The notes beneath the pieces were generated by a model that had not been told where the DNA came from, did no database searches, and saw only the letters and a list, made by a program, of their open reading frames with translations. Shown here piece by piece: positions 1 through 64,000 of a stretch of DNA of 64,000 nucleotides; the first letter of the stretch is position 1, and each line of letters opens with the position of its first letter. The translations under genes were made by a program, and so were the position numbers. The stretch comes from Flavobacteriales bacterium (GTDB taxonomy: Bacteria; Bacteroidota; Bacteroidia; Flavobacteriales_D; Crocinitomicaceae), in assembly GCA_947449575.1 (NCBI GenBank), contig CANFRV010000018.1:1-64000 (forward strand). The letters are read 5' to 3'.

Positions 1-331
1 CTTCAAATCTACTTCTGTTTTCATTTCCTCACTTTTCCTTGATGAAAAGTAAGCAAAAATCAAGGATCTTTCCAAGGAATTTTTTACTCCATTCCATTTC
101 GTAAAACCGTACGTAAATACTTTCCTTCACGCTATATTTCGCGAAAAAGCGAAACGCGATTACGGAAAAATTTACAACTAATTCTGTGGAAAGACCATTT
201 CAACTTCACTTCGAAATGAATTTAATTAGTGACTCATTTTTTTGATATTTTATAATAGTCCCGCCAACTTTTGGTATTGTTGCTTTTTTTAGAGGCTCTA
301 CATCAAGACCAAAAAACTATTTTTGAATTAA
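1..331. other. Non-coding region with a possible dispersed repeat
   Basis: I see no supportable gene here. The stretch around 25-80 (a short palindrome-like CTTGATGAAAAG followed by CAAAAATCAAGG) resembles a repeat often found between genes in Bacteroidota; that resemblance is from memory. A small hairpin, TTCGC-GAAAAA-GCGAA, sits near 137-152. The segment also lies just beyond the stop codon of the minus-strand gene at 332. Confidence 0.4.
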
Positions 332-682
332 TTAATTCCAATTTACGAAAATCTCTTTCTTCAGAGATTCATTAAAAAAATTTCTTAATCGTTCCAATTT
401 TACTTGAGCATTTTTATCTCCTTTAAGCGCTTTTGCTTTGTACTTATAATATAAATCGAGAGAATGACCAAAAAGCTGTTGATCTAATAAATCTTTAATT
501 TCTGTTATTTTTTGAGTAATATCTAAAAGAAAATATTCAATTTCGCCTAATTCTTTTAGTTCCGTTTTTTCAATCTTCGTTTTCTTAATTAGTTCTGAAT
601 AACGCGGAAGTATCTCATTCAATAAACCACAGAACTGCTCTAGCTCTTTGTTTAGCGTTTTTTTATTTTGATTAAAGTCCAT
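332..682 (-). CDS. Hypothetical small charged protein
   Basis: This 116-residue protein has no family I recognise. It is rich in Lys, Glu and Leu with heptad-like spacing, which suggests a mostly helical, possibly coiled-coil, cytoplasmic protein. There is no signal peptide, membrane segment or metal-binding motif. It starts at an ATG at 682 and is divergent from hemW, with about 115 bp between the two starts. Function cannot be stated. Confidence 0.6.
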   Translation of the reverse strand: MDFNQNKKTLNKELEQFCGLLNEILPRYSELIKKTKIEKTELKELGEIEYFLLDITQKITEIKDLLDQQLFGHSLDLYYKYKAKALKGDKNAQVKLERLRNFFNESLKKEIFVNWN

Positions 683-798
683 GGCACGTCTTTTAATATC
701 GATGCAATTTACATAAATAAAGTTTATATCAAAATATTATTGACGTAAATTAACGATTGTTTAATATAATTGAAAATCCGTTGCGTATTTTTGCAAAT

Positions 799-1923
799 AT
801 GGCTGGGATTTATATACATATACCCTTTTGTAAACAGAAGTGCACCTATTGTGATTTTCATTTTAGTACTAGTTATCAATCCTATAAAAGTGAGATGATT
901 GACTGTTTGATCCGAGAATTATCCATGCGAAGTTCCTATTTAGCTGAACAAGAAATTGAAACCATTTATTTCGGTGGAGGAACGCCAAGTTTACTTTCTT
1001 CAGGGGAACTACAAGCAATTATAACACATATCAATACTACTTTTTCTATCAGTGGCACTGCTGAAATTAGTCTGGAGGTCAACCCGGATGATATTTCGGA
1101 AAATCAATTAATGGATTGGAAAAAAAGCGGGATTAATCGACTTAGTATAGGGCTGCAATCTTTTCGAGAAGAGGATTTGAAATGGATGAACCGTGCGCAC
1201 AATTCTGAAGAAGCCTTGAATTGCGTTGGTTTGGCAAAAAAAGCAGGATTTGAAAATATCAGCGTGGATTTAATATATGGTCTCCCCAATTTTTCAATAG
1301 AAGATTGGGAAAAAAACATTCAAACAGTCCTCCGCTTTGGTATTCAACATGTTTCTGCTTATTGTTTAACCGTGGAGGAAAAAACAGTGTTAAGTAAATG
1401 GGTTGCTCAGAAAAAAATCGTTCCTGCTAACGAAGATGATCAAAGTGAACAATTTGAAATATTAGTCAGTGAATTAGAGAAGGCAGGTATTGAGCAATAT
1501 GAAATTTCTAATTTTTCACTCCCAGGATTTCACTCGAAACACAACTCTAATTATTGGAAAGGAAAACATTATTTAGGAATTGGTCCTTCGGCGCATTCTT
1601 TTAATGGGACCTCTAGAAGTTGGAATATCGCAAATAATAGAACCTATATGCGTGAAATTCAAGAAGGAAAATCTTGGTTTGAGACAGAAGAATTAACGAC
1701 AAAAAATCAATTTAATGAATTACTTCTGGTTGGTTTACGAACCTCAACTGGTGTTAATGTCGAACAATTGATCTCGATTCAAAATCCCTCCAAAAAATTC
1801 TGGGAACAAATTGAAACCATGAAAAATTATGGATGGATTATTGTTACTGACCAAACGATTACACTTTCAAAATCGGGTAAATTAAAAGCGGATCATATTT
1901 CATCTGAGTTATTTATTGATTAA
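799..1923 (+). CDS. hemW: HemW-like radical SAM heme chaperone
   Basis: HemW proteins are radical-SAM proteins related to coproporphyrinogen III dehydrogenase and are thought to deliver heme to target proteins. With the start at the internal ATG at 799, the N-terminus reads MAGIYIHIPFCKQKCTYCDF, which carries the CxxxCxxC cluster motif (Cys11, 15, 18) and the IHIPFC context typical of the family. GGGTPS, VNPDD and SIGLQSF follow in the expected order. An in-frame ATG at 757 would add 14 residues that do not fit the family. A TAnnTTTG-like box at 786-793 lies only 6 bp before the ATG, so if it is real the transcript would be nearly leaderless. The stop codon overlaps that of the convergent helicase gene. 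The older name hemN is often applied to this family. Confidence 0.9.
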   Translation: MAGIYIHIPFCKQKCTYCDFHFSTSYQSYKSEMIDCLIRELSMRSSYLAEQEIETIYFGGGTPSLLSSGELQAIITHINTTFSISGTAEISLEVNPDDISENQLMDWKKSGINRLSIGLQSFREEDLKWMNRAHNSEEALNCVGLAKKAGFENISVDLIYGLPNFSIEDWEKNIQTVLRFGIQHVSAYCLTVEEKTVLSKWVAQKKIVPANEDDQSEQFEILVSELEKAGIEQYEISNFSLPGFHSKHNSNYWKGKHYLGIGPSAHSFNGTSRSWNIANNRTYMREIQEGKSWFETEELTTKNQFNELLLVGLRTSTGVNVEQLISIQNPSKKFWEQIETMKNYGWIIVTDQTITLSKSGKLKADHISSELFID

Positions 1924-4244
1924 ATAATCGTAGACGCTCGGTATAATTTCAATTCTTCCCAGGTCACTTTATTACCCAATTTCTCTTTCAGCGGCGTTAA
2001 AGAATTTTCTGTGTAATCTTCAAAAAATGTGGCTAATTGCCGTATTCTTTCTTCGCTCATTACATCCGATAAATCTATTTCTTCTGACTTAATTAAGGTG
2101 ATAAAATGTCCATTTATTGTTTTTTCAGACAATTGACGTGCACGCGCTATCTGGTCAATACTATTTCCTTCTCTAATTAAATCCAATGTTAACTCAAATG
2201 TAGAACGTTTTATTTTTGTTTCCTTTTGGCTTTTTTTACTGATTTGAATAGGAATAAATTCTTCCCCATTTTCATCATCCATATCTAATAATGACTTCGC
2301 TTGTCGCTTTTCTTGTTTGATTTTTGCGATTTTAGCTATTTTATAGTTCTTTAATTCTTCATTCCAAATTACTTCTCTCGTAATTTCTCGACCGCTCAAT
2401 GCTAATTCAATAAGTAACCTTCCCTTTTTTAATTTCAAGATTGCTTCAATTTGCAGTTGATCTAATTCTGTTAATTCTTCTATAAACACCTTGGTTTTTG
2501 AAATCCGTTCCAATTCCGAAATCTTTTTTAATGTCGAGTACACAACACTGTCTAAAATTTTGAAAAAGTAGTGATACGCAGCTTGCACTCTTTCGTTGAT
2601 ATACTCTAAATCTTCCTGCTGATTTTGAAATAGAAATGCCAATTGATTTTGAAATTTCTTTGCGGCATCCAAGGTCGATTGCATAGCTTGAGATTGATGT
2701 GTTACCCATGTTTTTGCTTTTCCTTTTTCAGACTTCGAAGGAACTGATTTGTAACTTGCTTCGTGAATTCCCCATTTGCTTACTAATTCATGCCAATCAA
2801 ATGCGTCTGTTAAAGAGTCTAATAAAAATTGTTTGGAACCTCTTTTGAGAGAATCAGCCAGCATCTTTTCGTCTGCTTTGTTGTTTGCATAATTTACTAC
2901 GTTGCGATCGTTTGACAAACCATTCATGCGCATCGGACTTATTAAAACCAGTCCTTTTAAAGAACGTAATCGAGAAAGAGCAACATAAGCTTGACCAGGG
3001 GCAAAAACTTGTGAAACATCCAAAACAGCTTTGTCAAAGGTCAACCCTTGACTTTTATGAACGGTGATCGCCCATGCTAATTTCAATGGATACTGCACAA
3101 ATGTACCCAAAACCTCCTCCGTTATTTCTCCCGAAGTTTCATTTAATACATACCGAATATTTGTCCACTCGTATTTCTGAACTTCAATCGTCTTGTTTTC
3201 ATCTGGAAAATGAACCATTATTTCATCTTCCCCCAACGATTCGATTTTACCCATTTTTCCATTATAGAAGTTTTTCTCGAAAGAAATATCATTTTTAATG
3301 AACATTACTTGCGCCCCTACTTTTAGCTCGAATGTTTCTTCTAAAGGAAACAAATGTTTCGGAAAATCATCTATTATTTCAGCAGAGAAAAAAAGAGCCT
3401 TTTCATTCAATGCTTGCAAAGCTTTTGAGTTTATTTCATCAGCTTTTGAATTATGTGTTGTCAATGTGATGTATCCTTCATGCTTCGTTGGATTAAAATC
3501 TGGCTGCACATATTGATTCATGGTTTCAATATCTGCCGCTGAAATTTTATTATTCCTCAAATTATTCAGAACATGAATAAATTCATCATCATTTTGTCGA
3601 TAAATTTTAGATAATTCTATATAAACTGGCGGTTGCTCTTGAATCACTCTCGAATGAAAGAAGAACATTCCGCTGTAATAATTTCGTAAAACGCCCCATT
3701 CTTCTTGTTTTACAACAGGAGGTAATTGCAGTAAATCACCGATATATAAAACCTGAATTCCACCAAATGGCTTATTTATTTTCCGAACATTCCTTAATGT
3801 CCAATCGATTGCGTCTAATAAATCTGCACGCAGCATACTTACCTCATCTATAATGAGTAACTCTAGATTTCGAATTAAATTTCTACGCTGCCCATTCATA
3901 TTAAAATGGCGTAATAAACTATCTTTCGATTCTAATTTCATTGAATCAGTGAACTGAGCGGCAACATTGAATTCAGGGATGAAGCCACCAAAAGGCAATT
4001 GAAAAAATGAATGAATAGTAACACCTCCAGCATTTAATGCGGCAATTCCAGTTGGCGCAACAATAATTGCTTGTTTATGCGTTGAGTCAATTATTTTTCG
4101 AAGTAAGGTTGTTTTTCCTGTTCCCGCTTTTCCTGTAAGAAAAACCGATTGGTTGGTTTGATTAATGAATCTCTCTGTAAATTCAGCGGGATTGTTCACA
4201 CTATTAATAGATTCAGTGTTATTATTAAATGGATTTTCTATCAT
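1920..4244 (-). CDS. PIF1/RecD-like superfamily 1 DNA helicase
   Basis: This 774-residue protein is an SF1B-type helicase. Walker A is GKAGTGKTT (residues 38-46), Walker B is LLIIDEVSML (Asp133-Glu134), and further on come a Q-rich LLQLPPV motif, VHKSQGLTFD and AYVALSRLRS (helicase motifs V/VI). After the helicase core there is a long charged linker, a helical region resembling HRDC, and a C-terminal region (about 690-735) that fits the HTH domain found at the end of Bacteroidota PIF1-like helicases. Such proteins unwind DNA 5'-3' during repair and replication. The gene is convergent with hemW, and the stop codons overlap at 1920-1923. ATG at 4244. Confidence 0.9.
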   Translation of the reverse strand: MIENPFNNNTESINSVNNPAEFTERFINQTNQSVFLTGKAGTGKTTLLRKIIDSTHKQAIIVAPTGIAALNAGGVTIHSFFQLPFGGFIPEFNVAAQFTDSMKLESKDSLLRHFNMNGQRRNLIRNLELLIIDEVSMLRADLLDAIDWTLRNVRKINKPFGGIQVLYIGDLLQLPPVVKQEEWGVLRNYYSGMFFFHSRVIQEQPPVYIELSKIYRQNDDEFIHVLNNLRNNKISAADIETMNQYVQPDFNPTKHEGYITLTTHNSKADEINSKALQALNEKALFFSAEIIDDFPKHLFPLEETFELKVGAQVMFIKNDISFEKNFYNGKMGKIESLGEDEIMVHFPDENKTIEVQKYEWTNIRYVLNETSGEITEEVLGTFVQYPLKLAWAITVHKSQGLTFDKAVLDVSQVFAPGQAYVALSRLRSLKGLVLISPMRMNGLSNDRNVVNYANNKADEKMLADSLKRGSKQFLLDSLTDAFDWHELVSKWGIHEASYKSVPSKSEKGKAKTWVTHQSQAMQSTLDAAKKFQNQLAFLFQNQQEDLEYINERVQAAYHYFFKILDSVVYSTLKKISELERISKTKVFIEELTELDQLQIEAILKLKKGRLLIELALSGREITREVIWNEELKNYKIAKIAKIKQEKRQAKSLLDMDDENGEEFIPIQISKKSQKETKIKRSTFELTLDLIREGNSIDQIARARQLSEKTINGHFITLIKSEEIDLSDVMSEERIRQLATFFEDYTENSLTPLKEKLGNKVTWEELKLYRASTII

Positions 4245-4333
4245 GACTTACTGAAGATACTGAAAAAGTTGGGTTATCTGTTAAAAAAAGAATAAATTAG
4301 GAAGTAAATCGTGCATTACAATTTTTCCATTCA

Positions 4334-7240
4334 TCATTTTTCTATTAACTCTAATCTATATTCATCCCCTTTAACAACCATAGGAATTCCGTCAATCAAC
4401 CATTTTGGCGCAGGTTTTTCTAGCAGATAATAATCAAAAAATTGTCTCAATCGGATACTGTAGTCGATTCGGTTGGCCATTTTTGTTAGATTATGATCAT
4501 CCCCATTATAATTTAAAAGCCAAACCGGTTTTCCTAAACGTTTCATCCCGGTAAACATTTCTATTCCTTGGTACCATGGAACAGCCCCGTCTGCGTCATT
4601 CGACATAATTAAAAGTGGTGTTGTAATATTTGGAAGGTGGAAAATGGGCGAATTTTCAATATACAATTCAGGTGCATCCCACAATGTTTGCCCTATTCTA
4701 CTTTGTTGGCGTTCGTATTGAAATTGTCTATTTAAACCTGAACCCCAGCGAATTCCTCCATACGCTGAAATCATATCAGAAACGGGCGCTCCCGCCATCG
4801 CTGCAGCATATCGATTTGTCATCGTAATCATTTGTGCTGTTTGATATCCACCCCAACTTTGACCTTGCAAACCCATGTGCTTTGAGTCAATATTTGGATA
4901 TAATTTAAGCACTTTGTCTGTTCCACTCATGATGCAATCATATGCCGATTTCGCTGGATGACCTTCACGGTAGCGAATATCTGGGAAGAAAACGACATAA
5001 CCAGCAGAAGCAAATTCGATTGGGTTGATCACAGAAGCAGATGGTCTAGGGGCATAATGTTTGTGAATATCCTCACTGTACAATTCATAATAATACACAA
5101 TCATCGGATAACTTTTTTCGCTGTCAAAGTTTTCAGGAGTGTATACCAGCCCTTTTAGCGGAATTCCATCATAACTTGTCCATTCTACTGTTTCAACAGA
5201 TGCCCAATTGTATTCTTTTTGCTGAGGATTTGTCTTTGAAATCTGAATTTCATTGGTATAGTTTTTATCTAAAAAATGTAGATCTGGATAGTGTGCAACG
5301 GTAGATCTCCGAAGTATTATTTTTTCTGTGTTTTTTGAACGCGCGATATCCACTAATTCCGCTTCCATTGCATACATTTTCTTCAACTCAATACCTTGAG
5401 GTTTCGTTGTTATTTCATAAATCGCATTTCCATTCGTTTGTTCATTAAACCCTCGAATGTACATGTTGTTATACTCTACATATAAACTATCATGGTCCCA
5501 AAAACTTGGTTGGAAGCGCGTTTTTGTATTTTTTCCTTCCTCATTCGTAATAGAATAGATTTTACCCGCTGTAATAGAATAATTCCAAACATCGTATTCT
5601 GATTGAATCATTATTTCATTTTCATTTTTTATCCAGCCGATAATCCCATAAGGCTCCGCTTTTTGAGGCTGACCATTAAGATCAACTACCCATTTTACAT
5701 CTTTACGCTCGCATGTGAGGCAAATTTCTTTTTTGGTGGCTACATTTTGTAAGTAATGTTCTCCTTCTTCCCCGTTGAAATACGTATACCATTTTCCTGA
5801 AGGAGAGAGATTTCCTCCAAACCCAACTCCTTTTTTCAGAGATTCAACTTTACCATCTGCGATTGAAACACGGTAATGATCTTCCAAATTTGGAGAAGAC
5901 CAATTATAGGTTCCTTGATACATTTCTTTACTTGTGGCCAACAAATAATTTCCTCTCTTTTTAGTAGGCAGTGTAATCGTTAACGTGTCATTTGAAAGGG
6001 CAATGATTTTCTTGTCTTCCAATTGTAAAACATACAGATCCGTTTTCTTAAGATCGTCTTTTAATTCCACTTTTTGCTGTGGCTGCAGTCGTTTGTCTTG
6101 ATAATTCCAGACATCCACCACGGCTTTTTCTGTCACTAAAAGTGTATCTTTTTGCTTCTGCTCAACTCTTTTCGCAATTCCAAAGAATAAACGTTCATCA
6201 TTTTCAGAAAAAACAGGAGAACGATTGTCACTAATACTTTTTTCAACAGGAATTGACGCTGTAGATGTATCAATAAGCGTGATGAGTTTTTTTGATTTTA
6301 ATTCTAAATAATTCAATTCGAACTGTTTGTTTTCCGTCGTATCTTCGGTAGATAGAAGTGCTAATGCTTTTTCGGAATGATTAAAAGTACAATTGCTAAA
6401 GCCCTTTTTTGTCGCTTCTACGGAATAATCACCTGAGGTAGGTTCCAAAATAGCTAACTGATACGTGACTATTTTTTTCTCTTTTTTATGCGAAATCAGG
6501 GCTACGTATTTGCCTTTTTTAGAAACTACAAATTCAGTCACATCAATATATTGCTGTTTTTCTCCCGTTATAGCATTTAAACTAGTAAAAAGTTTCCCAT
6601 CCGATTTATATTTTTCTTCCTTCGCTACTGGTTTTTCCTCCACTTTCTCGACGGGTACCACTTCCACTTCCTTCTTCTTTTTAAAAAAAGTAAATTTTGA
6701 TTTTTTCGGAATCTCTACTACTATCGGCGTGATCGGTTTTTCTTCAACGGAATCTTTTGGATTTTCAATTTCCTCCACAAGAGAATTGTATTCTGAGGTA
6801 TAACTTAACCAGTCTCCTTCTTCTGGTAAGGTGAATGATTTTAATTTCGAGATTTTTATCAATGAATCTTTTTCCAGCAAATAAATTCCTAAGCTATCTT
6901 TTGGCCATTTTTCTTTGTCAATTTTATTCAATTCACAATTTCTCAAGGTATCAAAGCCAGGTGTAATTTTAAAAACAAGAAAATTGGAGTTCCCTGAAAA
7001 TTGTTGATTATATCCTCTTGGAATAGAGTCTAATTTATTTTTAACTTTATTATAAATGTATAAATAACCATCTCCTCGCAGCGGCTTTATAGTGTAAGAA
7101 ACAAAATTTCCATCATTTGAAATGCAATGAGCTTCTAATTTTTTCCAGTCATTATATGCTCTATAGTCAATTTCTTTTTTTTGAGAAATGGCTGTGTGAG
7201 AAATAAAAAGTAATAGAAGTAAAGAAAAAATATGTTTCAT
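4334..7240 (-). CDS. Secreted S9-family prolyl oligopeptidase-like peptidase
   Basis: The 968-residue product begins with a Sec signal peptide (MKH, hydrophobic stretch, cleavage near AISQ). The first two thirds look like a degenerate beta-propeller; residues about 165-215 are unusually Lys/Glu/Pro/Val-rich and probably form an exposed insertion. The C-terminal alpha/beta hydrolase has the triad signatures GQSWGGY (Ser about 795), NDADGAVPW (Asp about 884) and GDDHNL (His about 916). It probably degrades oligopeptides in the periplasm or outside the cell. It is monocistronic, with a TATATTTG box upstream on the same strand. Confidence 0.88.
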   Translation of the reverse strand: MKHIFSLLLLLFISHTAISQKKEIDYRAYNDWKKLEAHCISNDGNFVSYTIKPLRGDGYLYIYNKVKNKLDSIPRGYNQQFSGNSNFLVFKITPGFDTLRNCELNKIDKEKWPKDSLGIYLLEKDSLIKISKLKSFTLPEEGDWLSYTSEYNSLVEEIENPKDSVEEKPITPIVVEIPKKSKFTFFKKKKEVEVVPVEKVEEKPVAKEEKYKSDGKLFTSLNAITGEKQQYIDVTEFVVSKKGKYVALISHKKEKKIVTYQLAILEPTSGDYSVEATKKGFSNCTFNHSEKALALLSTEDTTENKQFELNYLELKSKKLITLIDTSTASIPVEKSISDNRSPVFSENDERLFFGIAKRVEQKQKDTLLVTEKAVVDVWNYQDKRLQPQQKVELKDDLKKTDLYVLQLEDKKIIALSNDTLTITLPTKKRGNYLLATSKEMYQGTYNWSSPNLEDHYRVSIADGKVESLKKGVGFGGNLSPSGKWYTYFNGEEGEHYLQNVATKKEICLTCERKDVKWVVDLNGQPQKAEPYGIIGWIKNENEIMIQSEYDVWNYSITAGKIYSITNEEGKNTKTRFQPSFWDHDSLYVEYNNMYIRGFNEQTNGNAIYEITTKPQGIELKKMYAMEAELVDIARSKNTEKIILRRSTVAHYPDLHFLDKNYTNEIQISKTNPQQKEYNWASVETVEWTSYDGIPLKGLVYTPENFDSEKSYPMIVYYYELYSEDIHKHYAPRPSASVINPIEFASAGYVVFFPDIRYREGHPAKSAYDCIMSGTDKVLKLYPNIDSKHMGLQGQSWGGYQTAQMITMTNRYAAAMAGAPVSDMISAYGGIRWGSGLNRQFQYERQQSRIGQTLWDAPELYIENSPIFHLPNITTPLLIMSNDADGAVPWYQGIEMFTGMKRLGKPVWLLNYNGDDHNLTKMANRIDYSIRLRQFFDYYLLEKPAPKWLIDGIPMVVKGDEYRLELIEK

Positions 7241-7261
7241 TTAATTTGTATTTATACAGAG

Positions 7262-7269
7262 CAAATATA
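7262..7269 (-). promoter_or_regulatory. TAnnTTTG -7 box for the S9 peptidase gene
   Basis: The minus strand reads TATATTTG here, an exact match to the Bacteroidota -7 consensus TAnnTTTG, 21 bp before the ATG at 7240. A TTTG lies 16 bp further upstream, a little closer than the usual 19 bp. Confidence 0.55.
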
Positions 7270-7603
7270 CCAAAAAGCTGCTAACCAAAGGTAGATAACT
7301 CATTAACAATTAGAATTTATTTTGAGTTTCGGGTTTTATATATTTTATTTAAAATCGAATGATTATTTTCAATAATTCTTAACGCAGCAAGTCAATCAAG
7401 ACAAAGGAAAACGACAAAAAAGGCTTTATGCACCTTTCTACGTTCATAATTTCTCACAATTGACCTTCATGTGAACTGTTTTCATCCTCATCTTTGTTGT
7501 CACTAAAAGTGATTTTTATGAAATAGCAAAGATTTAGAAAGGCTAACATAAATAAAGGTCTAAAAGCTGTATTTATAGATTACCATTAAAAAACAAAACA
7601 TAT
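7270..7603. other. Divergent intergenic region
   Basis: This stretch separates the S9 peptidase gene from the plus-strand OmpA-like gene. I find no reading frame, strong hairpin or repeat. It presumably holds the promoter of the downstream lipoprotein. Confidence 0.5.
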
Positions 7604-8566
7604 ATGAAAATATTTAATTTATTATTTGTCCTTTCTCTTATTACTTTTTCATGCGTTCCTGCAAAAAAATACAAAGATCTTGTGGAACGTGAAAAAATCT
7701 GTAGCACAGAACTCGAGAAATACAAGGCTAGTTCATTAGATTTTGAAGGAAAATACACCGATTTAGTAACTCGTCACGACGTCGCAAAAAAAGAAATTGA
7801 TGCGCTCATTATCGACACGACTGATTTAGGTGCGAAATTACGTTTACTGCATATTCAATATGAAAAAATTGTAGGCGAAAATGATCATCTGCAAGCAAAG
7901 TTTGATAAATTAAGGTTGTCTGGGGCCAAAGAAACGGCAGGACTTCAATATGATTTGGAGGCTAAGAATTTAGAACTACAAAGGAAAAGTGATGTTTTAA
8001 CAGCATTAGAAAATGAACTTGCGCTAAAATCTAGCCTTTTAACAGAAAGAGAGCAACGCGTGAATGAATTAGAAGAAATGATTCAGCGGAAAGATGATGC
8101 TGTAAAAGCTTTGAAAAGTAAAGTTGCTAATGCATTAAAAGGTTTTGAAAATAAAGGGTTAACTGTTGTTCAAAAAAACGGAAAAATATATGTCAGTCTG
8201 GAGGCGAAATTATTATTTAGCTCTGGAAGTACGGTCGTAGAAACAGAAGGTAAAAAAGCATTAATTGATTTAGCCAAAGTACTAGAAACAGAGAAAGAAG
8301 TAGAAATTGTTGTGGAAGGACATACCGACACTGATAAATTCAGTAGTTCAACAAGTCCAAGAAATAACTGGGAATTATCTGTCTTACGATCCACCGCTGT
8401 AGTGGAAATAATGACCGCAAATTCTAAAATGAACCCTGTGCAATTAATGGCAGCTGGTCGTTCTGAATACATTCCTGTTGATGTAAAAGATAAGGCGAAA
8501 AACAGAAGAATTGAAATCATCATTTCTCCTAATTTAAACGAATTGTTTGAGATTATTTCTAAGTAG
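7604..8566 (+). CDS. OmpA-family lipoprotein with coiled coil
   Basis: The 320-residue product starts with a lipoprotein signal peptide whose lipobox ends at FSC (Cys17). Residues about 20-175 form a heptad-rich coiled coil. The C-terminal domain (about 190-315) carries OmpA/MotB peptidoglycan-binding signatures: VEGHTDTD, NWELSVLRS, AAGRSEY and NRRIEI. It should be anchored in the outer membrane and bind peptidoglycan non-covalently. ATG at 7604 is the natural start because the signal peptide begins there. It is followed by repeats rather than by a gene partner. Confidence 0.9.
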   Translation: MKIFNLLFVLSLITFSCVPAKKYKDLVEREKICSTELEKYKASSLDFEGKYTDLVTRHDVAKKEIDALIIDTTDLGAKLRLLHIQYEKIVGENDHLQAKFDKLRLSGAKETAGLQYDLEAKNLELQRKSDVLTALENELALKSSLLTEREQRVNELEEMIQRKDDAVKALKSKVANALKGFENKGLTVVQKNGKIYVSLEAKLLFSSGSTVVETEGKKALIDLAKVLETEKEVEIVVEGHTDTDKFSSSTSPRNNWELSVLRSTAVVEIMTANSKMNPVQLMAAGRSEYIPVDVKDKAKNRRIEIIISPNLNELFEIISK

Positions 8567-8569
8567 AGG

Positions 8570-8665
8570 TTAGGTGTTGGGTTTTAGGTGTTGGCCTGTG
8601 TAGGTTATGGTTGGTGTTGGGTTTTTGGTGTTGGGTCTATTTAGGTAGATTTTAGGTGTTCGTCT
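8570..8665. repeat. GT-rich short tandem repeats
   Basis: After the OmpA-like gene the sequence repeats imperfect units around GGTGTTGGG(T)TTTAGGTGTTGG about four times. It has no reading frame on either strand. The remaining bases to 8802 hold a possible TATTTTTG -7 box (8777-8784) ahead of uvrC. Confidence 0.7.
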
Positions 8666-8802
8666 AGTTGAAAATAGGATTTGATTTTCTTATTTACGCC
8701 AACTCTTATATTCCTTCACTTCATTATCATTCGTTCTTCGAAAGTATACTTTCTCCTATGATTACCAAAAAAAGCTTATTTTTGAAGGTATAAAACGTAA
8801 AT

Positions 8803-10599
8803 GTGTCGGCAAAATCAGAGGAATTAACGCTAAAAATTAAATCTCTTCCTTCAAGTCCTGGGGTATATCAATATTTTGATGCGGCCGGAACAATTATTTA
8901 TGTAGGAAAGGCTAAAAATTTGAAAAGTCGCGTTTCCTCCTATTTCAATAAAAATCAAGAAAACGGCAAAACCATCTTACTCGTAAAGCGGATTGTTGAC
9001 ATTCAATACATTGTGGTTGAAACAGAAAATGATGCGTTATTGCTAGAAAACAACCTCATCAAAAAATACCAACCCAAATACAATATCCAATTAAAAGACG
9101 ATAAAACATATCCCTGGATTTGTATAAAAAAAGAGCCTTTTCCCCGTATTTTTTCTACTAGAAGATTTGTTCGAGATGGCTCGCAGTATTTTGGACCTTA
9201 TACCAATGTGAAAGTATTAAACACCCTTTTAGCATTGCTCAAAGAATTATTTCCAATTCGAAATTGTTCCTTTGATCTTTCTTCAAAAAACATTGAGCAA
9301 AAGAAATTTAAAGTTTGTTTAGAATATCATATTGGCAATTGCAAAGGACCTTGTGAAGGAAAGGAATCACTTTCAGAATATGATACTTATATTGCGCAAA
9401 TCGGACATATTGCAAAAGGAAATTTAAGTCCTGTTCTTTCAATGCTCAAAACCAGCATGCAAAATTTTTCGGAAAAATTTGAGTTCGAGCAAGCGCAAGA
9501 GATGAAAGAAAAAATTATTTTACTGGAAAGGTATAAATCAAAATCGACCATTGTTTCACCTACCATTCATCAAGTTGACGTATTGACACTTTTAGAGGAT
9601 GAAAAATCCTTCTTTGTCAACTACTTAGTCATTAGTAATGGGTCAATAATACACGGATATACTGCTGAAATAAGAAAAAAATTAGATGAACGGGAAGAAG
9701 ATATTATTGGTTTTGTTTTACCCGAATTTCGCGAACGATTTATGAGTGAATCCAAAGAAGTTCTTCTCGCCAATCCAATTCAATTAAAAATTGAAGGAAT
9801 TGATTTTTTCGTGCCACAAAGAGGAGATAAAAGGAGTTTAATTGATCTTTCCATAAGAAATACGACCTATTATAAAATTGAAAAATTAAAGCAAGAAAAA
9901 CTGGTCAACCCAGAGCGACATTCAGAGCGTATTTTGGAACAAATTAAAAAAGACTTTCGATTAAAAGACTTGCCTATTCACATGGAATGCTTTGATAATT
10001 CGAATATTCAAGGAACAAACCCTGTTTCGGCATGTGTCGTTTTTAAAAATGCAAAACCCGCAAAGAAAGACTACCGTCATTTTAATGTAAAAACAGTAAT
10101 TGGACCAGATGATTTCGCAACAATGGAAGAAGTGGTGTATAGAAGGTATAAGCGAATGATAGACGAGGGACAATCATTGCCTCAATTAATCATTATTGAT
10201 GGAGGCAAAGGACAATTAAGTTCTGCGTTAAAAGCCCTAGAAAAATTAGATTTACGAGGAAAAGTGGCCATTGTGGGTATTGCCAAACGATTAGAAGAAA
10301 TCTTTTTTCCTGGAGACTCTTTGCCCATTTATTTAGATAAACGTACCGAAAGTTTGAAGGTAATACAATTCATGCGCAATGAAGCCCATCGATTTGGAAT
10401 AACGCACCATCGAAATCAACGAAGTAAATCAGCCCTTGTTTCAGAATTATTGCAAGTGGAAGGTGTAGGGCCAAAAACACAACAAGATTTAATGAAAGCT
10501 TTTAAAACGGTAAGCACTATTAAAGAAACTAGCCTTGAAGAATTAGGAAAAGTAATTGGGCCAGCGAAAGCAAAAATCGTTTGGGAATATTTTAGGTAG
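8803..10599 (+). CDS. uvrC: Excinuclease ABC subunit C
   Basis: UvrC makes both incisions in UvrABC nucleotide excision repair. This 598-residue copy has all parts: the N-terminal GIY-YIG nuclease (SSPGVYQYF and IIYVGKAKNLKSR, residues about 15-90), the central Cys-containing region, the UVR motif that contacts UvrB (FEFEQAQEMKEKI, about 225), the RNase H-like C-terminal nuclease (ECFDNSNIQG, then IIDGGKGQL) and terminal helix-hairpin-helix motifs (LLQVEGVGPKTQ). The start is GTG at 8803; an ATG two bases upstream is in another frame. A TATTTTTG box lies 19 bp before the start. It is monocistronic. Confidence 0.96.
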   Translation: MSAKSEELTLKIKSLPSSPGVYQYFDAAGTIIYVGKAKNLKSRVSSYFNKNQENGKTILLVKRIVDIQYIVVETENDALLLENNLIKKYQPKYNIQLKDDKTYPWICIKKEPFPRIFSTRRFVRDGSQYFGPYTNVKVLNTLLALLKELFPIRNCSFDLSSKNIEQKKFKVCLEYHIGNCKGPCEGKESLSEYDTYIAQIGHIAKGNLSPVLSMLKTSMQNFSEKFEFEQAQEMKEKIILLERYKSKSTIVSPTIHQVDVLTLLEDEKSFFVNYLVISNGSIIHGYTAEIRKKLDEREEDIIGFVLPEFRERFMSESKEVLLANPIQLKIEGIDFFVPQRGDKRSLIDLSIRNTTYYKIEKLKQEKLVNPERHSERILEQIKKDFRLKDLPIHMECFDNSNIQGTNPVSACVVFKNAKPAKKDYRHFNVKTVIGPDDFATMEEVVYRRYKRMIDEGQSLPQLIIIDGGKGQLSSALKALEKLDLRGKVAIVGIAKRLEEIFFPGDSLPIYLDKRTESLKVIQFMRNEAHRFGITHHRNQRSKSALVSELLQVEGVGPKTQQDLMKAFKTVSTIKETSLEELGKVIGPAKAKIVWEYFR

Positions 10600-10610
10600 A
10601 CAGTGGAAGG

Positions 10611-10970
10611 CTTTGTAAGACATTAGATCGCTTCGCTTAAAGATTCAAGAACGCTATGCTTTTAGACTTATGAGTTGGGGAAGGGAATACGCGTCAGTCT
10701 TTATATCTTGTGTCTTTTAGTCTTGAATCTTTGTAAGACATTAGATCGCTAAGCTTAAAGATGCAAGAACGCTATGCTTTTATACTTATGAGTTGGGGAA
10801 GGGAATACGCATCAGTCTTTATATCTTGTGTCTTTTAGTCTTGAATCTTTGTAAGACATTAGATTGCTGCGCTTTTAGACAGTAGATCGCTACGCTTTTA
10901 GACTTATGAGTTGGGATGGGATGGGGAATACGCATCAGTCTTTCAGTCTTGCGTCTACATCCAATCTTTC
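10611..10970. repeat. 118-bp tandem repeat, about three copies
   Basis: Units begin with CTTTGTAAGACATTAGAT at 10611, 10729 and 10847, a period of exactly 118 bp. The first two units differ at only a few positions; the third is rearranged and degenerates after about 90 bp. No long frame is open through it. It fills the uvrC-amidase gap (10600-11039). Confidence 0.85.
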
Positions 10971-11039
10971 AACAATTCAATCTTAGTAAAGTTTTCTATT
11001 TTTTTTTATACATCAAATCGTTCCATTTAAATTTACAGA

Positions 11040-12041
11040 ATGAAATGGGGCATTATTTTCTGCTGTTTACTCTTTTCTTTTGTTTCGTATACACAAAACA
11101 AGAAAGTATCTCTTGTGCTAGACGCAGGGCATGGTGGGTATGACACGGGCTTTCTGTCAGAGAATAAAAACCATCTCACCGAAAAAGAATTAAATTTAAT
11201 TATTTCCAATAAAGTTGGTTCGTATATCTCTCAATATCTTACCAATATTGAAATTATTTACACGAGAACGGATGATTCTTTTGTCAGTTTGGATGATCGT
11301 GTCGCCAAAGCAAATATCAAAAAAGCAGATTATTTTATAAGTATTCATTGCAATGCAAGCGAAAGAAAAGTAGTACACGGCACAGAATCACATGTGCACA
11401 CGATGGACTCTAAAAAGTCTGTTGATTTTGCTACCATTATGGAAAAAGAATTCTCGGTGAAAGCGGGTCGACATTCTCGTGGGGTAAAAGATTCTGATGA
11501 TAGAGAACATTCTCTGCAAGTGTTAAAATACACCAATATGACCGGAGTCCTTCTAGAATGTGGATTTTTAAGTAATGAAAAAGAAGCCAATTATCTCAAC
11601 ACCACTGAAGGACAAGATATTTTAGCCTCTGCAATTTTCCGAGGAATAAGAACATTTCTTCAAAAAGAGTACCCTGCGATTAATTTTGTTAAAAATGCAC
11701 CTGCAAAACCGGTAGTTGCTGGCACAGCTAAAACCACCTCGAAAGAGACAAAAGAAACCAAAATTCCTGCAAAAGATCCGACGAAAGTTCCTGCAAAACC
11801 AACGACAGAACAAGGTGCTTTCAGTATTCAAATAATGTCATCCCGCGACCCTATCGATCCGAGCGATGTAGCGTTTAAAAAATTGGGGGAACCCGTTGTT
11901 CGTCAAAAAGTGGTGTCCACTAGTGAATTTAAATATCGGTATTTGGTAGGAAACTTCGACAGTAGAGAAGAAGGAACAGCGGTATTGAAGAAGGTCCAAT
12001 CCAATGGTTTCAAGGATGCTATCATTATACAAACCGAATGA
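11040..12041 (+). CDS. N-acetylmuramoyl-L-alanine amidase with SPOR domain
   Basis: The 333-residue product has a Sec signal peptide (residues 1-19), an Amidase_3 zinc hydrolase domain (LVLDAGHGGYDTG, SIHCNAS, LLECGFLSN; residues about 24-210), a Pro/Lys/Thr-rich linker, and a C-terminal SPOR-like domain (FSIQIMSSRD to the end) that binds denuded glycan strands at division sites. The zinc ligands (His, Glu, His) and the catalytic Glu of LECGF are all visible. It cleaves peptide stems from peptidoglycan and probably works in cell separation. ATG at 11040; monocistronic, upstream of tRNA-Asn. Confidence 0.93.
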   Translation: MKWGIIFCCLLFSFVSYTQNKKVSLVLDAGHGGYDTGFLSENKNHLTEKELNLIISNKVGSYISQYLTNIEIIYTRTDDSFVSLDDRVAKANIKKADYFISIHCNASERKVVHGTESHVHTMDSKKSVDFATIMEKEFSVKAGRHSRGVKDSDDREHSLQVLKYTNMTGVLLECGFLSNEKEANYLNTTEGQDILASAIFRGIRTFLQKEYPAINFVKNAPAKPVVAGTAKTTSKETKETKIPAKDPTKVPAKPTTEQGAFSIQIMSSRDPIDPSDVAFKKLGEPVVRQKVVSTSEFKYRYLVGNFDSREEGTAVLKKVQSNGFKDAIIIQTE

Positions 12042-12108
12042 TTTTTAACGAATTATAATTCGTTACCTTAAAAAACAGCTCTTCCCCTCGATTTTTTTGA
12101 GAAATCGT

Positions 12109-12139
12109 TTTGTAAAATAAAATTCTTTCCTTACATTTG
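12109..12139 (+). promoter_or_regulatory. Consensus Bacteroidota promoter for tRNA-Asn
   Basis: TTTG at 12109-12112 and TACATTTG at 12132-12139 are separated by exactly 19 bp, matching the TTTG-N19-TAnnTTTG consensus. Transcription would start about 25 bp before the mature tRNA 5' end. Confidence 0.85.
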
Positions 12140-12170
12140 CACACGCCAAAGCAGAAATGCACGCTGAAAT

Positions 12171-12244
12171 TCCTTCTTAGCTCAGCTGGTTAGAGCATCT
12201 GACTGTTAATCAGAGGGTCCCTGGTTCGAGTCCAGGAGAGGGAG
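12171..12244 (+). tRNA. tRNA-Asn (anticodon GTT)
   Basis: The cloverleaf can be drawn by hand. Acceptor arm TCCTTCT pairs with AGAGGGA, with one G-U. The D-arm is in TTAGCTCAGCTGGTTAGAGC, the anticodon stem TCTGA/TCAGA encloses loop CTGTTAA, and the T-arm is CCTGG-TTCGAGT-CCAGG. The discriminator is G at 12244 and CCA is not encoded. It is the integration target: the sequence from the anticodon loop to just past the 3' end is repeated at 29554. Confidence 0.96.
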
Positions 12245-12250
12245 CAAAAA
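12203..12250 (+). repeat. Left copy of 48-bp attachment repeat (tRNA 3' part)
   Basis: These 48 bp, from the anticodon loop through GGGAGCAAAAA, are identical to 29554-29601. A perfect repeat of a tRNA 3' end flanking recombinase and defence genes is the usual signature of tyrosine-recombinase integration; here it delimits a block of about 17.35 kb. Confidence 0.9.
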
Positions 12251-12276
12251 GACTTACAGAAATGTAGGTCTTTTTT
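12246..12276 (+). terminator. Rho-independent terminator after tRNA-Asn
   Basis: AAGACTTACA-GAAA-TGTAGGTCTT followed by TTTT forms a stem with one G-U pair and a tetraloop. It differs in sequence from the terminator behind the second tRNA fragment (29604-29637), so each block brought or kept its own. Confidence 0.8.
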
Positions 12277-12337
12277 GGTTTTATAAGGTACTGATTATCT
12301 TTAAGATGCTCTAAACATCTGAGCTAAGAGATAATTT
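12277..12337 (-). repeat. 61-bp element end with inverted tRNA-Asn-like half (copy 1)
   Basis: This segment matches 29647-29707 with two differences. Read on the minus strand, 12291-12328 aligns without gaps to tRNA-Asn positions 12176-12213 with 32 of 38 identities, covering the D-arm and the anticodon region. The anticodon position reads GAT and the anticodon stem is broken, so it is not a functional tRNA. Confidence 0.75.
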
Positions 12338-12424
12338 TCGATAATCCCAAATATATGCTTCTAGTGATTTTATTATTTAGTAGAGTGGTGTTTTAGAGTG
12401 GTGTTTTGTTTAATCAATCATAAT

Positions 12425-14170
12425 ATGGAATTTGACAATCTTGAATCTTATTACAAATATATTGAGTTAGATGTAAGTTTAGAATTTGATTATAGTCTTT
12501 CAAATAAATTACAAATTCTCGCTGAAAATATATCTAATAAAGATGTAAAAACAATATGCTTTTACGAACTATATTTTACAAATTTTAGTTTCCAGAAAGG
12601 AGAATTAATTCCAAAACTCCATAATAATGAAACTGGTGATTCTTATCCAAATTTAGCTTTATTTGAAGATGACTTAGATTATATTAAAGTAAGGTCTGAG
12701 AACACATTAAACCCTAAATATAAAGCGAAATACAACCATTTACTTTGGTTAAGTAAAGCCAAAAACATTATTTATGCAAAGACAGCTGTTGATTCATATC
12801 TAAGTTTCTTAAAGGTCAACATAGTTTCATTAGAAAAAATTGAAAATCAAAATTTATTTGAAAGCTATTATAAAAATTTATTCATTTTATCGCAGAATAT
12901 TAATTACAAAATAGATGAAGTCATAATTTTGGCTAAATCCTTAATTGGAAATGAAAAGTTAAATGGTTTTCGTGAATGTTCTATGATGAAATTCATTGTT
13001 GACGAAGGTAAAAAATTAGATATAAAAATTATACAGACTTTTTATGATTATTCAATTTCAGTTATTGAGAATGATATTTATCCAGATTTTTTAAAAGAAT
13101 TCTTATCATTTACTATAATACTTTGTCAAAAATTAAAGTTAAAATCACATTTTTATAATAATAAATTAGCTGAATATTACATTAAAGAAGCGGATAAACA
13201 AAAAGAAAACTTCTTTGCTCATGATTATTTTTTAAAAGCTTTAAATGAATATAAAAACGCTGCTAATCATTCAAAAATTGAAGAGGTATCTACGTTGATA
13301 CAAGAAGCAAAAAAGAATATTGATTTTAAAACTATTTCAGTAGAATATCAAAGTGATTTACTTGATGCATATTGGGCTTTTAACGATAATAAAACATCCA
13401 TGATTATAGAAAATAATTCAAGTGAAGCTATTTACACATATTTGATAAACGGTAAAATCCTTCCAGAAGCCCTTAAATTAGAAGAATTTTCACGTCCAGT
13501 AACATTTGATTTTATCAAAGTAGTCAATTTTGATATCAATAAAAATATTTCAACAAATAAAAATTCTGGAATTAATCAATACGATTTACATCTTAAAAAC
13601 TTTAGTATTAATCATATTTGGGCAATTTTTTTAAAAGGAATAAAGGCAAATAAAATCTCACTTGATTCACTTATTGAATATCTAACCACTAAAACATGGT
13701 ATTCAAAGAATTTTACTCATACTGATTCAGATGGAAATATTGAAGGATTTGATTGGATTGAACTTATTAAACCTTCTATACAGAATTTCTTTAATCAAGT
13801 AAATTCTGACATAATAAATGGAGTGGAAACTAAATCTGGATTTATTCTAGCAATAGATTCTTTAGTTATAAAATTCGAAGGTCTATTAAGAGAGTTTTCT
13901 AGATTAGTTGGTGCACAAACTATCGAAATTAAAGAAAATGGCACCAAAGAAAGGATTTCATTTGATAAATTATTAGACAATGAAAAAATTGTATCAATCA
14001 TCCCAGATACAGATATAGCTTTTTTAAAATATTTATTCACCGATAAGGGACTAAACCTAAGAAATAATATAGCTCATTGTTTTTACAATACTGAAAAATA
14101 TTCAACTGGGATAATGCTATTATTAATCGTTGCTTTGCTTAAATTGGGTGATTTTGAGATTAAATTTTAG
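12425..14170 (+). CDS. DUF4209-type protein with HEPN-like Rx4H motif
   Basis: The start at 12425 gives 581 residues. The ATG at 12398 lies in a locally duplicated GTGGTGTTTT sequence and is less likely. The long alpha-helical body has no membrane segment. Near the C-terminus, GLNLRNNIAHCF matches the RNxxxH signature I associate with DUF4209, and RNNIAH also fits the Rx4H motif of HEPN ribonucleases (family knowledge). The last residues are hydrophobic and helical. It is the first gene inside the tRNA-Asn insertion and is followed 48 bp later by a second unknown gene on the same strand, so the two may be co-transcribed. An RNA-targeting defence role is inference. Codon use is much more AT-rich than in the chromosomal genes upstream. 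Confidence 0.6.
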   Translation: MEFDNLESYYKYIELDVSLEFDYSLSNKLQILAENISNKDVKTICFYELYFTNFSFQKGELIPKLHNNETGDSYPNLALFEDDLDYIKVRSENTLNPKYKAKYNHLLWLSKAKNIIYAKTAVDSYLSFLKVNIVSLEKIENQNLFESYYKNLFILSQNINYKIDEVIILAKSLIGNEKLNGFRECSMMKFIVDEGKKLDIKIIQTFYDYSISVIENDIYPDFLKEFLSFTIILCQKLKLKSHFYNNKLAEYYIKEADKQKENFFAHDYFLKALNEYKNAANHSKIEEVSTLIQEAKKNIDFKTISVEYQSDLLDAYWAFNDNKTSMIIENNSSEAIYTYLINGKILPEALKLEEFSRPVTFDFIKVVNFDINKNISTNKNSGINQYDLHLKNFSINHIWAIFLKGIKANKISLDSLIEYLTTKTWYSKNFTHTDSDGNIEGFDWIELIKPSIQNFFNQVNSDIINGVETKSGFILAIDSLVIKFEGLLREFSRLVGAQTIEIKENGTKERISFDKLLDNEKIVSIIPDTDIAFLKYLFTDKGLNLRNNIAHCFYNTEKYSTGIMLLLIVALLKLGDFEIKF

Positions 14171-14218
14171 GTAATTTCAAATTACTACTATTTTCATAAA
14201 TTTTATTAATAATATTTT

Positions 14219-15532
14219 ATGTTTGGAATGAAACAACCTTCGATAAATGACCAATCATTATATATGATTCACGATATAGCAGAGCAACAGCTATTATCTT
14301 TTGAAGCTAGATTATCAAAATGTACATCAGAAGAAACTGAATTAAAAAAACAAATTTTAATTCAAATAGAAAACCATAAAAAACAACTTATCGATTTTGA
14401 AAATGATATTGAACATCAAAGGAAAGAAAAGTTTCAATTTTCGATTGAAGAACTTTATTCAATGTATGGCCAATTTGAGAACATATCATTAACAATTGAA
14501 TTTCATAAATTTTCAGATTCAGCTAAAATGTTTGGAAGAAGTATTAGAGGAATTATTTTGTATAAAAAAGATGAAAGAGAACAACTAGAAAGTCTTATAA
14601 AAAAAAGTGAAATACCAAGAACAAATGGAAATATAAAAATGGAAATATCTAGTGATGTTGATTTATCGGATAATCTAAAAAAGGAATTAAAAAATAGTGG
14701 GTTTATTAGTGGGGATATTTATGAAATATTAACTGTAAATCTTCCATTATTAAAATCTTACGGGGAAATTGGTAATAAAGAAATACCCAATACACTAGAA
14801 ATAAAATTTGACTCAACTAATTTCGACCCATTTTTTGCATTTCAATCTATGTTTCTCCAACGACTAAAAAGTGGTGGAACGCTTATTGAATATGAAAGGA
14901 AACAATTATTAGGTTATTTGTGCTATTACAACCCAGATTCGGAAATGTTATTAAAGGAAATTCTTTACGATTCAGAAGGTCAAAAATTTAATGATATTAG
15001 AATTCATGAGCTTGAAGCTAAACTTTTTAACGTAGATATTTTAGCTGAGGAAATTCTAGAATATTGTGAAATTAAGGCTTATCAAAAATCAAATAGAATT
15101 GAATTAATTAAAAAAGAAATTAAACGTTCGACAAACAAAAAATTTGAAGTATTTGAAGCTGAATATCCTATTTTATTTAAAGAATTACAAAATTCCATTT
15201 CTGATTTTAAAGAAGAGTCTTTATTAACTTTTGGTACTTTTAAGCCCCTTTTTTGGACTTATGAAAGTTTCCTTCATATTTATCTACGACATTGTGTTGA
15301 ACTTAAAATTGAGGGTCATTTTGAAGAAAAAACCAATTTTCAATATTCAATGAAAGATATTAGAAGAATTCTAAAAATTGGAATAGAGAACTTACTTCCT
15401 CAAATAAATGAAAGATTATCTGAAGGTAAAGATTTTAGAATAAGTGGTAATAGAGCTTTATATTTTAATGGTAATTATTATTCACTTCATATATTAAATG
15501 ATGGTAGGATTACAGCATTTCATCCAAACTAA
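14219..15532 (+). CDS. Unknown protein with possible nuclease-like C-terminus
   Basis: I do not recognise a named family. The 437 residues begin with a helical or coiled-coil segment (about 15-75), followed by a mixed domain with no ATPase motifs. The C-terminal 100 residues contain HIYLRHCVE, a Phe-Gln-Tyr stretch, RISGNRALYFNG and GRITAFHPN; this His/Arg-rich alpha-then-beta pattern loosely resembles BECR-fold RNase toxin domains, but that is a guess from pattern. It lies 48 bp downstream of the DUF4209 gene on the same strand. An alternative start is the ATG three codons later. No signal peptide. Confidence 0.5.
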   Translation: MFGMKQPSINDQSLYMIHDIAEQQLLSFEARLSKCTSEETELKKQILIQIENHKKQLIDFENDIEHQRKEKFQFSIEELYSMYGQFENISLTIEFHKFSDSAKMFGRSIRGIILYKKDEREQLESLIKKSEIPRTNGNIKMEISSDVDLSDNLKKELKNSGFISGDIYEILTVNLPLLKSYGEIGNKEIPNTLEIKFDSTNFDPFFAFQSMFLQRLKSGGTLIEYERKQLLGYLCYYNPDSEMLLKEILYDSEGQKFNDIRIHELEAKLFNVDILAEEILEYCEIKAYQKSNRIELIKKEIKRSTNKKFEVFEAEYPILFKELQNSISDFKEESLLTFGTFKPLFWTYESFLHIYLRHCVELKIEGHFEEKTNFQYSMKDIRRILKIGIENLLPQINERLSEGKDFRISGNRALYFNGNYYSLHILNDGRITAFHPN

Positions 15533-15578
15533 ATTCAATATAATTTATTTCTCTCTACTTAATTTGAAAATCACAAAT

Positions 15579-15597
15579 TGAGCGATTTTTTTGCTCA
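15579..15597. repeat. Outer block of left inverted end of nested island
   Basis: TGAGCGATTTTTTTGCTCA is an imperfect hairpin. Its reverse complement matches 22339-22357 in both arms and in the AATTT that follows. It sits 62 bp outside the inner palindrome block; on the right the gap is 63 bp. Confidence 0.6.
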
Positions 15598-15658
15598 TAT
15601 ATTTGATTTATAATTAAACATAAACTACTATTTTATAGTGGTTTAAAGCCAAAATGAC

Positions 15659-15710
15659 ACTTGCCAAAAATGTATCTATTATTTAAAAAGATAAGTATAA
15701 TTGGCAAGAC
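15659..15710 (+). repeat. Inner block of left inverted end (about 52 bp)
   Basis: The block runs from ACTTGCCAAAAA to TTGGCAAGAC. Its reverse complement matches 22226-22276 over its whole length, with one single-base indel and a few mismatches in the middle. Each copy is itself bounded by CTTGCCAA and TTGGCAAG, as expected of recombinase or transposase binding sites. Confidence 0.75.
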
Positions 15711-15810
15711 AAAAAACCTCAGCTTATAACTCAATATAAACAACAAAGGGCACCTTTCGAGTACCCTTTGTTTCATTTTACAGAAACACTTTTATAATTA
15801 ATCTGAAACA

Positions 15811-16809
15811 TTAACCCTCTTTCAACGGACCTAGTAAATGAGCAATCACATCAACTGTCATACTCAAACCAATTGCTTTGATTTTATTGGTCTTGGCTAC
15901 ACTAGGAACATCACTTACATATCCATCTGGAATTGTCATCAATCGTTCTGATTCTAAAATACTAGGAAGCCTATAGCAGCCATTTGGGAAATCATATTCA
16001 TCTATCTTTACATTTCTACCACCAACATATCCAGATTGCTTTAAAATAGATGGATATTGAAGTACCTTCTGTTCTGGAGATAATTCAGCGAATGCTTTAT
16101 CTTTAAATATAATATTACCAATATTCATATTGTAATATCTTTTGATACCATTCGTAAGAGTACAGTTGGAGCCCAACAATACATTGGCTTTTTCTTTGTC
16201 AACAAATCCATTAACAACAAGGTCTTGATACTTAACGTTGGTTGGAACTACTTTTCCAATGTTGGGAATATTTGACCAATAATACCTTCTACGATTGGCA
16301 CCAGCAATATCTGCTGAATTGATTTTATACAATTTGATATCTGGGAATATTACAGCTAATTCGTTGGTAATAATATCTCTATCTTTTCGGCTCATACTTG
16401 CAACATTTTCCATTAGAAAGTATAATTTTTTAAATAATGGTTGGAAAGTATATATCTGTCCCATAATTCTCAACGCTTCATAGAATAACTTGGATTCACT
16501 CCCTTCAAGTCCAGTACGTTCAGTTTTATTGATGCTTGAAAGATTGGTGCATGGACTACCAAACACTACCAAATCAATTTCATTAGCATAATCAAATCCA
16601 TCAATATCACACACATTCCCCAATTGGATAAAGTTTGTATCACCACTATAATGATAGTTTTGAATTGCTAGTGCATGAGGACATATTTCACTACTATAGT
16701 ATTTGTTTATCTTAATGCCAGCTTTTTCTAGTGCAAGCTTTGCACAACTAACTCCATCGAATAGCGATAGGACGTTGATTCCATTTGATTTAGGTTCATT
16801 TTTACTCAT
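15811..16809 (-). CDS. Orphan DNA (cytosine-5) methyltransferase
   Basis: The 332-residue protein has the C5-methyltransferase order: motif I LSLFDGVSCAKLALEKAG (SAM binding), catalytic motif IV GSPCTNLSS (Cys87), motif VI ENVASM (residues about 139-144), motif VIII-like RRRYYW, and a C-terminal TVDVIAHLL segment. The SPC version of motif IV and the FDGVSC version of motif I are like stand-alone phage enzymes rather than restriction partners. No nuclease gene lies next to it inside the nested island; it is divergent from the 113-aa gene at 17005. It probably protects the element or modulates its expression. ATG at 16809. Confidence 0.85.
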   Translation of the reverse strand: MSKNEPKSNGINVLSLFDGVSCAKLALEKAGIKINKYYSSEICPHALAIQNYHYSGDTNFIQLGNVCDIDGFDYANEIDLVVFGSPCTNLSSINKTERTGLEGSESKLFYEALRIMGQIYTFQPLFKKLYFLMENVASMSRKDRDIITNELAVIFPDIKLYKINSADIAGANRRRYYWSNIPNIGKVVPTNVKYQDLVVNGFVDKEKANVLLGSNCTLTNGIKRYYNMNIGNIIFKDKAFAELSPEQKVLQYPSILKQSGYVGGRNVKIDEYDFPNGCYRLPSILESERLMTIPDGYVSDVPSVAKTNKIKAIGLSMTVDVIAHLLGPLKEG

Positions 16810-16977
16810 AATATTTATCGTTTATTAATAAATATCATGGAGGAAACAAAACGCCTTGATTTGTGGTGGGGAAATAGAAAATAATTTATAATTCCCCTAG
16901 GATGATATAATTAAAATCAAAATATTTTTAATTATTTTACTGAAGACCAGGTGTTTATACAAACATTCCTCTTATAC

Positions 16978-16997
16978 TCGTGTTATAAATAACACGA
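16978..16997. promoter_or_regulatory. Perfect palindrome ahead of 17005 gene, operator-like
   Basis: TCGTGTTAT-AA-ATAACACGA is a perfect 9+2+9 palindrome 7 bp before the ATG at 17005. The preceding bases form the box TATACTCGTGT, which recurs as TACACTCGTGT at 17677-17687 and TACACTCGCAT at 20877-20887, each ahead of another gene of the same island. Confidence 0.6.
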
Positions 16998-17004
16998 AAC
17001 AATT

Positions 17005-17346
17005 ATGGAAACTTCAGAAAAACAATCAGTAGAAATCGCTAAAACAATTCACCAACAATTAATGGGAACTGGAGCAACAAGAGTATGGTCTTGGGGAGCT
17101 AACAGTTGGACAGCTGTACCAAATGGACTTTTGTTCAAAGTTCAAGGTTTTTTGTTCAAGGGCCACGTTCTTATAGTATTGAAACCTAACGATACTTATA
17201 CTATTCAATTAATCAAATCAAAAAAGATATTCAAGGAATTTACTGATGTATATTTTGATGAGATGATAAATCTTATTGATTCGAATGTAGAATACACTGG
17301 AGCCAATTATGAAGATGATGTAAATAAAGCTGTTTATAAATTTTAA
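17005..17346 (+). CDS. Hypothetical small protein of the nested island
   Basis: The product has 113 residues and no recognised domain. It starts with a helix (SVEIAKTIHQQL), contains three Trp residues in a short stretch (VWSWGANSWTAV) and then alternating beta-type hydrophobics, giving a compact alpha/beta appearance. No signal peptide or membrane segment. The start is firm because the ATG lies just behind the palindromic operator-like site. A 59-residue gene follows after 11 bp, so the two probably form one transcript that ends at the terminator at 17578. Confidence 0.6.
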   Translation: METSEKQSVEIAKTIHQQLMGTGATRVWSWGANSWTAVPNGLLFKVQGFLFKGHVLIVLKPNDTYTIQLIKSKKIFKEFTDVYFDEMINLIDSNVEYTGANYEDDVNKAVYKF

Positions 17347-17357
17347 CACTTGATAAT

Positions 17358-17537
17358 ATGAGAGCCGAAGAAAAATATCAAGAATTATTCAACGAATTAC
17401 AAAATCGATTGAAACAATTAAAGAAGAAACTGGACCAACACAAAAAGGATTTCATTCGGAATGCTAATTGGTCATTTGTTGGCGATGTTCAATATGTAAA
17501 TGAACAATTAAGAAATATTACAGAATTTATGAAATGA
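17358..17537 (+). CDS. Small charged helical protein, 59 aa
   Basis: An ATG at 17358 opens 59 codons ending with TGA at 17537. The N-terminal 35 residues are Lys/Glu/Gln/Leu-rich with heptad spacing (ELQNRLKQLKKKLDQHKKDF), so a short coiled coil is likely. It lies 11 bp behind the 113-aa gene and 40 bp before a rho-independent terminator, which supports it as a real second gene of that transcript. Function unknown. Confidence 0.55.
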   Translation: MRAEEKYQELFNELQNRLKQLKKKLDQHKKDFIRNANWSFVGDVQYVNEQLRNITEFMK

Positions 17538-17577
17538 CTTTATAATGTCAAAAAGAGAAATAACTATTATAGTGTAA

Positions 17578-17607
17578 AATCTCATCCATTTAGGATGGGA
17601 TTTTTTT
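17578..17607 (+). terminator. Rho-independent terminator
   Basis: AATCTCATCC-ATTTA-GGATGGGATT followed by TTTTT forms a 10-bp stem (one G-U). It closes the transcript with the two small genes at 17005 and 17358. Confidence 0.8.
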
Positions 17608-17754
17608 GCTTTATGAACGTTGATAAATAATATGAAAATAATCTCCTTGAAATTTGCGTGGTTCATGTAATACGCCTACACTCGTGTCTATATCAACCCA
17701 TGGTCGAATGTACATGGATAGATGTAAATCATATAAAACACGAAAAAATATAAA

Positions 17755-18426
17755 ATGAAACAATTTTACGCATATTATAGAACGAGTACAAAAATTCAAA
17801 ATTTAGGAATTGAGGCTCAAAGAACTTCAGTTGAAAATTACATAAAAAGTATTGGTGGTATTTTGATAGGAGAAGTTGAAGAACAAGAAAGTGGGAAAAA
17901 TGATAAACGTAAAGGTTTAGAACTTGCGGTAGAAATGTGTGAAAAGAATAATTGCACTCTTATAATTTCAAAGTTGGACAGATTATCTCGCTCAATTTCA
18001 TTTTTGTTTCAACTTCGTGATAGAGTCGCAAAATCAAACATTGAAATCCAAGCATTGGATATGCCAAGCTTTAATACTCTTTCACTTGGAATATACGCAA
18101 CAATGGCACAAGCTGAAAGGGAGGCTTGCTCGAATCGTACCCGTTTGGCTCTAGCAGAATTAAAACGAAATGGTGTAGTTTTAGGTAAACCCGAAAACTT
18201 TACTCAAGAACATAGAATAAAAGGTGCTCAAGCAGTTAGGCAGAAATCAATAGATAATAAAATCAATATTCAAGCGACTGCAATGATTGTACAATATCGA
18301 GAAAAAGGATTTTCTTATGATAAAATTGTTACTTTATTAACTAAAAATAATTTTATGAGCGTTACTGGTAAAAAGTTTACATCAACTAGCGTGATGAGAT
18401 TGTATAAAAGACATTTAGAATATTAA
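17755..18426 (+). CDS. Serine recombinase (resolvase/invertase family)
   Basis: The 223-residue protein shows the small serine recombinase layout. The N-terminal catalytic domain begins KQFYAYYRTSTK with the nucleophile at Ser11, followed by LIISKLDRLSRS with the catalytic Arg residues and MAQAEREACSNRTRLAL leading into the E-helix. A C-terminal helix-turn-helix (residues about 190-220) ends in TSTSVMRLYKRH. It catalyses double-strand exchange at short crossover sites. A TACACTCGTGT box lies at 17677. A degenerate second copy of its C-terminus follows at 18483. It could resolve, invert or integrate the nested island. Confidence 0.88.
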   Translation: MKQFYAYYRTSTKIQNLGIEAQRTSVENYIKSIGGILIGEVEEQESGKNDKRKGLELAVEMCEKNNCTLIISKLDRLSRSISFLFQLRDRVAKSNIEIQALDMPSFNTLSLGIYATMAQAEREACSNRTRLALAELKRNGVVLGKPENFTQEHRIKGAQAVRQKSIDNKINIQATAMIVQYREKGFSYDKIVTLLTKNNFMSVTGKKFTSTSVMRLYKRHLEY

Positions 18427-18482
18427 ATAAAGGCTAATTCAAATTCTAAAAAAAATTAAATGAACAGAATTATTAATAAAAT

Positions 18483-18608
18483 ACAGAAAAAGGCTACAGT
18501 TATGATAAAATAGCTCTGAAATTGAATGAATTAGGATTTCGGACATCTCAAGGAAAAAAACATAATTCTACAAGTGTGAGAAGATTATACATAATAATTT
18601 ATACATAA
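18483..18608 (+). pseudogene. Remnant of a second serine recombinase C-terminus
   Basis: Read in the frame starting at 18483, the sequence encodes EKGYSYDKIALKLNELGF and then GKKHNSTSVRRLY. This matches the C-terminal HTH of the resolvase just upstream (EKGFSYDKIVTLLTKNNF and GKKFTSTSVMRLY) at a level that suggests a related but distinct gene. There is no catalytic domain and no start. It is either a partial duplication or the scar of a displaced recombinase. Confidence 0.75.
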
Positions 18609-18636
18609 TAATTCTGTATTTTCATTAAATTTTATA

Positions 18637-18683
18637 AAATGTAGTAAAATATTTTGGATATTTAAAATATTTTACTACATTTG
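18637..18683 (+). promoter_or_regulatory. Promoter embedded in a perfect 19-bp palindrome
   Basis: Arms 18637-18655 and 18664-18682 are perfect inverted repeats of 19 bp around an 8-base loop. The right arm contains TACATTTG (18676-18683), a consensus -7 box, 10 bp before the ATG at 18694. The palindrome could be an operator for a dimeric repressor, or a hairpin. Confidence 0.65.
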
Positions 18684-18693
18684 CATTATAAAT

Positions 18694-19548
18694 ATGAAAA
18701 TACAGAAAATGGAAGCTGGAAAAATTTGGGAAACTTCAATATTGATAAATTTCGGATATTGGTTAATTGATATAAAAAAGGAATATGGTTATGGGTTATT
18801 ATGTATTCATAGTACATGTTTGGGTGCAAAAGTTGGAACATTACTAGATTTAAAATGGAAAGATTTTTTTATAAATGATGTTTCAGATGATTACAAAAAT
18901 GAAATGCTTAACTGTATTCCAGTTGAAGTTTTAGAAATTAAAAACTCAAAAAATTCAACAAGAAAATTTTATGAAATTAGTGAATTTATGCAAAAGATTA
19001 CAAGAAATACTTTTATAAATAACTTTCATGTTGATAATAGGGATGGGGAAAATTTTGTCTATGTTACTACAAAAAAAACCAGACAACTTTCAACAACAAG
19101 TTTAAATAAAGAATTGAATAAATTATATGAACAATATGCAGAATATATAAATTTAAAATTTAACATAAAACTCAATATGAGGCAATTAAAAACAAATGCG
19201 TTTGAAATAGCTTGGGGACGTGAGATGATTAAAGAATATAATTATAGTAAAAAAGTATTTATTGAAATTTCAAAGTATATGGGACATAGAAGTGTACAAG
19301 ATACAATTGAATTACTAGAAATAAATCCAATAGAAAAAATTAGAATGTGTTTTGATTTGTTTAATCCAGATGATAATGAAATTAATCAAATTAGAGAATC
19401 ATTAAATGACACAAACAAATTTTACTCCAAGTACAAATTATTTGGTAAAATAAATATTGATTTTTACGATTTTATAGAAAAACATAAAATAAACTTTGGA
19501 GAAAAAACAGAACAAGATTATTGGTCAGAATATAAAAATGATTTATAA
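18694..19548 (+). CDS. Catalytically degenerate tyrosine-recombinase-like protein
   Basis: The 284-residue protein keeps the outline of a tyrosine recombinase catalytic domain: box I GAKVGTLLDLKWKDF, box II MRQLKTNAFEIAWG, and MGHRSVQDTIELL. The catalytic residues are missing: box I Arg is Lys, the HxxR of box II reads MRQLK, and the nucleophilic Tyr position is Leu. Strand exchange is therefore unlikely. It may bind DNA as an accessory or regulatory factor, perhaps at the palindrome over its own promoter. No N-terminal core-binding domain is evident. The assignment rests on motif order only. Confidence 0.55.
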   Translation: MKIQKMEAGKIWETSILINFGYWLIDIKKEYGYGLLCIHSTCLGAKVGTLLDLKWKDFFINDVSDDYKNEMLNCIPVEVLEIKNSKNSTRKFYEISEFMQKITRNTFINNFHVDNRDGENFVYVTTKKTRQLSTTSLNKELNKLYEQYAEYINLKFNIKLNMRQLKTNAFEIAWGREMIKEYNYSKKVFIEISKYMGHRSVQDTIELLEINPIEKIRMCFDLFNPDDNEINQIRESLNDTNKFYSKYKLFGKINIDFYDFIEKHKINFGEKTEQDYWSEYKNDL

Positions 19549-19734
19549 AAGAAAGGAGAAGACATTATGATATAAAACAAGAATAAAGAAACATTAAAAC
19601 ATTAGGATAATGTTTTAACAAAATCAAAGAAAGACTTATTCATTCGAATAAGCATTAAATCGAAAAATTTCCTTCAAAAAAAATAACAACTCAGTTGAAT
19701 GGAAATATATTTTTTAAACTTTAATAAAAAAATT

Positions 19735-20025
19735 ATGAAAACTATTGAAAATAAAAAGATGATGAGTAAAAAAAATCAACCTAGATTTTTTGTGAATCTA
19801 AGCACCCGAAATAAACATGACGATAAAATTTTTATGCAATTTAACTACGGAGCAAAAAATGGAGAAAATGTACTTAATGACTTTATAAATAAAATTAAGA
19901 TTATATCAAAAAAATCATTGGCAAAAATTGAAGATAAAATCAATGTGTTTTTAGGTGAAAACAATAAGTTAGATACTGAAATACAAATAGATGGGATATA
20001 CGATATATTAGAAAAAGAAGTGTAA
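19735..20025 (+). CDS. Hypothetical small basic protein
   Basis: From the ATG at 19735 the product has 96 residues. The ATG at 19699 would prepend an unlikely Phe-rich leader. It is Lys/Asn/Ile-rich, with a beta-prone centre (RFFVNLSTRN, IFMQFNYG) followed by a helical tail. I recognise no domain. It is one of three small genes between the degenerate recombinase and the active one, all on the plus strand. Confidence 0.5.
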   Translation: MKTIENKKMMSKKNQPRFFVNLSTRNKHDDKIFMQFNYGAKNGENVLNDFINKIKIISKKSLAKIEDKINVFLGENNKLDTEIQIDGIYDILEKEV

Positions 20026-20258
20026 ATTGAATTAAGAGAATGAAGTAGGCTTAATAAAAAGTGAAGAATTGAATAAAAGTAGATTGTTCACAAGAAAGTA
20101 CTAAATAAATAGAATAAAAAGTTTTTACCAACTTATAAAAAGGTAAACCAATCCCATACTAACATATTAAATTTCAATTAATGGATTTTATCCAAATGGG
20201 AAAGTATTGTTAAATTTTAATTAAAACCTTGCTGTGTAAAGGCCAACAGTCGTTAATT

Positions 20259-20510
20259 ATGGTAACAAAAATTACTAAAGCTACAATTTATAAAATTGTA
20301 AAAATGAGAAAGAAAGAACTTGATAAGTTTACTAACAGAATTGAATTTGACATTTGGTTTCTAAAACAATTTGGGAAACCTACGATGAATAAAATGAATC
20401 ATTATCATCTAGGGCTAAAGGAAATAGGAATTGATATAAATAACTTTAATATAGTAAACTCATTCTCTTTTGGAGATTTTTTAGGAGCAATGAATAATAT
20501 TAAAAAATGA
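20259..20510 (+). CDS. Hypothetical small protein
   Basis: From the ATG at 20259 the product has 83 residues; the earlier ATG-like frame at 20229 adds ten poor residues. The N-terminal region is basic and helical (KMRKKELDKFTNRIEF) and the C-terminus ends SFSFGDFLGAMNNIKK. No motif is recognised. It precedes the HTH gene by 16 bp and may belong to its transcript. Confidence 0.5.
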   Translation: MVTKITKATIYKIVKMRKKELDKFTNRIEFDIWFLKQFGKPTMNKMNHYHLGLKEIGIDINNFNIVNSFSFGDFLGAMNNIKK

Positions 20511-20526
20511 AATTAAGAAATTAGAT

Positions 20527-20868
20527 ATGTATTTTTTTATAACTAGAATTTATTTGAAATCAATCGGAGAATTGATTCATAGAACCGACAAAAGAACAAT
20601 TAGGAGATGGTGCAACAAATACCATCTCCAAATGTTCAAAGATTCATCTGGTGAATTTGTATATGAAAACGATTTTGATTTGGCATACGATAGTCCCTTA
20701 ATTTTGAAATTAAAAGCAAAGTATCGAAATGGTTGGATAGATTACTATGAAGCATATAACAAAGATGAGCTATTTAAGATGTTAGAAATGTCTACCGTTT
20801 CGACAAGTTCCAAGTCCAGTTATATACCAAGAGGGAAAATAACAAGCAAAATATTGAAAAAGAAGTAA
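20527..20868 (+). CDS. Excisionase-like helix-turn-helix protein
   Basis: The 113-residue protein contains IGELIHRTDKRTIRRWCNKY followed by FKDSSGEFVYENDF, which fits a winged helix-turn-helix: a recognition helix rich in Arg, then a beta wing. It lies directly upstream of the intact tyrosine recombinase gene (33 bp gap), where excisionases or recombination directionality factors are commonly encoded. Function is inferred from the fold pattern and position. The C-terminus is Ser/Thr/Lys-rich and probably disordered. Confidence 0.6.
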   Translation: MYFFITRIYLKSIGELIHRTDKRTIRRWCNKYHLQMFKDSSGEFVYENDFDLAYDSPLILKLKAKYRNGWIDYYEAYNKDELFKMLEMSTVSTSSKSSYIPRGKITSKILKKK

Positions 20869-20901
20869 AAATGAGTTACACTCGCATTAATAAAAAGCAA
20901 A

Positions 20902-22188
20902 ATGAAAAAACTTAAGTATAAAAAATTCCAAGGTTTGCACATCGTTTGCAAGAAGTGTGGGAAGCAAATTGAAGTATCAGATGTTGAATACAAAGACTGT
21001 AATCATCCTATTGAAAAACAGCGATATAAAGCTGTAATTACGATAAATGGAGGACGTAAAACCAAAGATTTAAAATCGTTGGAATATGATGAAGCTGTAA
21101 AAGAACTATTGGATTTTAAAGAAGAATTGGCGAACCCAATATCTATTGTAATTCCTAAACAAAAGAAGGTAGTAAAACACGATTTAATAACTGATTGTGT
21201 TTTGATGTTTGGGGATTGGTTAGAAAATGTGGATGTTCCAAAACACGAGCAAAAGGTTAGAACGGATAAGTACATCAAAGAATGTATTGGTTATGTACAA
21301 AGAATGGTTGATTTTATTGGAAGAAGTGGATACAATCTCAATAAATTTACCATTTATGAAATGAACAAATATATCATTGGTGAATATGTTGAGTATCTTT
21401 TGACTTTGACAAATAAAGCAACAACATACAACCATAATATCCGTGCTTTAAAGAATTTCTATAACTTTTTAATCAATGAAAAAGAATATGTGATTCCGAA
21501 TTTGGTTAAGAAAATCAAATTGAAATATGAGAACCCAGACCCTCGAAGTGTTGATGATGATGACTTAACTAAAATTCTTAATAAGATTGATGAGAGTTCA
21601 AATGAACCAAACATCAAAGTTTATAAAAATGGCGTGAAGAAAAATATGTTTAGACCATACATTAGAACTAGTATTGAGCTAGCTGCATATACTGGAATGA
21701 GATTAGAAGAAGTTGCAATATTCAAATATTCAGACCTAAAATTTCATCCAGACGGAAGAATGGCTTATCTCGAAGGTACTGATTTGAAGTTTGAAAGAAC
21801 ACATAATTTGGATTCTACAAGAGAAAAAAAGATAGTATACATTCCAATCACTCCAGAATTGGAAGATTTGTTTAACCGTTTAAACTATAAAGAACACATA
21901 AATAGTGATAAATACATTCTTGATGAAGATGAAAACCTTAGTAGGAATACGGTAACTAAACAAATGAGTCATTCTTTTACCTTCTTTAGAGATAAAGCTG
22001 GTGTTCCAAAAAATATCAGTATCAAACACCTTAGAAAAACGTTTCTTACAAAGCTTGAAACTCAAACGGGATTAACTACTGCTGCTGGTTATCAAAAAAC
22101 AGCTAACGTGATTCATAAGAACTACATTGATAAACGAAAGATAGTACAAGAGATTGCTAATCGAGGATTTGGATATTTTAAAGAATGA
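20902..22188 (+). CDS. Tyrosine recombinase with N-terminal zinc motif
   Basis: The 428-residue protein begins with a zinc-ribbon-like segment (CKKCG at residues 13-17, later C...H) leading into an arm-type DNA-binding region, then a SAM-like core-binding domain (about 100-200) and a catalytic domain. Box I TGMRLEEVAIFKYSDL keeps the Arg, box II KHLRKTF keeps HxxR, and IHKNYIDKR supplies the Tyr, so it appears active. It lies 38 bp before the right inverted end (22226), so it probably acts on these ends. A TACACTCGCAT box lies 14 bp before its ATG. Confidence 0.85.
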   Translation: MKKLKYKKFQGLHIVCKKCGKQIEVSDVEYKDCNHPIEKQRYKAVITINGGRKTKDLKSLEYDEAVKELLDFKEELANPISIVIPKQKKVVKHDLITDCVLMFGDWLENVDVPKHEQKVRTDKYIKECIGYVQRMVDFIGRSGYNLNKFTIYEMNKYIIGEYVEYLLTLTNKATTYNHNIRALKNFYNFLINEKEYVIPNLVKKIKLKYENPDPRSVDDDDLTKILNKIDESSNEPNIKVYKNGVKKNMFRPYIRTSIELAAYTGMRLEEVAIFKYSDLKFHPDGRMAYLEGTDLKFERTHNLDSTREKKIVYIPITPELEDLFNRLNYKEHINSDKYILDEDENLSRNTVTKQMSHSFTFFRDKAGVPKNISIKHLRKTFLTKLETQTGLTTAAGYQKTANVIHKNYIDKRKIVQEIANRGFGYFKE

Positions 22189-22225
22189 AATATGATTAAA
22201 AAGAGTGGCTTTAGAGTAATGTTGA

Positions 22226-22276
22226 GTCTTGCCAATTATCCTTATCTTTTTAATAATAACATCAATATTGGCAAGT
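22226..22276 (-). repeat. Inner block of right inverted end (about 51 bp)
   Basis: The block runs from GTCTTGCCAATTAT to ATTGGCAAGT and is the inverted counterpart of 15659-15710. The first 25 bases agree with the left copy (reverse-complemented) at all but one position. Confidence 0.75.
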
Positions 22277-22338
22277 ACAATATGTATATTCAGACAGTTG
22301 ATATACATGCATTTAAGTGATTTTATTAACTGATTTTA

Positions 22339-22357
22339 TGAGCGATATTTTCGCTCA
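22339..22357. repeat. Outer block of right inverted end; also terminator-like
   Basis: TGAGCGA-TATTT-TCGCTCA is a near-perfect hairpin followed by ATTTTTT, so on the plus strand it could also terminate transcription. It mirrors 15579-15597 at an almost equal distance (63 bp) from the inner block. Confidence 0.6.
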
Positions 22358-22441
22358 ATTTTTTAATCACTAATTCAATTAGATTCATAAAGAATCGTAT
22401 CCAATAAGCTTTACTTTCAATAAAAGTGATAGTATAATTGA

Positions 22442-22522
22442 CTATGCTACAAGGATAACTATGTCCTTAAGCATAGGGTTCCTCCTAGCTTGCAACTAGG
22501 GGGTTGGTTGCCCTTCTCAACC
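22442..22522 (+). ncRNA. Structured leader RNA with three hairpins
   Basis: Stem P1 pairs CTATGCT (442-448 in the last three digits) with AGCATAG (470-476) and encloses AAGGA/TCCTT. P2 pairs CCTCCTAG (481-488) with CTAGGGGG (496-503), with one G-U and a 7-nt loop. P3 pairs GGTTG (506-510) with CAACC (518-522). CATAG can pair with either of two CTATG copies (442-446 or 459-463), and CAACC with either of two GGTTG copies, so alternative folds exist. It is far more GC-rich than its surroundings and ends 37 bp before the ATG at 22560. It could be a cis-regulatory leader, a small RNA or a replication-origin structure. Confidence 0.6.
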
Positions 22523-22559
22523 AAAAAAATTGTAATAATAACCTATAAAAAACAAGAAA

Positions 22560-25262
22560 ATGAGAACTATTTTAATTAATGACTTCGTAAGCAATGATGA
22601 AATTGCAAACACAATAATAACAAACTTCGATAACAATAAACTTGTTGTAAAAGGTGATACTGGGATTGGTGGAACAACCTCTATCCTAAACATAACAGAT
22701 AAAAATGTGATTATAATATCACCTTTGGCTGGAATGATAGTTGGTAAAGAACAAAAAAGTGACCGAAAATCAAACCAAATGTTCATTTATCAGAACTCCA
22801 AAGACAAATGGCATCATTACGAACAAGAAGTAAGAAGTGGTGGCTTTATTATCTTAAACACAACTCCAGAACAAATAATTGAACTTAAAAAGAATAATTC
22901 TTCTTTATTTCAAAGGATAATGGATATTCCATTTTTTGTGGATGAATTCCAAGTATACGGTGAAAGTGACTATAGAAAAAGTATGAATGAATTCTATAAC
23001 ATTCTCTTTAATGAGCATGGAGGAAATTTCACACTTTCAACAGCAACTCCTACCTATAAAAACCTTGATATTCCAAATCATATATTGACAAGTATGGACC
23101 TTATTACAATCAAACGAATGGAAAAAAGAGAGAAACAATTAACTATTGAACCACTGAATAATTATTACAATTTCATCAAGAGTAATTGTGATAGAGGTAA
23201 TAAAGTGGTCCTATTCACCAACGATATCAATAAGATTAAAAACTTGATAAACAACGAAGAATTTGGATATAAGATTCAGCTATTGATTGGGGAAACACTT
23301 GCAATTAAAACAAGTGCAATCAAAACCAAATCTCTCAAAGAGTATAACCTACTAGAGAAATCTATGGTTGATTTAGATGCAAATGTTTTTATTCTATCAA
23401 CCAAATATCTTATTGGATTCGATTTGGAATTCGATGCGTCAGTTGGAATTATAATGAATGAAAATTCTGAAGTTGACAATTTCAATGCAAATCAACTAGT
23501 TCAAGCTTATGGTAGAATTAGAAAAAATGTAATTGAAGCTAGTATCTTCTATAACTCAAACGAAATAGAAAACGAAAGCATCACCGAGATTGAAAAAATG
23601 ATTAACGAAGTTGAATACAACTCTGTTTATCTTACTAACATCCAATCTCATCTTGGAAGCCTAAATAATTCTTTGAGTTATCCTCAATATAATTTAATCA
23701 AATCGTTGACTGAATATGGTTTTAAAGTTAAAGTAGATGAAACTTCAAATGAAGTCAGAAGTACTAGGTCAACGTTTGGTGATAAATATCAAAATTTAAT
23801 AAATCAAGAAAACAAAGACCAGTACTACTTACAGAAAGAGTTGATAAAAGTTTATAGCAAAATCAAAGGTGATGATTCTAGTTACAATGGCTACAACCAA
23901 AAACAACTACTATTGTGGGCAGCTGCATATATAGGTGTTGTTACTGATTCAGATTATTTGACCAACTATATTCCCGAAAGATACGAGAGACTTTTATTAA
24001 GAGTTAAAGCATTCATTGATGTAAATGATTTAGCACATCCAAATAAAATGACAGAAATGGATAAGATAACAAAATTTAGAGTTTCTGAAAATATTCAAAA
24101 GATTGCAATCAAAGATGGTGCATTGTGTAATCAAATCAAAGCTCAAAAAATCATAAAAAACTCCGACAATAAAATCGAATTTATTGATGTTTATGAAGAT
24201 ACAATGTATACTAAAATGAGCAATCTATATTTTGATGATACTTTCAATAAAGCCAAACAAATCATAAACAGTTTGTATGCAATAAATCTTGTTGAAAATG
24301 GTCAGTATTCAACCAATACAGAAAGAATAGTTCATGGCTTCAGTTCTGTAAGTGAATGTTTAATTGATGATTATATCAAAGCTCTTTCTGATATATCTGG
24401 AATTGAAGTAGAGGCTTTGTTAATAAGTGATGATAAAGAAAAACTACATAAATTATCCAAGGAGTTTGCTTATCAATTAAAATCAAGTGAAGTTTTCAGA
24501 AATACGAATAGAAAAATAGTGAAAAAATTAAGAAAACTAGATGGATTTGAGCACTATAATCAAGAAGAGATAAATCAAATTATGGATAAAGCGGCAAACA
24601 TAAAATCATCTTTGATAGAATGTAAACACGGAATTCGCAATACAATCAAAATGAATACCTATAGTATTAGAAAACAAGTTGAAAGACATAAATACTATAT
24701 TCTTTCTATCCTTTCAATTTCTTGTGCTAGTCATATTTTTGGATTCAAAACCACAAGAAGTGATAATCGAGTATTTAATCCAGCAACCAAAACTACAAGA
24801 CAATTGCGAGGATATACACCTTATCAAATGATTCAATGTGACATTAAAAGTGCATTTGCTACATTTTTGGATGTTATGGTTGGAAGCAACATTGCCCAAG
24901 ATGTATATGGAAACATAATGAAAAATAAAAAAGTAGATAGAAGTCAAGCAAAAACACTTTACAACTCGATGCTAAATGATTACAGAAGAAACACAATTGA
25001 GGCGAGAGCTTTTTTTAGGATTTGTGGCTATTCAAATGAACAAATCCAAAAAATTATCCAAATCACGTCAAAAGAAAAAGGTGGATTTTACAGAGAAATG
25101 ACCAAGAAAGAAGAACAAGTAATAAAAGATTTCAAGGAATGGAATAGATTAGATGAAAATGCTATACGCTTACATGATGCTATTTTCCTTCCTAATCTTC
25201 CAATGTATCAAAATCTTCATTCAAAGATTGGAAATTGTGAGTTTGAAATTAAACCTATTTAA
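22560..25262 (+). CDS. Helicase-like ATPase fused to polymerase-like C-terminus
   Basis: This 900-residue protein is not a family I can name. The N-terminal half resembles an SF2-type helicase: KGDTGIGGTTS (residues 31-41, a Walker A in which the usual Lys is Gly), VDEFQ (Asp128-Glu129), STATP (160-164, motif III-like) and QAYGRIRK (315-322, motif VI-like). The C-terminal 145 residues contain QCDIKSAFATFLD (Asp761), DRSQAKTLYNSMLND (Arg794, Lys798) and RLHDAIFLP (His872-Asp873). These occur in the order and with the residues of family A polymerase motifs A, B and C, although with shorter spacing. The middle is helical and unassigned. A replication or repair role on a mobile element is inference. 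It follows a structured leader and stands alone on its transcript. Confidence 0.65.
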   Translation: MRTILINDFVSNDEIANTIITNFDNNKLVVKGDTGIGGTTSILNITDKNVIIISPLAGMIVGKEQKSDRKSNQMFIYQNSKDKWHHYEQEVRSGGFIILNTTPEQIIELKKNNSSLFQRIMDIPFFVDEFQVYGESDYRKSMNEFYNILFNEHGGNFTLSTATPTYKNLDIPNHILTSMDLITIKRMEKREKQLTIEPLNNYYNFIKSNCDRGNKVVLFTNDINKIKNLINNEEFGYKIQLLIGETLAIKTSAIKTKSLKEYNLLEKSMVDLDANVFILSTKYLIGFDLEFDASVGIIMNENSEVDNFNANQLVQAYGRIRKNVIEASIFYNSNEIENESITEIEKMINEVEYNSVYLTNIQSHLGSLNNSLSYPQYNLIKSLTEYGFKVKVDETSNEVRSTRSTFGDKYQNLINQENKDQYYLQKELIKVYSKIKGDDSSYNGYNQKQLLLWAAAYIGVVTDSDYLTNYIPERYERLLLRVKAFIDVNDLAHPNKMTEMDKITKFRVSENIQKIAIKDGALCNQIKAQKIIKNSDNKIEFIDVYEDTMYTKMSNLYFDDTFNKAKQIINSLYAINLVENGQYSTNTERIVHGFSSVSECLIDDYIKALSDISGIEVEALLISDDKEKLHKLSKEFAYQLKSSEVFRNTNRKIVKKLRKLDGFEHYNQEEINQIMDKAANIKSSLIECKHGIRNTIKMNTYSIRKQVERHKYYILSILSISCASHIFGFKTTRSDNRVFNPATKTTRQLRGYTPYQMIQCDIKSAFATFLDVMVGSNIAQDVYGNIMKNKKVDRSQAKTLYNSMLNDYRRNTIEARAFFRICGYSNEQIQKIIQITSKEKGGFYREMTKKEEQVIKDFKEWNRLDENAIRLHDAIFLPNLPMYQNLHSKIGNCEFEIKPI

Positions 25263-25624
25263 TTTAAGGGGGGCTTCGATGAGGTTTTATATTGATAATC
25301 AATACGTTACCTCCCTCGTGTGTTCAATATTTCTAAGTTGTAAAATACAGCACTTGAATAGGCTTTTAAAATTTTCCATAAAAATGGGCTTACAATTTTG
25401 TAGGTCCATTTCCCAAAAAATATTTTTTTGGATTTTCGTCTATTTTATTTGTTCCATTTGCACCTTATTTAGCAAACTTTTATTCTTTTGATTTGAAGCA
25501 TAATCATAGCTTTATAATCATTAACATAATGCTATGTGTGAGTATTAGCCTCGATTTAACGAATTATTTTGAAAAAGTTAGGCGTTTGGTTATTTGATGA
25601 GATATTTATCATTAAAACGAGAGT
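25263..25624. other. Intergenic stretch without a supportable gene
   Basis: The frame open from 25153 to 25491 overlaps the end of the fusion gene and is Phe/Leu/Ile-rich like random AT-rich DNA, so I do not call it. The sequence begins with a G6 run (about 25267) and contains GAGGT/ACCTC inverted pairs within 60 bp, possibly a weak hairpin. Confidence 0.4.
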
Positions 25625-25786
25625 ATGACGCCACAAGAGTATGACCAACAGATTCACATAATATCTCAACAAATATCAATTGCAAGAACTTCAGAGGAAC
25701 GAGAACGATTAGAGATGAAGTTGAGGAAGAAAAGGCTGGAAAAACAAATTGCTGAAATCCGATTAAAGATTCAGCAATTGTCTTGA
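25625..25786 (+). CDS. Small coiled-coil protein, 53 aa
   Basis: An ATG at 25625 opens 53 codons to TGA at 25786. The sequence is Glu/Arg/Lys/Gln-rich with clear heptads (EERERLEMKLRKKRLEKQI), so it is a short charged coiled coil. Its last codons lie in an inverted repeat: AATTGCTGAA at 25748-25757 and TTCAGCAATT about 12 bases later, which may serve as a terminator-like hairpin. Function unknown; moderate confidence because of size. Confidence 0.45.
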   Translation: MTPQEYDQQIHIISQQISIARTSEERERLEMKLRKKRLEKQIAEIRLKIQQLS

Positions 25787-26122
25787 AAATCAAGTTAATA
25801 AAATAACTTTAGTAAAATTAATAAAATTAAGTTGTAAACACTCAAAATATGATATCTTTTTATGTTAAGAAACGAGATTTTGATTTGATATGTATCTTTG
25901 CATTTTAATTCATAGGATGATGCATCGAATAAAAGAAGTATTAGACTTTTGGAAATAAAAATGGTTAGCCTTTCAAGTGGGTAAGAGTTAAAATATAGTT
26001 AATTTATATGCTCAAAAAGGAGACAACCAAGTAAAGAAGACTTATTTAAAATTAGTTAAATTTTTGAATATTAATTAAAGGAATTATTATCAAGTTCAAT
26101 AAAGTCAAATTCGATAAAAAAT
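25787..26122. promoter_or_regulatory. Upstream region of the restriction-modification operon
   Basis: This 336-bp stretch has no gene. TATCTTTG at 25893-25900 matches the -7 consensus, but no well-spaced TTTG precedes it. A start site near 25907 would give a leader of more than 200 nt before the first methyltransferase. No controller-protein gene is visible. Confidence 0.35.
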
Positions 26123-27334
26123 ATGATAAAATACCAATTAGAACAAAAATTCTTAAAAGAGATAGCAGAACATCAACTAAATAGTTTTATTGAGGAATTT
26201 AATTTCCCAAAAAAAAGTCAAAGTATTAATCTTACATTTAATCCTAAAGGTTTTACAGTCAACGATAAAATTGACAAAATTATAAATAGTTCTACGCAAG
26301 CTATTGGTTTCTTCTCTGGTGGTGGAGGTCTTGATATAGGGGCTCAATTGGCTGGTGCTAAAATGATTTCAAGTTTAGACTTTGACTTAGATAGTATTAA
26401 GACAATGAGTAGTAATAAATATTTTTCGCATACAAAGCATCTACATAGTGATATTCAATCAATGTCTGTAAAAGATTATTCTAATATAATTAAATCGAAT
26501 AATCCAGAAAAATTAATACTAATAGGAGGACCTCCTTGCCAACCATTTTCGAAAGCTGGATATTGGGTTACTCACGAAAATAGATTAGGTAGTGAAGACC
26601 CTAGAAATATGATAGGAAATTACCTTAGAATGATAGGAGAAATCAAACCAGATGGATTTTTACTTGAAAATGTGGAAAGTTTACTACATCCAAAAAACTC
26701 AAAAGCTGTTTCGGATTTAGAAGAAGCTATTGATAAATTAGGTTATAATTTCATCGTTTTTAAAGGTAATGCACACGAATTTGGAGTACCTCAAAAAAGA
26801 AAACGAGTTTTTTTTATTGGTTCTAAAAAGCAGATAAAGGGAGAACCAATAAAAACACATGGCTCAATTGAAGAAATACTATTAAATCCATCTTTGTTAC
26901 CATATGAAAAAGTTATAGATTGGATTGGGAAATATGATATTGATAAATTTTACGAACCAGAAGAGTCAACTCATGGAAAAACTTATGATATGGAATTAAA
27001 AGGAATTCCTCCAGGTAAAAATTATTTTGCTCTTACAAAAAGAGATGGTCATCCAAATCCAAAATTTGAAGCAAATAAAAGATTTTGGAACTTTTTATTA
27101 AAATTACATCCTAATTTACCTTCCTGGACCATCTCAGCTCAACCAGGACCTTGGGTTGGACCATTTCATTGGAACAACAGAAGATTAAGAGTCCCAGAAA
27201 TTGCTGCGATTCAAACTTTCCCAGAAGATTACGAATTTCAAGGTTCGAGAAGGTCAATTCAAAAACAAATTGGAAATGCAGTTCCATGTTTATTGGGTGA
27301 ATCTATGATAAAACATTTACTTAATAATATATAA
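26123..27334 (+). CDS. DNA (cytosine-5) methyltransferase 1 of R-M operon
   Basis: The 403-residue enzyme has an N-terminal extension of about 60 residues, then motif I GFFSGGGGLDIG (62-73), catalytic motif IV GGPPCQPFS (Cys139), motif VI LENVES, motif VIII QKRKRVFFIG, a target-recognition region (about 240-340), and motifs IX/X (RRLRVPEIAAIQTFP, QIGNAVP). It methylates cytosine C5 in a recognition site that cannot be read from the sequence. Its stop overlaps the start of the second methyltransferase by one base, so the two are translationally coupled. Its C-terminal third resembles that of the second enzyme (PSWTI, GPFHWNNR), consistent with recognition of the same or a complementary sequence. 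Confidence 0.93.
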   Translation: MIKYQLEQKFLKEIAEHQLNSFIEEFNFPKKSQSINLTFNPKGFTVNDKIDKIINSSTQAIGFFSGGGGLDIGAQLAGAKMISSLDFDLDSIKTMSSNKYFSHTKHLHSDIQSMSVKDYSNIIKSNNPEKLILIGGPPCQPFSKAGYWVTHENRLGSEDPRNMIGNYLRMIGEIKPDGFLLENVESLLHPKNSKAVSDLEEAIDKLGYNFIVFKGNAHEFGVPQKRKRVFFIGSKKQIKGEPIKTHGSIEEILLNPSLLPYEKVIDWIGKYDIDKFYEPEESTHGKTYDMELKGIPPGKNYFALTKRDGHPNPKFEANKRFWNFLLKLHPNLPSWTISAQPGPWVGPFHWNNRRLRVPEIAAIQTFPEDYEFQGSRRSIQKQIGNAVPCLLGESMIKHLLNNI

Positions 27335-28365
27335 TGATGCCTAAAATTGTAAGTATCTTTTCTGGTGTTGGTGGAATCGATTTTGGATTTGAAAAAGCTG
27401 GTTTTAAAACTGTCTTTGCAACAGATATTTGGAATAGGGCATGTGAATCAATTTCAGTAAATTTTCCAAATACAGACGTTATTTGTGAAGATATAGTAAA
27501 CATTAATTTTAAAGAAATATTAAAAAAAAATAAAAAAATTGATGGACTCGTTGGAGGTCCTCCATGCCCGCCTTTTTCGAAATCTAGATTTTATAGAAAA
27601 GAAAAAGATAGAGGTTTAGATGATGTCGATGGTTTTACAACTGTTTCAAATTATTTTAGGGCAGTTGAAGAATTAAATCCAAAATTTTTTTTCTTTGAAA
27701 ATGTTCATGGCTTTGTGTTCAAGCCTCATCATGAAGCACTAAAATTAGTTGAAAATGAGAGTGAAAGATTAGGTTATAAAATATTTCACGATGTAGTTAA
27801 TGCTGCAGACTTTGGAGTAGCACAAACTAGACAACGATTTATTTGTATTGGTATTAAAAAAGAATTAGAAGATTTTAAATACCCTACACCTACTCATTCT
27901 GAATCATCAAAAATGATTGAAGGAACTAAAAAATGGGTGACATGTGGCGATATTCTAAATGATATTGACTATGATAGCCCAGATGATGAAAAAATGCAAG
28001 CTGGCTCAAAACACAAAGATATTTTAAAAGATATTCCTCCTGGTGATAATTACTTATTCTTTACAAAAGAAAGGAATCATCCTTCTCCATTATTTGAATG
28101 GAGGTCAAGGTATTGGTCTTTTTTACTAAAATTATCTCCAAACAGACCTTCTTGGACAATTCAAGCTAGTCATTCAAACAATATGGGACCTTTCCATTGG
28201 AAAAATAGATTTTTAAGAATTCAAGAGATAAAAAGAATACAATCTTTTGAAGATAATCACATATTCTTAGGTAATTATAAGGAACAGTGGAGACAAGTTG
28301 GGAATGCGGTTCCACCAAAATTAGCAGAGGTTTTTGCTCGTCAAATAAAAAAACAATATTTTTAA
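27334..28365 (+). CDS. DNA (cytosine-5) methyltransferase 2 of R-M operon
   Basis: The 343-residue enzyme has motif I SIFSGVGGIDFGFEKAG, catalytic motif IV GGPPCPPFS (Cys78; PCP rather than the usual PCQ), motif VI FENVHG, motif VIII QTRQRFICIG and C-terminal QVGNAVPP. The shared IPPG-NY-F-TK and PSWTI-GPFHWKNR segments with the preceding enzyme show the two are paralogues. Two C5 enzymes beside one nuclease usually means an asymmetric site in which each strand is methylated separately; this is inference. The start overlaps the previous stop (TAATG), and the nuclease ATG follows 3 bp after its stop. Confidence 0.92.
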   Translation: MMPKIVSIFSGVGGIDFGFEKAGFKTVFATDIWNRACESISVNFPNTDVICEDIVNINFKEILKKNKKIDGLVGGPPCPPFSKSRFYRKEKDRGLDDVDGFTTVSNYFRAVEELNPKFFFFENVHGFVFKPHHEALKLVENESERLGYKIFHDVVNAADFGVAQTRQRFICIGIKKELEDFKYPTPTHSESSKMIEGTKKWVTCGDILNDIDYDSPDDEKMQAGSKHKDILKDIPPGDNYLFFTKERNHPSPLFEWRSRYWSFLLKLSPNRPSWTIQASHSNNMGPFHWKNRFLRIQEIKRIQSFEDNHIFLGNYKEQWRQVGNAVPPKLAEVFARQIKKQYF

Positions 28366-28367
28366 AT

Positions 28368-29366
28368 ATGAGTGTACGTGAAACTACAATATTAAATAAA
28401 TCAGATTTAAAATATCTCCTAATAGATAGTTTAAGAATATATTCTGACAATGTTGTTTTCATAGATGGAAATAATCCTTACCGATTTTCAATAAACAAAA
28501 AAACATTTTATGTTCTAATTAAAAATGTTCATGAATCTGGTGGAGGACGGTCAAATCAAGATGAATGTAGAATTCAAGTTTCAAAAACAGATAGTTTTAA
28601 TCAAGCTTTAAGTACGAGCACTGATGTTATTGTATTAGGTTATTTTGCAGATGAAAAGGTGTTTACGGCATGGAACCCTCATTTAATGAGAGATAGATAT
28701 AACCAAAAACAAACTGTTTCTTTATACTCACGTTTTTCAATTCAAAAAAAATCATCAATTCAAAATATTGCTTCTTATAAAGATAATAATGGACAAGTGA
28801 TTATAAGTTTTAAAGCTGAATATTTAGGTTTATATTTAGAAAATATAAATCGTATTCATTTACTTAATGAAGAACAATTATTAAAACTAGTTGAAGAATC
28901 AGATAGTTTCAATGATGAAGACGAAAATGGGACAATGGAGTTAGATGAGGGTAGATTAACAATCACTCATACTCGTTATAAAAGAGACCCAAATTTTAGA
29001 CGAAAAGTTTATGATGCATATGAAAATAAATGTGCAATGTGTGGGATTCAACTTGAATTAATTGAAGCAGCTCATATAATACCACATTCTCATGAAATGG
29101 GAACAGATGATATAACAAACGGTATTAGTTTATGTGCACTTCACCATACAGCTTATGACCGTTCATTAATATATTTTGACAATGAATTTAATATACTTTT
29201 AAATGAAGACAAGATTGACTATCTTGAGAAAATAGGAAGAGATTCTGGAATTAGAAAATTTGAAAAACTTTCCTTTGATAAAATATTATTACCTAATAAT
29301 CATATATTAAGACCAAATGTTAACAATATTAAGATTGCAAATCAATCAAGAGGGATTTCTATATAA
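28368..29366 (+). CDS. HNH restriction endonuclease
   Basis: The start at 28368 gives 332 residues and lies 2 bp after the methyltransferase stop codon. A longer frame from 28287 overlaps that gene and is rejected. The N-terminal 190 residues look like a DNA-recognition domain (KTFYVLIKNVHESGGGR, EKVFTAWNPHL). The C-terminal HNH nuclease has KCAMCG, then EAAHIIPHS, then NGISLCALHHTAYDRSL, i.e. the zinc Cys pair and catalytic His residues of HNH_2-type enzymes. With the two methyltransferases it forms a Type II-like operon. It is the last gene before the tRNA-derived repeat at 29554. Confidence 0.9.
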   Translation: MSVRETTILNKSDLKYLLIDSLRIYSDNVVFIDGNNPYRFSINKKTFYVLIKNVHESGGGRSNQDECRIQVSKTDSFNQALSTSTDVIVLGYFADEKVFTAWNPHLMRDRYNQKQTVSLYSRFSIQKKSSIQNIASYKDNNGQVIISFKAEYLGLYLENINRIHLLNEEQLLKLVEESDSFNDEDENGTMELDEGRLTITHTRYKRDPNFRRKVYDAYENKCAMCGIQLELIEAAHIIPHSHEMGTDDITNGISLCALHHTAYDRSLIYFDNEFNILLNEDKIDYLEKIGRDSGIRKFEKLSFDKILLPNNHILRPNVNNIKIANQSRGISI

Positions 29367-29553
29367 ATCAAAAAAACACGTCACATCTTAAAATGAACTC
29401 AATAAACAAACAATTTAGTAGTAATAATTGGTTTCACTTCTAATTTAATGAGTGCACTTAATAGGTGCATAAATGCTAAAAAATGCTTACTTTTGCAAAA
29501 TAACAAAAAGATAAATTACTGACTGTCAGTCTATAATGTCACCATTTAAACCT

Positions 29554-29601
29554 CTGTTAATCAGAGGGTCCCTGGTTCGAGTCCAGGAGAGGGAGCAAAA
29601 A
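29554..29601 (+). repeat. Right copy of 48-bp attachment repeat
   Basis: Identical to 12203-12250, carrying the tRNA-Asn anticodon loop, T-arm and 3' acceptor strand but no 5' half, so it is not a functional tRNA. It marks the junction of block A with block B. ACTGAC-T-GTCAGT, a short perfect palindrome, lies about 30 bp to its left (about 29518-29530). Confidence 0.9.
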
Positions 29602-29603
29602 AT

Positions 29604-29652
29604 AAGTCCAATAAGCTAGTGTTTATTGGACTTTTTGCTTTTTATAGGTTTT
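29604..29652 (+). repeat. 49-bp direct repeat with terminator, copy 1
   Basis: AGTCCAATAA and TTATTGGACT (29605-29614 and 29623-29632) form a hairpin followed by TTTT, a good rho-independent terminator. The whole 49 bp recurs without change at 35200-35248. This may be the native terminator of tRNA-Asn, displaced by the insertions. Confidence 0.85.
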
Positions 29653-29707
29653 ATAAGGTGCTGATTATCTTTAAGATGCTATAAACATCTGAGCTAAGAG
29701 ATAATTT
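29647..29707 (-). repeat. 61-bp element end with inverted tRNA-Asn-like half (copy 2)
   Basis: Near-identical to 12277-12337, with two substitutions. On the minus strand 29661-29698 aligns to the tRNA-Asn 5' half (31 of 38 identities). Its presence right after both tRNA fragments suggests that blocks A and B share an element end. Confidence 0.75.
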
Positions 29708-29838
29708 GCAAAAAAACCAAAAAGCTACACCAAGTGTTTTTTAAATTGTTGTTTTAGCAACAAAAGAAAGCACAAATCGGTCTTCAACTTGCATATAACT
29801 TGCACGTGTTTTTCAAGTTTTAGTTTAACACTGAAACA

Positions 29839-31056
29839 ATGGCAACATTAAAACTTACACTAGATAAAAGAAGAACCTACAGTGACGGAAGAAGTCCGTT
29901 AATACTAAGATTAACAGTAAAAGGTAATAGTACTTCAATGGACCTTGGTATCAAACTTCAGTTAGGTGAATGGGATGCTAAAAATGCTAAAATAACCAAA
30001 AAACACCCCCATCATCAATCGCTGAACTTGCAAGTAATGGATAATCTTCTGGAATATGAGCGGAAACTAATGGATATTGAAAATAAATATCCATCAATTA
30101 CCGCTACTGAATTGAAAAAATTATTGTTGAGTAATGAACGGTCAGAAGATATTACTTTCAAAAAGTTTGCTGATGAGCATATAAAAACGCTTAAAATTCA
30201 AAAGCGATTTGGTAATGCTCAATCATACCAAACAGCTACTAACAAAGTCGTTGAACATGGTGGCATTCCTTTAAAATTATCCCAAATTGATTACATCTTT
30301 ATCAAAAAGTTTGAAAGGCATTTATCTTTAAATGGATTATCAGCAAATGGTATAGCTTCCTATATGCGTTCTATACGTGCATTACTTAATAGTGCTGGTA
30401 AAATGAAACTTTATGATATGGCAATTTATCCGTTTTTAAATTTTAAGATTCGAACTCAAAGAACCATTTCTCGCGCTGAATCAATAGATTCTATAATATT
30501 AATCAAGAATTTAGAATTACCTAAAGGAAGTGATGAGGACAATGCTCGAAATGTATTTATATTAATATTCTGTTTGATTGGGATATCTTTTATGGATTTA
30601 TTACTGCTTAAAAAATCTGATATCCAAAATGATAGAATCGTTTATAAAAGAAGAAAAACTGGAAAACTTTATAGTATCAAACTAACACCTATTGTTATTC
30701 AAATATTCAAAGAATATGATATTGAAAATAGTGCGTTTTTGTTGCCTCAATTTGGATTAGATGGTAAAGATGACTCTTTGATTCGACACCATGTAAATCT
30801 GGGCTTAAAACAAACGAATCGCTACCTAAAACGAATTGGAGAGAAGCTAACATTACAAACAAAATTAACAACTTATGTTGCTAGATATAGTTGGGCAAAC
30901 ATTGCTAAATCTAAAGGATATTCCAAGGACTTAATCGCTGAAGCTTTAGGTCATAATTATGGGAATTCTGTAACTGGTATTTATCTGGAAGGTTATGGTG
31001 ATGATATTATTGATTCGCTGAATCAATTAATAGTAAATTTATTTAATGAAGAATAA
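29839..31056 (+). CDS. Bacteroidota-type tyrosine recombinase (block B integrase)
   Basis: The 405-residue protein has the arm-binding domain typical of Bacteroidota integrases (KRRTYSDGRSPLILRLTV), a SAM-like core-binding domain (about 105-210) and a catalytic domain with GISFMDLLLLKKSDI, VARYSWANIAKSKG and LGHNYGNSVTGIYLEGY. Arg of box II and the Tyr nucleophile are present. The first catalytic Arg, expected just before GISF in this family (L-R-G-x-S-F), is Ile here (LIGISF), and the box II His is Tyr. It may therefore be impaired or may use another residue. It lies 132 bp from the 61-bp end, as an integrase next to its attachment site should. Confidence 0.85.
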   Translation: MATLKLTLDKRRTYSDGRSPLILRLTVKGNSTSMDLGIKLQLGEWDAKNAKITKKHPHHQSLNLQVMDNLLEYERKLMDIENKYPSITATELKKLLLSNERSEDITFKKFADEHIKTLKIQKRFGNAQSYQTATNKVVEHGGIPLKLSQIDYIFIKKFERHLSLNGLSANGIASYMRSIRALLNSAGKMKLYDMAIYPFLNFKIRTQRTISRAESIDSIILIKNLELPKGSDEDNARNVFILIFCLIGISFMDLLLLKKSDIQNDRIVYKRRKTGKLYSIKLTPIVIQIFKEYDIENSAFLLPQFGLDGKDDSLIRHHVNLGLKQTNRYLKRIGEKLTLQTKLTTYVARYSWANIAKSKGYSKDLIAEALGHNYGNSVTGIYLEGYGDDIIDSLNQLIVNLFNEE

Positions 31057-31137
31057 TACTTTAGTTAAATCACTTATCGACACTGTCCCGATAAGTGTGT
31101 AAGTTGAAAAAAGAAAAAACAGATAATGGTACAGTTT

Positions 31138-31740
31138 TCATTTTAATTTAAGTTTTGTTTTACAGTTATTACAAAATTCATCATTACATGTCATTATGTT
31201 ACGAGTCCCCATAATACATTTGTTATTATCACAATGGTCCATTCCTAATGTATGACCCAATTCATGAAAAATGGTTTTTTTTAAATGATTACAAGTATTT
31301 GATGCTAGCACAAGTTTACCATTTTTCATAGATATACCTGAAACATTTTCATCAGCAAAATATTCGTTTGTAATATAAATAGTTTTGTTACTAGGTCTAA
31401 GTACTGATTCACATTTTTCCATATCCAATTTTCTAGTGTTATCGGAGTATAATTCAAGTGTAGTTTTAATAGGGTCAATAATTTCACACTTAAAACCAAA
31501 AACCTCCGTAATTTCTTTTGATGCAGTTTCTAAATCAGATTGGTTGAAGTCCCCTAACCCTGAGATATAAACGGTTTCATTTTTTGATAAATTCCTCTCA
31601 TCAATTGATATTCTTTCTCCATTGTAGGTTCTTGGGTCAAACAAACACATAACATCATAATGGTGTTTGGATAATAATTTATCTATCCATATGAATACAG
31701 CTAGCATTATTAAAGCTATGAGAACGTTTTTTGTTGTCAT
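31138..31740 (-). CDS. Archaemetzincin-like zinc metalloprotease
   Basis: The 200-residue protein has an N-terminal membrane anchor or signal (VLIALIMLAVFIWI). Its active site HELGHTLGMDHCDNNKCIM fits the archaemetzincin signature HExxHxxGxxHC-x4-C-x-M, followed 12 residues later by CNNC instead of the usual larger spacing. The zinc-bound His residues, the catalytic Glu and the second, structural zinc Cys set are all present. It probably acts in the periplasm or at the surface. It is the last gene of a minus-strand operon on block B, 9 bp behind the TPR-like gene. Confidence 0.85.
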   Translation of the reverse strand: MTTKNVLIALIMLAVFIWIDKLLSKHHYDVMCLFDPRTYNGERISIDERNLSKNETVYISGLGDFNQSDLETASKEITEVFGFKCEIIDPIKTTLELYSDNTRKLDMEKCESVLRPSNKTIYITNEYFADENVSGISMKNGKLVLASNTCNHLKKTIFHELGHTLGMDHCDNNKCIMGTRNIMTCNDEFCNNCKTKLKLK

Positions 31741-31749
31741 TATTAATCG

Positions 31750-33714
31750 TCAATGTTCTGCACGACATGCTTCTATAGCACATTTTTGAGAGCAATATTT
31801 TCCGCAAGATAGGCAATGTTCCCATTTATTGGAAGAACATTCTCCATTGGAATATTTTTGGTAATCATAGCTGTCACCTGAAAGTGAAGCAGGACACCAT
31901 TGACATTTCTTTGTTGCTGGTTGTGAATTATTACTGCCACTAGAAGAAGAACCTGAAGAAGGGCTTTGAAACATATATTTCATAAAAGCAGTTGCTGCCT
32001 TCTGACTTTCTAACTCCTTCTTTTTATCAATTTGTTGATTCTTGGCGTTTACTAAATCAATTTCTTTTTGCTTTCTGATATTTTGTTCCTCAATTAACCT
32101 CAATTGGGTTTCCTTGTAGTTTTGTTCCTGTTGTAAACGTCGCACCTCAGCCTCCTGTTGAAGTTGTTCTGCTCTTAATAAGGCTTGCTTGTTCTCGTAA
32201 TTTTGTTTTTCTATTAAATATAATTTTTCACAATTCTTTGCCTTAGGCAAGGCAACTCCTTTTGATGTTTGAGACACGACTTGTTTTTGAGTATTAAAAT
32301 ACGTGAGTGGCATTTTATTTAGCATTTGCCAATCTAGACTAACATTCATGATTGCCGTCAATGAACTATCTCTTACTGACTTCGTAAATATTTGAAATCC
32401 ATTCATATAGTCACCTTTAAAATCTATCAAATTATCAACACACCCGCACTTAAATAGATTTGTAAATAAATCTTTGGCTTCTGCAGAAAACTGATAATTC
32501 ATAGGTTTATATATCGGCCAAATCATTCCCTCATCTTTTCCTATTTGCAAATAAAATGAGTATATATATTCAACTGTAGCATAAGATGATATGTACTTCG
32601 GGAATACATCAGGTGTAATTTCTCCTTTACCAAAAATTATCTCTAATAAATTATTTTGATTATACGCATTTAAAAATTGTATTGCAGAAGTATAATTATC
32701 TAATTCAATGTTTTTATTTTGACAGAATACTTGTTTACCATCTGCTTGACAAATTTCATATGAATTTTGATTAAAGCCATGTATTATACCTATCAATCTA
32801 AATACTTCTTTTCGTTTCTTTTGGAAACTAATAGAATTAAAGTCAGAATCTAGAAATGGTATTTTAAAAAACTCAATTAAAGAGTTTAATGCACTTTCAT
32901 TGTCATCAATAGAAATGAACATATTATAAAGTTTCTCGTAGACTTGTCTTTTTAAATTATTAATTGTGTTTTCTCTTTCGTTGTACTTAGAACCTATCGG
33001 AAGCTTTCCAATTAATAATTTGTACGACATGGCAGACTCGGAGTAATTACCTCGATTAAATTCAAGCTCCCCCTTAATTGTGTATAAATCAAAATAATTT
33101 TTCCACATCGCAATATCTGAATAGTTTTTTTCATTCATATTTTCTAAGTCACCCTCGCAAAGCTGAATATAATTAGATAATACATCAATTGAAACAACAT
33201 TATTTACTCCTTTTTTTTCATTGAAGTATTCAGGATTCATTTTATATCCCATAAATAACGACAACAACCTATTTGCTTTAATCGCTATAATGCAATTACC
33301 GCCATCATTAGAATTGATAGATTCTTGGCTTAAAATATTTATACTGTTTCCAGACCAAAAATCATTCTCTTTAAATGGATATTTTTTTGATTTCTCTAAG
33401 TATTTTGAATAATAAGAAAATGCTCCAGTCTTTGATAAAAACTTTTGATTTATCATACTGATATTACCTAATCCAGCATACGGAAGAGCAAAGTTGGAAT
33501 CCAGGGCAATACATTTAATTAATTTTTTTTCAAACTGCTCAATCTCTTTTTGACTTTTTCTTTGAAGTGTCCAAGTAACCAAATCATAATGAATCTCATC
33601 ATAAATTTTTTGAGCCTTCTCATTAGGTTTATAATAAACCTGAGATGAAACATCATTTATTGTAGCAACTGCAATGACAAATGAAATAATTACAAGATGT
33701 AAAGAGTTTTTCAT
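31750..33714 (-). CDS. Secreted repeat protein with C-terminal zinc-finger-like motif
   Basis: The 654-residue product begins with a signal peptide (cleavage near VSSQ). Residues about 25-450 look like an irregular TPR or helical-repeat region (KLPIG, YSESAMSYKLL). Residues about 495-580 form a Gln/Glu-rich coiled coil, then a Ser/Gly linker. The C-terminal 50 residues carry CQWC, CSSNKWEHCLSC and CSQKCAIEAC, a Cys/His cluster resembling a MYND or double zinc finger. A zinc finger on a secreted protein is unusual. It lies between the archaemetzincin and the FISUMP gene on the same strand. No function is known. Confidence 0.6.
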   Translation of the reverse strand: MKNSLHLVIISFVIAVATINDVSSQVYYKPNEKAQKIYDEIHYDLVTWTLQRKSQKEIEQFEKKLIKCIALDSNFALPYAGLGNISMINQKFLSKTGAFSYYSKYLEKSKKYPFKENDFWSGNSINILSQESINSNDGGNCIIAIKANRLLSLFMGYKMNPEYFNEKKGVNNVVSIDVLSNYIQLCEGDLENMNEKNYSDIAMWKNYFDLYTIKGELEFNRGNYSESAMSYKLLIGKLPIGSKYNERENTINNLKRQVYEKLYNMFISIDDNESALNSLIEFFKIPFLDSDFNSISFQKKRKEVFRLIGIIHGFNQNSYEICQADGKQVFCQNKNIELDNYTSAIQFLNAYNQNNLLEIIFGKGEITPDVFPKYISSYATVEYIYSFYLQIGKDEGMIWPIYKPMNYQFSAEAKDLFTNLFKCGCVDNLIDFKGDYMNGFQIFTKSVRDSSLTAIMNVSLDWQMLNKMPLTYFNTQKQVVSQTSKGVALPKAKNCEKLYLIEKQNYENKQALLRAEQLQQEAEVRRLQQEQNYKETQLRLIEEQNIRKQKEIDLVNAKNQQIDKKKELESQKAATAFMKYMFQSPSSGSSSSGSNNSQPATKKCQWCPASLSGDSYDYQKYSNGECSSNKWEHCLSCGKYCSQKCAIEACRAEH

Positions 33715-33747
33715 AATTAAAGAATATGTTTAAGAATTTAAATTAAT

Positions 33748-34371
33748 TTAATTTTTAACGCACCGAACTGAACATGCTTCTGATTTAGGGCTTGCTTCTT
33801 TATCAAAAATACCGTCTGTATATTGTAACTTGTAGTACCAGGCGTCAGTAAATTCAACATTTACATCCATTTCTTCTTTTTCCGTTGAACTCCAAAAAAT
33901 TGCTACAGTTTCACCTATTGGAACTGCCGAAAATCCACTACTATTAGTGCCATTTCCGTTATTAAACCAACCTTCAGTTGTTTTTAATTTGACGCCAGCT
34001 TCATTTCGCCCACCTAAAAAATCAATTAGTGTTGACCATTCGTCATTAATTGGAATGTGATATCCAATAGGAGCGAGTCCTCTAGGGTCGTTAACAGCAT
34101 ACCAATTATAGAGTTTTCCATATTTTGCTCCATTTGCTTTATTATAATTTACATAGCACCAAGTCGCCTTACCCTCCTTACCATATTTCTCCAATTCATA
34201 TGGCGATTTTGCTTCAGGTATTTTATCACCATTTCTGAACTTGGTAACATCTAAGTTTTCGGTAGTCCAAGTTTGAGTTCCTATCACAGCGGCATCTTGA
34301 GCGTTTATACCAAACGAAAATGTAATAATTGCAAAAAATACTAATGCCTTTTTAAATAATTTTTTTTTCAT
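33748..34371 (-). CDS. Secreted FISUMP-domain protein
   Basis: From the internal ATG at 34371 the product has 207 residues with a clean signal peptide (FFAIITFSFGINAQ). The body fits the Fibrobacter succinogenes major paralogous (FISUMP) domain: IGTQTWTTENLDVTKFRNGD, then YGKLYNWYAV, PIGYHIPINDEW, SSGFSAVP, FWSSTE and the terminal VRCVKN. Such domains are found in surface or secreted proteins of Bacteroidota; their activity is unknown. A second, chromosomal FISUMP protein is at 57179. It belongs to the block B cargo operon. Confidence 0.88.
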   Translation of the reverse strand: MKKKLFKKALVFFAIITFSFGINAQDAAVIGTQTWTTENLDVTKFRNGDKIPEAKSPYELEKYGKEGKATWCYVNYNKANGAKYGKLYNWYAVNDPRGLAPIGYHIPINDEWSTLIDFLGGRNEAGVKLKTTEGWFNNGNGTNSSGFSAVPIGETVAIFWSSTEKEEMDVNVEFTDAWYYKLQYTDGIFDKEASPKSEACSVRCVKN

Positions 34372-34468
34372 TTTATTTTGTTTTATTGTCAATTAAATTT
34401 TGTATTTTTTGTCCTGAAAAAGTAAATTCTCGTTTAAAAGAATCCCTTACCCAACGCATTTTGGTCAT

Positions 34469-34582
34469 TTATCCAAGATGTATCAACTGCCACTGATTTT
34501 TTTCATTAAGTACAACAACATTTTTTTTGGTATTACAACTAAATATGAAGATGGGAATCGCATATATTAACAAGTTTTTCAT
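34469..34582 (-). pseudogene. Short lipoprotein frame, possibly truncated
   Basis: An ATG at 34582 opens 37 codons with a lipoprotein signal ending IFSC (Cys16), then TAA at 34469-34471. A second in-frame open stretch follows at once (MTKMRWVRDS...), and the +1 frame after an A7 run also reads protein-like (VAVDTSWINDQNALGKG). It may therefore be a genuine micro-lipoprotein, or a somewhat longer one broken by a stop or frameshift. It lies 9 bp downstream of the membrane gene at 34592. Confidence 0.4.
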
Positions 34583-34591
34583 ATCTTACAA

Positions 34592-34915
34592 TTACTCCTC
34601 AGCGTCAAATTCATTTCCTTGATTTTTTTTCTTCTTAAAACCTAGTAATTCTCTTATAAAAAAAGTTATAATTGAAAAGGCGAAACCAAACATCAAGTAA
34701 AACACTAATGGTGAATGGTTGTGCTTTAAAACAATACGAATTTGCTCTCCCTTGCTTAAATTCAGTTTTTCAAATATTGTAAGTGCAAAACCACTTTGCC
34801 AGACAATAAAAGTAATTAGCGCTCCTATAATTGTTATAGCTAGAAACCTAATAAAGCCATTATTTAGAATGTCACTATTAAAATTTGCATTTGAATTATT
34901 CGTTTTTTTAGACAT
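34592..34915 (-). CDS. Small two-helix membrane protein
   Basis: The 107-residue protein has two predicted membrane helices (FLAITIIGALITFIVWQSGF at about 24-43 and VFYLMFGFAFSIITFFI at about 71-87), a polar N-terminus rich in Asn and a Lys/Glu-rich tail. No known family. It is the first gene of the block B minus-strand operon that runs to 31138, and nothing on the same strand precedes it for more than 600 bp. Confidence 0.6.
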   Translation of the reverse strand: MSKKTNNSNANFNSDILNNGFIRFLAITIIGALITFIVWQSGFALTIFEKLNLSKGEQIRIVLKHNHSPLVFYLMFGFAFSIITFFIRELLGFKKKKNQGNEFDAEE

Positions 34916-35199
34916 AAAAATTAATTTTTAAAAAAAAATGGTATATCTTATCCATGCTTGAGTAAATCAAAAATAGTATTTTTTTTTCAATTACCGTAAG
35001 TTAGATGCTATTTAAGAAATTATCAAAAAACTTAAATAGAAAGTTTATTATTTAATAAATAGGCTTAACATCTTAAATAATAAGCAGGACTAATGAATAT
35101 TTTGAAAGTTTTGTTGAATTACTCTACGTTGTAGTAAAGATCATTTCGTTAAATCCTTCATAATAAGGCTCGACAAAACAAAATTAAGGAAAGTAAAAA

Positions 35200-35248
35200 A
35201 AGTCCAATAAGCTAGTGTTTATTGGACTTTTTGCTTTTTATAGGTTTT
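35200..35248 (+). repeat. 49-bp direct repeat with terminator, copy 2
   Basis: Identical to 29604-29652, but preceded by GTAAAAAA instead of the tRNA 3' end. It is the likely right boundary of block B, giving a 5.6-kb unit. Confidence 0.8.
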
Positions 35249-35383
35249 TGCACTGCTACACAAAAAATGGGATAAAAGGGACTATTATTGCTTAAAAAGA
35301 GGTTTTAATTGCAAATTTTTGTCAAGAAAAATGCCACAAGACAGTATGTATAACAAGTTTAAAATTGGCATTAATACAACTAT

Positions 35384-35442
35384 TTTGTCACAAAGAGTAT
35401 GCAATTTTTACTAAACTTTGTCACAAAGAGTATGCAATTTTT
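35384..35442 (+). repeat. 26-bp direct repeat, two copies
   Basis: TTTGTCACAAAGAGTATGCA plus ATTTTT occurs at 35384-35409 and again at 35417-35442, a period of 33 bp. It could be a protein-binding site or the remnant of a small insertion. Confidence 0.75.
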
Positions 35443-35575
35443 GCTTTTATTAGAAGTTTAAACTGCAGATGCATTTTAGAAAACGGCTGTTTTTCATCAA
35501 AAATTGGTGCGCCAAAACAAAAACACAGGGAGCAATGATGACTTTTTTATTTAAATTTGTTGAAAAAAGTGTTCA

Positions 35576-36004
35576 ATGATAAAACTAATTCAAGCCTTTT
35601 TAATTTCAAGCATCCTTGGTAGTTTTTTCTATTTGATTATTGGTTGGCTGCTCTTTGATTGTATTCTTGGATCATACACAGATGCTCATACAACAAAAAT
35701 TTTAGGGTTCAAAAAGTTAGCAGATTTTAGTTTCCTATTTTTATATCTATCGTGCTTATCCTACTCTTCCTTAATTAGCTTTATACTATTAAATGCTACT
35801 ATTGCATCTTTCGGTAAAGCCATTCTATTCACTTCATCTATAGGGTTTCTGGTGGCTTGCATGACCGATTTCTTTTGGTATGCGTCAAGTCATTTCTACA
35901 CCAATTTTACAGTAATCTGTTTAGACATCGCAAGTGCTGCAATAGCAGTAGGCGCTTTAGGAGGATTTACATTTTTAGTAGTAAGCAAATTTAAAAAAAC
36001 ATGA
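35576..36004 (+). CDS. Small multi-pass membrane protein
   Basis: The 142-residue protein has four hydrophobic helices (about 6-28, 51-73, 78-97, 113-135) with short polar loops and a basic C-terminus, the pattern of a small inner-membrane protein. The family is not recognised. It overlaps the next gene by four bases (ATGA at 36001-36004), so the two are translationally coupled. Confidence 0.6.
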   Translation: MIKLIQAFLISSILGSFFYLIIGWLLFDCILGSYTDAHTTKILGFKKLADFSFLFLYLSCLSYSSLISFILLNATIASFGKAILFTSSIGFLVACMTDFFWYASSHFYTNFTVICLDIASAAIAVGALGGFTFLVVSKFKKT

Positions 36005-36333
36005 GTTATATCTCTATTACAGGTCTAAAACCAAAAGGAATAATAAGTTATATTGTATTTTGGCGACTTGCCATTCCTTCTTTTGCTCAAGCCCGAAATG
36101 CAAAGGGCAATCAATTTTGTGAAGTGAAACGTATAAAAAGGTATCAATGCACCTTAACGGTTTGGGAAAGCCGTGAAGACATGTTGAATTTTATGCGTTC
36201 AGGAGCGCATCTGAAGGCGATGAAATCATTTCACAAAATCGCAACGGGCAGAACCTATGGTTTTGAATCCGAGCAAATACCTTCATGGCCTGAAGCATTT
36301 GCACTTTTACAAGATAAAGGGAAGGATTATTAA
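36001..36333 (+). CDS. ABM/DUF3291-like ferredoxin-fold protein
   Basis: The 110-residue protein has the look of a dimeric alpha+beta barrel of the antibiotic-biosynthesis-monooxygenase group: VKRIKRYQCTLTVWESREDM followed by LNFMRSGAHLKAMKSF and a C-terminal PSWPEAFALL. In related proteins the conserved pattern is W-(x)n-F-x-x-SGAH-x-x-AM. Substrate and catalysis are unknown. It is coupled by a 4-bp overlap to the membrane protein gene upstream. Confidence 0.6.
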   Translation: MSYISITGLKPKGIISYIVFWRLAIPSFAQARNAKGNQFCEVKRIKRYQCTLTVWESREDMLNFMRSGAHLKAMKSFHKIATGRTYGFESEQIPSWPEAFALLQDKGKDY

Positions 36334-36410
36334 TCTTAAATTTTTAAACAAGAACTAGAAAAGATAAAAAATTCTGTTACAAAAAATTTAAATATTGTTT
36401 ACTCATGAAA

Positions 36411-38012
36411 TTAATTGGTAGTGTTAAATTTTGTAATATTTAATTTATCACAAATATAATGTTCTATGTTAATTACATCAAACTTAACAATAATCAAATT
36501 TATATTATTCTGATTCAGGAATTTATATTTTTCGAAATCTCTTTTTTGAGTATATTCTAAACCAACAACACCTCCAAAAAAGTCATTGCACACATAATGT
36601 TGAATCCCATTATATTCGATAACTGTATTTTTATCCGTAAGGTAAAAATCACACCTTAATTTACTTTGATATTTAAGTCCTTCAAAAGTTTTTTGTTCTT
36701 CAAACTTGATATTATAATTTTGTAAAATAGTACGAATTAAATTTTCACCACGACTACTACTACATTTTGAACAACCACTTCCTCTATAATGGTTTCTAGG
36801 AATTTGATAAAATAAACCGTGTTTTTTACATTCTATTTCAATTGGAGTAAATATATCAACAAAATTTACAAATTGGTAAGAATATAGGTTACCATGAATT
36901 TTTTTCGATAACTCAATAAAGTCTTCAAAATTAAATTTTCTTTTTTCACTACTGTCTAATAATCCACATTTTTTGCAGCCTCCTCCTCCATAGTGAGCAT
37001 ATGGTTTCTGATAAAACACTCCATGTTCAGAACAAATTATTTCCATTTTTGTAGAAACGTCTACATATGTGATTTTTATGTAATTATACTTATTTCCATG
37101 TGTTTCTTTAAATAAATCTTCAACAATAGCCCATTCCATTTTATTTTTGATCGTAGTTTTGATAATTCCGCATTTTGGACAACCTGTCTTCATGGAAATG
37201 TGGGAATGCGGTTTTTGTTCAAACACTCCGTGCTCAGAACAGAGTATTTTCATTTTAGATGTATAATCTATGTATGAAGATTCATCATAAATATATGTTG
37301 TATCATGAATCTTTTCAGCTCTTTTTAAAAAATCTGTATAGGCTAGTTTAATATTATTATTTGCTTCTATTCTTCCACATTTCGGACATCCTTGACCATT
37401 AAAATGACTATTTGGTTTCATTTTAAAGACACCATGTATAGGACAAATAATTGACACCTTCGTTTGGCTATTTATATAAACTACGAGTGAATAATCATAT
37501 TTTTTCTTATGTTTTTCACTAATTGAATTAATAAATTCCGTTTGAGAATAGACTTGTGAAGTTCCACGAGAAAGCTGACCACATTTTGGACAATTTTGCC
37601 CTTGTAAGTGATTATACGGAGCCTGATAAAAATCACCATGAATTGGGCAAATTATTAATATTTTGAAACTTGATGTTTGAATTTCACTTTTTGAATAATC
37701 GTATTTATTATTATGAATCTTATTAGATCTTTCAATGAAATTTAATTTTGTTAGCTTAGTTTTACCCTTACATTCTAGACAACCTTGCCCTAATAAATGA
37801 TTTCCTGGCGCTTGTAAAAAAGGACCATGCTTTAAACAATTGATTAATACCTTAGTTTTAGAATTTATATAATTAACTTTTGAATAATCATATTTTAAAC
37901 CATGTATTAAACGTGATTCGTTAATAAATTCAACTTGAGTTTTCTTTTTGATGATCGATTTTATTAATTTATATTTAAAAGTAGATTTAAAACGCTTATT
38001 AAATGATTTATT
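36411..38012 (-). pseudogene. Six-module DUF723-like protein with endonuclease-type C-terminus, start missing
   Basis: The frame is open for 533 codons from 38012 to 36411 but has no ATG before the GTG at 37457. An in-frame ATG at 38033 is followed six codons later by TAA (38013-38015). The open part encodes six tandem modules of about 70 residues, each with Cys-x-x-HG-x-F and then GCxKCG (for example CPIHGVF/GCPKCG, CSEHGVF/GCKKCG), i.e. zinc-binding repeats like DUF723. The last 110 residues (RGENLIRTIL, RCDFYL, VIEYNGIQHY) resemble a PD-(D/E)XK or VSR-like nuclease. Homing-endonuclease-like activity is inference. It is either a nonsense-mutated gene, a gene with a non-ATG start, or only the 37457 product is made. 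Confidence 0.65.
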
Positions 38013-38083
38013 TTAATTATTCAGTCCAATCATCCTTAAATGTTAGTTATTTTTATATTGCTTTCATCAAAACCCACACAACT

Positions 38084-39577
38084 TTATAAAAACCAACTTT
38101 CGACCATTTCTTTTTCTAGTGGTTGCGCGTTCTTGTGCACAAATTCATTCGTCTTTTGATTATAGGTGTAGTCTTTTGACCATTCTTGGCAATTTTCAGC
38201 TAGGTCAAGTATACTTTGGCAAACGAATTCTATTTCTTTATTGGTTGTCGTTGGATGAATGGACATTCGAATCCATCCTGGCTTTTCAATTAAATCTCCT
38301 GCGGTAATTTTATCTGTTAAATTATGAGATGTTTCCTGGTCAACAGTCAATAAAAAATGTCCGTAAGTTCCTGCGCAACTGCATCCTCCTCTTGTTTGAA
38401 TTCCAAAATGATCGTTCAACATTTTTACGCCCAAATTAAAATGTAAATTCTTTATATAAAATGAGATTACTCCAAGTCGGTTTTTGTGCTGCCCTGCCAG
38501 TAAAACGATGTGTGAATGTCCACTTAATTTTGAAAAAACAAAATCAACTATTTCGTGCTCTCTTGCAAGGATGTTTTGAGTGCCCATTTTTTCTTTTAAC
38601 TGAATAGCGAGAGCGGTTTTTATCACTTGAAGAAAACCAGGGGTGCCACCATCTTCTCGGTCTTCAATGTTTTCTATGTATTTGTGCTCTCCCCAAGGAT
38701 TTGTCCAACTTACGGTTCCTCCTCCTGGGTTGTCTGGAATCATGTTTTTATACAATTTCTTGTTAAATATGAGTACCCCTGAAGTTCCTGGACCGCCTAA
38801 AAATTTGTGTGGAGAAAAAAACAGTGCGTCTAAATAAGATTCTGGGTCATCTGAAGGATGCATGTCAATGTCGATATAAGGCGCAGAGCAAGCAAAATCA
38901 ACAAAACAAACACCATTATTTGAATGCATAATTTTTGCTACTTCATGATAGGGAGTTCTAATTCCTGTGACGTTTGAACAAGATGTAATGGAGGCAATTT
39001 TTATGGGACGGTCTTTGTATTTCTCAACCAGTAGGATAAAATTTTCGATACTGAAAAGTCCATCTTCAGCTGCTGGAATAACCTCTACATCTGCAATTGT
39101 TTCTAGCCAAGATGTTTGATTTGAATGATGTTCCATGTGAGAAATAAAAACAATTGGTCTTTTTTCTGCGGGTACAATCGTGTGAGATTTTAGATTCTCG
39201 GGTATTTTCAATCCTAAAATACGTTGAAATTTATTAATTACACCCGTCATTCCTGAACCATCCGTAATTAATACATCATTTTCATTCGCGTTCACATGGT
39301 GTTTTATGATATGTCGCGCTTTGTGATACGCCAATGTCATTGTTGTGCCCGAAACGGTCGTTTCTGTATGTGTATTTGCGACAAATGGGCCAAATTGATG
39401 TAGTAGCTTTTCTTCAATCGGGCGAAATAATCTTCCACTTGCTGTCCAATCTGTATAGATAATTTGCTTTTTTCCGAATGGAGAAACGAAATCTTGATTG
39501 ATTCCTATGATATCATTTCTAAATTTCTCGAAATAACTTTCAAGATTTGATTCTGTTCTTTTTTCTGTAGTTATCAT
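38084..39577 (-). CDS. Class V aminotransferase (cysteine desulfurase-like)
   Basis: The 497-residue PLP enzyme shows the NifS/SufS-type layout: YTDWTASGR (N-terminal), HMEHHSNQTSW, VDFACSAPYIDID (PLP-binding Asp), FFSPHKFLGGPGTSG with the Schiff-base Lys, and GGCSCAG near the C-terminus, which provides a Cys at the place of the desulfurase catalytic loop. It is longer than SufS, with extra C-terminal residues. It may mobilise sulfur from cysteine or act on another amino acid; the substrate cannot be fixed. It is monocistronic, with the iron uptake genes divergent in function but on the same strand upstream. Confidence 0.85.
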   Translation of the reverse strand: MITTEKRTESNLESYFEKFRNDIIGINQDFVSPFGKKQIIYTDWTASGRLFRPIEEKLLHQFGPFVANTHTETTVSGTTMTLAYHKARHIIKHHVNANENDVLITDGSGMTGVINKFQRILGLKIPENLKSHTIVPAEKRPIVFISHMEHHSNQTSWLETIADVEVIPAAEDGLFSIENFILLVEKYKDRPIKIASITSCSNVTGIRTPYHEVAKIMHSNNGVCFVDFACSAPYIDIDMHPSDDPESYLDALFFSPHKFLGGPGTSGVLIFNKKLYKNMIPDNPGGGTVSWTNPWGEHKYIENIEDREDGGTPGFLQVIKTALAIQLKEKMGTQNILAREHEIVDFVFSKLSGHSHIVLLAGQHKNRLGVISFYIKNLHFNLGVKMLNDHFGIQTRGGCSCAGTYGHFLLTVDQETSHNLTDKITAGDLIEKPGWIRMSIHPTTTNKEIEFVCQSILDLAENCQEWSKDYTYNQKTNEFVHKNAQPLEKEMVESWFL

Positions 39578-39677
39578 CTTTCATTCGCTAGGAAGTAAAA
39601 TTACGTGTAATTTTTTAGATATACTGAATTAAAGAAAGTAAAAAAATCTGTTTTAATCGCTTCTTTTTGACCGACTT

Positions 39678-39809
39678 TTATATTTGCTTCGCAACAGAAC
39701 AGCTGCCACAAGTGCCTTTCTTATCTTTACTAATAAAGCGCTTGTAAAAAGATTTTCCCAAGTAAAAAGTGGCTAAACCCACTGTTAATAGTACCAAAAA
39801 AATTTGCAT
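39678..39809 (-). CDS. FeoB-associated Cys-rich membrane protein
   Basis: An ATG at 39809 opens 43 codons to TAA at 39678. One N-terminal membrane helix (IFLVLLTVGLATFYLG) is followed by a basic segment and GTCGSCSVAKQI, the Cys-x-x-Cys end of the small proteins often encoded after feoB (FeoB-associated Cys-rich/P12 type). It starts 2 bp after the feoB stop. It probably assists ferrous iron transport at the inner membrane. Confidence 0.85.
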   Translation of the reverse strand: MQIFLVLLTVGLATFYLGKSFYKRFISKDKKGTCGSCSVAKQI

Positions 39810-39811
39810 GC

Positions 39812-41767
39812 TTAACTAAATAAATTAAAAACAATCAATGAGCCTAAATAGGCCAATGCACCCATAAACAGAATCTGAAAAATGGGCCATTTCCATGTTT
39901 TGGTTTCTCTTTTCACAACGGCTAATGTGGCCATACATTGCATTGCATATACATAAAATACCATCAATGAAACACCCGTTGCAAGCGAATAAACTTTGGT
40001 ACCATCTGCATGTTCTTCGGCTTTTAATCGATCTAAAAGAGTTTTATTTTCCCCTCCATCGTCGTTTACAGCATAAATGGTTGCTAATGAACCTACAAAA
40101 ACCTCTCGTGCGGCAAAAGAAGTAATCAATGAAATTCCGATCTTCCAATCATACCCCAACGGTCGAATGATAGGTTCTATTCCTTTCCCAATAATTCCTA
40201 TGTAAGAATTCGCTAACTTTTCAGAAGCGATTCTATGTTGCTGTTTATCAATTGGTAAATTCACAAAAGAAGCTTCTTTTTTTAATTTTATAACCGCTGT
40301 ATCCATTCGATTACTTGGTCCAAATGTAGCTAAGAACCAGAGTAATATTGAAATTGCTAAAATTACTTTTCCCGCTTCAAAAACAAAAACTTTCACTTTT
40401 TCAAGTACGTTTAAGCTGATATTTCCCCAACGCGGCATTTTGTAGGAAGGCATCTCTAATAATAAAAAACTTTTTTCTTTTGTTTTAAGAAACATATTCA
40501 TCACCACCGACATAATCAGAGCCGAAACCAGACCTAATGCATATAAAGCAAATAAAACCAATCCTTGCAGATTAATAAATCCGAAAATCATTTTCGATGG
40601 AATTACTAAAGCAATAAGTAAAGTGTAGACGGGTATTCGAGCGCTGCAACTCATTAACGGCGCGACTAAAATCGTGATTAATCGTTCTTTTTTACTACTA
40701 ATAGTTCGTGCGGCCATTATTCCCGGAATAGCACACGCAACGCTGGATAGCAAAGGAACAACACTTTTTCCGTTCAAACCTAATGGCCGCATCAAGCGAT
40801 CCATAATAAAAACCACCCGCGCTAAATATCCGCTTTCTTCTAAAATGGAGAGAAATAAAAACAGTAGCGCAATTTGAGGAATAAAAACAACCACTCCGCC
40901 TATTCCAGGAATAATCCCTTGTGTTATGAGATCAAAAAAATAGCCTGTAGGCAATGACTCATGCAACCAACTGCTTAATGTTGCGAATGAACCATCAATT
41001 AAATCCATTGGAAGGGCTGCAAAAACGTATATAAATTGAAAAAGGACAAATAAAACAAACGTAAAAATCAAGTAGCCCAGTATCGGGTGAACTAAAATCC
41101 GATCGATTCGATTACTTTTGGAATCATCTAATGTTTCTTTTTCTGGTATTACTTTTTCAATTATTTTTCGGATTTTACTATACCGAGTTTCTGCCTCAAT
41201 GGATTGATTTTCTAGATCATCCATCGGTAATAAGTGAAAATCCGTTGTAAAAGTGGACTGAATTGGAGAAACAACAAAAGTATCAATGGCCTCTTTTAAG
41301 CGTTCAACCCCTAGCTTGACACGCGCACTCATTTCTACGATTACAACACCAGGGAATTCGGCCTCTAATTTTTTAATATCCGCCTTCTTCCCTCTGCGAA
41401 AAGCAATATCTGACATGTTCAAAACCAAAATAGTTGGAATTTGAAGATCATAAATTTGAGTGAATAACAATAAATTCCTTTCTAAATTGGAGGCATCCAC
41501 AACCACCACCACAACATCTGGGAAATCAGGATGGGTTTGATCTGATAAAACTTTATAAACAACTTCCTCATCTTTGGATCGCGGATAAAGACTATACGTC
41601 CCTGGGAAATCGGTTATTATATGCTGCTTATTATTAAAATTGAATTCGCCGACTTTTTTATCTACGGTAACCCCAGGAAAATTTCCAACGTGTTGACGCA
41701 AGCCGGTCAATAAATTAAAAACGGTGCTTTTTCCTGTATTTGGATTTCCTAAAAGGGCTATTTTCAT
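39812..41767 (-). CDS. feoB: Ferrous iron transport protein B
   Basis: FeoB is the inner-membrane Fe(II) transporter with a GTPase domain. The 651-residue protein begins with G1 GNPNTGKST, then G3 DFPGTY, G4 NMSD and G5-like SAR, a helical spacer, and then membrane segments containing the Gate regions (PLLSSVACAIPGIMAAR and SFAAREVFVGSLATIY). The start at 41767 places the P-loop at residue 8. The small Cys-rich gene follows 2 bp later. FeoA lies 230 bp upstream on the same strand; no supportable gene lies between. Confidence 0.96.
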   Translation of the reverse strand: MKIALLGNPNTGKSTVFNLLTGLRQHVGNFPGVTVDKKVGEFNFNNKQHIITDFPGTYSLYPRSKDEEVVYKVLSDQTHPDFPDVVVVVVDASNLERNLLLFTQIYDLQIPTILVLNMSDIAFRRGKKADIKKLEAEFPGVVIVEMSARVKLGVERLKEAIDTFVVSPIQSTFTTDFHLLPMDDLENQSIEAETRYSKIRKIIEKVIPEKETLDDSKSNRIDRILVHPILGYLIFTFVLFVLFQFIYVFAALPMDLIDGSFATLSSWLHESLPTGYFFDLITQGIIPGIGGVVVFIPQIALLFLFLSILEESGYLARVVFIMDRLMRPLGLNGKSVVPLLSSVACAIPGIMAARTISSKKERLITILVAPLMSCSARIPVYTLLIALVIPSKMIFGFINLQGLVLFALYALGLVSALIMSVVMNMFLKTKEKSFLLLEMPSYKMPRWGNISLNVLEKVKVFVFEAGKVILAISILLWFLATFGPSNRMDTAVIKLKKEASFVNLPIDKQQHRIASEKLANSYIGIIGKGIEPIIRPLGYDWKIGISLITSFAAREVFVGSLATIYAVNDDGGENKTLLDRLKAEEHADGTKVYSLATGVSLMVFYVYAMQCMATLAVVKRETKTWKWPIFQILFMGALAYLGSLIVFNLFS

Positions 41768-41997
41768 CTGTGTATTTTAAATTTTCTAACAGTTAAAAGA
41801 AATCCCTTTTTCATTTTTTGAGAAGAAGAAGTTTTTGTAATACGACTTTTCATTTTGCGAATTTAGCCATATTTTACAAATTCTTATCATCCGTTTTTTA
41901 AAAAGCACATGTATCGCAGAAGCAGCCACAAAGTATATGACCATGTTAAAACTCATCTGTATTTGTGCTGTTTTTCGCACAGGGCGAAATTTATTTC

Positions 41998-42219
41998 TTA
42001 AGAAACAGTAATTAACTTTGCTTCGTCTAATCGCAGAGATAAAACAGATCCTCCTAAATCAATCGCAATAGGGTCTCCGAAAGGAGCTCTGAACAAAACT
42101 TTCAATTTTTTTCCTGCCACTAAACCCATTTCCATCAACTTCGGTTTTAAAGAAGAATCCAACAAACTTGCAATGGTGACCGTTTCACCAAGACCGACTA
42201 AAGAAAGTTTTGTGTCCAT
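41998..42219 (-). CDS. feoA: Ferrous iron transport protein A
   Basis: This 73-residue SH3-like protein matches FeoA: LVGLGETVTIASLL, then MEMGLVAGKKLKVLFRAPFGDPIAIDLGG and LSLRLDEAKLI. FeoA binds FeoB and promotes Fe(II) uptake. The promoter box at 42240-42247 lies just upstream, so feoA probably leads the feoA-feoB-small protein operon, with a 230-bp spacer before feoB that contains no reliable gene. Confidence 0.93.
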   Translation of the reverse strand: MDTKLSLVGLGETVTIASLLDSSLKPKLMEMGLVAGKKLKVLFRAPFGDPIAIDLGGSVLSLRLDEAKLITVS

Positions 42220-42239
42220 AACTTAATGCTTTTGAATTA

Positions 42240-42247
42240 CAAAGGTA
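42240..42247 (-). promoter_or_regulatory. TAnnTTTG -7 box for the feo operon
   Basis: The minus strand reads TACCTTTG, a match to TAnnTTTG, 20 bp before the feoA ATG. No Fur box is visible by eye in the flanking bases. Confidence 0.55.
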
Positions 42248-42411
42248 TGACAGTTAAAAAGATTTACCACTCACTCTTTTGCGGTATTTTAACACTCTTC
42301 TCATGATTGTTATCATATAAGGTACTGATAGAACATTTCAGCGGGAATTAAAAATTTTAACCTGTTTAAAATCAATTTTTTAACTCTTCCTTTTATTTCT
42401 TGCGACACTTA

Positions 42412-42828
42412 CTATTGAACAACAAATGTATAGGTAATGGGAGATACGCCTGTAATTTCTCTTACTTTAAACTCCTTGGTTGTTAGTTTAAGAATTTCTG
42501 TTTCTTGAATCACAGTAGAATCTAGAGGAAGTATTTCGAGATTTGCGTTTCCTGAACTTAAATTCCAACGCCCTAATTCCATTGCAGTTACTCCTCCCAC
42601 AACTATGGTTTTACTATACGTTGAGTTCTTTTTAAAGAGGAGGGTAACTGGATCAGCAACAGGAGATTCCGTTGTAACACCATTTTTCTCATAGCTTTTC
42701 AAAATCCAGTTTCTCGCAAATCTATCTTTAGGAGTTAAAATTGTGAAATTTTGACTTTCTGGATATTTTTTACACGCAGTAAATAGTAGCACGAAAAATA
42801 GTAAAGAAATAGCCTGTGTTTTAAACAT
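42412..42828 (-). CDS. Lipocalin-like lipoprotein 1
   Basis: The 138-residue product has a lipoprotein signal with lipobox LFTAC (Cys19) followed by KKYPESQNFT. The rest is beta-rich: a WILKSYEKNG start, SGNANLEILPL and a terminal TYTFVVQ strand. It is similar in layout to the next gene (RNWILKSYEKNGV versus VNEWTLESYQVNNV), so the two are paralogues. A role in the outer or inner membrane is likely but undefined. Confidence 0.75.
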   Translation of the reverse strand: MFKTQAISLLFFVLLFTACKKYPESQNFTILTPKDRFARNWILKSYEKNGVTTESPVADPVTLLFKKNSTYSKTIVVGGVTAMELGRWNLSSGNANLEILPLDSTVIQETEILKLTTKEFKVREITGVSPITYTFVVQ

Positions 42829-42867
42829 TTTCCTAATTATAATAATTATCTGGGTAAAAACTAGTTT

Positions 42868-43305
42868 TTATAAGCCTACAAACTTTAATATAGCGGGCGC
42901 ACCGGCAAATTGAGTCTCTTTCAGTTTGAGCTCTTTATTTTTTAATGCAACAATGATAAATTCTGATGAATAATTATTCCCAGACGCTGTTAATAACAAC
43001 TTTGTTTTATCTGAACTAAACTCCCATTTTCCGGAAGTGTTTATTACTGAAGAGCCTATTGCTGCAGATGAAATTGCCTGCATATACGAACCATCACTGT
43101 TAAACGTATACTTCGTAACCAGCGAAGTGGGTTCAGTATACACAACATTGTTTACTTGATAAGATTCCAATGTCCATTCATTCACTATTCGCGCTTTTTT
43201 AGTGTAAACTGTAAAGTTAGATCCTTCTTCATATTTATTACATGATGTAATTGCTAACGCTAAAAAGGCAAGCGAAAACACTGCGATTTTTGACCTTTGT
43301 TTCAT
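42868..43305 (-). CDS. Lipocalin-like lipoprotein 2
   Basis: The ATG at 43305 gives 145 residues with a lipoprotein signal (lipobox AITSC, then NKYEEGSNFTVYTKK). The longer frame from 43404 has a poor N-terminus and is rejected. The domain matches the neighbour downstream: WTLESYQVNN, SGKWEFSSDKTKLLLTASG, then an alternating beta C-terminus, as in small lipocalin-like proteins of Bacteroidota. The gap between the two genes is 39 bp, so they form a tandem-duplicated pair, probably one operon. Confidence 0.78.
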   Translation of the reverse strand: MKQRSKIAVFSLAFLALAITSCNKYEEGSNFTVYTKKARIVNEWTLESYQVNNVVYTEPTSLVTKYTFNSDGSYMQAISSAAIGSSVINTSGKWEFSSDKTKLLLTASGNNYSSEFIIVALKNKELKLKETQFAGAPAILKFVGL

Positions 43306-43672
43306 ATGTAGATATTTTATTTTAATGGTAAAATGTAATACGCTTGCAAGTTTTTCATTCCAATTTACCTGCATTACTTGTTTCGCAGGTGTGTTTTTCA
43401 TCAAGCCAATTTCATCCGCTTTTTTTTGGATGATAGTAAATATATAAAATTATTAGAATTTCACTGCTTTTTAAGGAAATAATTTTCGTTTACCACTTTG
43501 CGGTGCTATATTGTTTGAAATTATTGATGATCGATACTCCTAATTTATCCCTCCAAATATGGAAATTTTAATTCTAGTAAGTAAATAATTACTGATTAAT
43601 TTCATAGAGCTTTGAATTTAAAATAAACATTATCTTTGCTCACTATCCAAAAAGGAAAAAATATTTATTGAA
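43306..43672. promoter_or_regulatory. Divergent promoter region with -7 box for the carboxylase gene
   Basis: The 367-bp gap holds TATCTTTG at 43631-43638, a -7 match, with TTTG at 43611 (spacing 16 bp, slightly short). The rest shows no gene. Confidence 0.45.
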
Positions 43673-45214
43673 ATGGACAAAAATCAAGAATTATTAGATA
43701 GACGCAGCGCTTCTAAGCTTGGAGGCGGAAAAGATCGGATTGCAAAACAACATTCTCAAGGGAAATTAAATGCGAGAGAAAGAATCACTTTGTTACTAGA
43801 CGAAGGTTCTTTTAACGAAATCGGAATGTTCGTTGAACATCGTTCTACCTATTTTGGATTAGAAAAAACAATTTTTCCTGGCGATGGAGTTGTCACTGGA
43901 TATGGGACAATTCATGGGCGTTTAGTATATGTTTTCTCTCAAGATTTTACTGTTTTAGGTGGTTCATTATCTGAGACACATGCTCAAAAAATATGCGCGG
44001 TAATGGATTTGGCGATGAAAAATGGCGCACCAATTATCGGTTTAAATGATTCAGGGGGAGCTCGTATCCAAGAAGGAGTTGTTTCTTTGGCGGGGTATGC
44101 AGATATTTTTTATAGAAATACAAGAGCTTCAGGGGTGATTCCGCAAATTAGTGTGATTATGGGCCCTTGTGCAGGTGGAGCCGTTTATTCTCCCGCTTTG
44201 ACAGACTTCGTTTTCATGGTAGAAGACACATCTTATATGTTTGTCACAGGTCCAAATGTTGTAAAAACAGTGACGCATGAAGAAGTTTCCTCCGAAGATT
44301 TAGGAGGAGCAAAAACACATGCTGAAAAATCAGGTGTTAATCATTTTACGGCAGGAAACGATGTGGAATGTTTGAAAAAAGTGCGTGATTTAATTACGTA
44401 TATGCCACAAAATGTCAATCAATTAGCTCCTGAACTTTCTACTTTTGAATTTAATCCAGCGAAATTAAATAACATTCAATCAATATTGCCAGCGAATTCA
44501 AATTTACCATACGATATTCGCAAAGTTGTTGATTGTGTGATAGATGATAATAGTTTTCGCGAAGTTCAAGAAGATTATGCGAAAAACATTGTAGTTGGTT
44601 TTGCTCGTTTAGCGGGAAAAACATTAGGAATTGTTGCTAATCAGCCTGCATCTATGGCCGGGGTGTTGGATATTGATGCTTCCAGAAAATCTGCTCGCTT
44701 TGTTCGTTTCTGTGATTCATTCAATATTCCATTATTGGTTTTTGAAGATGTGCCCGGTTTCTTGCCTGGAACAGATCAAGAATGGAAAGGAATTATTACC
44801 CACGGAGCAAAATTATTGTATGCTTTTTGTGAAGCAACTGTTCCAAGAATTACGGTAATCACGCGTAAAGCATACGGCGGCGCTTTCGACGTAATGAATT
44901 CAAAAAACATTGGTGCTGATATGAATTTTGCTTGGCCAACAGCGGAAATTGCCGTTATGGGAGCAAAAGGAGCAGCGGAAATTATATTCAAAAAAGAAAT
45001 TGCAGAAGCAGCAGACCCAGCAGCTAAATTGTTAGAAAAAGAAGCTGAATATGCAGAAAAATTTGCTAATCCATACAGAGCAGCAGAAAGAGGAATCGTT
45101 GATGATGTCATTCTTCCAGAAGAAACACGAGAAAAATTGATCGCAGCTTTCAAAATGCTAGAAAACAAAGCGGAAGTTTTACCATTGAAAAAACATGGCA
45201 ATATTCCTTTGTAA
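43673..45214 (+). CDS. Acyl-CoA carboxylase beta subunit (carboxyltransferase)
   Basis: The 513-residue protein is the carboxyltransferase half of a propionyl- or methylmalonyl-CoA-type carboxylase. Visible signatures are [68 protein letters not shown] and, in the C-terminal half, [20 protein letters not shown] and [16 protein letters not shown]. It transfers carboxyl from carboxybiotin to acyl-CoA; a biotin carboxylase partner is not in this window. It is monocistronic and closed by the terminator at 45241. Family-length and complete. Confidence 0.93.
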
Positions 45215-45240
45215 GGATTGAAAAAATATATCCATTGTGA

Positions 45241-45270
45241 AAGGGTTTTTCGGAAGATGAACCCTTTTTT
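45241..45270 (+). terminator. Rho-independent terminator after carboxylase gene
   Basis: AAGGGTT at 45241-45247 pairs with AACCCTT at 45260-45266, then TTTT. It stands 27 bp after the stop codon. Confidence 0.75.
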
Positions 45271-45308
45271 AATTGAAAATAGAAAAAGGTATTCTACTAC
45301 TCAAATGA

Positions 45309-45947
45309 TTAATTTGTTTTAAACCAACCCGTTATACTAAATCGTTCTTTGTTGGTTGTTAATACTTCATGCAAAACCTCACTACTTTTAAAGAAAACAC
45401 TTTTTCCGTTTTGCGGTGAAATGTTTTGTAATTTATCGGTATGATGGATACATAATTCTCCACCATCTGATCGTTTCCAGTTTTCATTTAAGTAGAAAAT
45501 CATGGTGTATTGTCGACTAGCGTTGTTCTTAAATTGGTCAATGTGCTTTTTATAAAAACTTCCCGTCTCATAATAAGCATAGTGAAATTCATACCCCGTT
45601 ATTCCTGTATAACAAGTTGAATTTAAATGAAGAACAAAAAGATCGATCAAATCTAAAAAATTATTTTCAGAAACATTTTCATGTTTACGATCGAGCCAAT
45701 ACACCTTATCACCTCGAATTTTTTTATCTTGATTGATCAATAAATCATTTCCAATGCCCGCTAAACGTAATTTATTTTCTAAGAAAAGAAGGTTTAAATT
45801 TTCTTTTAAAGAAGTAGACAAGGCTGTACTTAAAAAGTTTTCTGAAATCCCGACTTTGTCATCAATAAAGCTATTGATGAGCTTGTCAAATATTTTGTTC
45901 AAAATTAATAGATTATCTATTCGCAGATTGCCAATAAGTAGCGGCAA
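45309..45947 (-). CDS. 2OG-Fe(II) oxygenase (prolyl 4-hydroxylase-like)
   Basis: The 212-residue protein ends in a double-stranded beta-helix oxygenase domain: YYETGSFYKKHIDQF supplies the HxD iron ligands, RQYTMIFYLNENW and GGELCIH follow, and SEVLHEVL with RFSITGWF supplies the distal His and the Arg for 2-oxoglutarate. This fits the SM-20/PHD-like P4Hc family, which hydroxylates protein prolines or other residues. Substrate unknown. It lies alone, convergent with the carboxylase gene. Confidence 0.82.
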   Translation of the reverse strand: MPLLIGNLRIDNLLILNKIFDKLINSFIDDKVGISENFLSTALSTSLKENLNLLFLENKLRLAGIGNDLLINQDKKIRGDKVYWLDRKHENVSENNFLDLIDLFVLHLNSTCYTGITGYEFHYAYYETGSFYKKHIDQFKNNASRQYTMIFYLNENWKRSDGGELCIHHTDKLQNISPQNGKSVFFKSSEVLHEVLTTNKERFSITGWFKTN

Positions 45948-46177
45948 GGTAGGCTTAATTAATTGATAATACTATTTATAGTATAAATCCTTTTTGTTCT
46001 CTTTCTTTCTCAAGAACATTTAATTATGCCGTTTTCAGTACAAGCTATTTTAACGACAATTCAACATTAAATTTAAACTCTTCAGAGTTACTAAATTTTA
46101 GGAATTGAATTCAAGAATTAAACTTTGATTTGTTATTCATGGAAAATCCAGTTGATTAAACTTTTTAGTATGTTGTT

Positions 46178-48529
46178 ATGAAAAAAATTACCTTTCTGAT
46201 ATTCTCACTGTTTTCATTGGCAGTAATCGGACAAAATAATGAACAAAACATTCGAGGAACAGTGACCGATAAATTGTCTAAAACTCCTTTAGGTGGCGTG
46301 AAAGTTGAAATAAGTTCGCTTCAAAAAGCAACTTTTACGGATAGTTTAGGGAATTATTCTTTAACTGGAATCTCGCCGGATAGATATGATATTTCAATTT
46401 CATTTATTGAATATAAAGATGTATTAATTCCAAACATGGTTGTGACGACTGGGAAAGAAGTGATTGTCGACATTGAAATGGAGGAGTTAATCACTAACAA
46501 TCTCAAAGAAGTTGTTGTTTTTGCGCATGATAAATCGAATTCAATCAATAAGTTAGCTACGGTTAGTGCGCGAACTTTTTCTATGGAAGAAGTAAACAGG
46601 TATGCAGGAGGAAGAAGTGATCCAGCTAGGTTAGCGGCAAATTTTGCCGGTGTAAGCGCTCCTGATGATAGTCGAAACGACATTGTTATTCGAGGGAATT
46701 CTCCTGTCGGTGTTTTATGGAGGATAGATGGTATGAATGTTACCAATCCAAATCATTTTGCATCTGTTGGAACGACAGGAGGTGCCGTGAGTGCTTTAAA
46801 TACAAATCTTTTAAAAAATTCAGACTTTTTTACTTCTGCTTTTCCTGCAGAATATGGAAATGCTACTTCTGGTGTGTTTGATTTAGGATTACGAAATGGA
46901 AATAATAAGAAAAGAGAAACGACTCTGCAACTTGGCGTAATTACCGGCGCTGAAGCAACTACTGAAGGTCCAATTAATAAGGTAAAAGGATCCTCTTATT
47001 TGATTGGTTATCGTCATGCTTTAGCCAGTGTAGCGCAAGCTGCGGGAATAAATATTGGAACAACAGCAACACCTTCTTACCAAGATTTATCCTATAAATT
47101 AAACGGGGGAACAACCAAATTTGGTAAATTCTCCACTTTTGGAATTTTAGCAAATAGCACCATCAATATAGGTGGTGGAAATGGGAATACTCTTTATGGA
47201 AATGGAAATAAAGTTGATTTCACGAGTAAAATTGGAATAATGGGTTTAAATCATTTTAAGCAATTGAACAAACGTTCATATTTCAATTCTTCGGTTGGTG
47301 TGAATTATTCGTACTCAAAACAAGTAGGCTATAAAACGGATAATTTTACCAGCACGTCATTCACAAAAGAAGAAAATACCGTCGAAAAAACAAGTTATAA
47401 TTTAAGTACTTCCTACAACACGAAATTAAGTTCTAAATTGTTTTTAAAAATAGGTTTACAAGATGAGGTTATAGGTCTATATTTAAACTATAAAACAAAA
47501 GAAAATTTATACGATAATTATAAGCAAATATGGGACTATAATAGTTCCACTAACTTAGCTCAAGCATATATTCACCTTAAATATTCTATGTCAACGCGCT
47601 TTAAAATAAATGTTGGGGTTCATTCTCAATATTTCGCTTTAAATAATTCAAAATCGGTAGAACCAAGAGTAGGTTTGACCTATGTGGCGGGCGAAAAGAG
47701 TAACATAACTTTTGGATATGGTTTGCATTCTCAAACTCAACCCATCAATGTGTATTTTCTTCGGTCAGAAGATATCTCCGGAAATGCGATGTACAATAAT
47801 AAAAATTTAGATTTTACAAAAAGTCATCATTTTGTGCTAGGTTATTCTTTACAACCACATAAAGATTGGAGAATAAAAGCAGAAACATATTATCAGTACA
47901 TTTTTAACGCTCCAGTCACTTCATATTCAAGTAGCTACTCAATGTTGAATACGGGTTCTTCATTCAAGACTGATTTGCAAGATAGTTTGGTAAATGGAGG
48001 TACCGGCACCAACTACGGAATTGAATTAACCATAGAAAAGTTTTTTAGTAACGGGTATTATGGCTTATTTACAACTTCCGTTTACAATTCAAAATACAAA
48101 GGAAGTGACGGAATTGAACGAAATACTGCCTTTAATGGAAAATATGTTTTTAACTTTTTAGCCGGGAAAGAATGGAAAGTTGGAGCGAAAAAAATAAATA
48201 AATTTTCTTTGGATGTGAAATATACAAATGCAGGTGGCAGAGCATATACACCAATTGATCTGGTAACTTCAAATTTGATAGGTCACGAACAAAAATCTAC
48301 TGATGTATACTCTTCGTATTACGCAAATTACTATCGTTTAGATGTAAAAGTTGGATTTATTTTAAATAGTGATAAACGAAAAATAGCACACACTTTTTCA
48401 TTGGATATTCAAAATGTGACTAATCATAAAAATATTTTCTCTTCAGGTTATGATGATAAACTTAAAGATATAAGATATACATATCAATTAGGATTTTTTC
48501 CTAACTTCATCTACAAATTACAGTTTTAG
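46178..48529 (+). CDS. TonB-dependent receptor with carboxypeptidase-like repeat
   Basis: The 783-residue outer-membrane protein has a signal peptide (residues 1-18), a CarboxypepD_reg-like domain (IRGTVTDKLSKTPLGGVKVE), a plug (RNDIVIRGNSPVGVLWRIDG, YGNATSGVFDLG) and a beta-barrel that ends with F (YKLQF), the outer-membrane signature. It transports an unidentified large nutrient. Unlike SusC, no SusD partner is nearby; it is followed after 5 bp by a sensor kinase and a response regulator. Start at ATG 46178 is set by the signal peptide. Confidence 0.92.
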   Translation: MKKITFLIFSLFSLAVIGQNNEQNIRGTVTDKLSKTPLGGVKVEISSLQKATFTDSLGNYSLTGISPDRYDISISFIEYKDVLIPNMVVTTGKEVIVDIEMEELITNNLKEVVVFAHDKSNSINKLATVSARTFSMEEVNRYAGGRSDPARLAANFAGVSAPDDSRNDIVIRGNSPVGVLWRIDGMNVTNPNHFASVGTTGGAVSALNTNLLKNSDFFTSAFPAEYGNATSGVFDLGLRNGNNKKRETTLQLGVITGAEATTEGPINKVKGSSYLIGYRHALASVAQAAGINIGTTATPSYQDLSYKLNGGTTKFGKFSTFGILANSTINIGGGNGNTLYGNGNKVDFTSKIGIMGLNHFKQLNKRSYFNSSVGVNYSYSKQVGYKTDNFTSTSFTKEENTVEKTSYNLSTSYNTKLSSKLFLKIGLQDEVIGLYLNYKTKENLYDNYKQIWDYNSSTNLAQAYIHLKYSMSTRFKINVGVHSQYFALNNSKSVEPRVGLTYVAGEKSNITFGYGLHSQTQPINVYFLRSEDISGNAMYNNKNLDFTKSHHFVLGYSLQPHKDWRIKAETYYQYIFNAPVTSYSSSYSMLNTGSSFKTDLQDSLVNGGTGTNYGIELTIEKFFSNGYYGLFTTSVYNSKYKGSDGIERNTAFNGKYVFNFLAGKEWKVGAKKINKFSLDVKYTNAGGRAYTPIDLVTSNLIGHEQKSTDVYSSYYANYYRLDVKVGFILNSDKRKIAHTFSLDIQNVTNHKNIFSSGYDDKLKDIRYTYQLGFFPNFIYKLQF

Positions 48530-48534
48530 CTTTT

Positions 48535-49551
48535 ATGCGAAATAATAAAAAGAGATTTATTTATATGCTGGTAATTGGATTACTAATTTCCAGTATATTT
48601 TTAGGTTTTATTATTCGTATGCCGCCGCAAGGTTATTTACCTCCAACAATCTTCATTCTTATTGCAACATTTTTTGTAATTGAAGGGAATTTAAGGATTG
48701 ACGCACTTTTAAATCAGAAAATTAAATGGTTTGAAAATCCTAAAAAAAGAATCTTTTTTCAGTTTAGTTTTGCTTCTTTTTTTACAATTGTATCTGTCAT
48801 TTTAATGATCAGAATAGCTCATTTTTTTATTGATAAAGGTGGAATCAGTCCACACGGAATATTTAATGACCCATTATTGATTCCTGGTATCTTGGTAAGT
48901 ATTATTGTTCTACTTATTGATATTGGAATCCAGTTTTATAGATCTTTGCAAGCTACTTTATTAGAAACTGAAAAACACAAAGCTGAAAGTGCAATGGCAC
49001 AATTACAAAACTTAAAAAATCAAATCAATCCTCATTTCTTATTTAATAATTTAAGCATACTTTCTGCCTTAGTATATAAAGGAGATCGCAAAGCAGTAGA
49101 ATTCATAAATGAATTTTCGCAAGTGTACCGATACGCGCTCGCCAATGACAAAATTGAATTAGTGAGTTTAGAAGAAGAACTTTCATTTTTAAATCATTAT
49201 ATTTATCTGTTATCTATTCGTTTTGAAAAAGGAATAAACTTTACTACAACGATTGACACGAATAAAAAAGATTTATTTATCATACCTATGTGTTTACAAA
49301 TGTTAGTAGAAAATACTATTCAACACAATGAAATTTCAATCCACAAACCATTATCTGTGGAAATTTATACGTCCAAGAACTCATTAATCATTGAAAATAA
49401 AATCCAATTAAGAAGGCAAAAAGAAGTCAGTTCTCAAATTGGATTAGAAAATATAAAAAAACGCTTTGCTTATTTTACCAATATAGAGATTGAAATAATT
49501 AATGATGGTAACACTTTTAAAGTTGTTTTACCTTTAATATCAAAAAAATGA
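48535..49551 (+). CDS. LytS/YehU-type sensor histidine kinase
   Basis: The 338-residue kinase has four predicted membrane helices in its first 150 residues, then a His_kinase domain with LKNQINPHFLFNNLSILSAL (phosphoacceptor His) and a C-terminal ATPase with MLVENTIQHNEIS and QIGLENIKKRF. No periplasmic sensor domain is present. It begins 5 bp behind the TonB receptor and overlaps the response regulator by 4 bp, so it is translationally coupled to it. Confidence 0.9.
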   Translation: MRNNKKRFIYMLVIGLLISSIFLGFIIRMPPQGYLPPTIFILIATFFVIEGNLRIDALLNQKIKWFENPKKRIFFQFSFASFFTIVSVILMIRIAHFFIDKGGISPHGIFNDPLLIPGILVSIIVLLIDIGIQFYRSLQATLLETEKHKAESAMAQLQNLKNQINPHFLFNNLSILSALVYKGDRKAVEFINEFSQVYRYALANDKIELVSLEEELSFLNHYIYLLSIRFEKGINFTTTIDTNKKDLFIIPMCLQMLVENTIQHNEISIHKPLSVEIYTSKNSLIIENKIQLRRQKEVSSQIGLENIKKRFAYFTNIEIEIINDGNTFKVVLPLISKK

Positions 49552-50306
49552 ACGTCGTAATTATTGAAGATGAAAAGGTTTCTGCTGATTATTTAGCATC
49601 GCTTTTACAAGAAATAAGTCCTTCAATAAAAGTGATTTTATTTTTAGATTCAGTTGAGGCTAGTATTGAAGCATTTAAAAATGGATTGGAAGCAGATTTA
49701 TTATTTGTAGATATTCACTTGTCTGATGGGAACAGTTTTGAAATATTTTCTTCCATTCCTACTTCCATTCCTATAATTTTCACAACTGCTTTTGATAATT
49801 ATGCAATACAAGCTTTTAAGCAAAACAGTATCGATTATCTTTTAAAGCCGATTCAATACAATGACCTAAAAATGGCAATTGATAAATATAATCGATTGCA
49901 AAACGCGGGAAATATTGATCAAGTTATCTTAGCTATAGCTAAAAATTATGACCTTCAAAGAAATAGTTTTAAAAGCCGGTTTTTAGTTAAAAAAGGACAA
50001 ATAATCGATTCGATACCAGTGGAGTTGGTTCATCATTTTGAAATAAAAGATGGTTTATCCTTTTTAGTAAACCAAAAATCAAATCGTTTTACATTGGACT
50101 ATACTTTTGATGAATTGGAAACAATCCTTGATCCAAAAATCTTCTTCAGAATTAACCGTAAAACAATTATTCATTTTCAATCCATTCAAAAAATTGCGAC
50201 CTATTTTAATGGACGACTAATAATAACCACTCAATCTATAGAGCCTGAAAACTGCATCGTAAGCAGGGAAAGAGTTTCGGGCTTTAAAAAATGGTTAGAT
50301 AAATAA
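49548..50306 (+). CDS. LytTR-family response regulator
   Basis: The 252-residue regulator has a receiver domain (VVIIEDEKVSADY; phospho-Asp in LLFVDIHLSD; TAFDNYAIQAFKQNSIDYLLKP) and a C-terminal LytTR DNA-binding domain (FLVKKGQ, FFRINRKTIIHFQSIQKI, CIVSRERVSGFKKWL). It works with the kinase just upstream and probably controls the receptor gene at the head of the operon. Confidence 0.92.
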   Translation: MNVVIIEDEKVSADYLASLLQEISPSIKVILFLDSVEASIEAFKNGLEADLLFVDIHLSDGNSFEIFSSIPTSIPIIFTTAFDNYAIQAFKQNSIDYLLKPIQYNDLKMAIDKYNRLQNAGNIDQVILAIAKNYDLQRNSFKSRFLVKKGQIIDSIPVELVHHFEIKDGLSFLVNQKSNRFTLDYTFDELETILDPKIFFRINRKTIIHFQSIQKIATYFNGRLIITTQSIEPENCIVSRERVSGFKKWLDK

Positions 50307-50517
50307 ATTTAGTGCTTTTATTTCGTGGCGAGATGAAATCGTTCTTTAAAAGATAAACGCACTACTTTTTTGGGATATAAACCCTTTTTTACTTGAAAAT
50401 AGAAAGTTTTTATGGTTATAACCCTAAAAACTTATAAAAATAAATTCTTTTTCGGGTTGTATACTGCCTTGCGATATTCCAATCATTGATTACCTTTACA
50501 GCACAATAAACAATAAA

Positions 50518-52269
50518 ATGTATAGATCTCACACTTGTGGCGAATTACGCCCTTCACATATTGGTTCAACAGTAACTTTAGCAGGATGGATGCAACGTTC
50601 ACGCGATTTAGGGGGAATGACTTTCATCGATCTTCGTGACCGTTACGGAATTACGCAATTGGCTTTCAATGTGGAAGAGGATGCTGCAATGGCTGATAAG
50701 GCGAATAAGCTTGGAAGAGAATTTGTTATTCAAGTCACAGGAACTGTTGTGGAACGTTCTAGTAAAAACAAACAAATTCCAACGGGTGAAATCGAAATTA
50801 TTGTCACAGAATTAACGATTTTAAATGCTGCGAAATTACCTCCTTTCACCATTGAAGACAATACAGATGGTGGTGATGAAATTCGTGCTCAATATAGATA
50901 TTTAGATTTACGCCGATCTCCGGTACAAGAAAAATTACGTTTACGAAACCGAGTTGCCTTGGAAACGCGTAAATATTTGGATGAACAAGATTTTATGGAT
51001 GTAGAAACTCCCTACCTCATTAAATCAACTCCAGAAGGAGCGAGAGATTTCGTTGTTCCTTCACGTATGAATGTAGGGCAGTTCTACGCTCTTCCTCAAT
51101 CTCCGCAAACATTCAAACAATTATTAATGGTTTCTGGTTTCGACCGTTACTACCAAATTGTAAAATGTTTCAGAGATGAAGATTTACGTGCCGATCGTCA
51201 ACCGGAATTTACGCAAATTGACTGCGAAATGGCGTTTGTTGAACAAGAAGATATCTTACAAATGTTTGAAGGGTTGATTAAACATTTATTTAAAACCGTT
51301 CGAAATGTTGAATTTGAAGGAGCATTTCCTAGAATGACTTATGCGGAAGCGAGCGAAAAGTACGGTTCTGATAAGCCAGACATTCGTTTTGGAATGGAAT
51401 TCGTTGATATTACTTCTATCGCTCAAGGAAAAGGGTTCAGCATCTTTGATGAATCGGAAGCGATTATTGCTATCAACGCTGAACAATGTGCTGTCTATAC
51501 ACGCAAACAATTGGATACACTGACGGATTGGGTCAGACGTCCGCAAATTGGAGCAAAAGGATTAATTTATCTACGTGTAAACGAAGATGGGACTTTCAAA
51601 AGCTCCGTTGATAAATTTTATTCGGAAGAAGAATTAGAAAAATGGGCTGTGGCTGCAAAAGCGAAACCAGGTGATTTAATTTTGGTACTAAGTGGTGAAC
51701 TAGAAAAAACACGCAAGCAAATGAATGAATTGCGTTTGCATATGGGAAATGAATTAGGGTTGAGAAATCCAAATCAATTTGCTCCTCTTTGGGTATTGGA
51801 TTTCCCTCTCTTGGAATGGGATGAAAATTCTAATCGCTACCATGCTATGCATCACCCTTTTACATCTCCGAAACCGGAAGACATGCACTTAATTCAAACG
51901 GATCCAGGAAAAGTAAGAGCAAACGCTTATGATTTAGCCATGAATGGCGTCGAATTAGGGGGTGGATCTATTCGTATCCATGATAGAGAATTACAATCAA
52001 GAATGTTTGATTTATTAGGATTCAGTAAAGAAGATGCACAAGCACAATTTGGATTCTTAATGACTGCGTTCGAATACGGTGCGCCACCACATGGAGGATT
52101 GGCATTCGGATTGGATCGCTTGGTTGCAACGATGGGAGGTTCAGATTCTATCCGTGATTATATCGCTTTCCCAAAAAACAATAATGGTAGAGATGTCATG
52201 ATTGATGCTCCTTCTCCATTGTTCGATGAACAGTTGAAAGAATTAGGTATTAAATTGACGGGAGAGTAA
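50518..52269 (+). CDS. aspS: Aspartyl-tRNA synthetase
   Basis: The 583-residue class II synthetase has the bacterial-type layout: N-terminal OB-fold ([15 protein letters not shown]), motif 2 ([19 protein letters not shown]), the bacterial GAD insertion (about 280-420), and motif 3 ([15 protein letters not shown]). It charges tRNA-Asp. ATG at 50518 matches the usual N-terminus [11 protein letters not shown]. Whether it is discriminating or not cannot be read by eye; a tRNA-Asn gene exists in the window, and no GatCAB genes are seen here. It is monocistronic and followed by a hairpin. Confidence 0.97.
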
Positions 52270-52612
52270 ACAATCTCTCTTTTTAACCGATTTTACTGAT
52301 CTAACCAAGAATAATTACCCTTCGGTTATTATTTTCTCTCTTTTTTGGCGATTTATTTCGCCATCTACATTCCTATTTTTTAATGGATTGAATTTTAGCT
52401 TTATTAAACCATAAGGCATGAATTGCTATTGCTAAACGGGTTAAGGTTAATTGAGGCTGTTCTGCTATTAAATATGGCTTTTTATGTCCGTATCTTTAAT
52501 ATATCCGAATCCTTTTCACGAGAAAAAGCAGTGCTCCAAATTTCACAATTGGAACCTCTTATTTTAGGAAAAGAATTGGATAAAATGGATACTATTAACA
52601 CAATTCGCTACT
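52270..52612. terminator. Terminator hairpins after aspS and intergenic region
   Basis: AATAATTACC/GGTTATTATT (52310-52333) forms a stem with one mismatch followed by TTCTCTCTTTTTT, and TGGCGA-TTTATT-TCGCCA (52346-52363) is a perfect second hairpin. The rest of the 343 bp shows no supportable gene; the frame at 52423 overlaps the next gene's signal peptide and is rejected. Confidence 0.6.
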
Positions 52613-54484
52613 ATGAAAATTTTTTACATCGCTATATTCTTTTTTTTCCTTTCTATTCGAGCGAATTCTCAAAATTACTCCTATTATTTTGGTAATATTC
52701 ACGCGCATTCTTCCTTTTCAGATGGAAATAAAGACAGCTTAACATCTTTACTAACAACTCCTTTTCAAGATTTTCAATTTGCTAAAAATTCAGAACATAT
52801 TGATTTTTACGGAATTTCAGAACACAACCATGCGGGAGCTGGAATGGACAATGTGCAACATTTTCATGAGGGGATTTCTGATGCGCATTTAGCAAGCGTT
52901 AACAATTCATTTATTGCCTTATACGGTGTAGAATGGGGTGTCATTTCTGGCGGAGGTCATGTTATTATTTATGGCTATGATTCCCTTTTGGGCTGGGACG
53001 CTGGAGGTTACGATGTTTTTGTGGCGCAAAATGATTATACTAATTTATGGAAGAAGGTCAACAAGCAAAAAGATGCTTTTGCGTATTTGGCACACCCTCA
53101 AACCACAGATTACAATAATTTATTCACAACTACCCTCAACTTAAGCGCAGATAGTGCTATTATTGGAATGGCAGCCAGAAGTGGACCTGCATTTTCTGTA
53201 GACACGACGTATACAGATCCTTCGACAGGAAATTTTGTAACACGCTATAATGATGCGCTAAAACAAGGCTATCATCTGGGCGTTGGGCTCGATCATGACA
53301 CGCATTATTCTGTCTTTGGGCGTTCTTCTGCTGGTAGACTTGTGCTTATGGCTCCTTCTTTGACACAAAGTGAAATATACAAAGCGTTAAGAAAAATGAG
53401 GTTTTATAGCTCGGATGACTGGAACACACAAGTTAATTTTAAAGTCAATAATCAAATTATGGGCAGTGACATTGTGCAAACTGGCAATCCTGTGCTTTCA
53501 GTAAATATTAGTGATGCGGACCTAACAGACGCCACCTCAACAATTGCAATTTATTACGGTGTTTCTGCCAGTGGTGTCGCTCCAACAGTTTTAACCACAG
53601 TAAGTAATTCTAGCGTATTGAATTATACGCACACAATTGCCAATAATACTTCCTATTATTATTATGCAAAAATAACACAAACAGATGGAGATATTATTTG
53701 GACTTCCCCCATCTGGTATAAGAAAAATACGGCTTCTACGGTGATAGCTCCAAGCCCTAATTTTTCGTTGCCTGCATCATTGTGTGTTGGTGATACCTTA
53801 CATTTAGCTGACCTTTCAACCAATTCGCCTACTGCATGGGATTGGACAATTAGCGGTGCTGGTAATTTTACCTCATCTGACCAAAACGCTCCATTTGTCA
53901 TTAATAATTATGGGCTTTTCACTGTTTTATTAACCGCTACCAATGCAGCAGGAAGCGCTTCTTATTCATCTACTTTTAGCGTTAATGCTCCGCCAAATGT
54001 TTCTATCACCGCTTTGGATACTGTACTTTGTCCTGGAGAATCTATTAATTTAGCGGGTAGTGGTGCAACATCGTATTCTTGGCTGCCGACAACTGGTTTG
54101 AGCTCTAGCACTCTTTCCAACGTGACTGCAAGCCCTGTTGTAACCACAACGTATGTATTAACGGGTGCTTCTAACGGTTGCACAGCAAAAGATTCTATTC
54201 AGATTGTGGTTTCCTGTCTTGGAATAAATGCTCTTTCAAACGATTTAATAAAAATTTACCCAAACCCTACAAATAGCCTTATTACTATTGATTTAGGCGC
54301 ATTAGGTTCTGAAAATTTTATAGAAATAGTGGATGAAAAAGGTGCTTTAATTTTTTCTAAATTAACACATGATAAAAGTCAAAATGTTGATTTATCTAAA
54401 TTTGAGAATGGAATGTATACCATTTCAATTACTACCAACAGGCAACAAAAAATCAGTAAAAAAATTACTTTAAGCAAAAAATAG
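52613..54484 (+). CDS. Secreted PHP-type hydrolase with PKD and T9SS domains
   Basis: The 623-residue product has a signal peptide (cleavage near RANSQ). A PHP/CehA-like metal-dependent hydrolase follows (YFGNIHAHSSFSDGN, GISEHNH, EWGVISGGGHV, LAHPQTTD, GLDHDTHYS: His/Asp ligands for a metal cluster; residues about 20-260). Beta-rich Ig/PKD-like repeats come next (APSPNFSLPASLCVGDTL, ITALDTVLCPGESINLAGSG). The C-terminal type IX sorting region (LIKIYPNPTNSLITIDLGAL to MYTISITTNRQQKISKKI) directs it to the surface. A phosphoesterase or phosphatase-like role is inferred from the PHP family. Monocistronic. Confidence 0.85.
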   Translation: MKIFYIAIFFFFLSIRANSQNYSYYFGNIHAHSSFSDGNKDSLTSLLTTPFQDFQFAKNSEHIDFYGISEHNHAGAGMDNVQHFHEGISDAHLASVNNSFIALYGVEWGVISGGGHVIIYGYDSLLGWDAGGYDVFVAQNDYTNLWKKVNKQKDAFAYLAHPQTTDYNNLFTTTLNLSADSAIIGMAARSGPAFSVDTTYTDPSTGNFVTRYNDALKQGYHLGVGLDHDTHYSVFGRSSAGRLVLMAPSLTQSEIYKALRKMRFYSSDDWNTQVNFKVNNQIMGSDIVQTGNPVLSVNISDADLTDATSTIAIYYGVSASGVAPTVLTTVSNSSVLNYTHTIANNTSYYYYAKITQTDGDIIWTSPIWYKKNTASTVIAPSPNFSLPASLCVGDTLHLADLSTNSPTAWDWTISGAGNFTSSDQNAPFVINNYGLFTVLLTATNAAGSASYSSTFSVNAPPNVSITALDTVLCPGESINLAGSGATSYSWLPTTGLSSSTLSNVTASPVVTTTYVLTGASNGCTAKDSIQIVVSCLGINALSNDLIKIYPNPTNSLITIDLGALGSENFIEIVDEKGALIFSKLTHDKSQNVDLSKFENGMYTISITTNRQQKISKKITLSKK

Positions 54485-54595
54485 TTTCTACAAATCCTGC
54501 TTGTGAATGAGTTTTCTCAAGGAGGTTTTTATGATTTTTAGGGGAAAGATGATACTTTTTCCTACCTTTGATTGGCAATTTACATGCAATAAAGA

Positions 54596-56020
54596 ATGGT
54601 TTTTAGTAGTATAATTTTCCTGTTGTATTTTCTTCCCCTTTTTTTAATCACCTACTATTTGGTTGGTAAAAAATACAAAAACCTAGTTATACTGTGCTTC
54701 AGCGTGTTTTTTTATAGTTGGGGAGCTCCTAAATTTATATTTGTAATTATCGCCACCACGTTTCTTGATTTTCATATTGTCAAGTGGATTTCTAAAAGTG
54801 AAGTGGAATCTAAAAGGAAATGGCTGCTCTTTTTTTCCGTTGCAGTAAACCTGGGATTATTGTTCTATTTCAAATATTCCAACTTTTTTGTCGATAATAT
54901 CAATGCTGCTTTATCTGTTGCTGGGTTTCAAAAAATAGAATGGCTAAAATTGGTCTTGCCTATCGGTATTTCATTTTACACGTTTGAAACGATCACCTAT
55001 GTGATGGATGTGTATAGAAAGGTTCACAAGCCTTTATTGAATTTTTGGGATTACCTTTTATATATTATTTTGTTTCCTAAATTGATTGCTGGCCCAATTG
55101 TGAGGTACCATGATTTGGCGGATCAAATAACGGATAGGTCAAAAAATGATACTACTGATAATCGCTTAATTGGTTTTTATAGGTTCGTGTTTGGACTCTC
55201 TAAAAAGGTCTTGATTGCCAATCAAATGGGTTTAATTGCAGATCATGTTTTTTCGGTGAATAGCCATGATTTAAGCACAATAACTGCTTGGATAGGAATT
55301 TTAGCATATACTTTTCAAATTTATTTTGATTTCTCGGGGTACTCTGATATGGCGATAGGATTAGCCAAAATGATTGGATTTAAATTTCCCGAAAATTTTG
55401 AAAATCCATACACATCAAAAAGTGTTACGGAATTCTGGAGAAGATGGCATATTTCTTTAGGAAATTGGATGCGCAATTATTTATATATTCCCTTAGGGGG
55501 CAACAAAGTAAATAGCAGAAAGCGGCTGTTTTTCAATTTATGGATCGTTTTTTTATTATCCGGACTATGGCATGGAGCCTCCTGGAATTTTGTCATCTGG
55601 GGTGCGTATCACGGTTTTTTTCTAGTGATCGAAAGAGGTTTCTTTCAAAAATTTCTCACTAAAATAGGCGGCGTTGCAAGTACTATCCTTACTTTTTTCT
55701 TTATTACCATTGGTTGGGTGTTTTTTAGAGTTGAAAAAGTGGAAGATGCTTTCAGTTATATCAAAAAATTATTCCTTTTTGATTCTTGGAAATTTGAATC
55801 GTTTGACAGAGAGTTTTACATTTTCTTTTGTTTGGCCATTTTCTTTTCGTTCTTCACGTGTTTTTCTCGCGGACAAAGAATTCAAAATAAATTCTATTTT
55901 ACTCAGTATTCCAATCGCTTTCATTTGCTCGTATCTGTGATTTCAATCTTGCTTTTTGCTATTTCTGTGGGAAGTATAACTGCTTTTGGATTTAATCCGT
56001 TCATTTATTTTAGATTTTAG
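54596..56020 (+). CDS. MBOAT O-acyltransferase (AlgI-like)
   Basis: The 474-residue protein has about ten membrane helices and the MBOAT core: IYFDFSGYSDMAIGLAKM, NFENPYTSKSVTEFWRRWHI, SLGNWMRNYLYIPLGGN and GLWHGASWNFVIWGAYHG with the catalytic His. AlgI-type proteins move acetyl groups across the inner membrane to polysaccharide. The next gene, 3 bp after its stop, is an AlgX/AlgJ-like partner, which supports O-acetylation of an exported glycan. ATG at 54596; the polysaccharide is not identifiable from this window. Confidence 0.92.
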   Translation: MVFSSIIFLLYFLPLFLITYYLVGKKYKNLVILCFSVFFYSWGAPKFIFVIIATTFLDFHIVKWISKSEVESKRKWLLFFSVAVNLGLLFYFKYSNFFVDNINAALSVAGFQKIEWLKLVLPIGISFYTFETITYVMDVYRKVHKPLLNFWDYLLYIILFPKLIAGPIVRYHDLADQITDRSKNDTTDNRLIGFYRFVFGLSKKVLIANQMGLIADHVFSVNSHDLSTITAWIGILAYTFQIYFDFSGYSDMAIGLAKMIGFKFPENFENPYTSKSVTEFWRRWHISLGNWMRNYLYIPLGGNKVNSRKRLFFNLWIVFLLSGLWHGASWNFVIWGAYHGFFLVIERGFFQKFLTKIGGVASTILTFFFITIGWVFFRVEKVEDAFSYIKKLFLFDSWKFESFDREFYIFFCLAIFFSFFTCFSRGQRIQNKFYFTQYSNRFHLLVSVISILLFAISVGSITAFGFNPFIYFRF

Positions 56021-56023
56021 CCG

Positions 56024-57157
56024 ATGAGAAGAAAATTTAAAATATCGTTCAAAGAAATTCTGCTCATTTTCATTCTATTGATCTTAATTTTTCCTGCTTT
56101 TCAGCAAGTTACAGGCTTGATTCGGGTGAAATGGTTAAAAGGAAGCATCGAAGCTGTGGCAACAAAACCTTTCACAGTTAAAAACTGGTTATCTGGTGAA
56201 TACCAAGAACAAAATGAAAAATATCAAAATGATAATTTTGGATTTAGAAATGCGTTCATTCGATTAAACAATGAAATTTCATTCGATTTTTTCAAAAAAG
56301 CACGCGCAAATGGCGTTATTATTGGGAAAGAAAATTATTTATTTGAAGAAAATTATATCAAAGCGTATTATGGAACCGACTTCATTGGAAAAGATAGTAT
56401 AGAACATCGGATGAAGCGATTAAAGTTTGTTCAGGATACGTTGAGCAAATTAAACAAAGATCTCGTCTTAATTTTTGCTGCGGGAAAAGGAACATATTAT
56501 TCAGAATTCTTCCCCGATGAATTTGTCACAAAGAAAGGAATTACCAACTACGAGTATCATTTGAAATGGGCAAAAAGTCTACATATAAATTACATCGATT
56601 TTAATAGTTACTTCCTAAAAAATAAAAAAACGACCAAATATCCGCTCTACCCTCAGTATGGAATTCATTGGAGTAAATATGGCATGTGCCTAGCGGCTGA
56701 TTCAATTATTCATTTTATTGAAAAGAAACGCAGTATTGACATGAATGCTATTTATTGGGATCAGGTGGACATGGAAAACCCAAAAGAGGAAGATTATGAT
56801 ATTGCCGATGGTATGAATTTAATTTTCAAATTGGGAAGTTTTAAAATGGGCTATCCTCAATTAAAATTTGAAAATAGCCCACAAAAGATAAAGCCAAATC
56901 TTCTGGTTATTTCTGATAGTTATTATTGGGGGATGTATAATTTTGGACTTTCACAGGTTTTTGATAAAAGTCATTTTTGGTATTACAACAAAGAAATTTA
57001 TCCTGAAACCTTCTCAAAACCATTAGCGCCGCTAGATGTAGATTTAAAAAAAGAGATAAATGACCATGATGTAATCCTGTTAATGTCAACCCAGGCGACT
57101 TTGCCAGATTTGGGTTGGGGATTCATCGAAAGAATGTATCAGTTGTATAAGAAATAA
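56024..57157 (+). CDS. AlgX/AlgJ-like SGNH-type O-acetyltransferase partner
   Basis: The 377-residue protein has an N-terminal membrane anchor (ILLIFILLILIFPAFQQV) and an SGNH-hydrolase-like periplasmic domain: NDNFGFRNAFIRLNN and VIIGKENYLF are the AlgJ-type entry motifs, LIFAAGKGTYYSEFFPD follows, then YGIHWSKYGMCLAAD with a catalytic-type His and LVISDSYYWGM with a Ser. It should take acetyl groups from the upstream MBOAT protein and put them on a glycan. The genes are 3 bp apart. Confidence 0.85.
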   Translation: MRRKFKISFKEILLIFILLILIFPAFQQVTGLIRVKWLKGSIEAVATKPFTVKNWLSGEYQEQNEKYQNDNFGFRNAFIRLNNEISFDFFKKARANGVIIGKENYLFEENYIKAYYGTDFIGKDSIEHRMKRLKFVQDTLSKLNKDLVLIFAAGKGTYYSEFFPDEFVTKKGITNYEYHLKWAKSLHINYIDFNSYFLKNKKTTKYPLYPQYGIHWSKYGMCLAADSIIHFIEKKRSIDMNAIYWDQVDMENPKEEDYDIADGMNLIFKLGSFKMGYPQLKFENSPQKIKPNLLVISDSYYWGMYNFGLSQVFDKSHFWYYNKEIYPETFSKPLAPLDVDLKKEINDHDVILLMSTQATLPDLGWGFIERMYQLYKK

Positions 57158-57178
57158 AAGTTTCTTGTTTGTGTTTGA

Positions 57179-57787
57179 TTATTCCTTAATACATCTTACA
57201 GGCATCCCTGAAGCGCTTGGTTCTTGATAATAAGAAAAAGTAGTGCCTCCTAAAAATTGGGAATCGGAAGAATAGTAAAATGCATTTGTTGTAAAATCTT
57301 CTGAGGGGCACCAAATAACAGAAACACCTGTAAACATGCCATATAAATTTACTCTACTTTCTGGTATTAAATTAAGTCCCGAACTATTTTTACCATCCGC
57401 ATAGTACTTTTCACTCACAATTGCTTGCACAAAAGAGGTGGTATCTTCATAACTTTTTTGAAGTGATTCCAAGTCCTTTTTTGAATTAATTCTCCAACCC
57501 TTTGGCGCTAAATTTCTAGCATCATTGATTGCGAACGTATTATAAAATAGGCCATAAGCAGCTTCTGTGCTAGGGTCGAAATTATAATAACACCAAGCAG
57601 GCCTTTGCTCTGCAGATGCCAAGGTCCACGCTTCTTGGTTTTTTGCAAAAAGGATCTTTTCAGAATTACTAAAAACGCGCGTATTTAAATTTTCTGTTTG
57701 CCAAATTATTTGAGCCGTTTGCACATCTTGAGCAGAAACTGCCATAAAACAGAATGTGGTAAGTATTAGAAAAAATGTTTTTTTCAT
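57179..57787 (-). CDS. Secreted FISUMP-domain protein (chromosomal copy)
   Basis: The start at the internal ATG 57787 gives 202 residues with a good signal peptide (FFLILTTFCFMAVSAQD); the longer frame runs into the upstream gene. Domain signatures are IWQTENLNTRVFSN, AYGLFYNTFAINDARNLAPKGWRINSK, KNSSGLNLIPE, and the terminal GMPVRCIKE. It is a paralogue of the block B protein at 33748. The gene lies 8 bp behind the gene at 57795. Confidence 0.85.
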   Translation of the reverse strand: MKKTFFLILTTFCFMAVSAQDVQTAQIIWQTENLNTRVFSNSEKILFAKNQEAWTLASAEQRPAWCYYNFDPSTEAAYGLFYNTFAINDARNLAPKGWRINSKKDLESLQKSYEDTTSFVQAIVSEKYYADGKNSSGLNLIPESRVNLYGMFTGVSVIWCPSEDFTTNAFYYSSDSQFLGGTTFSYYQEPSASGMPVRCIKE

Positions 57788-57794
57788 CTGTTTT

Positions 57795-58328
57795 CTATTT
57801 TTTAAATTTAATCTCATAACTTCCAGTAGGTAATTGCTTAACTTCAACAGTTTTAAGATATCTGTCAAGTTCCTTTATTCCAACATCTTTTCCTAAAATA
57901 TCCCTCATCATCTTTTGAGCGTATTCTAAATCTCCTTCCGACCTCTCTAACGCAATTGAATACATTTCATCAAGATATTTCTTAATTTCAGGGTCTCTAA
58001 TAAATTTATCATACGTTTTAACAACTTCTTTAGCGTACTCCGCGTCTGCATCTGATCTTTCAGAAATGCCCTTAGAAATGACGCTATCTTTTTGTTCTTT
58101 TAATTTGCTTGTAAGGCTATCCACATATATTTTTTGAGAAGCTTTATTATCATTCTCTAGTGAATCAATCAATGTATACATTTGTTCTTTTTGTTTATTG
58201 CTCATTCTACCTTGTCCGCCATAACGTGGCTTGCTTAACCAAAAGAAAAAGAGTCTTGCTACTACAAGAATTGCTATTATTGCAATTAGCACTGTTTTGT
58301 TATTAAAACCTTTCTGGATTTTTTTCAT
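57795..58328 (-). CDS. Hypothetical membrane-anchored coiled-coil protein
   Basis: The 177-residue protein has one N-terminal membrane helix (VLIAIIAILVVARLFFFWL), then a Lys/Glu/Ser/Asp-rich helical region with coiled-coil character (SLENDNKASQKIYVDSLTSK), and a beta C-terminus (GSYEIKFKK). It lies on the same strand as, and 8 bp upstream of, the FISUMP gene, so they may be one operon. No family recognised. Confidence 0.6.
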   Translation of the reverse strand: MKKIQKGFNNKTVLIAIIAILVVARLFFFWLSKPRYGGQGRMSNKQKEQMYTLIDSLENDNKASQKIYVDSLTSKLKEQKDSVISKGISERSDADAEYAKEVVKTYDKFIRDPEIKKYLDEMYSIALERSEGDLEYAQKMMRDILGKDVGIKELDRYLKTVEVKQLPTGSYEIKFKK

Positions 58329-58536
58329 CGTACTTTAATTTAGTTATCTGTTTTCCTATTCTTATTTCTCTTCTGCTTTAAAGTTTTTAGCCCATCAAAG
58401 CTAAAAGTTGCTTTTGTTATTTGAACCTATATTTTTAACTCGTTACTAATACGGTTTATTAAATTGAGTTATCATCGCTATTGAAAAATTAACCCTTCCT
58501 AAGATAGTCCATTTGCGGAATTTTTAATTTTTTTAT

Positions 58537-59166
58537 TCATCTGCAAGAATCACTATAAGTGTCCATATATTCAAAAATGTATTTTTGAGCTTCTGGTTTC
58601 ACGTCTAGAATTATACTTGGATTTGTTTTAAAAAACGAAAATATTTTATCCGCATAACAGCTTTCCCCTAATAAAGTTAAACCTTGTGCTTTAATTAAAT
58701 TATAAATCATATTGACGGCGAAACTGTTTGGTTTTTTCTTTCTAGCTTCTTCTGCTATTTCACAAGCATATACCACGTCAAAATAATTATCGAACGCTCT
58801 AAGATAGGCATAGCAAATTTGCTCATTTGATGTGGCTAATAATTTAAAAGCAACTAAATCATCTCCTAGTTCTGTTTTATATTTTTTGTTTTTCATGACA
58901 AACATTAGAAATGATTGACTATTTGAAATTCCTGTATGATCCCAGCTTTTCGCATTTATTAAAGCTAATTTCACATCCAATGGATTTAAATTATTATATA
59001 GATATTCTAGTTCCTCACCTGAAAGTGAACCTTTAGCATTTGAAGCCTTCTGCACAATAGGAATATCCATATATGCTTTATAAAATACCGTTGACGTAAG
59101 CGGAGAATCAGCAAAAACTGAATTTATTGCTAATGAGAAAATGAATAGTGTGATAATTGTTTTCAT
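58537..59166 (-). CDS. Hypothetical secreted helical protein
   Basis: The 209-residue product has a signal peptide (IITLFIFSLAINSVFADS). The mature part is helical with TPR-like stretches (EQICYAYLRAFDNYFDVVYA, CEIAEEARKKKPNSF). Three Cys residues are in the mature part. No family recognised. It lies 69 bp downstream of the paired small lipoproteins on the same strand. The 208-bp gap to the next gene shows nothing strong. Confidence 0.6.
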   Translation of the reverse strand: MKTIITLFIFSLAINSVFADSPLTSTVFYKAYMDIPIVQKASNAKGSLSGEELEYLYNNLNPLDVKLALINAKSWDHTGISNSQSFLMFVMKNKKYKTELGDDLVAFKLLATSNEQICYAYLRAFDNYFDVVYACEIAEEARKKKPNSFAVNMIYNLIKAQGLTLLGESCYADKIFSFFKTNPSIILDVKPEAQKYIFEYMDTYSDSCR

Positions 59167-59234
59167 ATCCTTGATTAATAAAAAATAGTTAAATATAGTT
59201 TAAAATCCTATAAGGGTAGCACTCAATAACAGTA

Positions 59235-59477
59235 TTATTGAGTAGTGTCTGCTTGTACCTCAATTGTCGTGTTCCATAATTCGCGACGTTGTTTCCTTGA
59301 TAATTTATCGTGCATCGATTTGTTTGCCACTCTGTTTGAATGCCTAAATGAACTGTTTATTCTTCTATCAAACTGCTTTTCTGTGACCATTTTTCCATTC
59401 GCTAAAGGAATTGTTTTCTCAGCGCAACTAGAAACGATAAGTAATAAAATTATAAAATTTAGCAGATTTTTTTTCAT
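59235..59477 (-). CDS. Small lipoprotein (paralogue 1)
   Basis: The 80-residue product has a lipoprotein signal with lipobox IVSSC (Cys18), then AEKTIPLANGKMVTEKQFDR and a basic tail. It shares about two thirds of its residues with the neighbouring gene, showing a recent tandem duplication. Function unknown. Confidence 0.72.
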   Translation of the reverse strand: MKKNLLNFIILLLIVSSCAEKTIPLANGKMVTEKQFDRRINSSFRHSNRVANKSMHDKLSRKQRRELWNTTIEVQADTTQ

Positions 59478-59507
59478 GTTTAACTCTCTTAAATTGAATA
59501 AATAAAA

Positions 59508-59753
59508 TTATTGAATTGTGTCTACTGTTACTTCGCTTCCTTTTGAATTCAAGAATTCTCGTATTTGTTTTCTTGACATACTTCCTCGGACAGCTTTGTT
59601 TGCCACTCTGTTTGCATGCCTAAATGCTTGGTTTGATTTTCTGTTAAGATAGTTTTCAGTGACCATTTTTCCATTCGCTAAAGGAATCGTTTTCTCAGCG
59701 CAACTGGAAACGATAAGTAATAAAATTACAAAATTGAGCACCTTTTTTTTCAT
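59508..59753 (-). CDS. Small lipoprotein (paralogue 2)
   Basis: The 81-residue product repeats the layout of the preceding gene: identical lipobox region (IVSSCAEKTIPLANGKMVTE), then AFRHANRVANKAVRGSMSRK and a short acidic end. The two genes are 30 bp apart and probably co-transcribed. The duplication is recent, since the signal-peptide halves are nearly identical. Function unknown. Confidence 0.72.
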   Translation of the reverse strand: MKKKVLNFVILLLIVSSCAEKTIPLANGKMVTENYLNRKSNQAFRHANRVANKAVRGSMSRKQIREFLNSKGSEVTVDTIQ

Positions 59754-59808
59754 CCTAGATCTATGTATTACTGTAGTTTTAATAAAATGACTAAGGTCCT
59801 GTTATAAA

Positions 59809-60051
59809 TTAAAAAACTTTAATATTAATAATTTTTTTATCACTATAGTCGTCAAAACAGTAAATAAGTACATATTTATTTAACTTCGATTTTCCGGTAA
59901 GATGTGGGATACTATCAAAAGTAACTTCGCCTGTTTTTTTATCTAACATATACACATAGGATGTGAATTGGTATTCATTATGTAATTTCTTATTAAATTT
60001 AAAGTCTTCGAAAAAGCAAACTGAATCCAACTCTTTTAGCTCAATAGAATA
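59809..60051 (-). pseudogene. Fragment of a gene without an ATG start
   Basis: The frame is open from 60051 to 59809, following a TAG at 60052-60054. It has no ATG before MLDKKTGE; a TTG at 60030 is the only earlier start codon. The coding pattern (FEDFKFNKKLHNEYQFTSYV, SIPHLTGKSKLNKYVLIYCF) is protein-like. It is probably the C-terminal remnant of a gene whose 5' part is lost, next to the ABC promoter region. Confidence 0.45.
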
Positions 60052-60179
60052 CTAGTAGCGATAATTCTATACGATGAGAATGCTGTATAAAGTCGTGTCT
60101 GTCCAAAACAGCATCTGCATTTTCCTTTTCTCATAGTGATCTCTTTTAAAAAAAAACGGTAATTTTGTGTTATTTACAT

Positions 60180-61094
60180 ATGGAAAGTGAAACGATCATC
60201 GAAGTTGAAAATTTGGCTAAACGCTTTGGCACGTTTGAAGCGGTGAAGGACGTTTCTTTCAGTGTGAATAGGGGAGATGTGTTTGGATTTCTTGGTCCGA
60301 ATGGCGCTGGAAAAAGTACAACAATTCGTTGTCTTTTATCCTTAATCACGCCAGATGTTGGATCGATCAAATTGTTTGGCAAGTCATTCAAAACGGATCG
60401 GTCAGCAATTTTATCAAATATTGGCAGCATTATTGAAAAACCTGATTTTTATAAATACTTATCTGCACAGAAAAACCTTGAAATCTTTGCACGTGTTTCG
60501 GGAGCGAATGTTTCCAAAAAGGAAATTCAAGAAATGCTTGAATTTGTTGGTTTGGGCGATCGTGGCAAACACAAGTTGGGTGGTTTCTCTCATGGAATGA
60601 AGCAACGTTTAGGCATTGCGCAGACACTTTTACACAAACCTGATCTGATCATTTTAGACGAACCAACTACTGGTTTGGATCCGCAAGGAATCGTTGAAAT
60701 TCGTAATTTAATTTTACGACTCAAAAATGAACAAAACAAAACAATCCTTTTGTCTTCGCATCAATTATCGGAAATAGAATTGATCGCCAACAGAATGGTG
60801 ATTATCAACCAAGGTCGTTCAATTGTGGAAGGCAGTGTCAGCGATTTGTTGAATACGCAAGAACTGCTCGTGCGCATCGAAGTGGACAATGCACGCGCTG
60901 CGGCCGAACTAGTGCAAAAGGCATATCCAGAAACGATTTTAAAAATCAATTCCGATATCGAATTAGAGCTTACGTTCGTCAAAGAGTTGGTTCCTGCACT
61001 CGCTCGTTTGCTGATCAGCAGCAACATGAATGTGCATGCCATCGAACCAACACGCAAACTAGAGGATTATTTCATGAAAATCATACAAGCATAA
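60180..61094 (+). CDS. ABC transporter ATP-binding protein
   Basis: From the ATG at 60180 the product has 304 residues. Walker A is GPNGAGKSTT, the signature is GGFSHGMKQRLGIAQ, Walker B is LIILDEPTTGLD, and the switch His lies in SSHQLSE. The C-terminal extension is typical of drug- or gliding-type export ATPases. The permease gene begins 1 bp after its stop. Together with the permease and LolA-like gene it forms a three-gene operon, probably for export of lipids or a peptide. Confidence 0.92.
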   Translation: MESETIIEVENLAKRFGTFEAVKDVSFSVNRGDVFGFLGPNGAGKSTTIRCLLSLITPDVGSIKLFGKSFKTDRSAILSNIGSIIEKPDFYKYLSAQKNLEIFARVSGANVSKKEIQEMLEFVGLGDRGKHKLGGFSHGMKQRLGIAQTLLHKPDLIILDEPTTGLDPQGIVEIRNLILRLKNEQNKTILLSSHQLSEIELIANRMVIINQGRSIVEGSVSDLLNTQELLVRIEVDNARAAAELVQKAYPETILKINSDIELELTFVKELVPALARLLISSNMNVHAIEPTRKLEDYFMKIIQA

Positions 61095-61095
61095 A

Positions 61096-61938
61096 ATGTT
61101 ACTAAAAAACACATACAACGAGTTTATTAAAATACTTGCGAAACCTCGAAGTTATTTAGGAATCGGCGCTTTGACCTTGCTTGTCGGAATCATCATTTTT
61201 GCAATGAAAGCAGATGGACTGTCGATCATTTCATTTGTTACTTCTTCTTTCGAACAGACTTTGACGTTCAATGGAGCTGTTTTGAATGGAAACCTAATCG
61301 CCTACATTATTTTACAAATGTTGATTGTACACATTCCTTTATTGGTCGCTTTGGTTACAGGCGATCTCATCTCCGGCGAAGCAGCAATGGGAACAATTCG
61401 CATGTTGGCGACAAAACCAATTTCGCGCACGAACATTGTTTTATCGAAATTCATTGCTGGTGCAATGTATACCTTGTTTTTGACATTATGGCTTGGATTT
61501 GTTGCTTTATTCATTTCACGACAAATTTTTGGAACGGGTGATTTAATTGTTCTCAACAGTGATGGTTTAGTCATCTTACAAGACGCCGATGTTTTGTGGC
61601 GTTTTGGACTTGGGTTCTGTGTTGCATTCTTATCTCTTTTAACCGTTTCAACACTCTCCATTGCTTTGTCTGCGTTTACAGAAAACTCAATAGGACCAAT
61701 TGTCTCCACGATGGCCATCATTATTTTATTTACCATCATTGGCAGTCTGGATGTTACCGTATTCGACAATATTAAACCCTATCTTTTCACTACACATATG
61801 GCATCCTGGCGCAGTTTCTTTCGAGATCCTATTCCTTTTTCTTCGATTATTCAATCGATTGTCATTCTCGTTGTTCACAACATCATACTCGTAGCAATTG
61901 CTGTATATAAATTCAATAAAAAAGACATTACATCCTAA
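61096..61938 (+). CDS. ABC transporter permease
   Basis: The 280-residue protein has six predicted membrane helices of the ABC-2 type: LTLLVGIIIFAM, LIAYIILQMLIVHIPLLVAL, the cytoplasmic GDLISGEAAMGTIRMLATKP motif, and later VVHNIILVAIAVYKF. It partners the preceding ATPase (1-bp gap) and precedes the LolA-like gene directly. Confidence 0.88.
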   Translation: MLLKNTYNEFIKILAKPRSYLGIGALTLLVGIIIFAMKADGLSIISFVTSSFEQTLTFNGAVLNGNLIAYIILQMLIVHIPLLVALVTGDLISGEAAMGTIRMLATKPISRTNIVLSKFIAGAMYTLFLTLWLGFVALFISRQIFGTGDLIVLNSDGLVILQDADVLWRFGLGFCVAFLSLLTVSTLSIALSAFTENSIGPIVSTMAIIILFTIIGSLDVTVFDNIKPYLFTTHMASWRSFFRDPIPFSSIIQSIVILVVHNIILVAIAVYKFNKKDITS

Positions 61939-62625
61939 ATGAAAAAGTTCCTTACCATCTTAATCATCGCAGTTCAATTTGGCGTTATCGCTCAAGAAGC
62001 GAATGATATTCTGAGTAAAGTTGTAACGAAGCTGAATACAGTGAACGATTACACGGTGACTGCTACTGTGAAAGCAAACATTCCTATGATTAAAATCTTA
62101 CCTTCTAAAGCGACTATCTATTTCAAGCAGAAAGATAAGTTCAAAGTAATTTCGAAGGGAATTGTCATCCTACCCAAGCAAGGATTCACAGAAATCAATA
62201 CATTCCTAGCGAACAAGAAATCCTACTTAGCTGTTGCTGGAGACACGGCCAAAATTGGTGGCGTCCTAACAAAATTAATCACCGTCATTCCAAGTGGTGA
62301 AAGCAGTGAAATTATACTTGCAAAATTATGGGTCGACACAAAACGCTCGGTAATAATGAAATCGCAAATCACCACCAAAAGCAACGGTTCGGTCACCACG
62401 ACCTATATGTATGGCGACAACGTGACGTATGGTTTACCGAGTCAACTGGTTTTCGAGATTGACGTGAAAGCCTTCAAACTTCCGAAAAGTATTGCCTCCG
62501 ATATCAATAAAACAACAACGGAAAAGAAAACCAAACCGAACAACAAAGGGGTGATTACCATAACGTTGACGGATTACAAAGTCAATACTGGCTTGACGGA
62601 TGCGATTTTTACGAAAAAGAAATAG
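61939..62625 (+). CDS. LolA-like periplasmic protein
   Basis: The 228-residue product has a signal peptide (residues 1-19, IAQEA). The mature part has a LolA/outer-membrane-lipoprotein-carrier appearance: NDILSKVVTKLNTVNDYTVT, KATIYFKQKDKFKVIS, LAKLWVDTKRSVIMKSQ and PSQLVFEIDVKAFKLPKS. Such proteins bind lipid or lipoprotein acyl chains in the periplasm. It starts immediately after the permease stop, so it belongs to that operon. A fully LolA-like fold is not certain from motifs alone. Confidence 0.75.
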   Translation: MKKFLTILIIAVQFGVIAQEANDILSKVVTKLNTVNDYTVTATVKANIPMIKILPSKATIYFKQKDKFKVISKGIVILPKQGFTEINTFLANKKSYLAVAGDTAKIGGVLTKLITVIPSGESSEIILAKLWVDTKRSVIMKSQITTKSNGSVTTTYMYGDNVTYGLPSQLVFEIDVKAFKLPKSIASDINKTTTEKKTKPNNKGVITITLTDYKVNTGLTDAIFTKKK

Positions 62626-62634
62626 GACGTATTA

Positions 62635-62783
62635 TTAGCTGACATTGAAGGGTCTCAGCAGCGGAGATGGGGCTCCCACTTTTTTACATACTTCAACAAA
62701 TGGATTGGCTAGTTCTGCCCAACTATGATCCGATAAATTGAAACTTCCCCAATGCACGCGGATTCGAAAATTATTGTTCAACA
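62635..62783 (-). pseudogene. Remnant of a UlaG-like metallo-hydrolase C-terminus
   Basis: On the minus strand the frame ending with TAA at 62635-62637 encodes FRIRVHWGSFNLSDHSWAEL and then KKVGAPSPLLRPF. This matches the HWGTF-L-H-W-EP end of UlaG/NAPE-PLD-like metallo-beta-lactamase-fold enzymes. Only about 49 codons remain, without a start and without the metal site, so it is a gene fragment. Confidence 0.7.
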
Positions 62784-62873
62784 GAATTAACCAACCATTT
62801 TAGAAAAAACAGCATCAAAAATACCTACGTAACAAAAATTATGATGCACGTTATTTTTAAAAAAGGGTAGATA

Positions 62874-63665
62874 ATGAAATTGCTAAATTACGTTCAAAAT
62901 CGAATCATTAAAAAGTTAACGCCCGCAGTTAAATATATTGTGTTGATTAATTGTGTGGTTGCAATCATAACTTATATTTTCTATCTAGTTACGGGAATTG
63001 AACTGCAATATATATTCAGTATTTACCCCACGTATTCTGAACACTTTCATTTTTATCAATTGTTCACTTTTATGTTTGTTCATTCTTCGCATCCTGCGCA
63101 TATAATTTTTAACGTGTTGTTTTTATTGATTTTCTCTCCGTTTATGGAATTAAAAGTAGGATTTCGCAACTTTATAATAAGTTATTTTCTCTGTGCCTGG
63201 ATTGGATTTCTTTTTATAAATCACTCTTATTACCTTAATAAAGAGACCGTTGAAAAGAGAATTAAATTAACGGGTATCAACCCAAACACGATTCAATTGA
63301 ACAAGAAACACCAAGTAGCAAGTAATTATTTCGAAAAGTTGACGCCACAACAGCAAGTAGCAGTAGAAGAATACAATTGGGTTACCTCAAAATCGAATGG
63401 AGCTTCAGGCGCGTTGTTTGGAATAATTATATTCTATGTCGTCCTCAATATTTTAAATTACAGAAAAGCCCTTTTTCTCGCCTTAGGCTTCTATCTTTTT
63501 TACAATAACCTCACTGACTTCTTGACCCCCAGTCCTTTAATCAATGGTTCTTGTTTGGCTCACTTCGGAGGGATGGTAGGAGGTTTGTTGATTCTTGGTT
63601 TCTATTTCATTTTTACGGTTAAAAAGAATAGCCGTGAATCTAGTACTGCTCAATCTTTTCAGTAA
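62874..63665 (+). CDS. Rhomboid-family intramembrane protease
   Basis: The 263-residue protein has about six membrane helices. Rhomboid signatures are FTFMFVHSSHPAHIIFNVLF (H-x-x-x-N helix 2), SNGASGALFGI (catalytic Ser, helix 4) and SCLAHFGGMVGGLLIL (catalytic His, helix 6). An insertion of about 70 polar residues (KRIKLTGINPNTIQLNKKHQ) sits between helices 3 and 4. ATG at 62874. It probably cleaves membrane-anchored proteins; its substrate is unknown. Confidence 0.9.
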   Translation: MKLLNYVQNRIIKKLTPAVKYIVLINCVVAIITYIFYLVTGIELQYIFSIYPTYSEHFHFYQLFTFMFVHSSHPAHIIFNVLFLLIFSPFMELKVGFRNFIISYFLCAWIGFLFINHSYYLNKETVEKRIKLTGINPNTIQLNKKHQVASNYFEKLTPQQQVAVEEYNWVTSKSNGASGALFGIIIFYVVLNILNYRKALFLALGFYLFYNNLTDFLTPSPLINGSCLAHFGGMVGGLLILGFYFIFTVKKNSRESSTAQSFQ

Positions 63666-64000
63666 GATAGAATTTAGGAAGATTGGGGAAATTCTTACTT
63701 CCCAATACAATATCCTATACCACCTCTGAACCCCTTGATTTCATTGGGTTGTAGAAGTGCTATTTTGTGCGTGTGCCACTAATGTGTCGTGTAATGAAAG
63801 TAGATATTAAAGGGGTATTTAGGAAGATTTTAGCGTGTTGATAAGTTTAAGATGAATAACGTTCTACGTGTAGGCGATGGTTCCTTGCGCTGCGCCTGCA
63901 GCAAGGCAATTTTGCCTACACGCTGTTAGGGTATCGTTGTTTAGAATGATCTAATCGCTCTTACATAAGCTATCCTATCTTTAGGCTTATCTCTCTCGGT
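63666..64000. repeat. Palindromic, attC-like structure in intergenic DNA
   Basis: Nested inverted repeats occupy 63857-63931: outer TAAC (63857-63860) and GTTA (63925-63928), then CGTGTAGGC (63867-63875) with GCCTACACG (63914-63922), and inner CCTTGC/GCAAGG. The spacer between outer and inner arms is longer on the left. This resembles a folded integron attC site, but the boxes do not fully fit RYYYAAC/GTTRRRY. The rest of the interval shows no gene. Confidence 0.45.

Follow-up and report, generated by a model that had tools for sequence, protein, structure and literature searches.

The question that this locus raises is what three hairpins (22442–22524, plus strand) are doing directly ahead of a helicase-like gene that is carried by a mobile element of a bacterium, and whether they act in the mRNA of that gene, as an RNA of their own or as DNA. 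Positions refer to the window, which is the whole 64,000-nt stretch of Flavobacteriales DNA that was analyzed. The answer that we prefer, tentatively, is that the element is an ordinary structured 5′ leader of a replication-type gene, whose hairpins would tune or protect the mRNA.

Fold and position of the three hairpins

Hairpin 1 (22442–22476, plus strand) folds as a two-part stem of 7 + 7 pairs, and its 14 pairs are kept, with one G-U change, in the three sequences compared below. Hairpin 2 (22481–22503, plus strand) has 8 pairs, all invariant in the three sequences, and a 7-nt loop, CTTGCAA, that contains the self-complementary TTGCAA, while hairpin 3 (22504–22524, plus strand) has 7 pairs and a 7-nt loop, with two one-sided changes that keep their pairs as G-U. 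The initial annotation had placed three hairpins in 81 nt ending 37 nt before the start codon, and this is borne out by the fold and the shuffles and by the distance from 22522 to the ATG at 22560; the end then given falls two pairs short of the full third helix.

For the 101 nt of 22430–22530, the minimum free energy (MFE) is −33.6 kcal/mol (z −3.70), and none of 200 dinucleotide shuffles is as good, so the region is more stable than its shuffles, as would be expected of a structured leader. The 81 nt of 22442–22522 give an MFE of −30.0 (z −3.22), equaled by 1 of 200 shuffles. The minus strand of 22430–22530 folds nearly equally well (z −3.19, 2 of 200 shuffles), as inverted repeats should. 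When 100-nt segments of the whole 64 kb were ranked by stability (both strands, step of 25), the one at 22426 on the plus strand came 5th of 5112, and 8th of 5112 after a linear G+C correction; the second most stable segment of the stretch lies far away, at 63826–63950 (−38.8 kcal/mol at 63851). The element has one copy in its own genome. Rfam has no family for the three hairpins at gathering score. With thresholds relaxed there are six sub-threshold matches, none of them within the hairpins; one is PreQ1 at 22535–22561, with 15.4 bits versus the 39 needed.

Just upstream lies a candidate promoter on the plus strand (22410–22440; TTTACT-17-TATAAT at 22410–22438) that overlaps TATAATTG (22433–22440) and implies a start at ~22445. 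TATAATTG has one mismatch to the Flavobacterium TAnnTTTG box, a −7 box of the kind described in PMC9723704 and PMC6847099. On either strand, promoter-like sites are found here at chance frequency (2 versus 3.6 expected; 6 versus 5.8 expected per 300 nt), so the argument for a promoter is positional only. The implied start is within three bases of the foot of hairpin 1; an RNA begun at 22445 would lack the three outermost pairs of that hairpin and have a leader of ~115 nt. By position, the leader fits, on the sense strand, between the candidate promoter, with its signal at chance level, and the start codon. Between hairpin 3 and the start codon lies an A/T-rich stretch (22525–22559, plus strand) that is mostly unpaired (mean pairing 0.25). 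The candidate −7 box is also the likeness to known Flavobacterium 5′ untranslated regions; according to PMC9723704, those of F. psychrophilum have a median of 24 and a mean of 65 nt, whereas the leader here, if the start is right, is ~115 nt long and strongly structured.

The gene, its island and copies of the probable leader

The gene (22560–25262, plus strand) encodes a 900-aa protein with N-terminal similarity to DEAD-like helicases and a C-terminal region common to larger proteins that look replication-type. In Pfam, its only match is a weak one to the DEAD helicase family (E 1.7e-4, 21.8 bits versus a cut-off of 26), and it matches no initiator family there. The C-terminal 150–180 residues are common to 775–788-aa proteins in four genomes (G004, G012, G216, G257), and the P-loop of these proteins is one that we take to resemble that of superfamily-3 helicases; Pfam gave no superfamily-3 confirmation in the two of the four that were tested. 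To call the gene replication-type is therefore an inference. The C-terminal part of the 900-aa protein carries what we assume to be palm-polymerase-like motifs, for which the profile libraries tried gave no confirmation in the window protein or its relatives, and its presumed P-loop is GDTGIGGTTS, with lysine absent from the usual place. Structure prediction was poor (mean pLDDT 46.4 for the protein and 49.9 for its C-terminal part).

Near-full-length homologues are few: G007 (89%), G109 (98%), G112 (partial), G153 (33–35%, on a contig that breaks off short of the gene start) and L043 (62%). Nine of 240 family genomes match, namely the own genome, G007, G109, G112, G153 and the four with the C-terminal part only, and 9 of 399 order genomes match, including one new short match in G367. 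Two peptide patterns scanned over a species-genome collection gave 5 loci, and no homologue of the protein was found in viral contigs, phages or plasmids. L043, on which a relative of the Flavobacteriales island lies, comes from a metagenome-assembled genome with the title Rhizobium sp., and we suppose that this contig is probably mis-binned.

The gene lies in a 17-kb island bounded by a 48-bp direct repeat of the 3′ part of tRNA-Asn (12203–12250 and 29554–29601), with methylase, recombinase and helicase-type genes among its contents. Beside each end repeat there is an inverted, ~80% similar partial copy of the tRNA-Asn region (12291–12337 and 29661–29707), and the segments at these copies are among the most stable of the region. 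A module of the island (20527–25789), comprising a 113-aa gene, the integrase gene, the intergenic region and the helicase-type gene, is common to G007 and G109; in L043 the helicase-type gene comes first, followed by a small gene, the integrase and tRNA-Met. A search with the integrase for further elements in viral contigs found none, and among published titles and the openings of abstracts we found none describing the leader or the island, a search that is no proof of absence from print.

The leader itself is nearly identical in three genomes, its own (G000), G007 and G109 (95–98% identity over 22442–22524). With a covariance model of the leader, 240 family genomes yielded only these three known copies, each ahead of a gene of the 22560–25262 type and each scoring ~118–120 bits. 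A DNA search of 299 order genomes gave matches in 20 at E ≤ 0.01, the element being full-length only in G000 and G109; 12 of the 18 other loci were inspected, as a 260-base piece each, and judged to be short chance matches. The DNA of the intergenic region had no match in plasmids and phages, and the exact hairpin-2 pattern was absent from viral contigs.

The compensatory changes in homologues that the initial annotation had proposed looking for did not turn up: none of 29 pairs has a two-sided change in the three aligned sequences. Across the 83 sites, G007 and G109 have five distinct changes, two unpaired and three at paired sites, and at all three of the latter the sense RNA, and it alone, can still pair, as G-U. 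A random single change at a paired site keeps its pair with a chance of 0.18–0.36, so the chance of three out of three is 0.006–0.045, depending on transition bias. In antisense RNA the same three changes are A-C mismatches, and in DNA hairpins they are non-Watson-Crick (G-T). These G-U-keeping changes would point to a sense RNA rather than to an antisense one or to hairpins in DNA, although three events are few and the evidence is weak.

The only divergent homologue with an available upstream region, L043, has a leader that is unstructured (7895–7995, z −0.29, with 67 of 200 shuffles as good; 7870–8000, z −0.66). The leader covariance model found no match on L043 with default filters. With the filters off, the corresponding place (7884–7971, plus strand) scores 3.8 bits, and the best match in the 731-nt stretch is on the minus strand (7785–7869) with 13.1 bits and an E of 0.0019 for the stretch, which we take as chance because the known copies score so much higher and both strand and place differ.

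The absence of the hairpins from L043 fits an explanation that we regard as unlikely, which is that the structure has no function of its own and is a short stretch rich in G+C that became fixed in a single recent lineage of the island. The three copies are so alike that their conservation says little, and the changes show no bias toward loops, with three of five in stems that make up 58 of the 83 sites. Against such a patch stand a stability far beyond that of the shuffles and the preservation of pairing at every changed paired site. We had also considered unusual conservation of the region, and dropped it: divergence in the leader is not distinctly below that of neighboring sequence and is patchy along the whole module.

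A possible DNA-level role and the inverted repeat next door

A role in DNA is likewise doubtful; on this reading the hairpins would serve the island in its excised state, either as part of a replication origin or as a site to which the helicase-type protein encoded downstream binds. It has in its favor that the gene looks replication-type, that both strands fold well and that the hairpins adjoin a conserved inverted-repeat module.

This module contains a 48-bp inverted repeat, CTTGCCA-N34-TGGCAAG (22228–22275, plus strand), that is conserved ahead of the gene even where the encoded proteins are only 62% identical, with a repeat length of 48–49 bp. It ends ~165 nt upstream of hairpin 1, and the spacer is conserved. 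About 60 nt after the repeat there is a short hairpin, whose stem is GAGCGA/TCGCTC in the window and of a GATGC/GCATC type in L043, with folding z-scores of −4.57 and −3.98, respectively. A T-run, which makes the hairpin look like a terminator, is present at the gene-proximal window copy and, by reading, absent in L043; in the window this terminator-like part of the module (22339–22357, plus strand; 1 found, 0.1 expected) follows the integrase gene. Among seven module copies, 4 of 18 predicted pairs have two-sided changes, but some copies have lost other pairs, and the covariation term (+0.16) is not favorable.

In each of the four genomes with an available upstream region, L043 among them (112 bits), the inverted-repeat module precedes the gene; G000, G007 and G109 have two copies apiece, the second lying elsewhere. 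In the window the second copy is at 15660–15708 on the minus strand, in opposite orientation, and lacks the three hairpins by reading and by model; the leader model found no match at the second copies of any of the three genomes. A model of the module matched 4 of 240 family genomes, the fourth being G001 with a degenerate copy (E 3e-4). Degenerate copies were seen at L185 682–815 in G007, after the end of a methylase gene, and at L190 near 1500–1600 in G001. A loose inverted-repeat pattern matched 11 of the 240 family genomes, of which G000, G007 and G109 have the module, at two places each; the other 8 match at a single place each that is unlike the module by eye, and a reversed control pattern also matched 8 genomes. 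The strict pattern matched 1 of 239 order genomes, which was the own genome. In viral contigs, the loose pattern gave at least 120 stretches, and none of 80 loci among the matches listed fit the module model at E ≤ 1; a stricter pattern gave none.

L043 keeps the inverted repeat and lacks the hairpins, which argues against an origin or binding site within the hairpins, as do the G-T mismatches that the three paired-site changes make in DNA. GC skew falls from 0.21 (20.5–21.5 kb) to 0.03 (22.5–23.5 kb) and has no sign change at the element, and the nearby inverted repeat occurs twice per genome in three genomes. The inverted repeat at 22228–22275 is a better candidate for an origin, a recombination site or a protein site than the three hairpins.

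Competing pairings and the structured-leader reading

The initial annotation had read the element as bistable on the grounds that CATAG (22472) can pair with two copies of CTATG (22442 and 22459) and CAACC (22518) with two copies of GGTTG (22502 and 22506). The words are present as claimed, and two competing 5-mers are reached by 4.9% of 2000 shuffles. The switching leader itself found no support: in the full-length RNA, a fold made to pair CATAG with the second CTATG is 8.5 kcal/mol less stable than the MFE fold, and one made to pair CAACC with the first GGTTG is 6.4 kcal/mol less stable, so that the MFE fold predominates.

We also varied the RNA ends, with starts from 22440 to 22447 and six ends from 22480 to 22700. 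When the RNA starts no later than 22443, at least 93% has hairpin 1 in its main form with every end tried. For starts at 22444–22447 and an end at 22501, the alternative fold ties (gap 0) and takes 28–88% of the ensemble; for starts at 22446–22447, the energy gap is 0.6–5.1 kcal/mol over the ends tried from 22526 to 22700, and the alternative has a share of 23% in RNA 22447–22526 and 22% in 22447–22700. In RNAs ending at 22559, the alternative has at most 4.3%, and the main fold dominates for starts up to 22447. In these predictions, the folds compete only if the RNA starts at ~22444 or later, and chiefly in RNAs that end near 22501.

No terminator-like site follows the hairpins in a scan of 22442–22559, and both folds give the surroundings of the start codon a mean pairing of 0.32, so that neither blocks it; for these two reasons, we see no output for a switch. 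The likeness to a riboswitch is in the competing short complementary words, whereas the alternatives here are 6–9 kcal/mol worse for the 81-nt element and there is neither an expression platform nor an Rfam match. Apart from the late starts described above, comparable exclusive folds were lacking, and so were an expression platform, a known aptamer family and compensatory changes.

Control of the leader by an antisense RNA, as in plasmids that limit rep through a counter-transcribed RNA, is quite improbable. The resemblance to the antisense-controlled rep leaders of pT181, pSK41 and pIP501 (PMC5703833) is that of a structured untranslated leader before a replication gene on a mobile replicon, and the element here has two 7-nt loops. 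On the minus strand of 22360–22660 there are three one-mismatch boxes (22619, 22529 and 22457), and those at 22529 and 22619 would read across the leader; however, the total over both strands equals chance. Unlike those leaders, the one here has antisense promoter signals at chance level, no terminator or stem blocking the ribosome site or start that we could find, one dominant fold and a downstream protein outside the Pfam initiator families, and it is only in the sense strand that its changes preserve pairing. An independent small RNA, with an end made near 22525 by processing or termination, would suit a compact element of three stable stems with a possible promoter at its 5′ edge, but it is very doubtful, given that no terminator-like site follows hairpin 3 and Rfam offers no family at gathering score and no relaxed match inside the hairpins. 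It is very improbable that the leader is a start-site-dependent switch, in which starts at or before 22442 would lock hairpin 1, starts a few bases later would tip it, at least during synthesis (end near 22501), to the second-CTATG fold, and expression of the replication-type protein would be set by where the RNA starts or by translation of the AAGGA-ATG mini-ORF MSLSIGFLLACN, although the implied start (~22445) does fall in the fold-sensitive range. The mini-ORF MSLSIGFLLACN (22461–22499) has AAGGA five bases upstream and overlaps hairpins 1 and 2, and of the three copies only that of G109 has a change in it, a synonymous one at 22472.

A structured leader remains the most economical reading, one to which we give somewhat less than even confidence. 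It is supported by the stable fold, by one dominant fold for most RNA ends tried, by an implied start near the hairpin foot, by the G-U changes and by the sole association, in the genomes searched, of the element with this gene. Counting against it are promoter sites at chance, three near-identical copies, no two-sided change, an unstructured L043 and a divergence that is not lower than nearby. Of the earlier suggestion that a switching structure could regulate the downstream gene, the structured leader survives on its stable fold and the switch is not supported, one fold being dominant. Transcription would start at ~22441–22446 from a candidate promoter just upstream, and the RNA is predicted to fold into one dominant row of three hairpins, with ~35 nt of A-rich sequence left unfolded where ribosomes could enter. 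The hairpins would act by position, protecting the 5′ end from decay and/or giving a protein or RNA encoded by the element a place to dock and so limit expression.

The importance of the element is modest because its structure is known from three near-identical copies. For excision or replication of the island, the inverted-repeat module, which is kept with the gene, is probably the more informative target. If the three hairpins are indeed a leader, they would offer a handle on how rare tRNA-integrated islands of Flavobacteriales control a replication-type gene.
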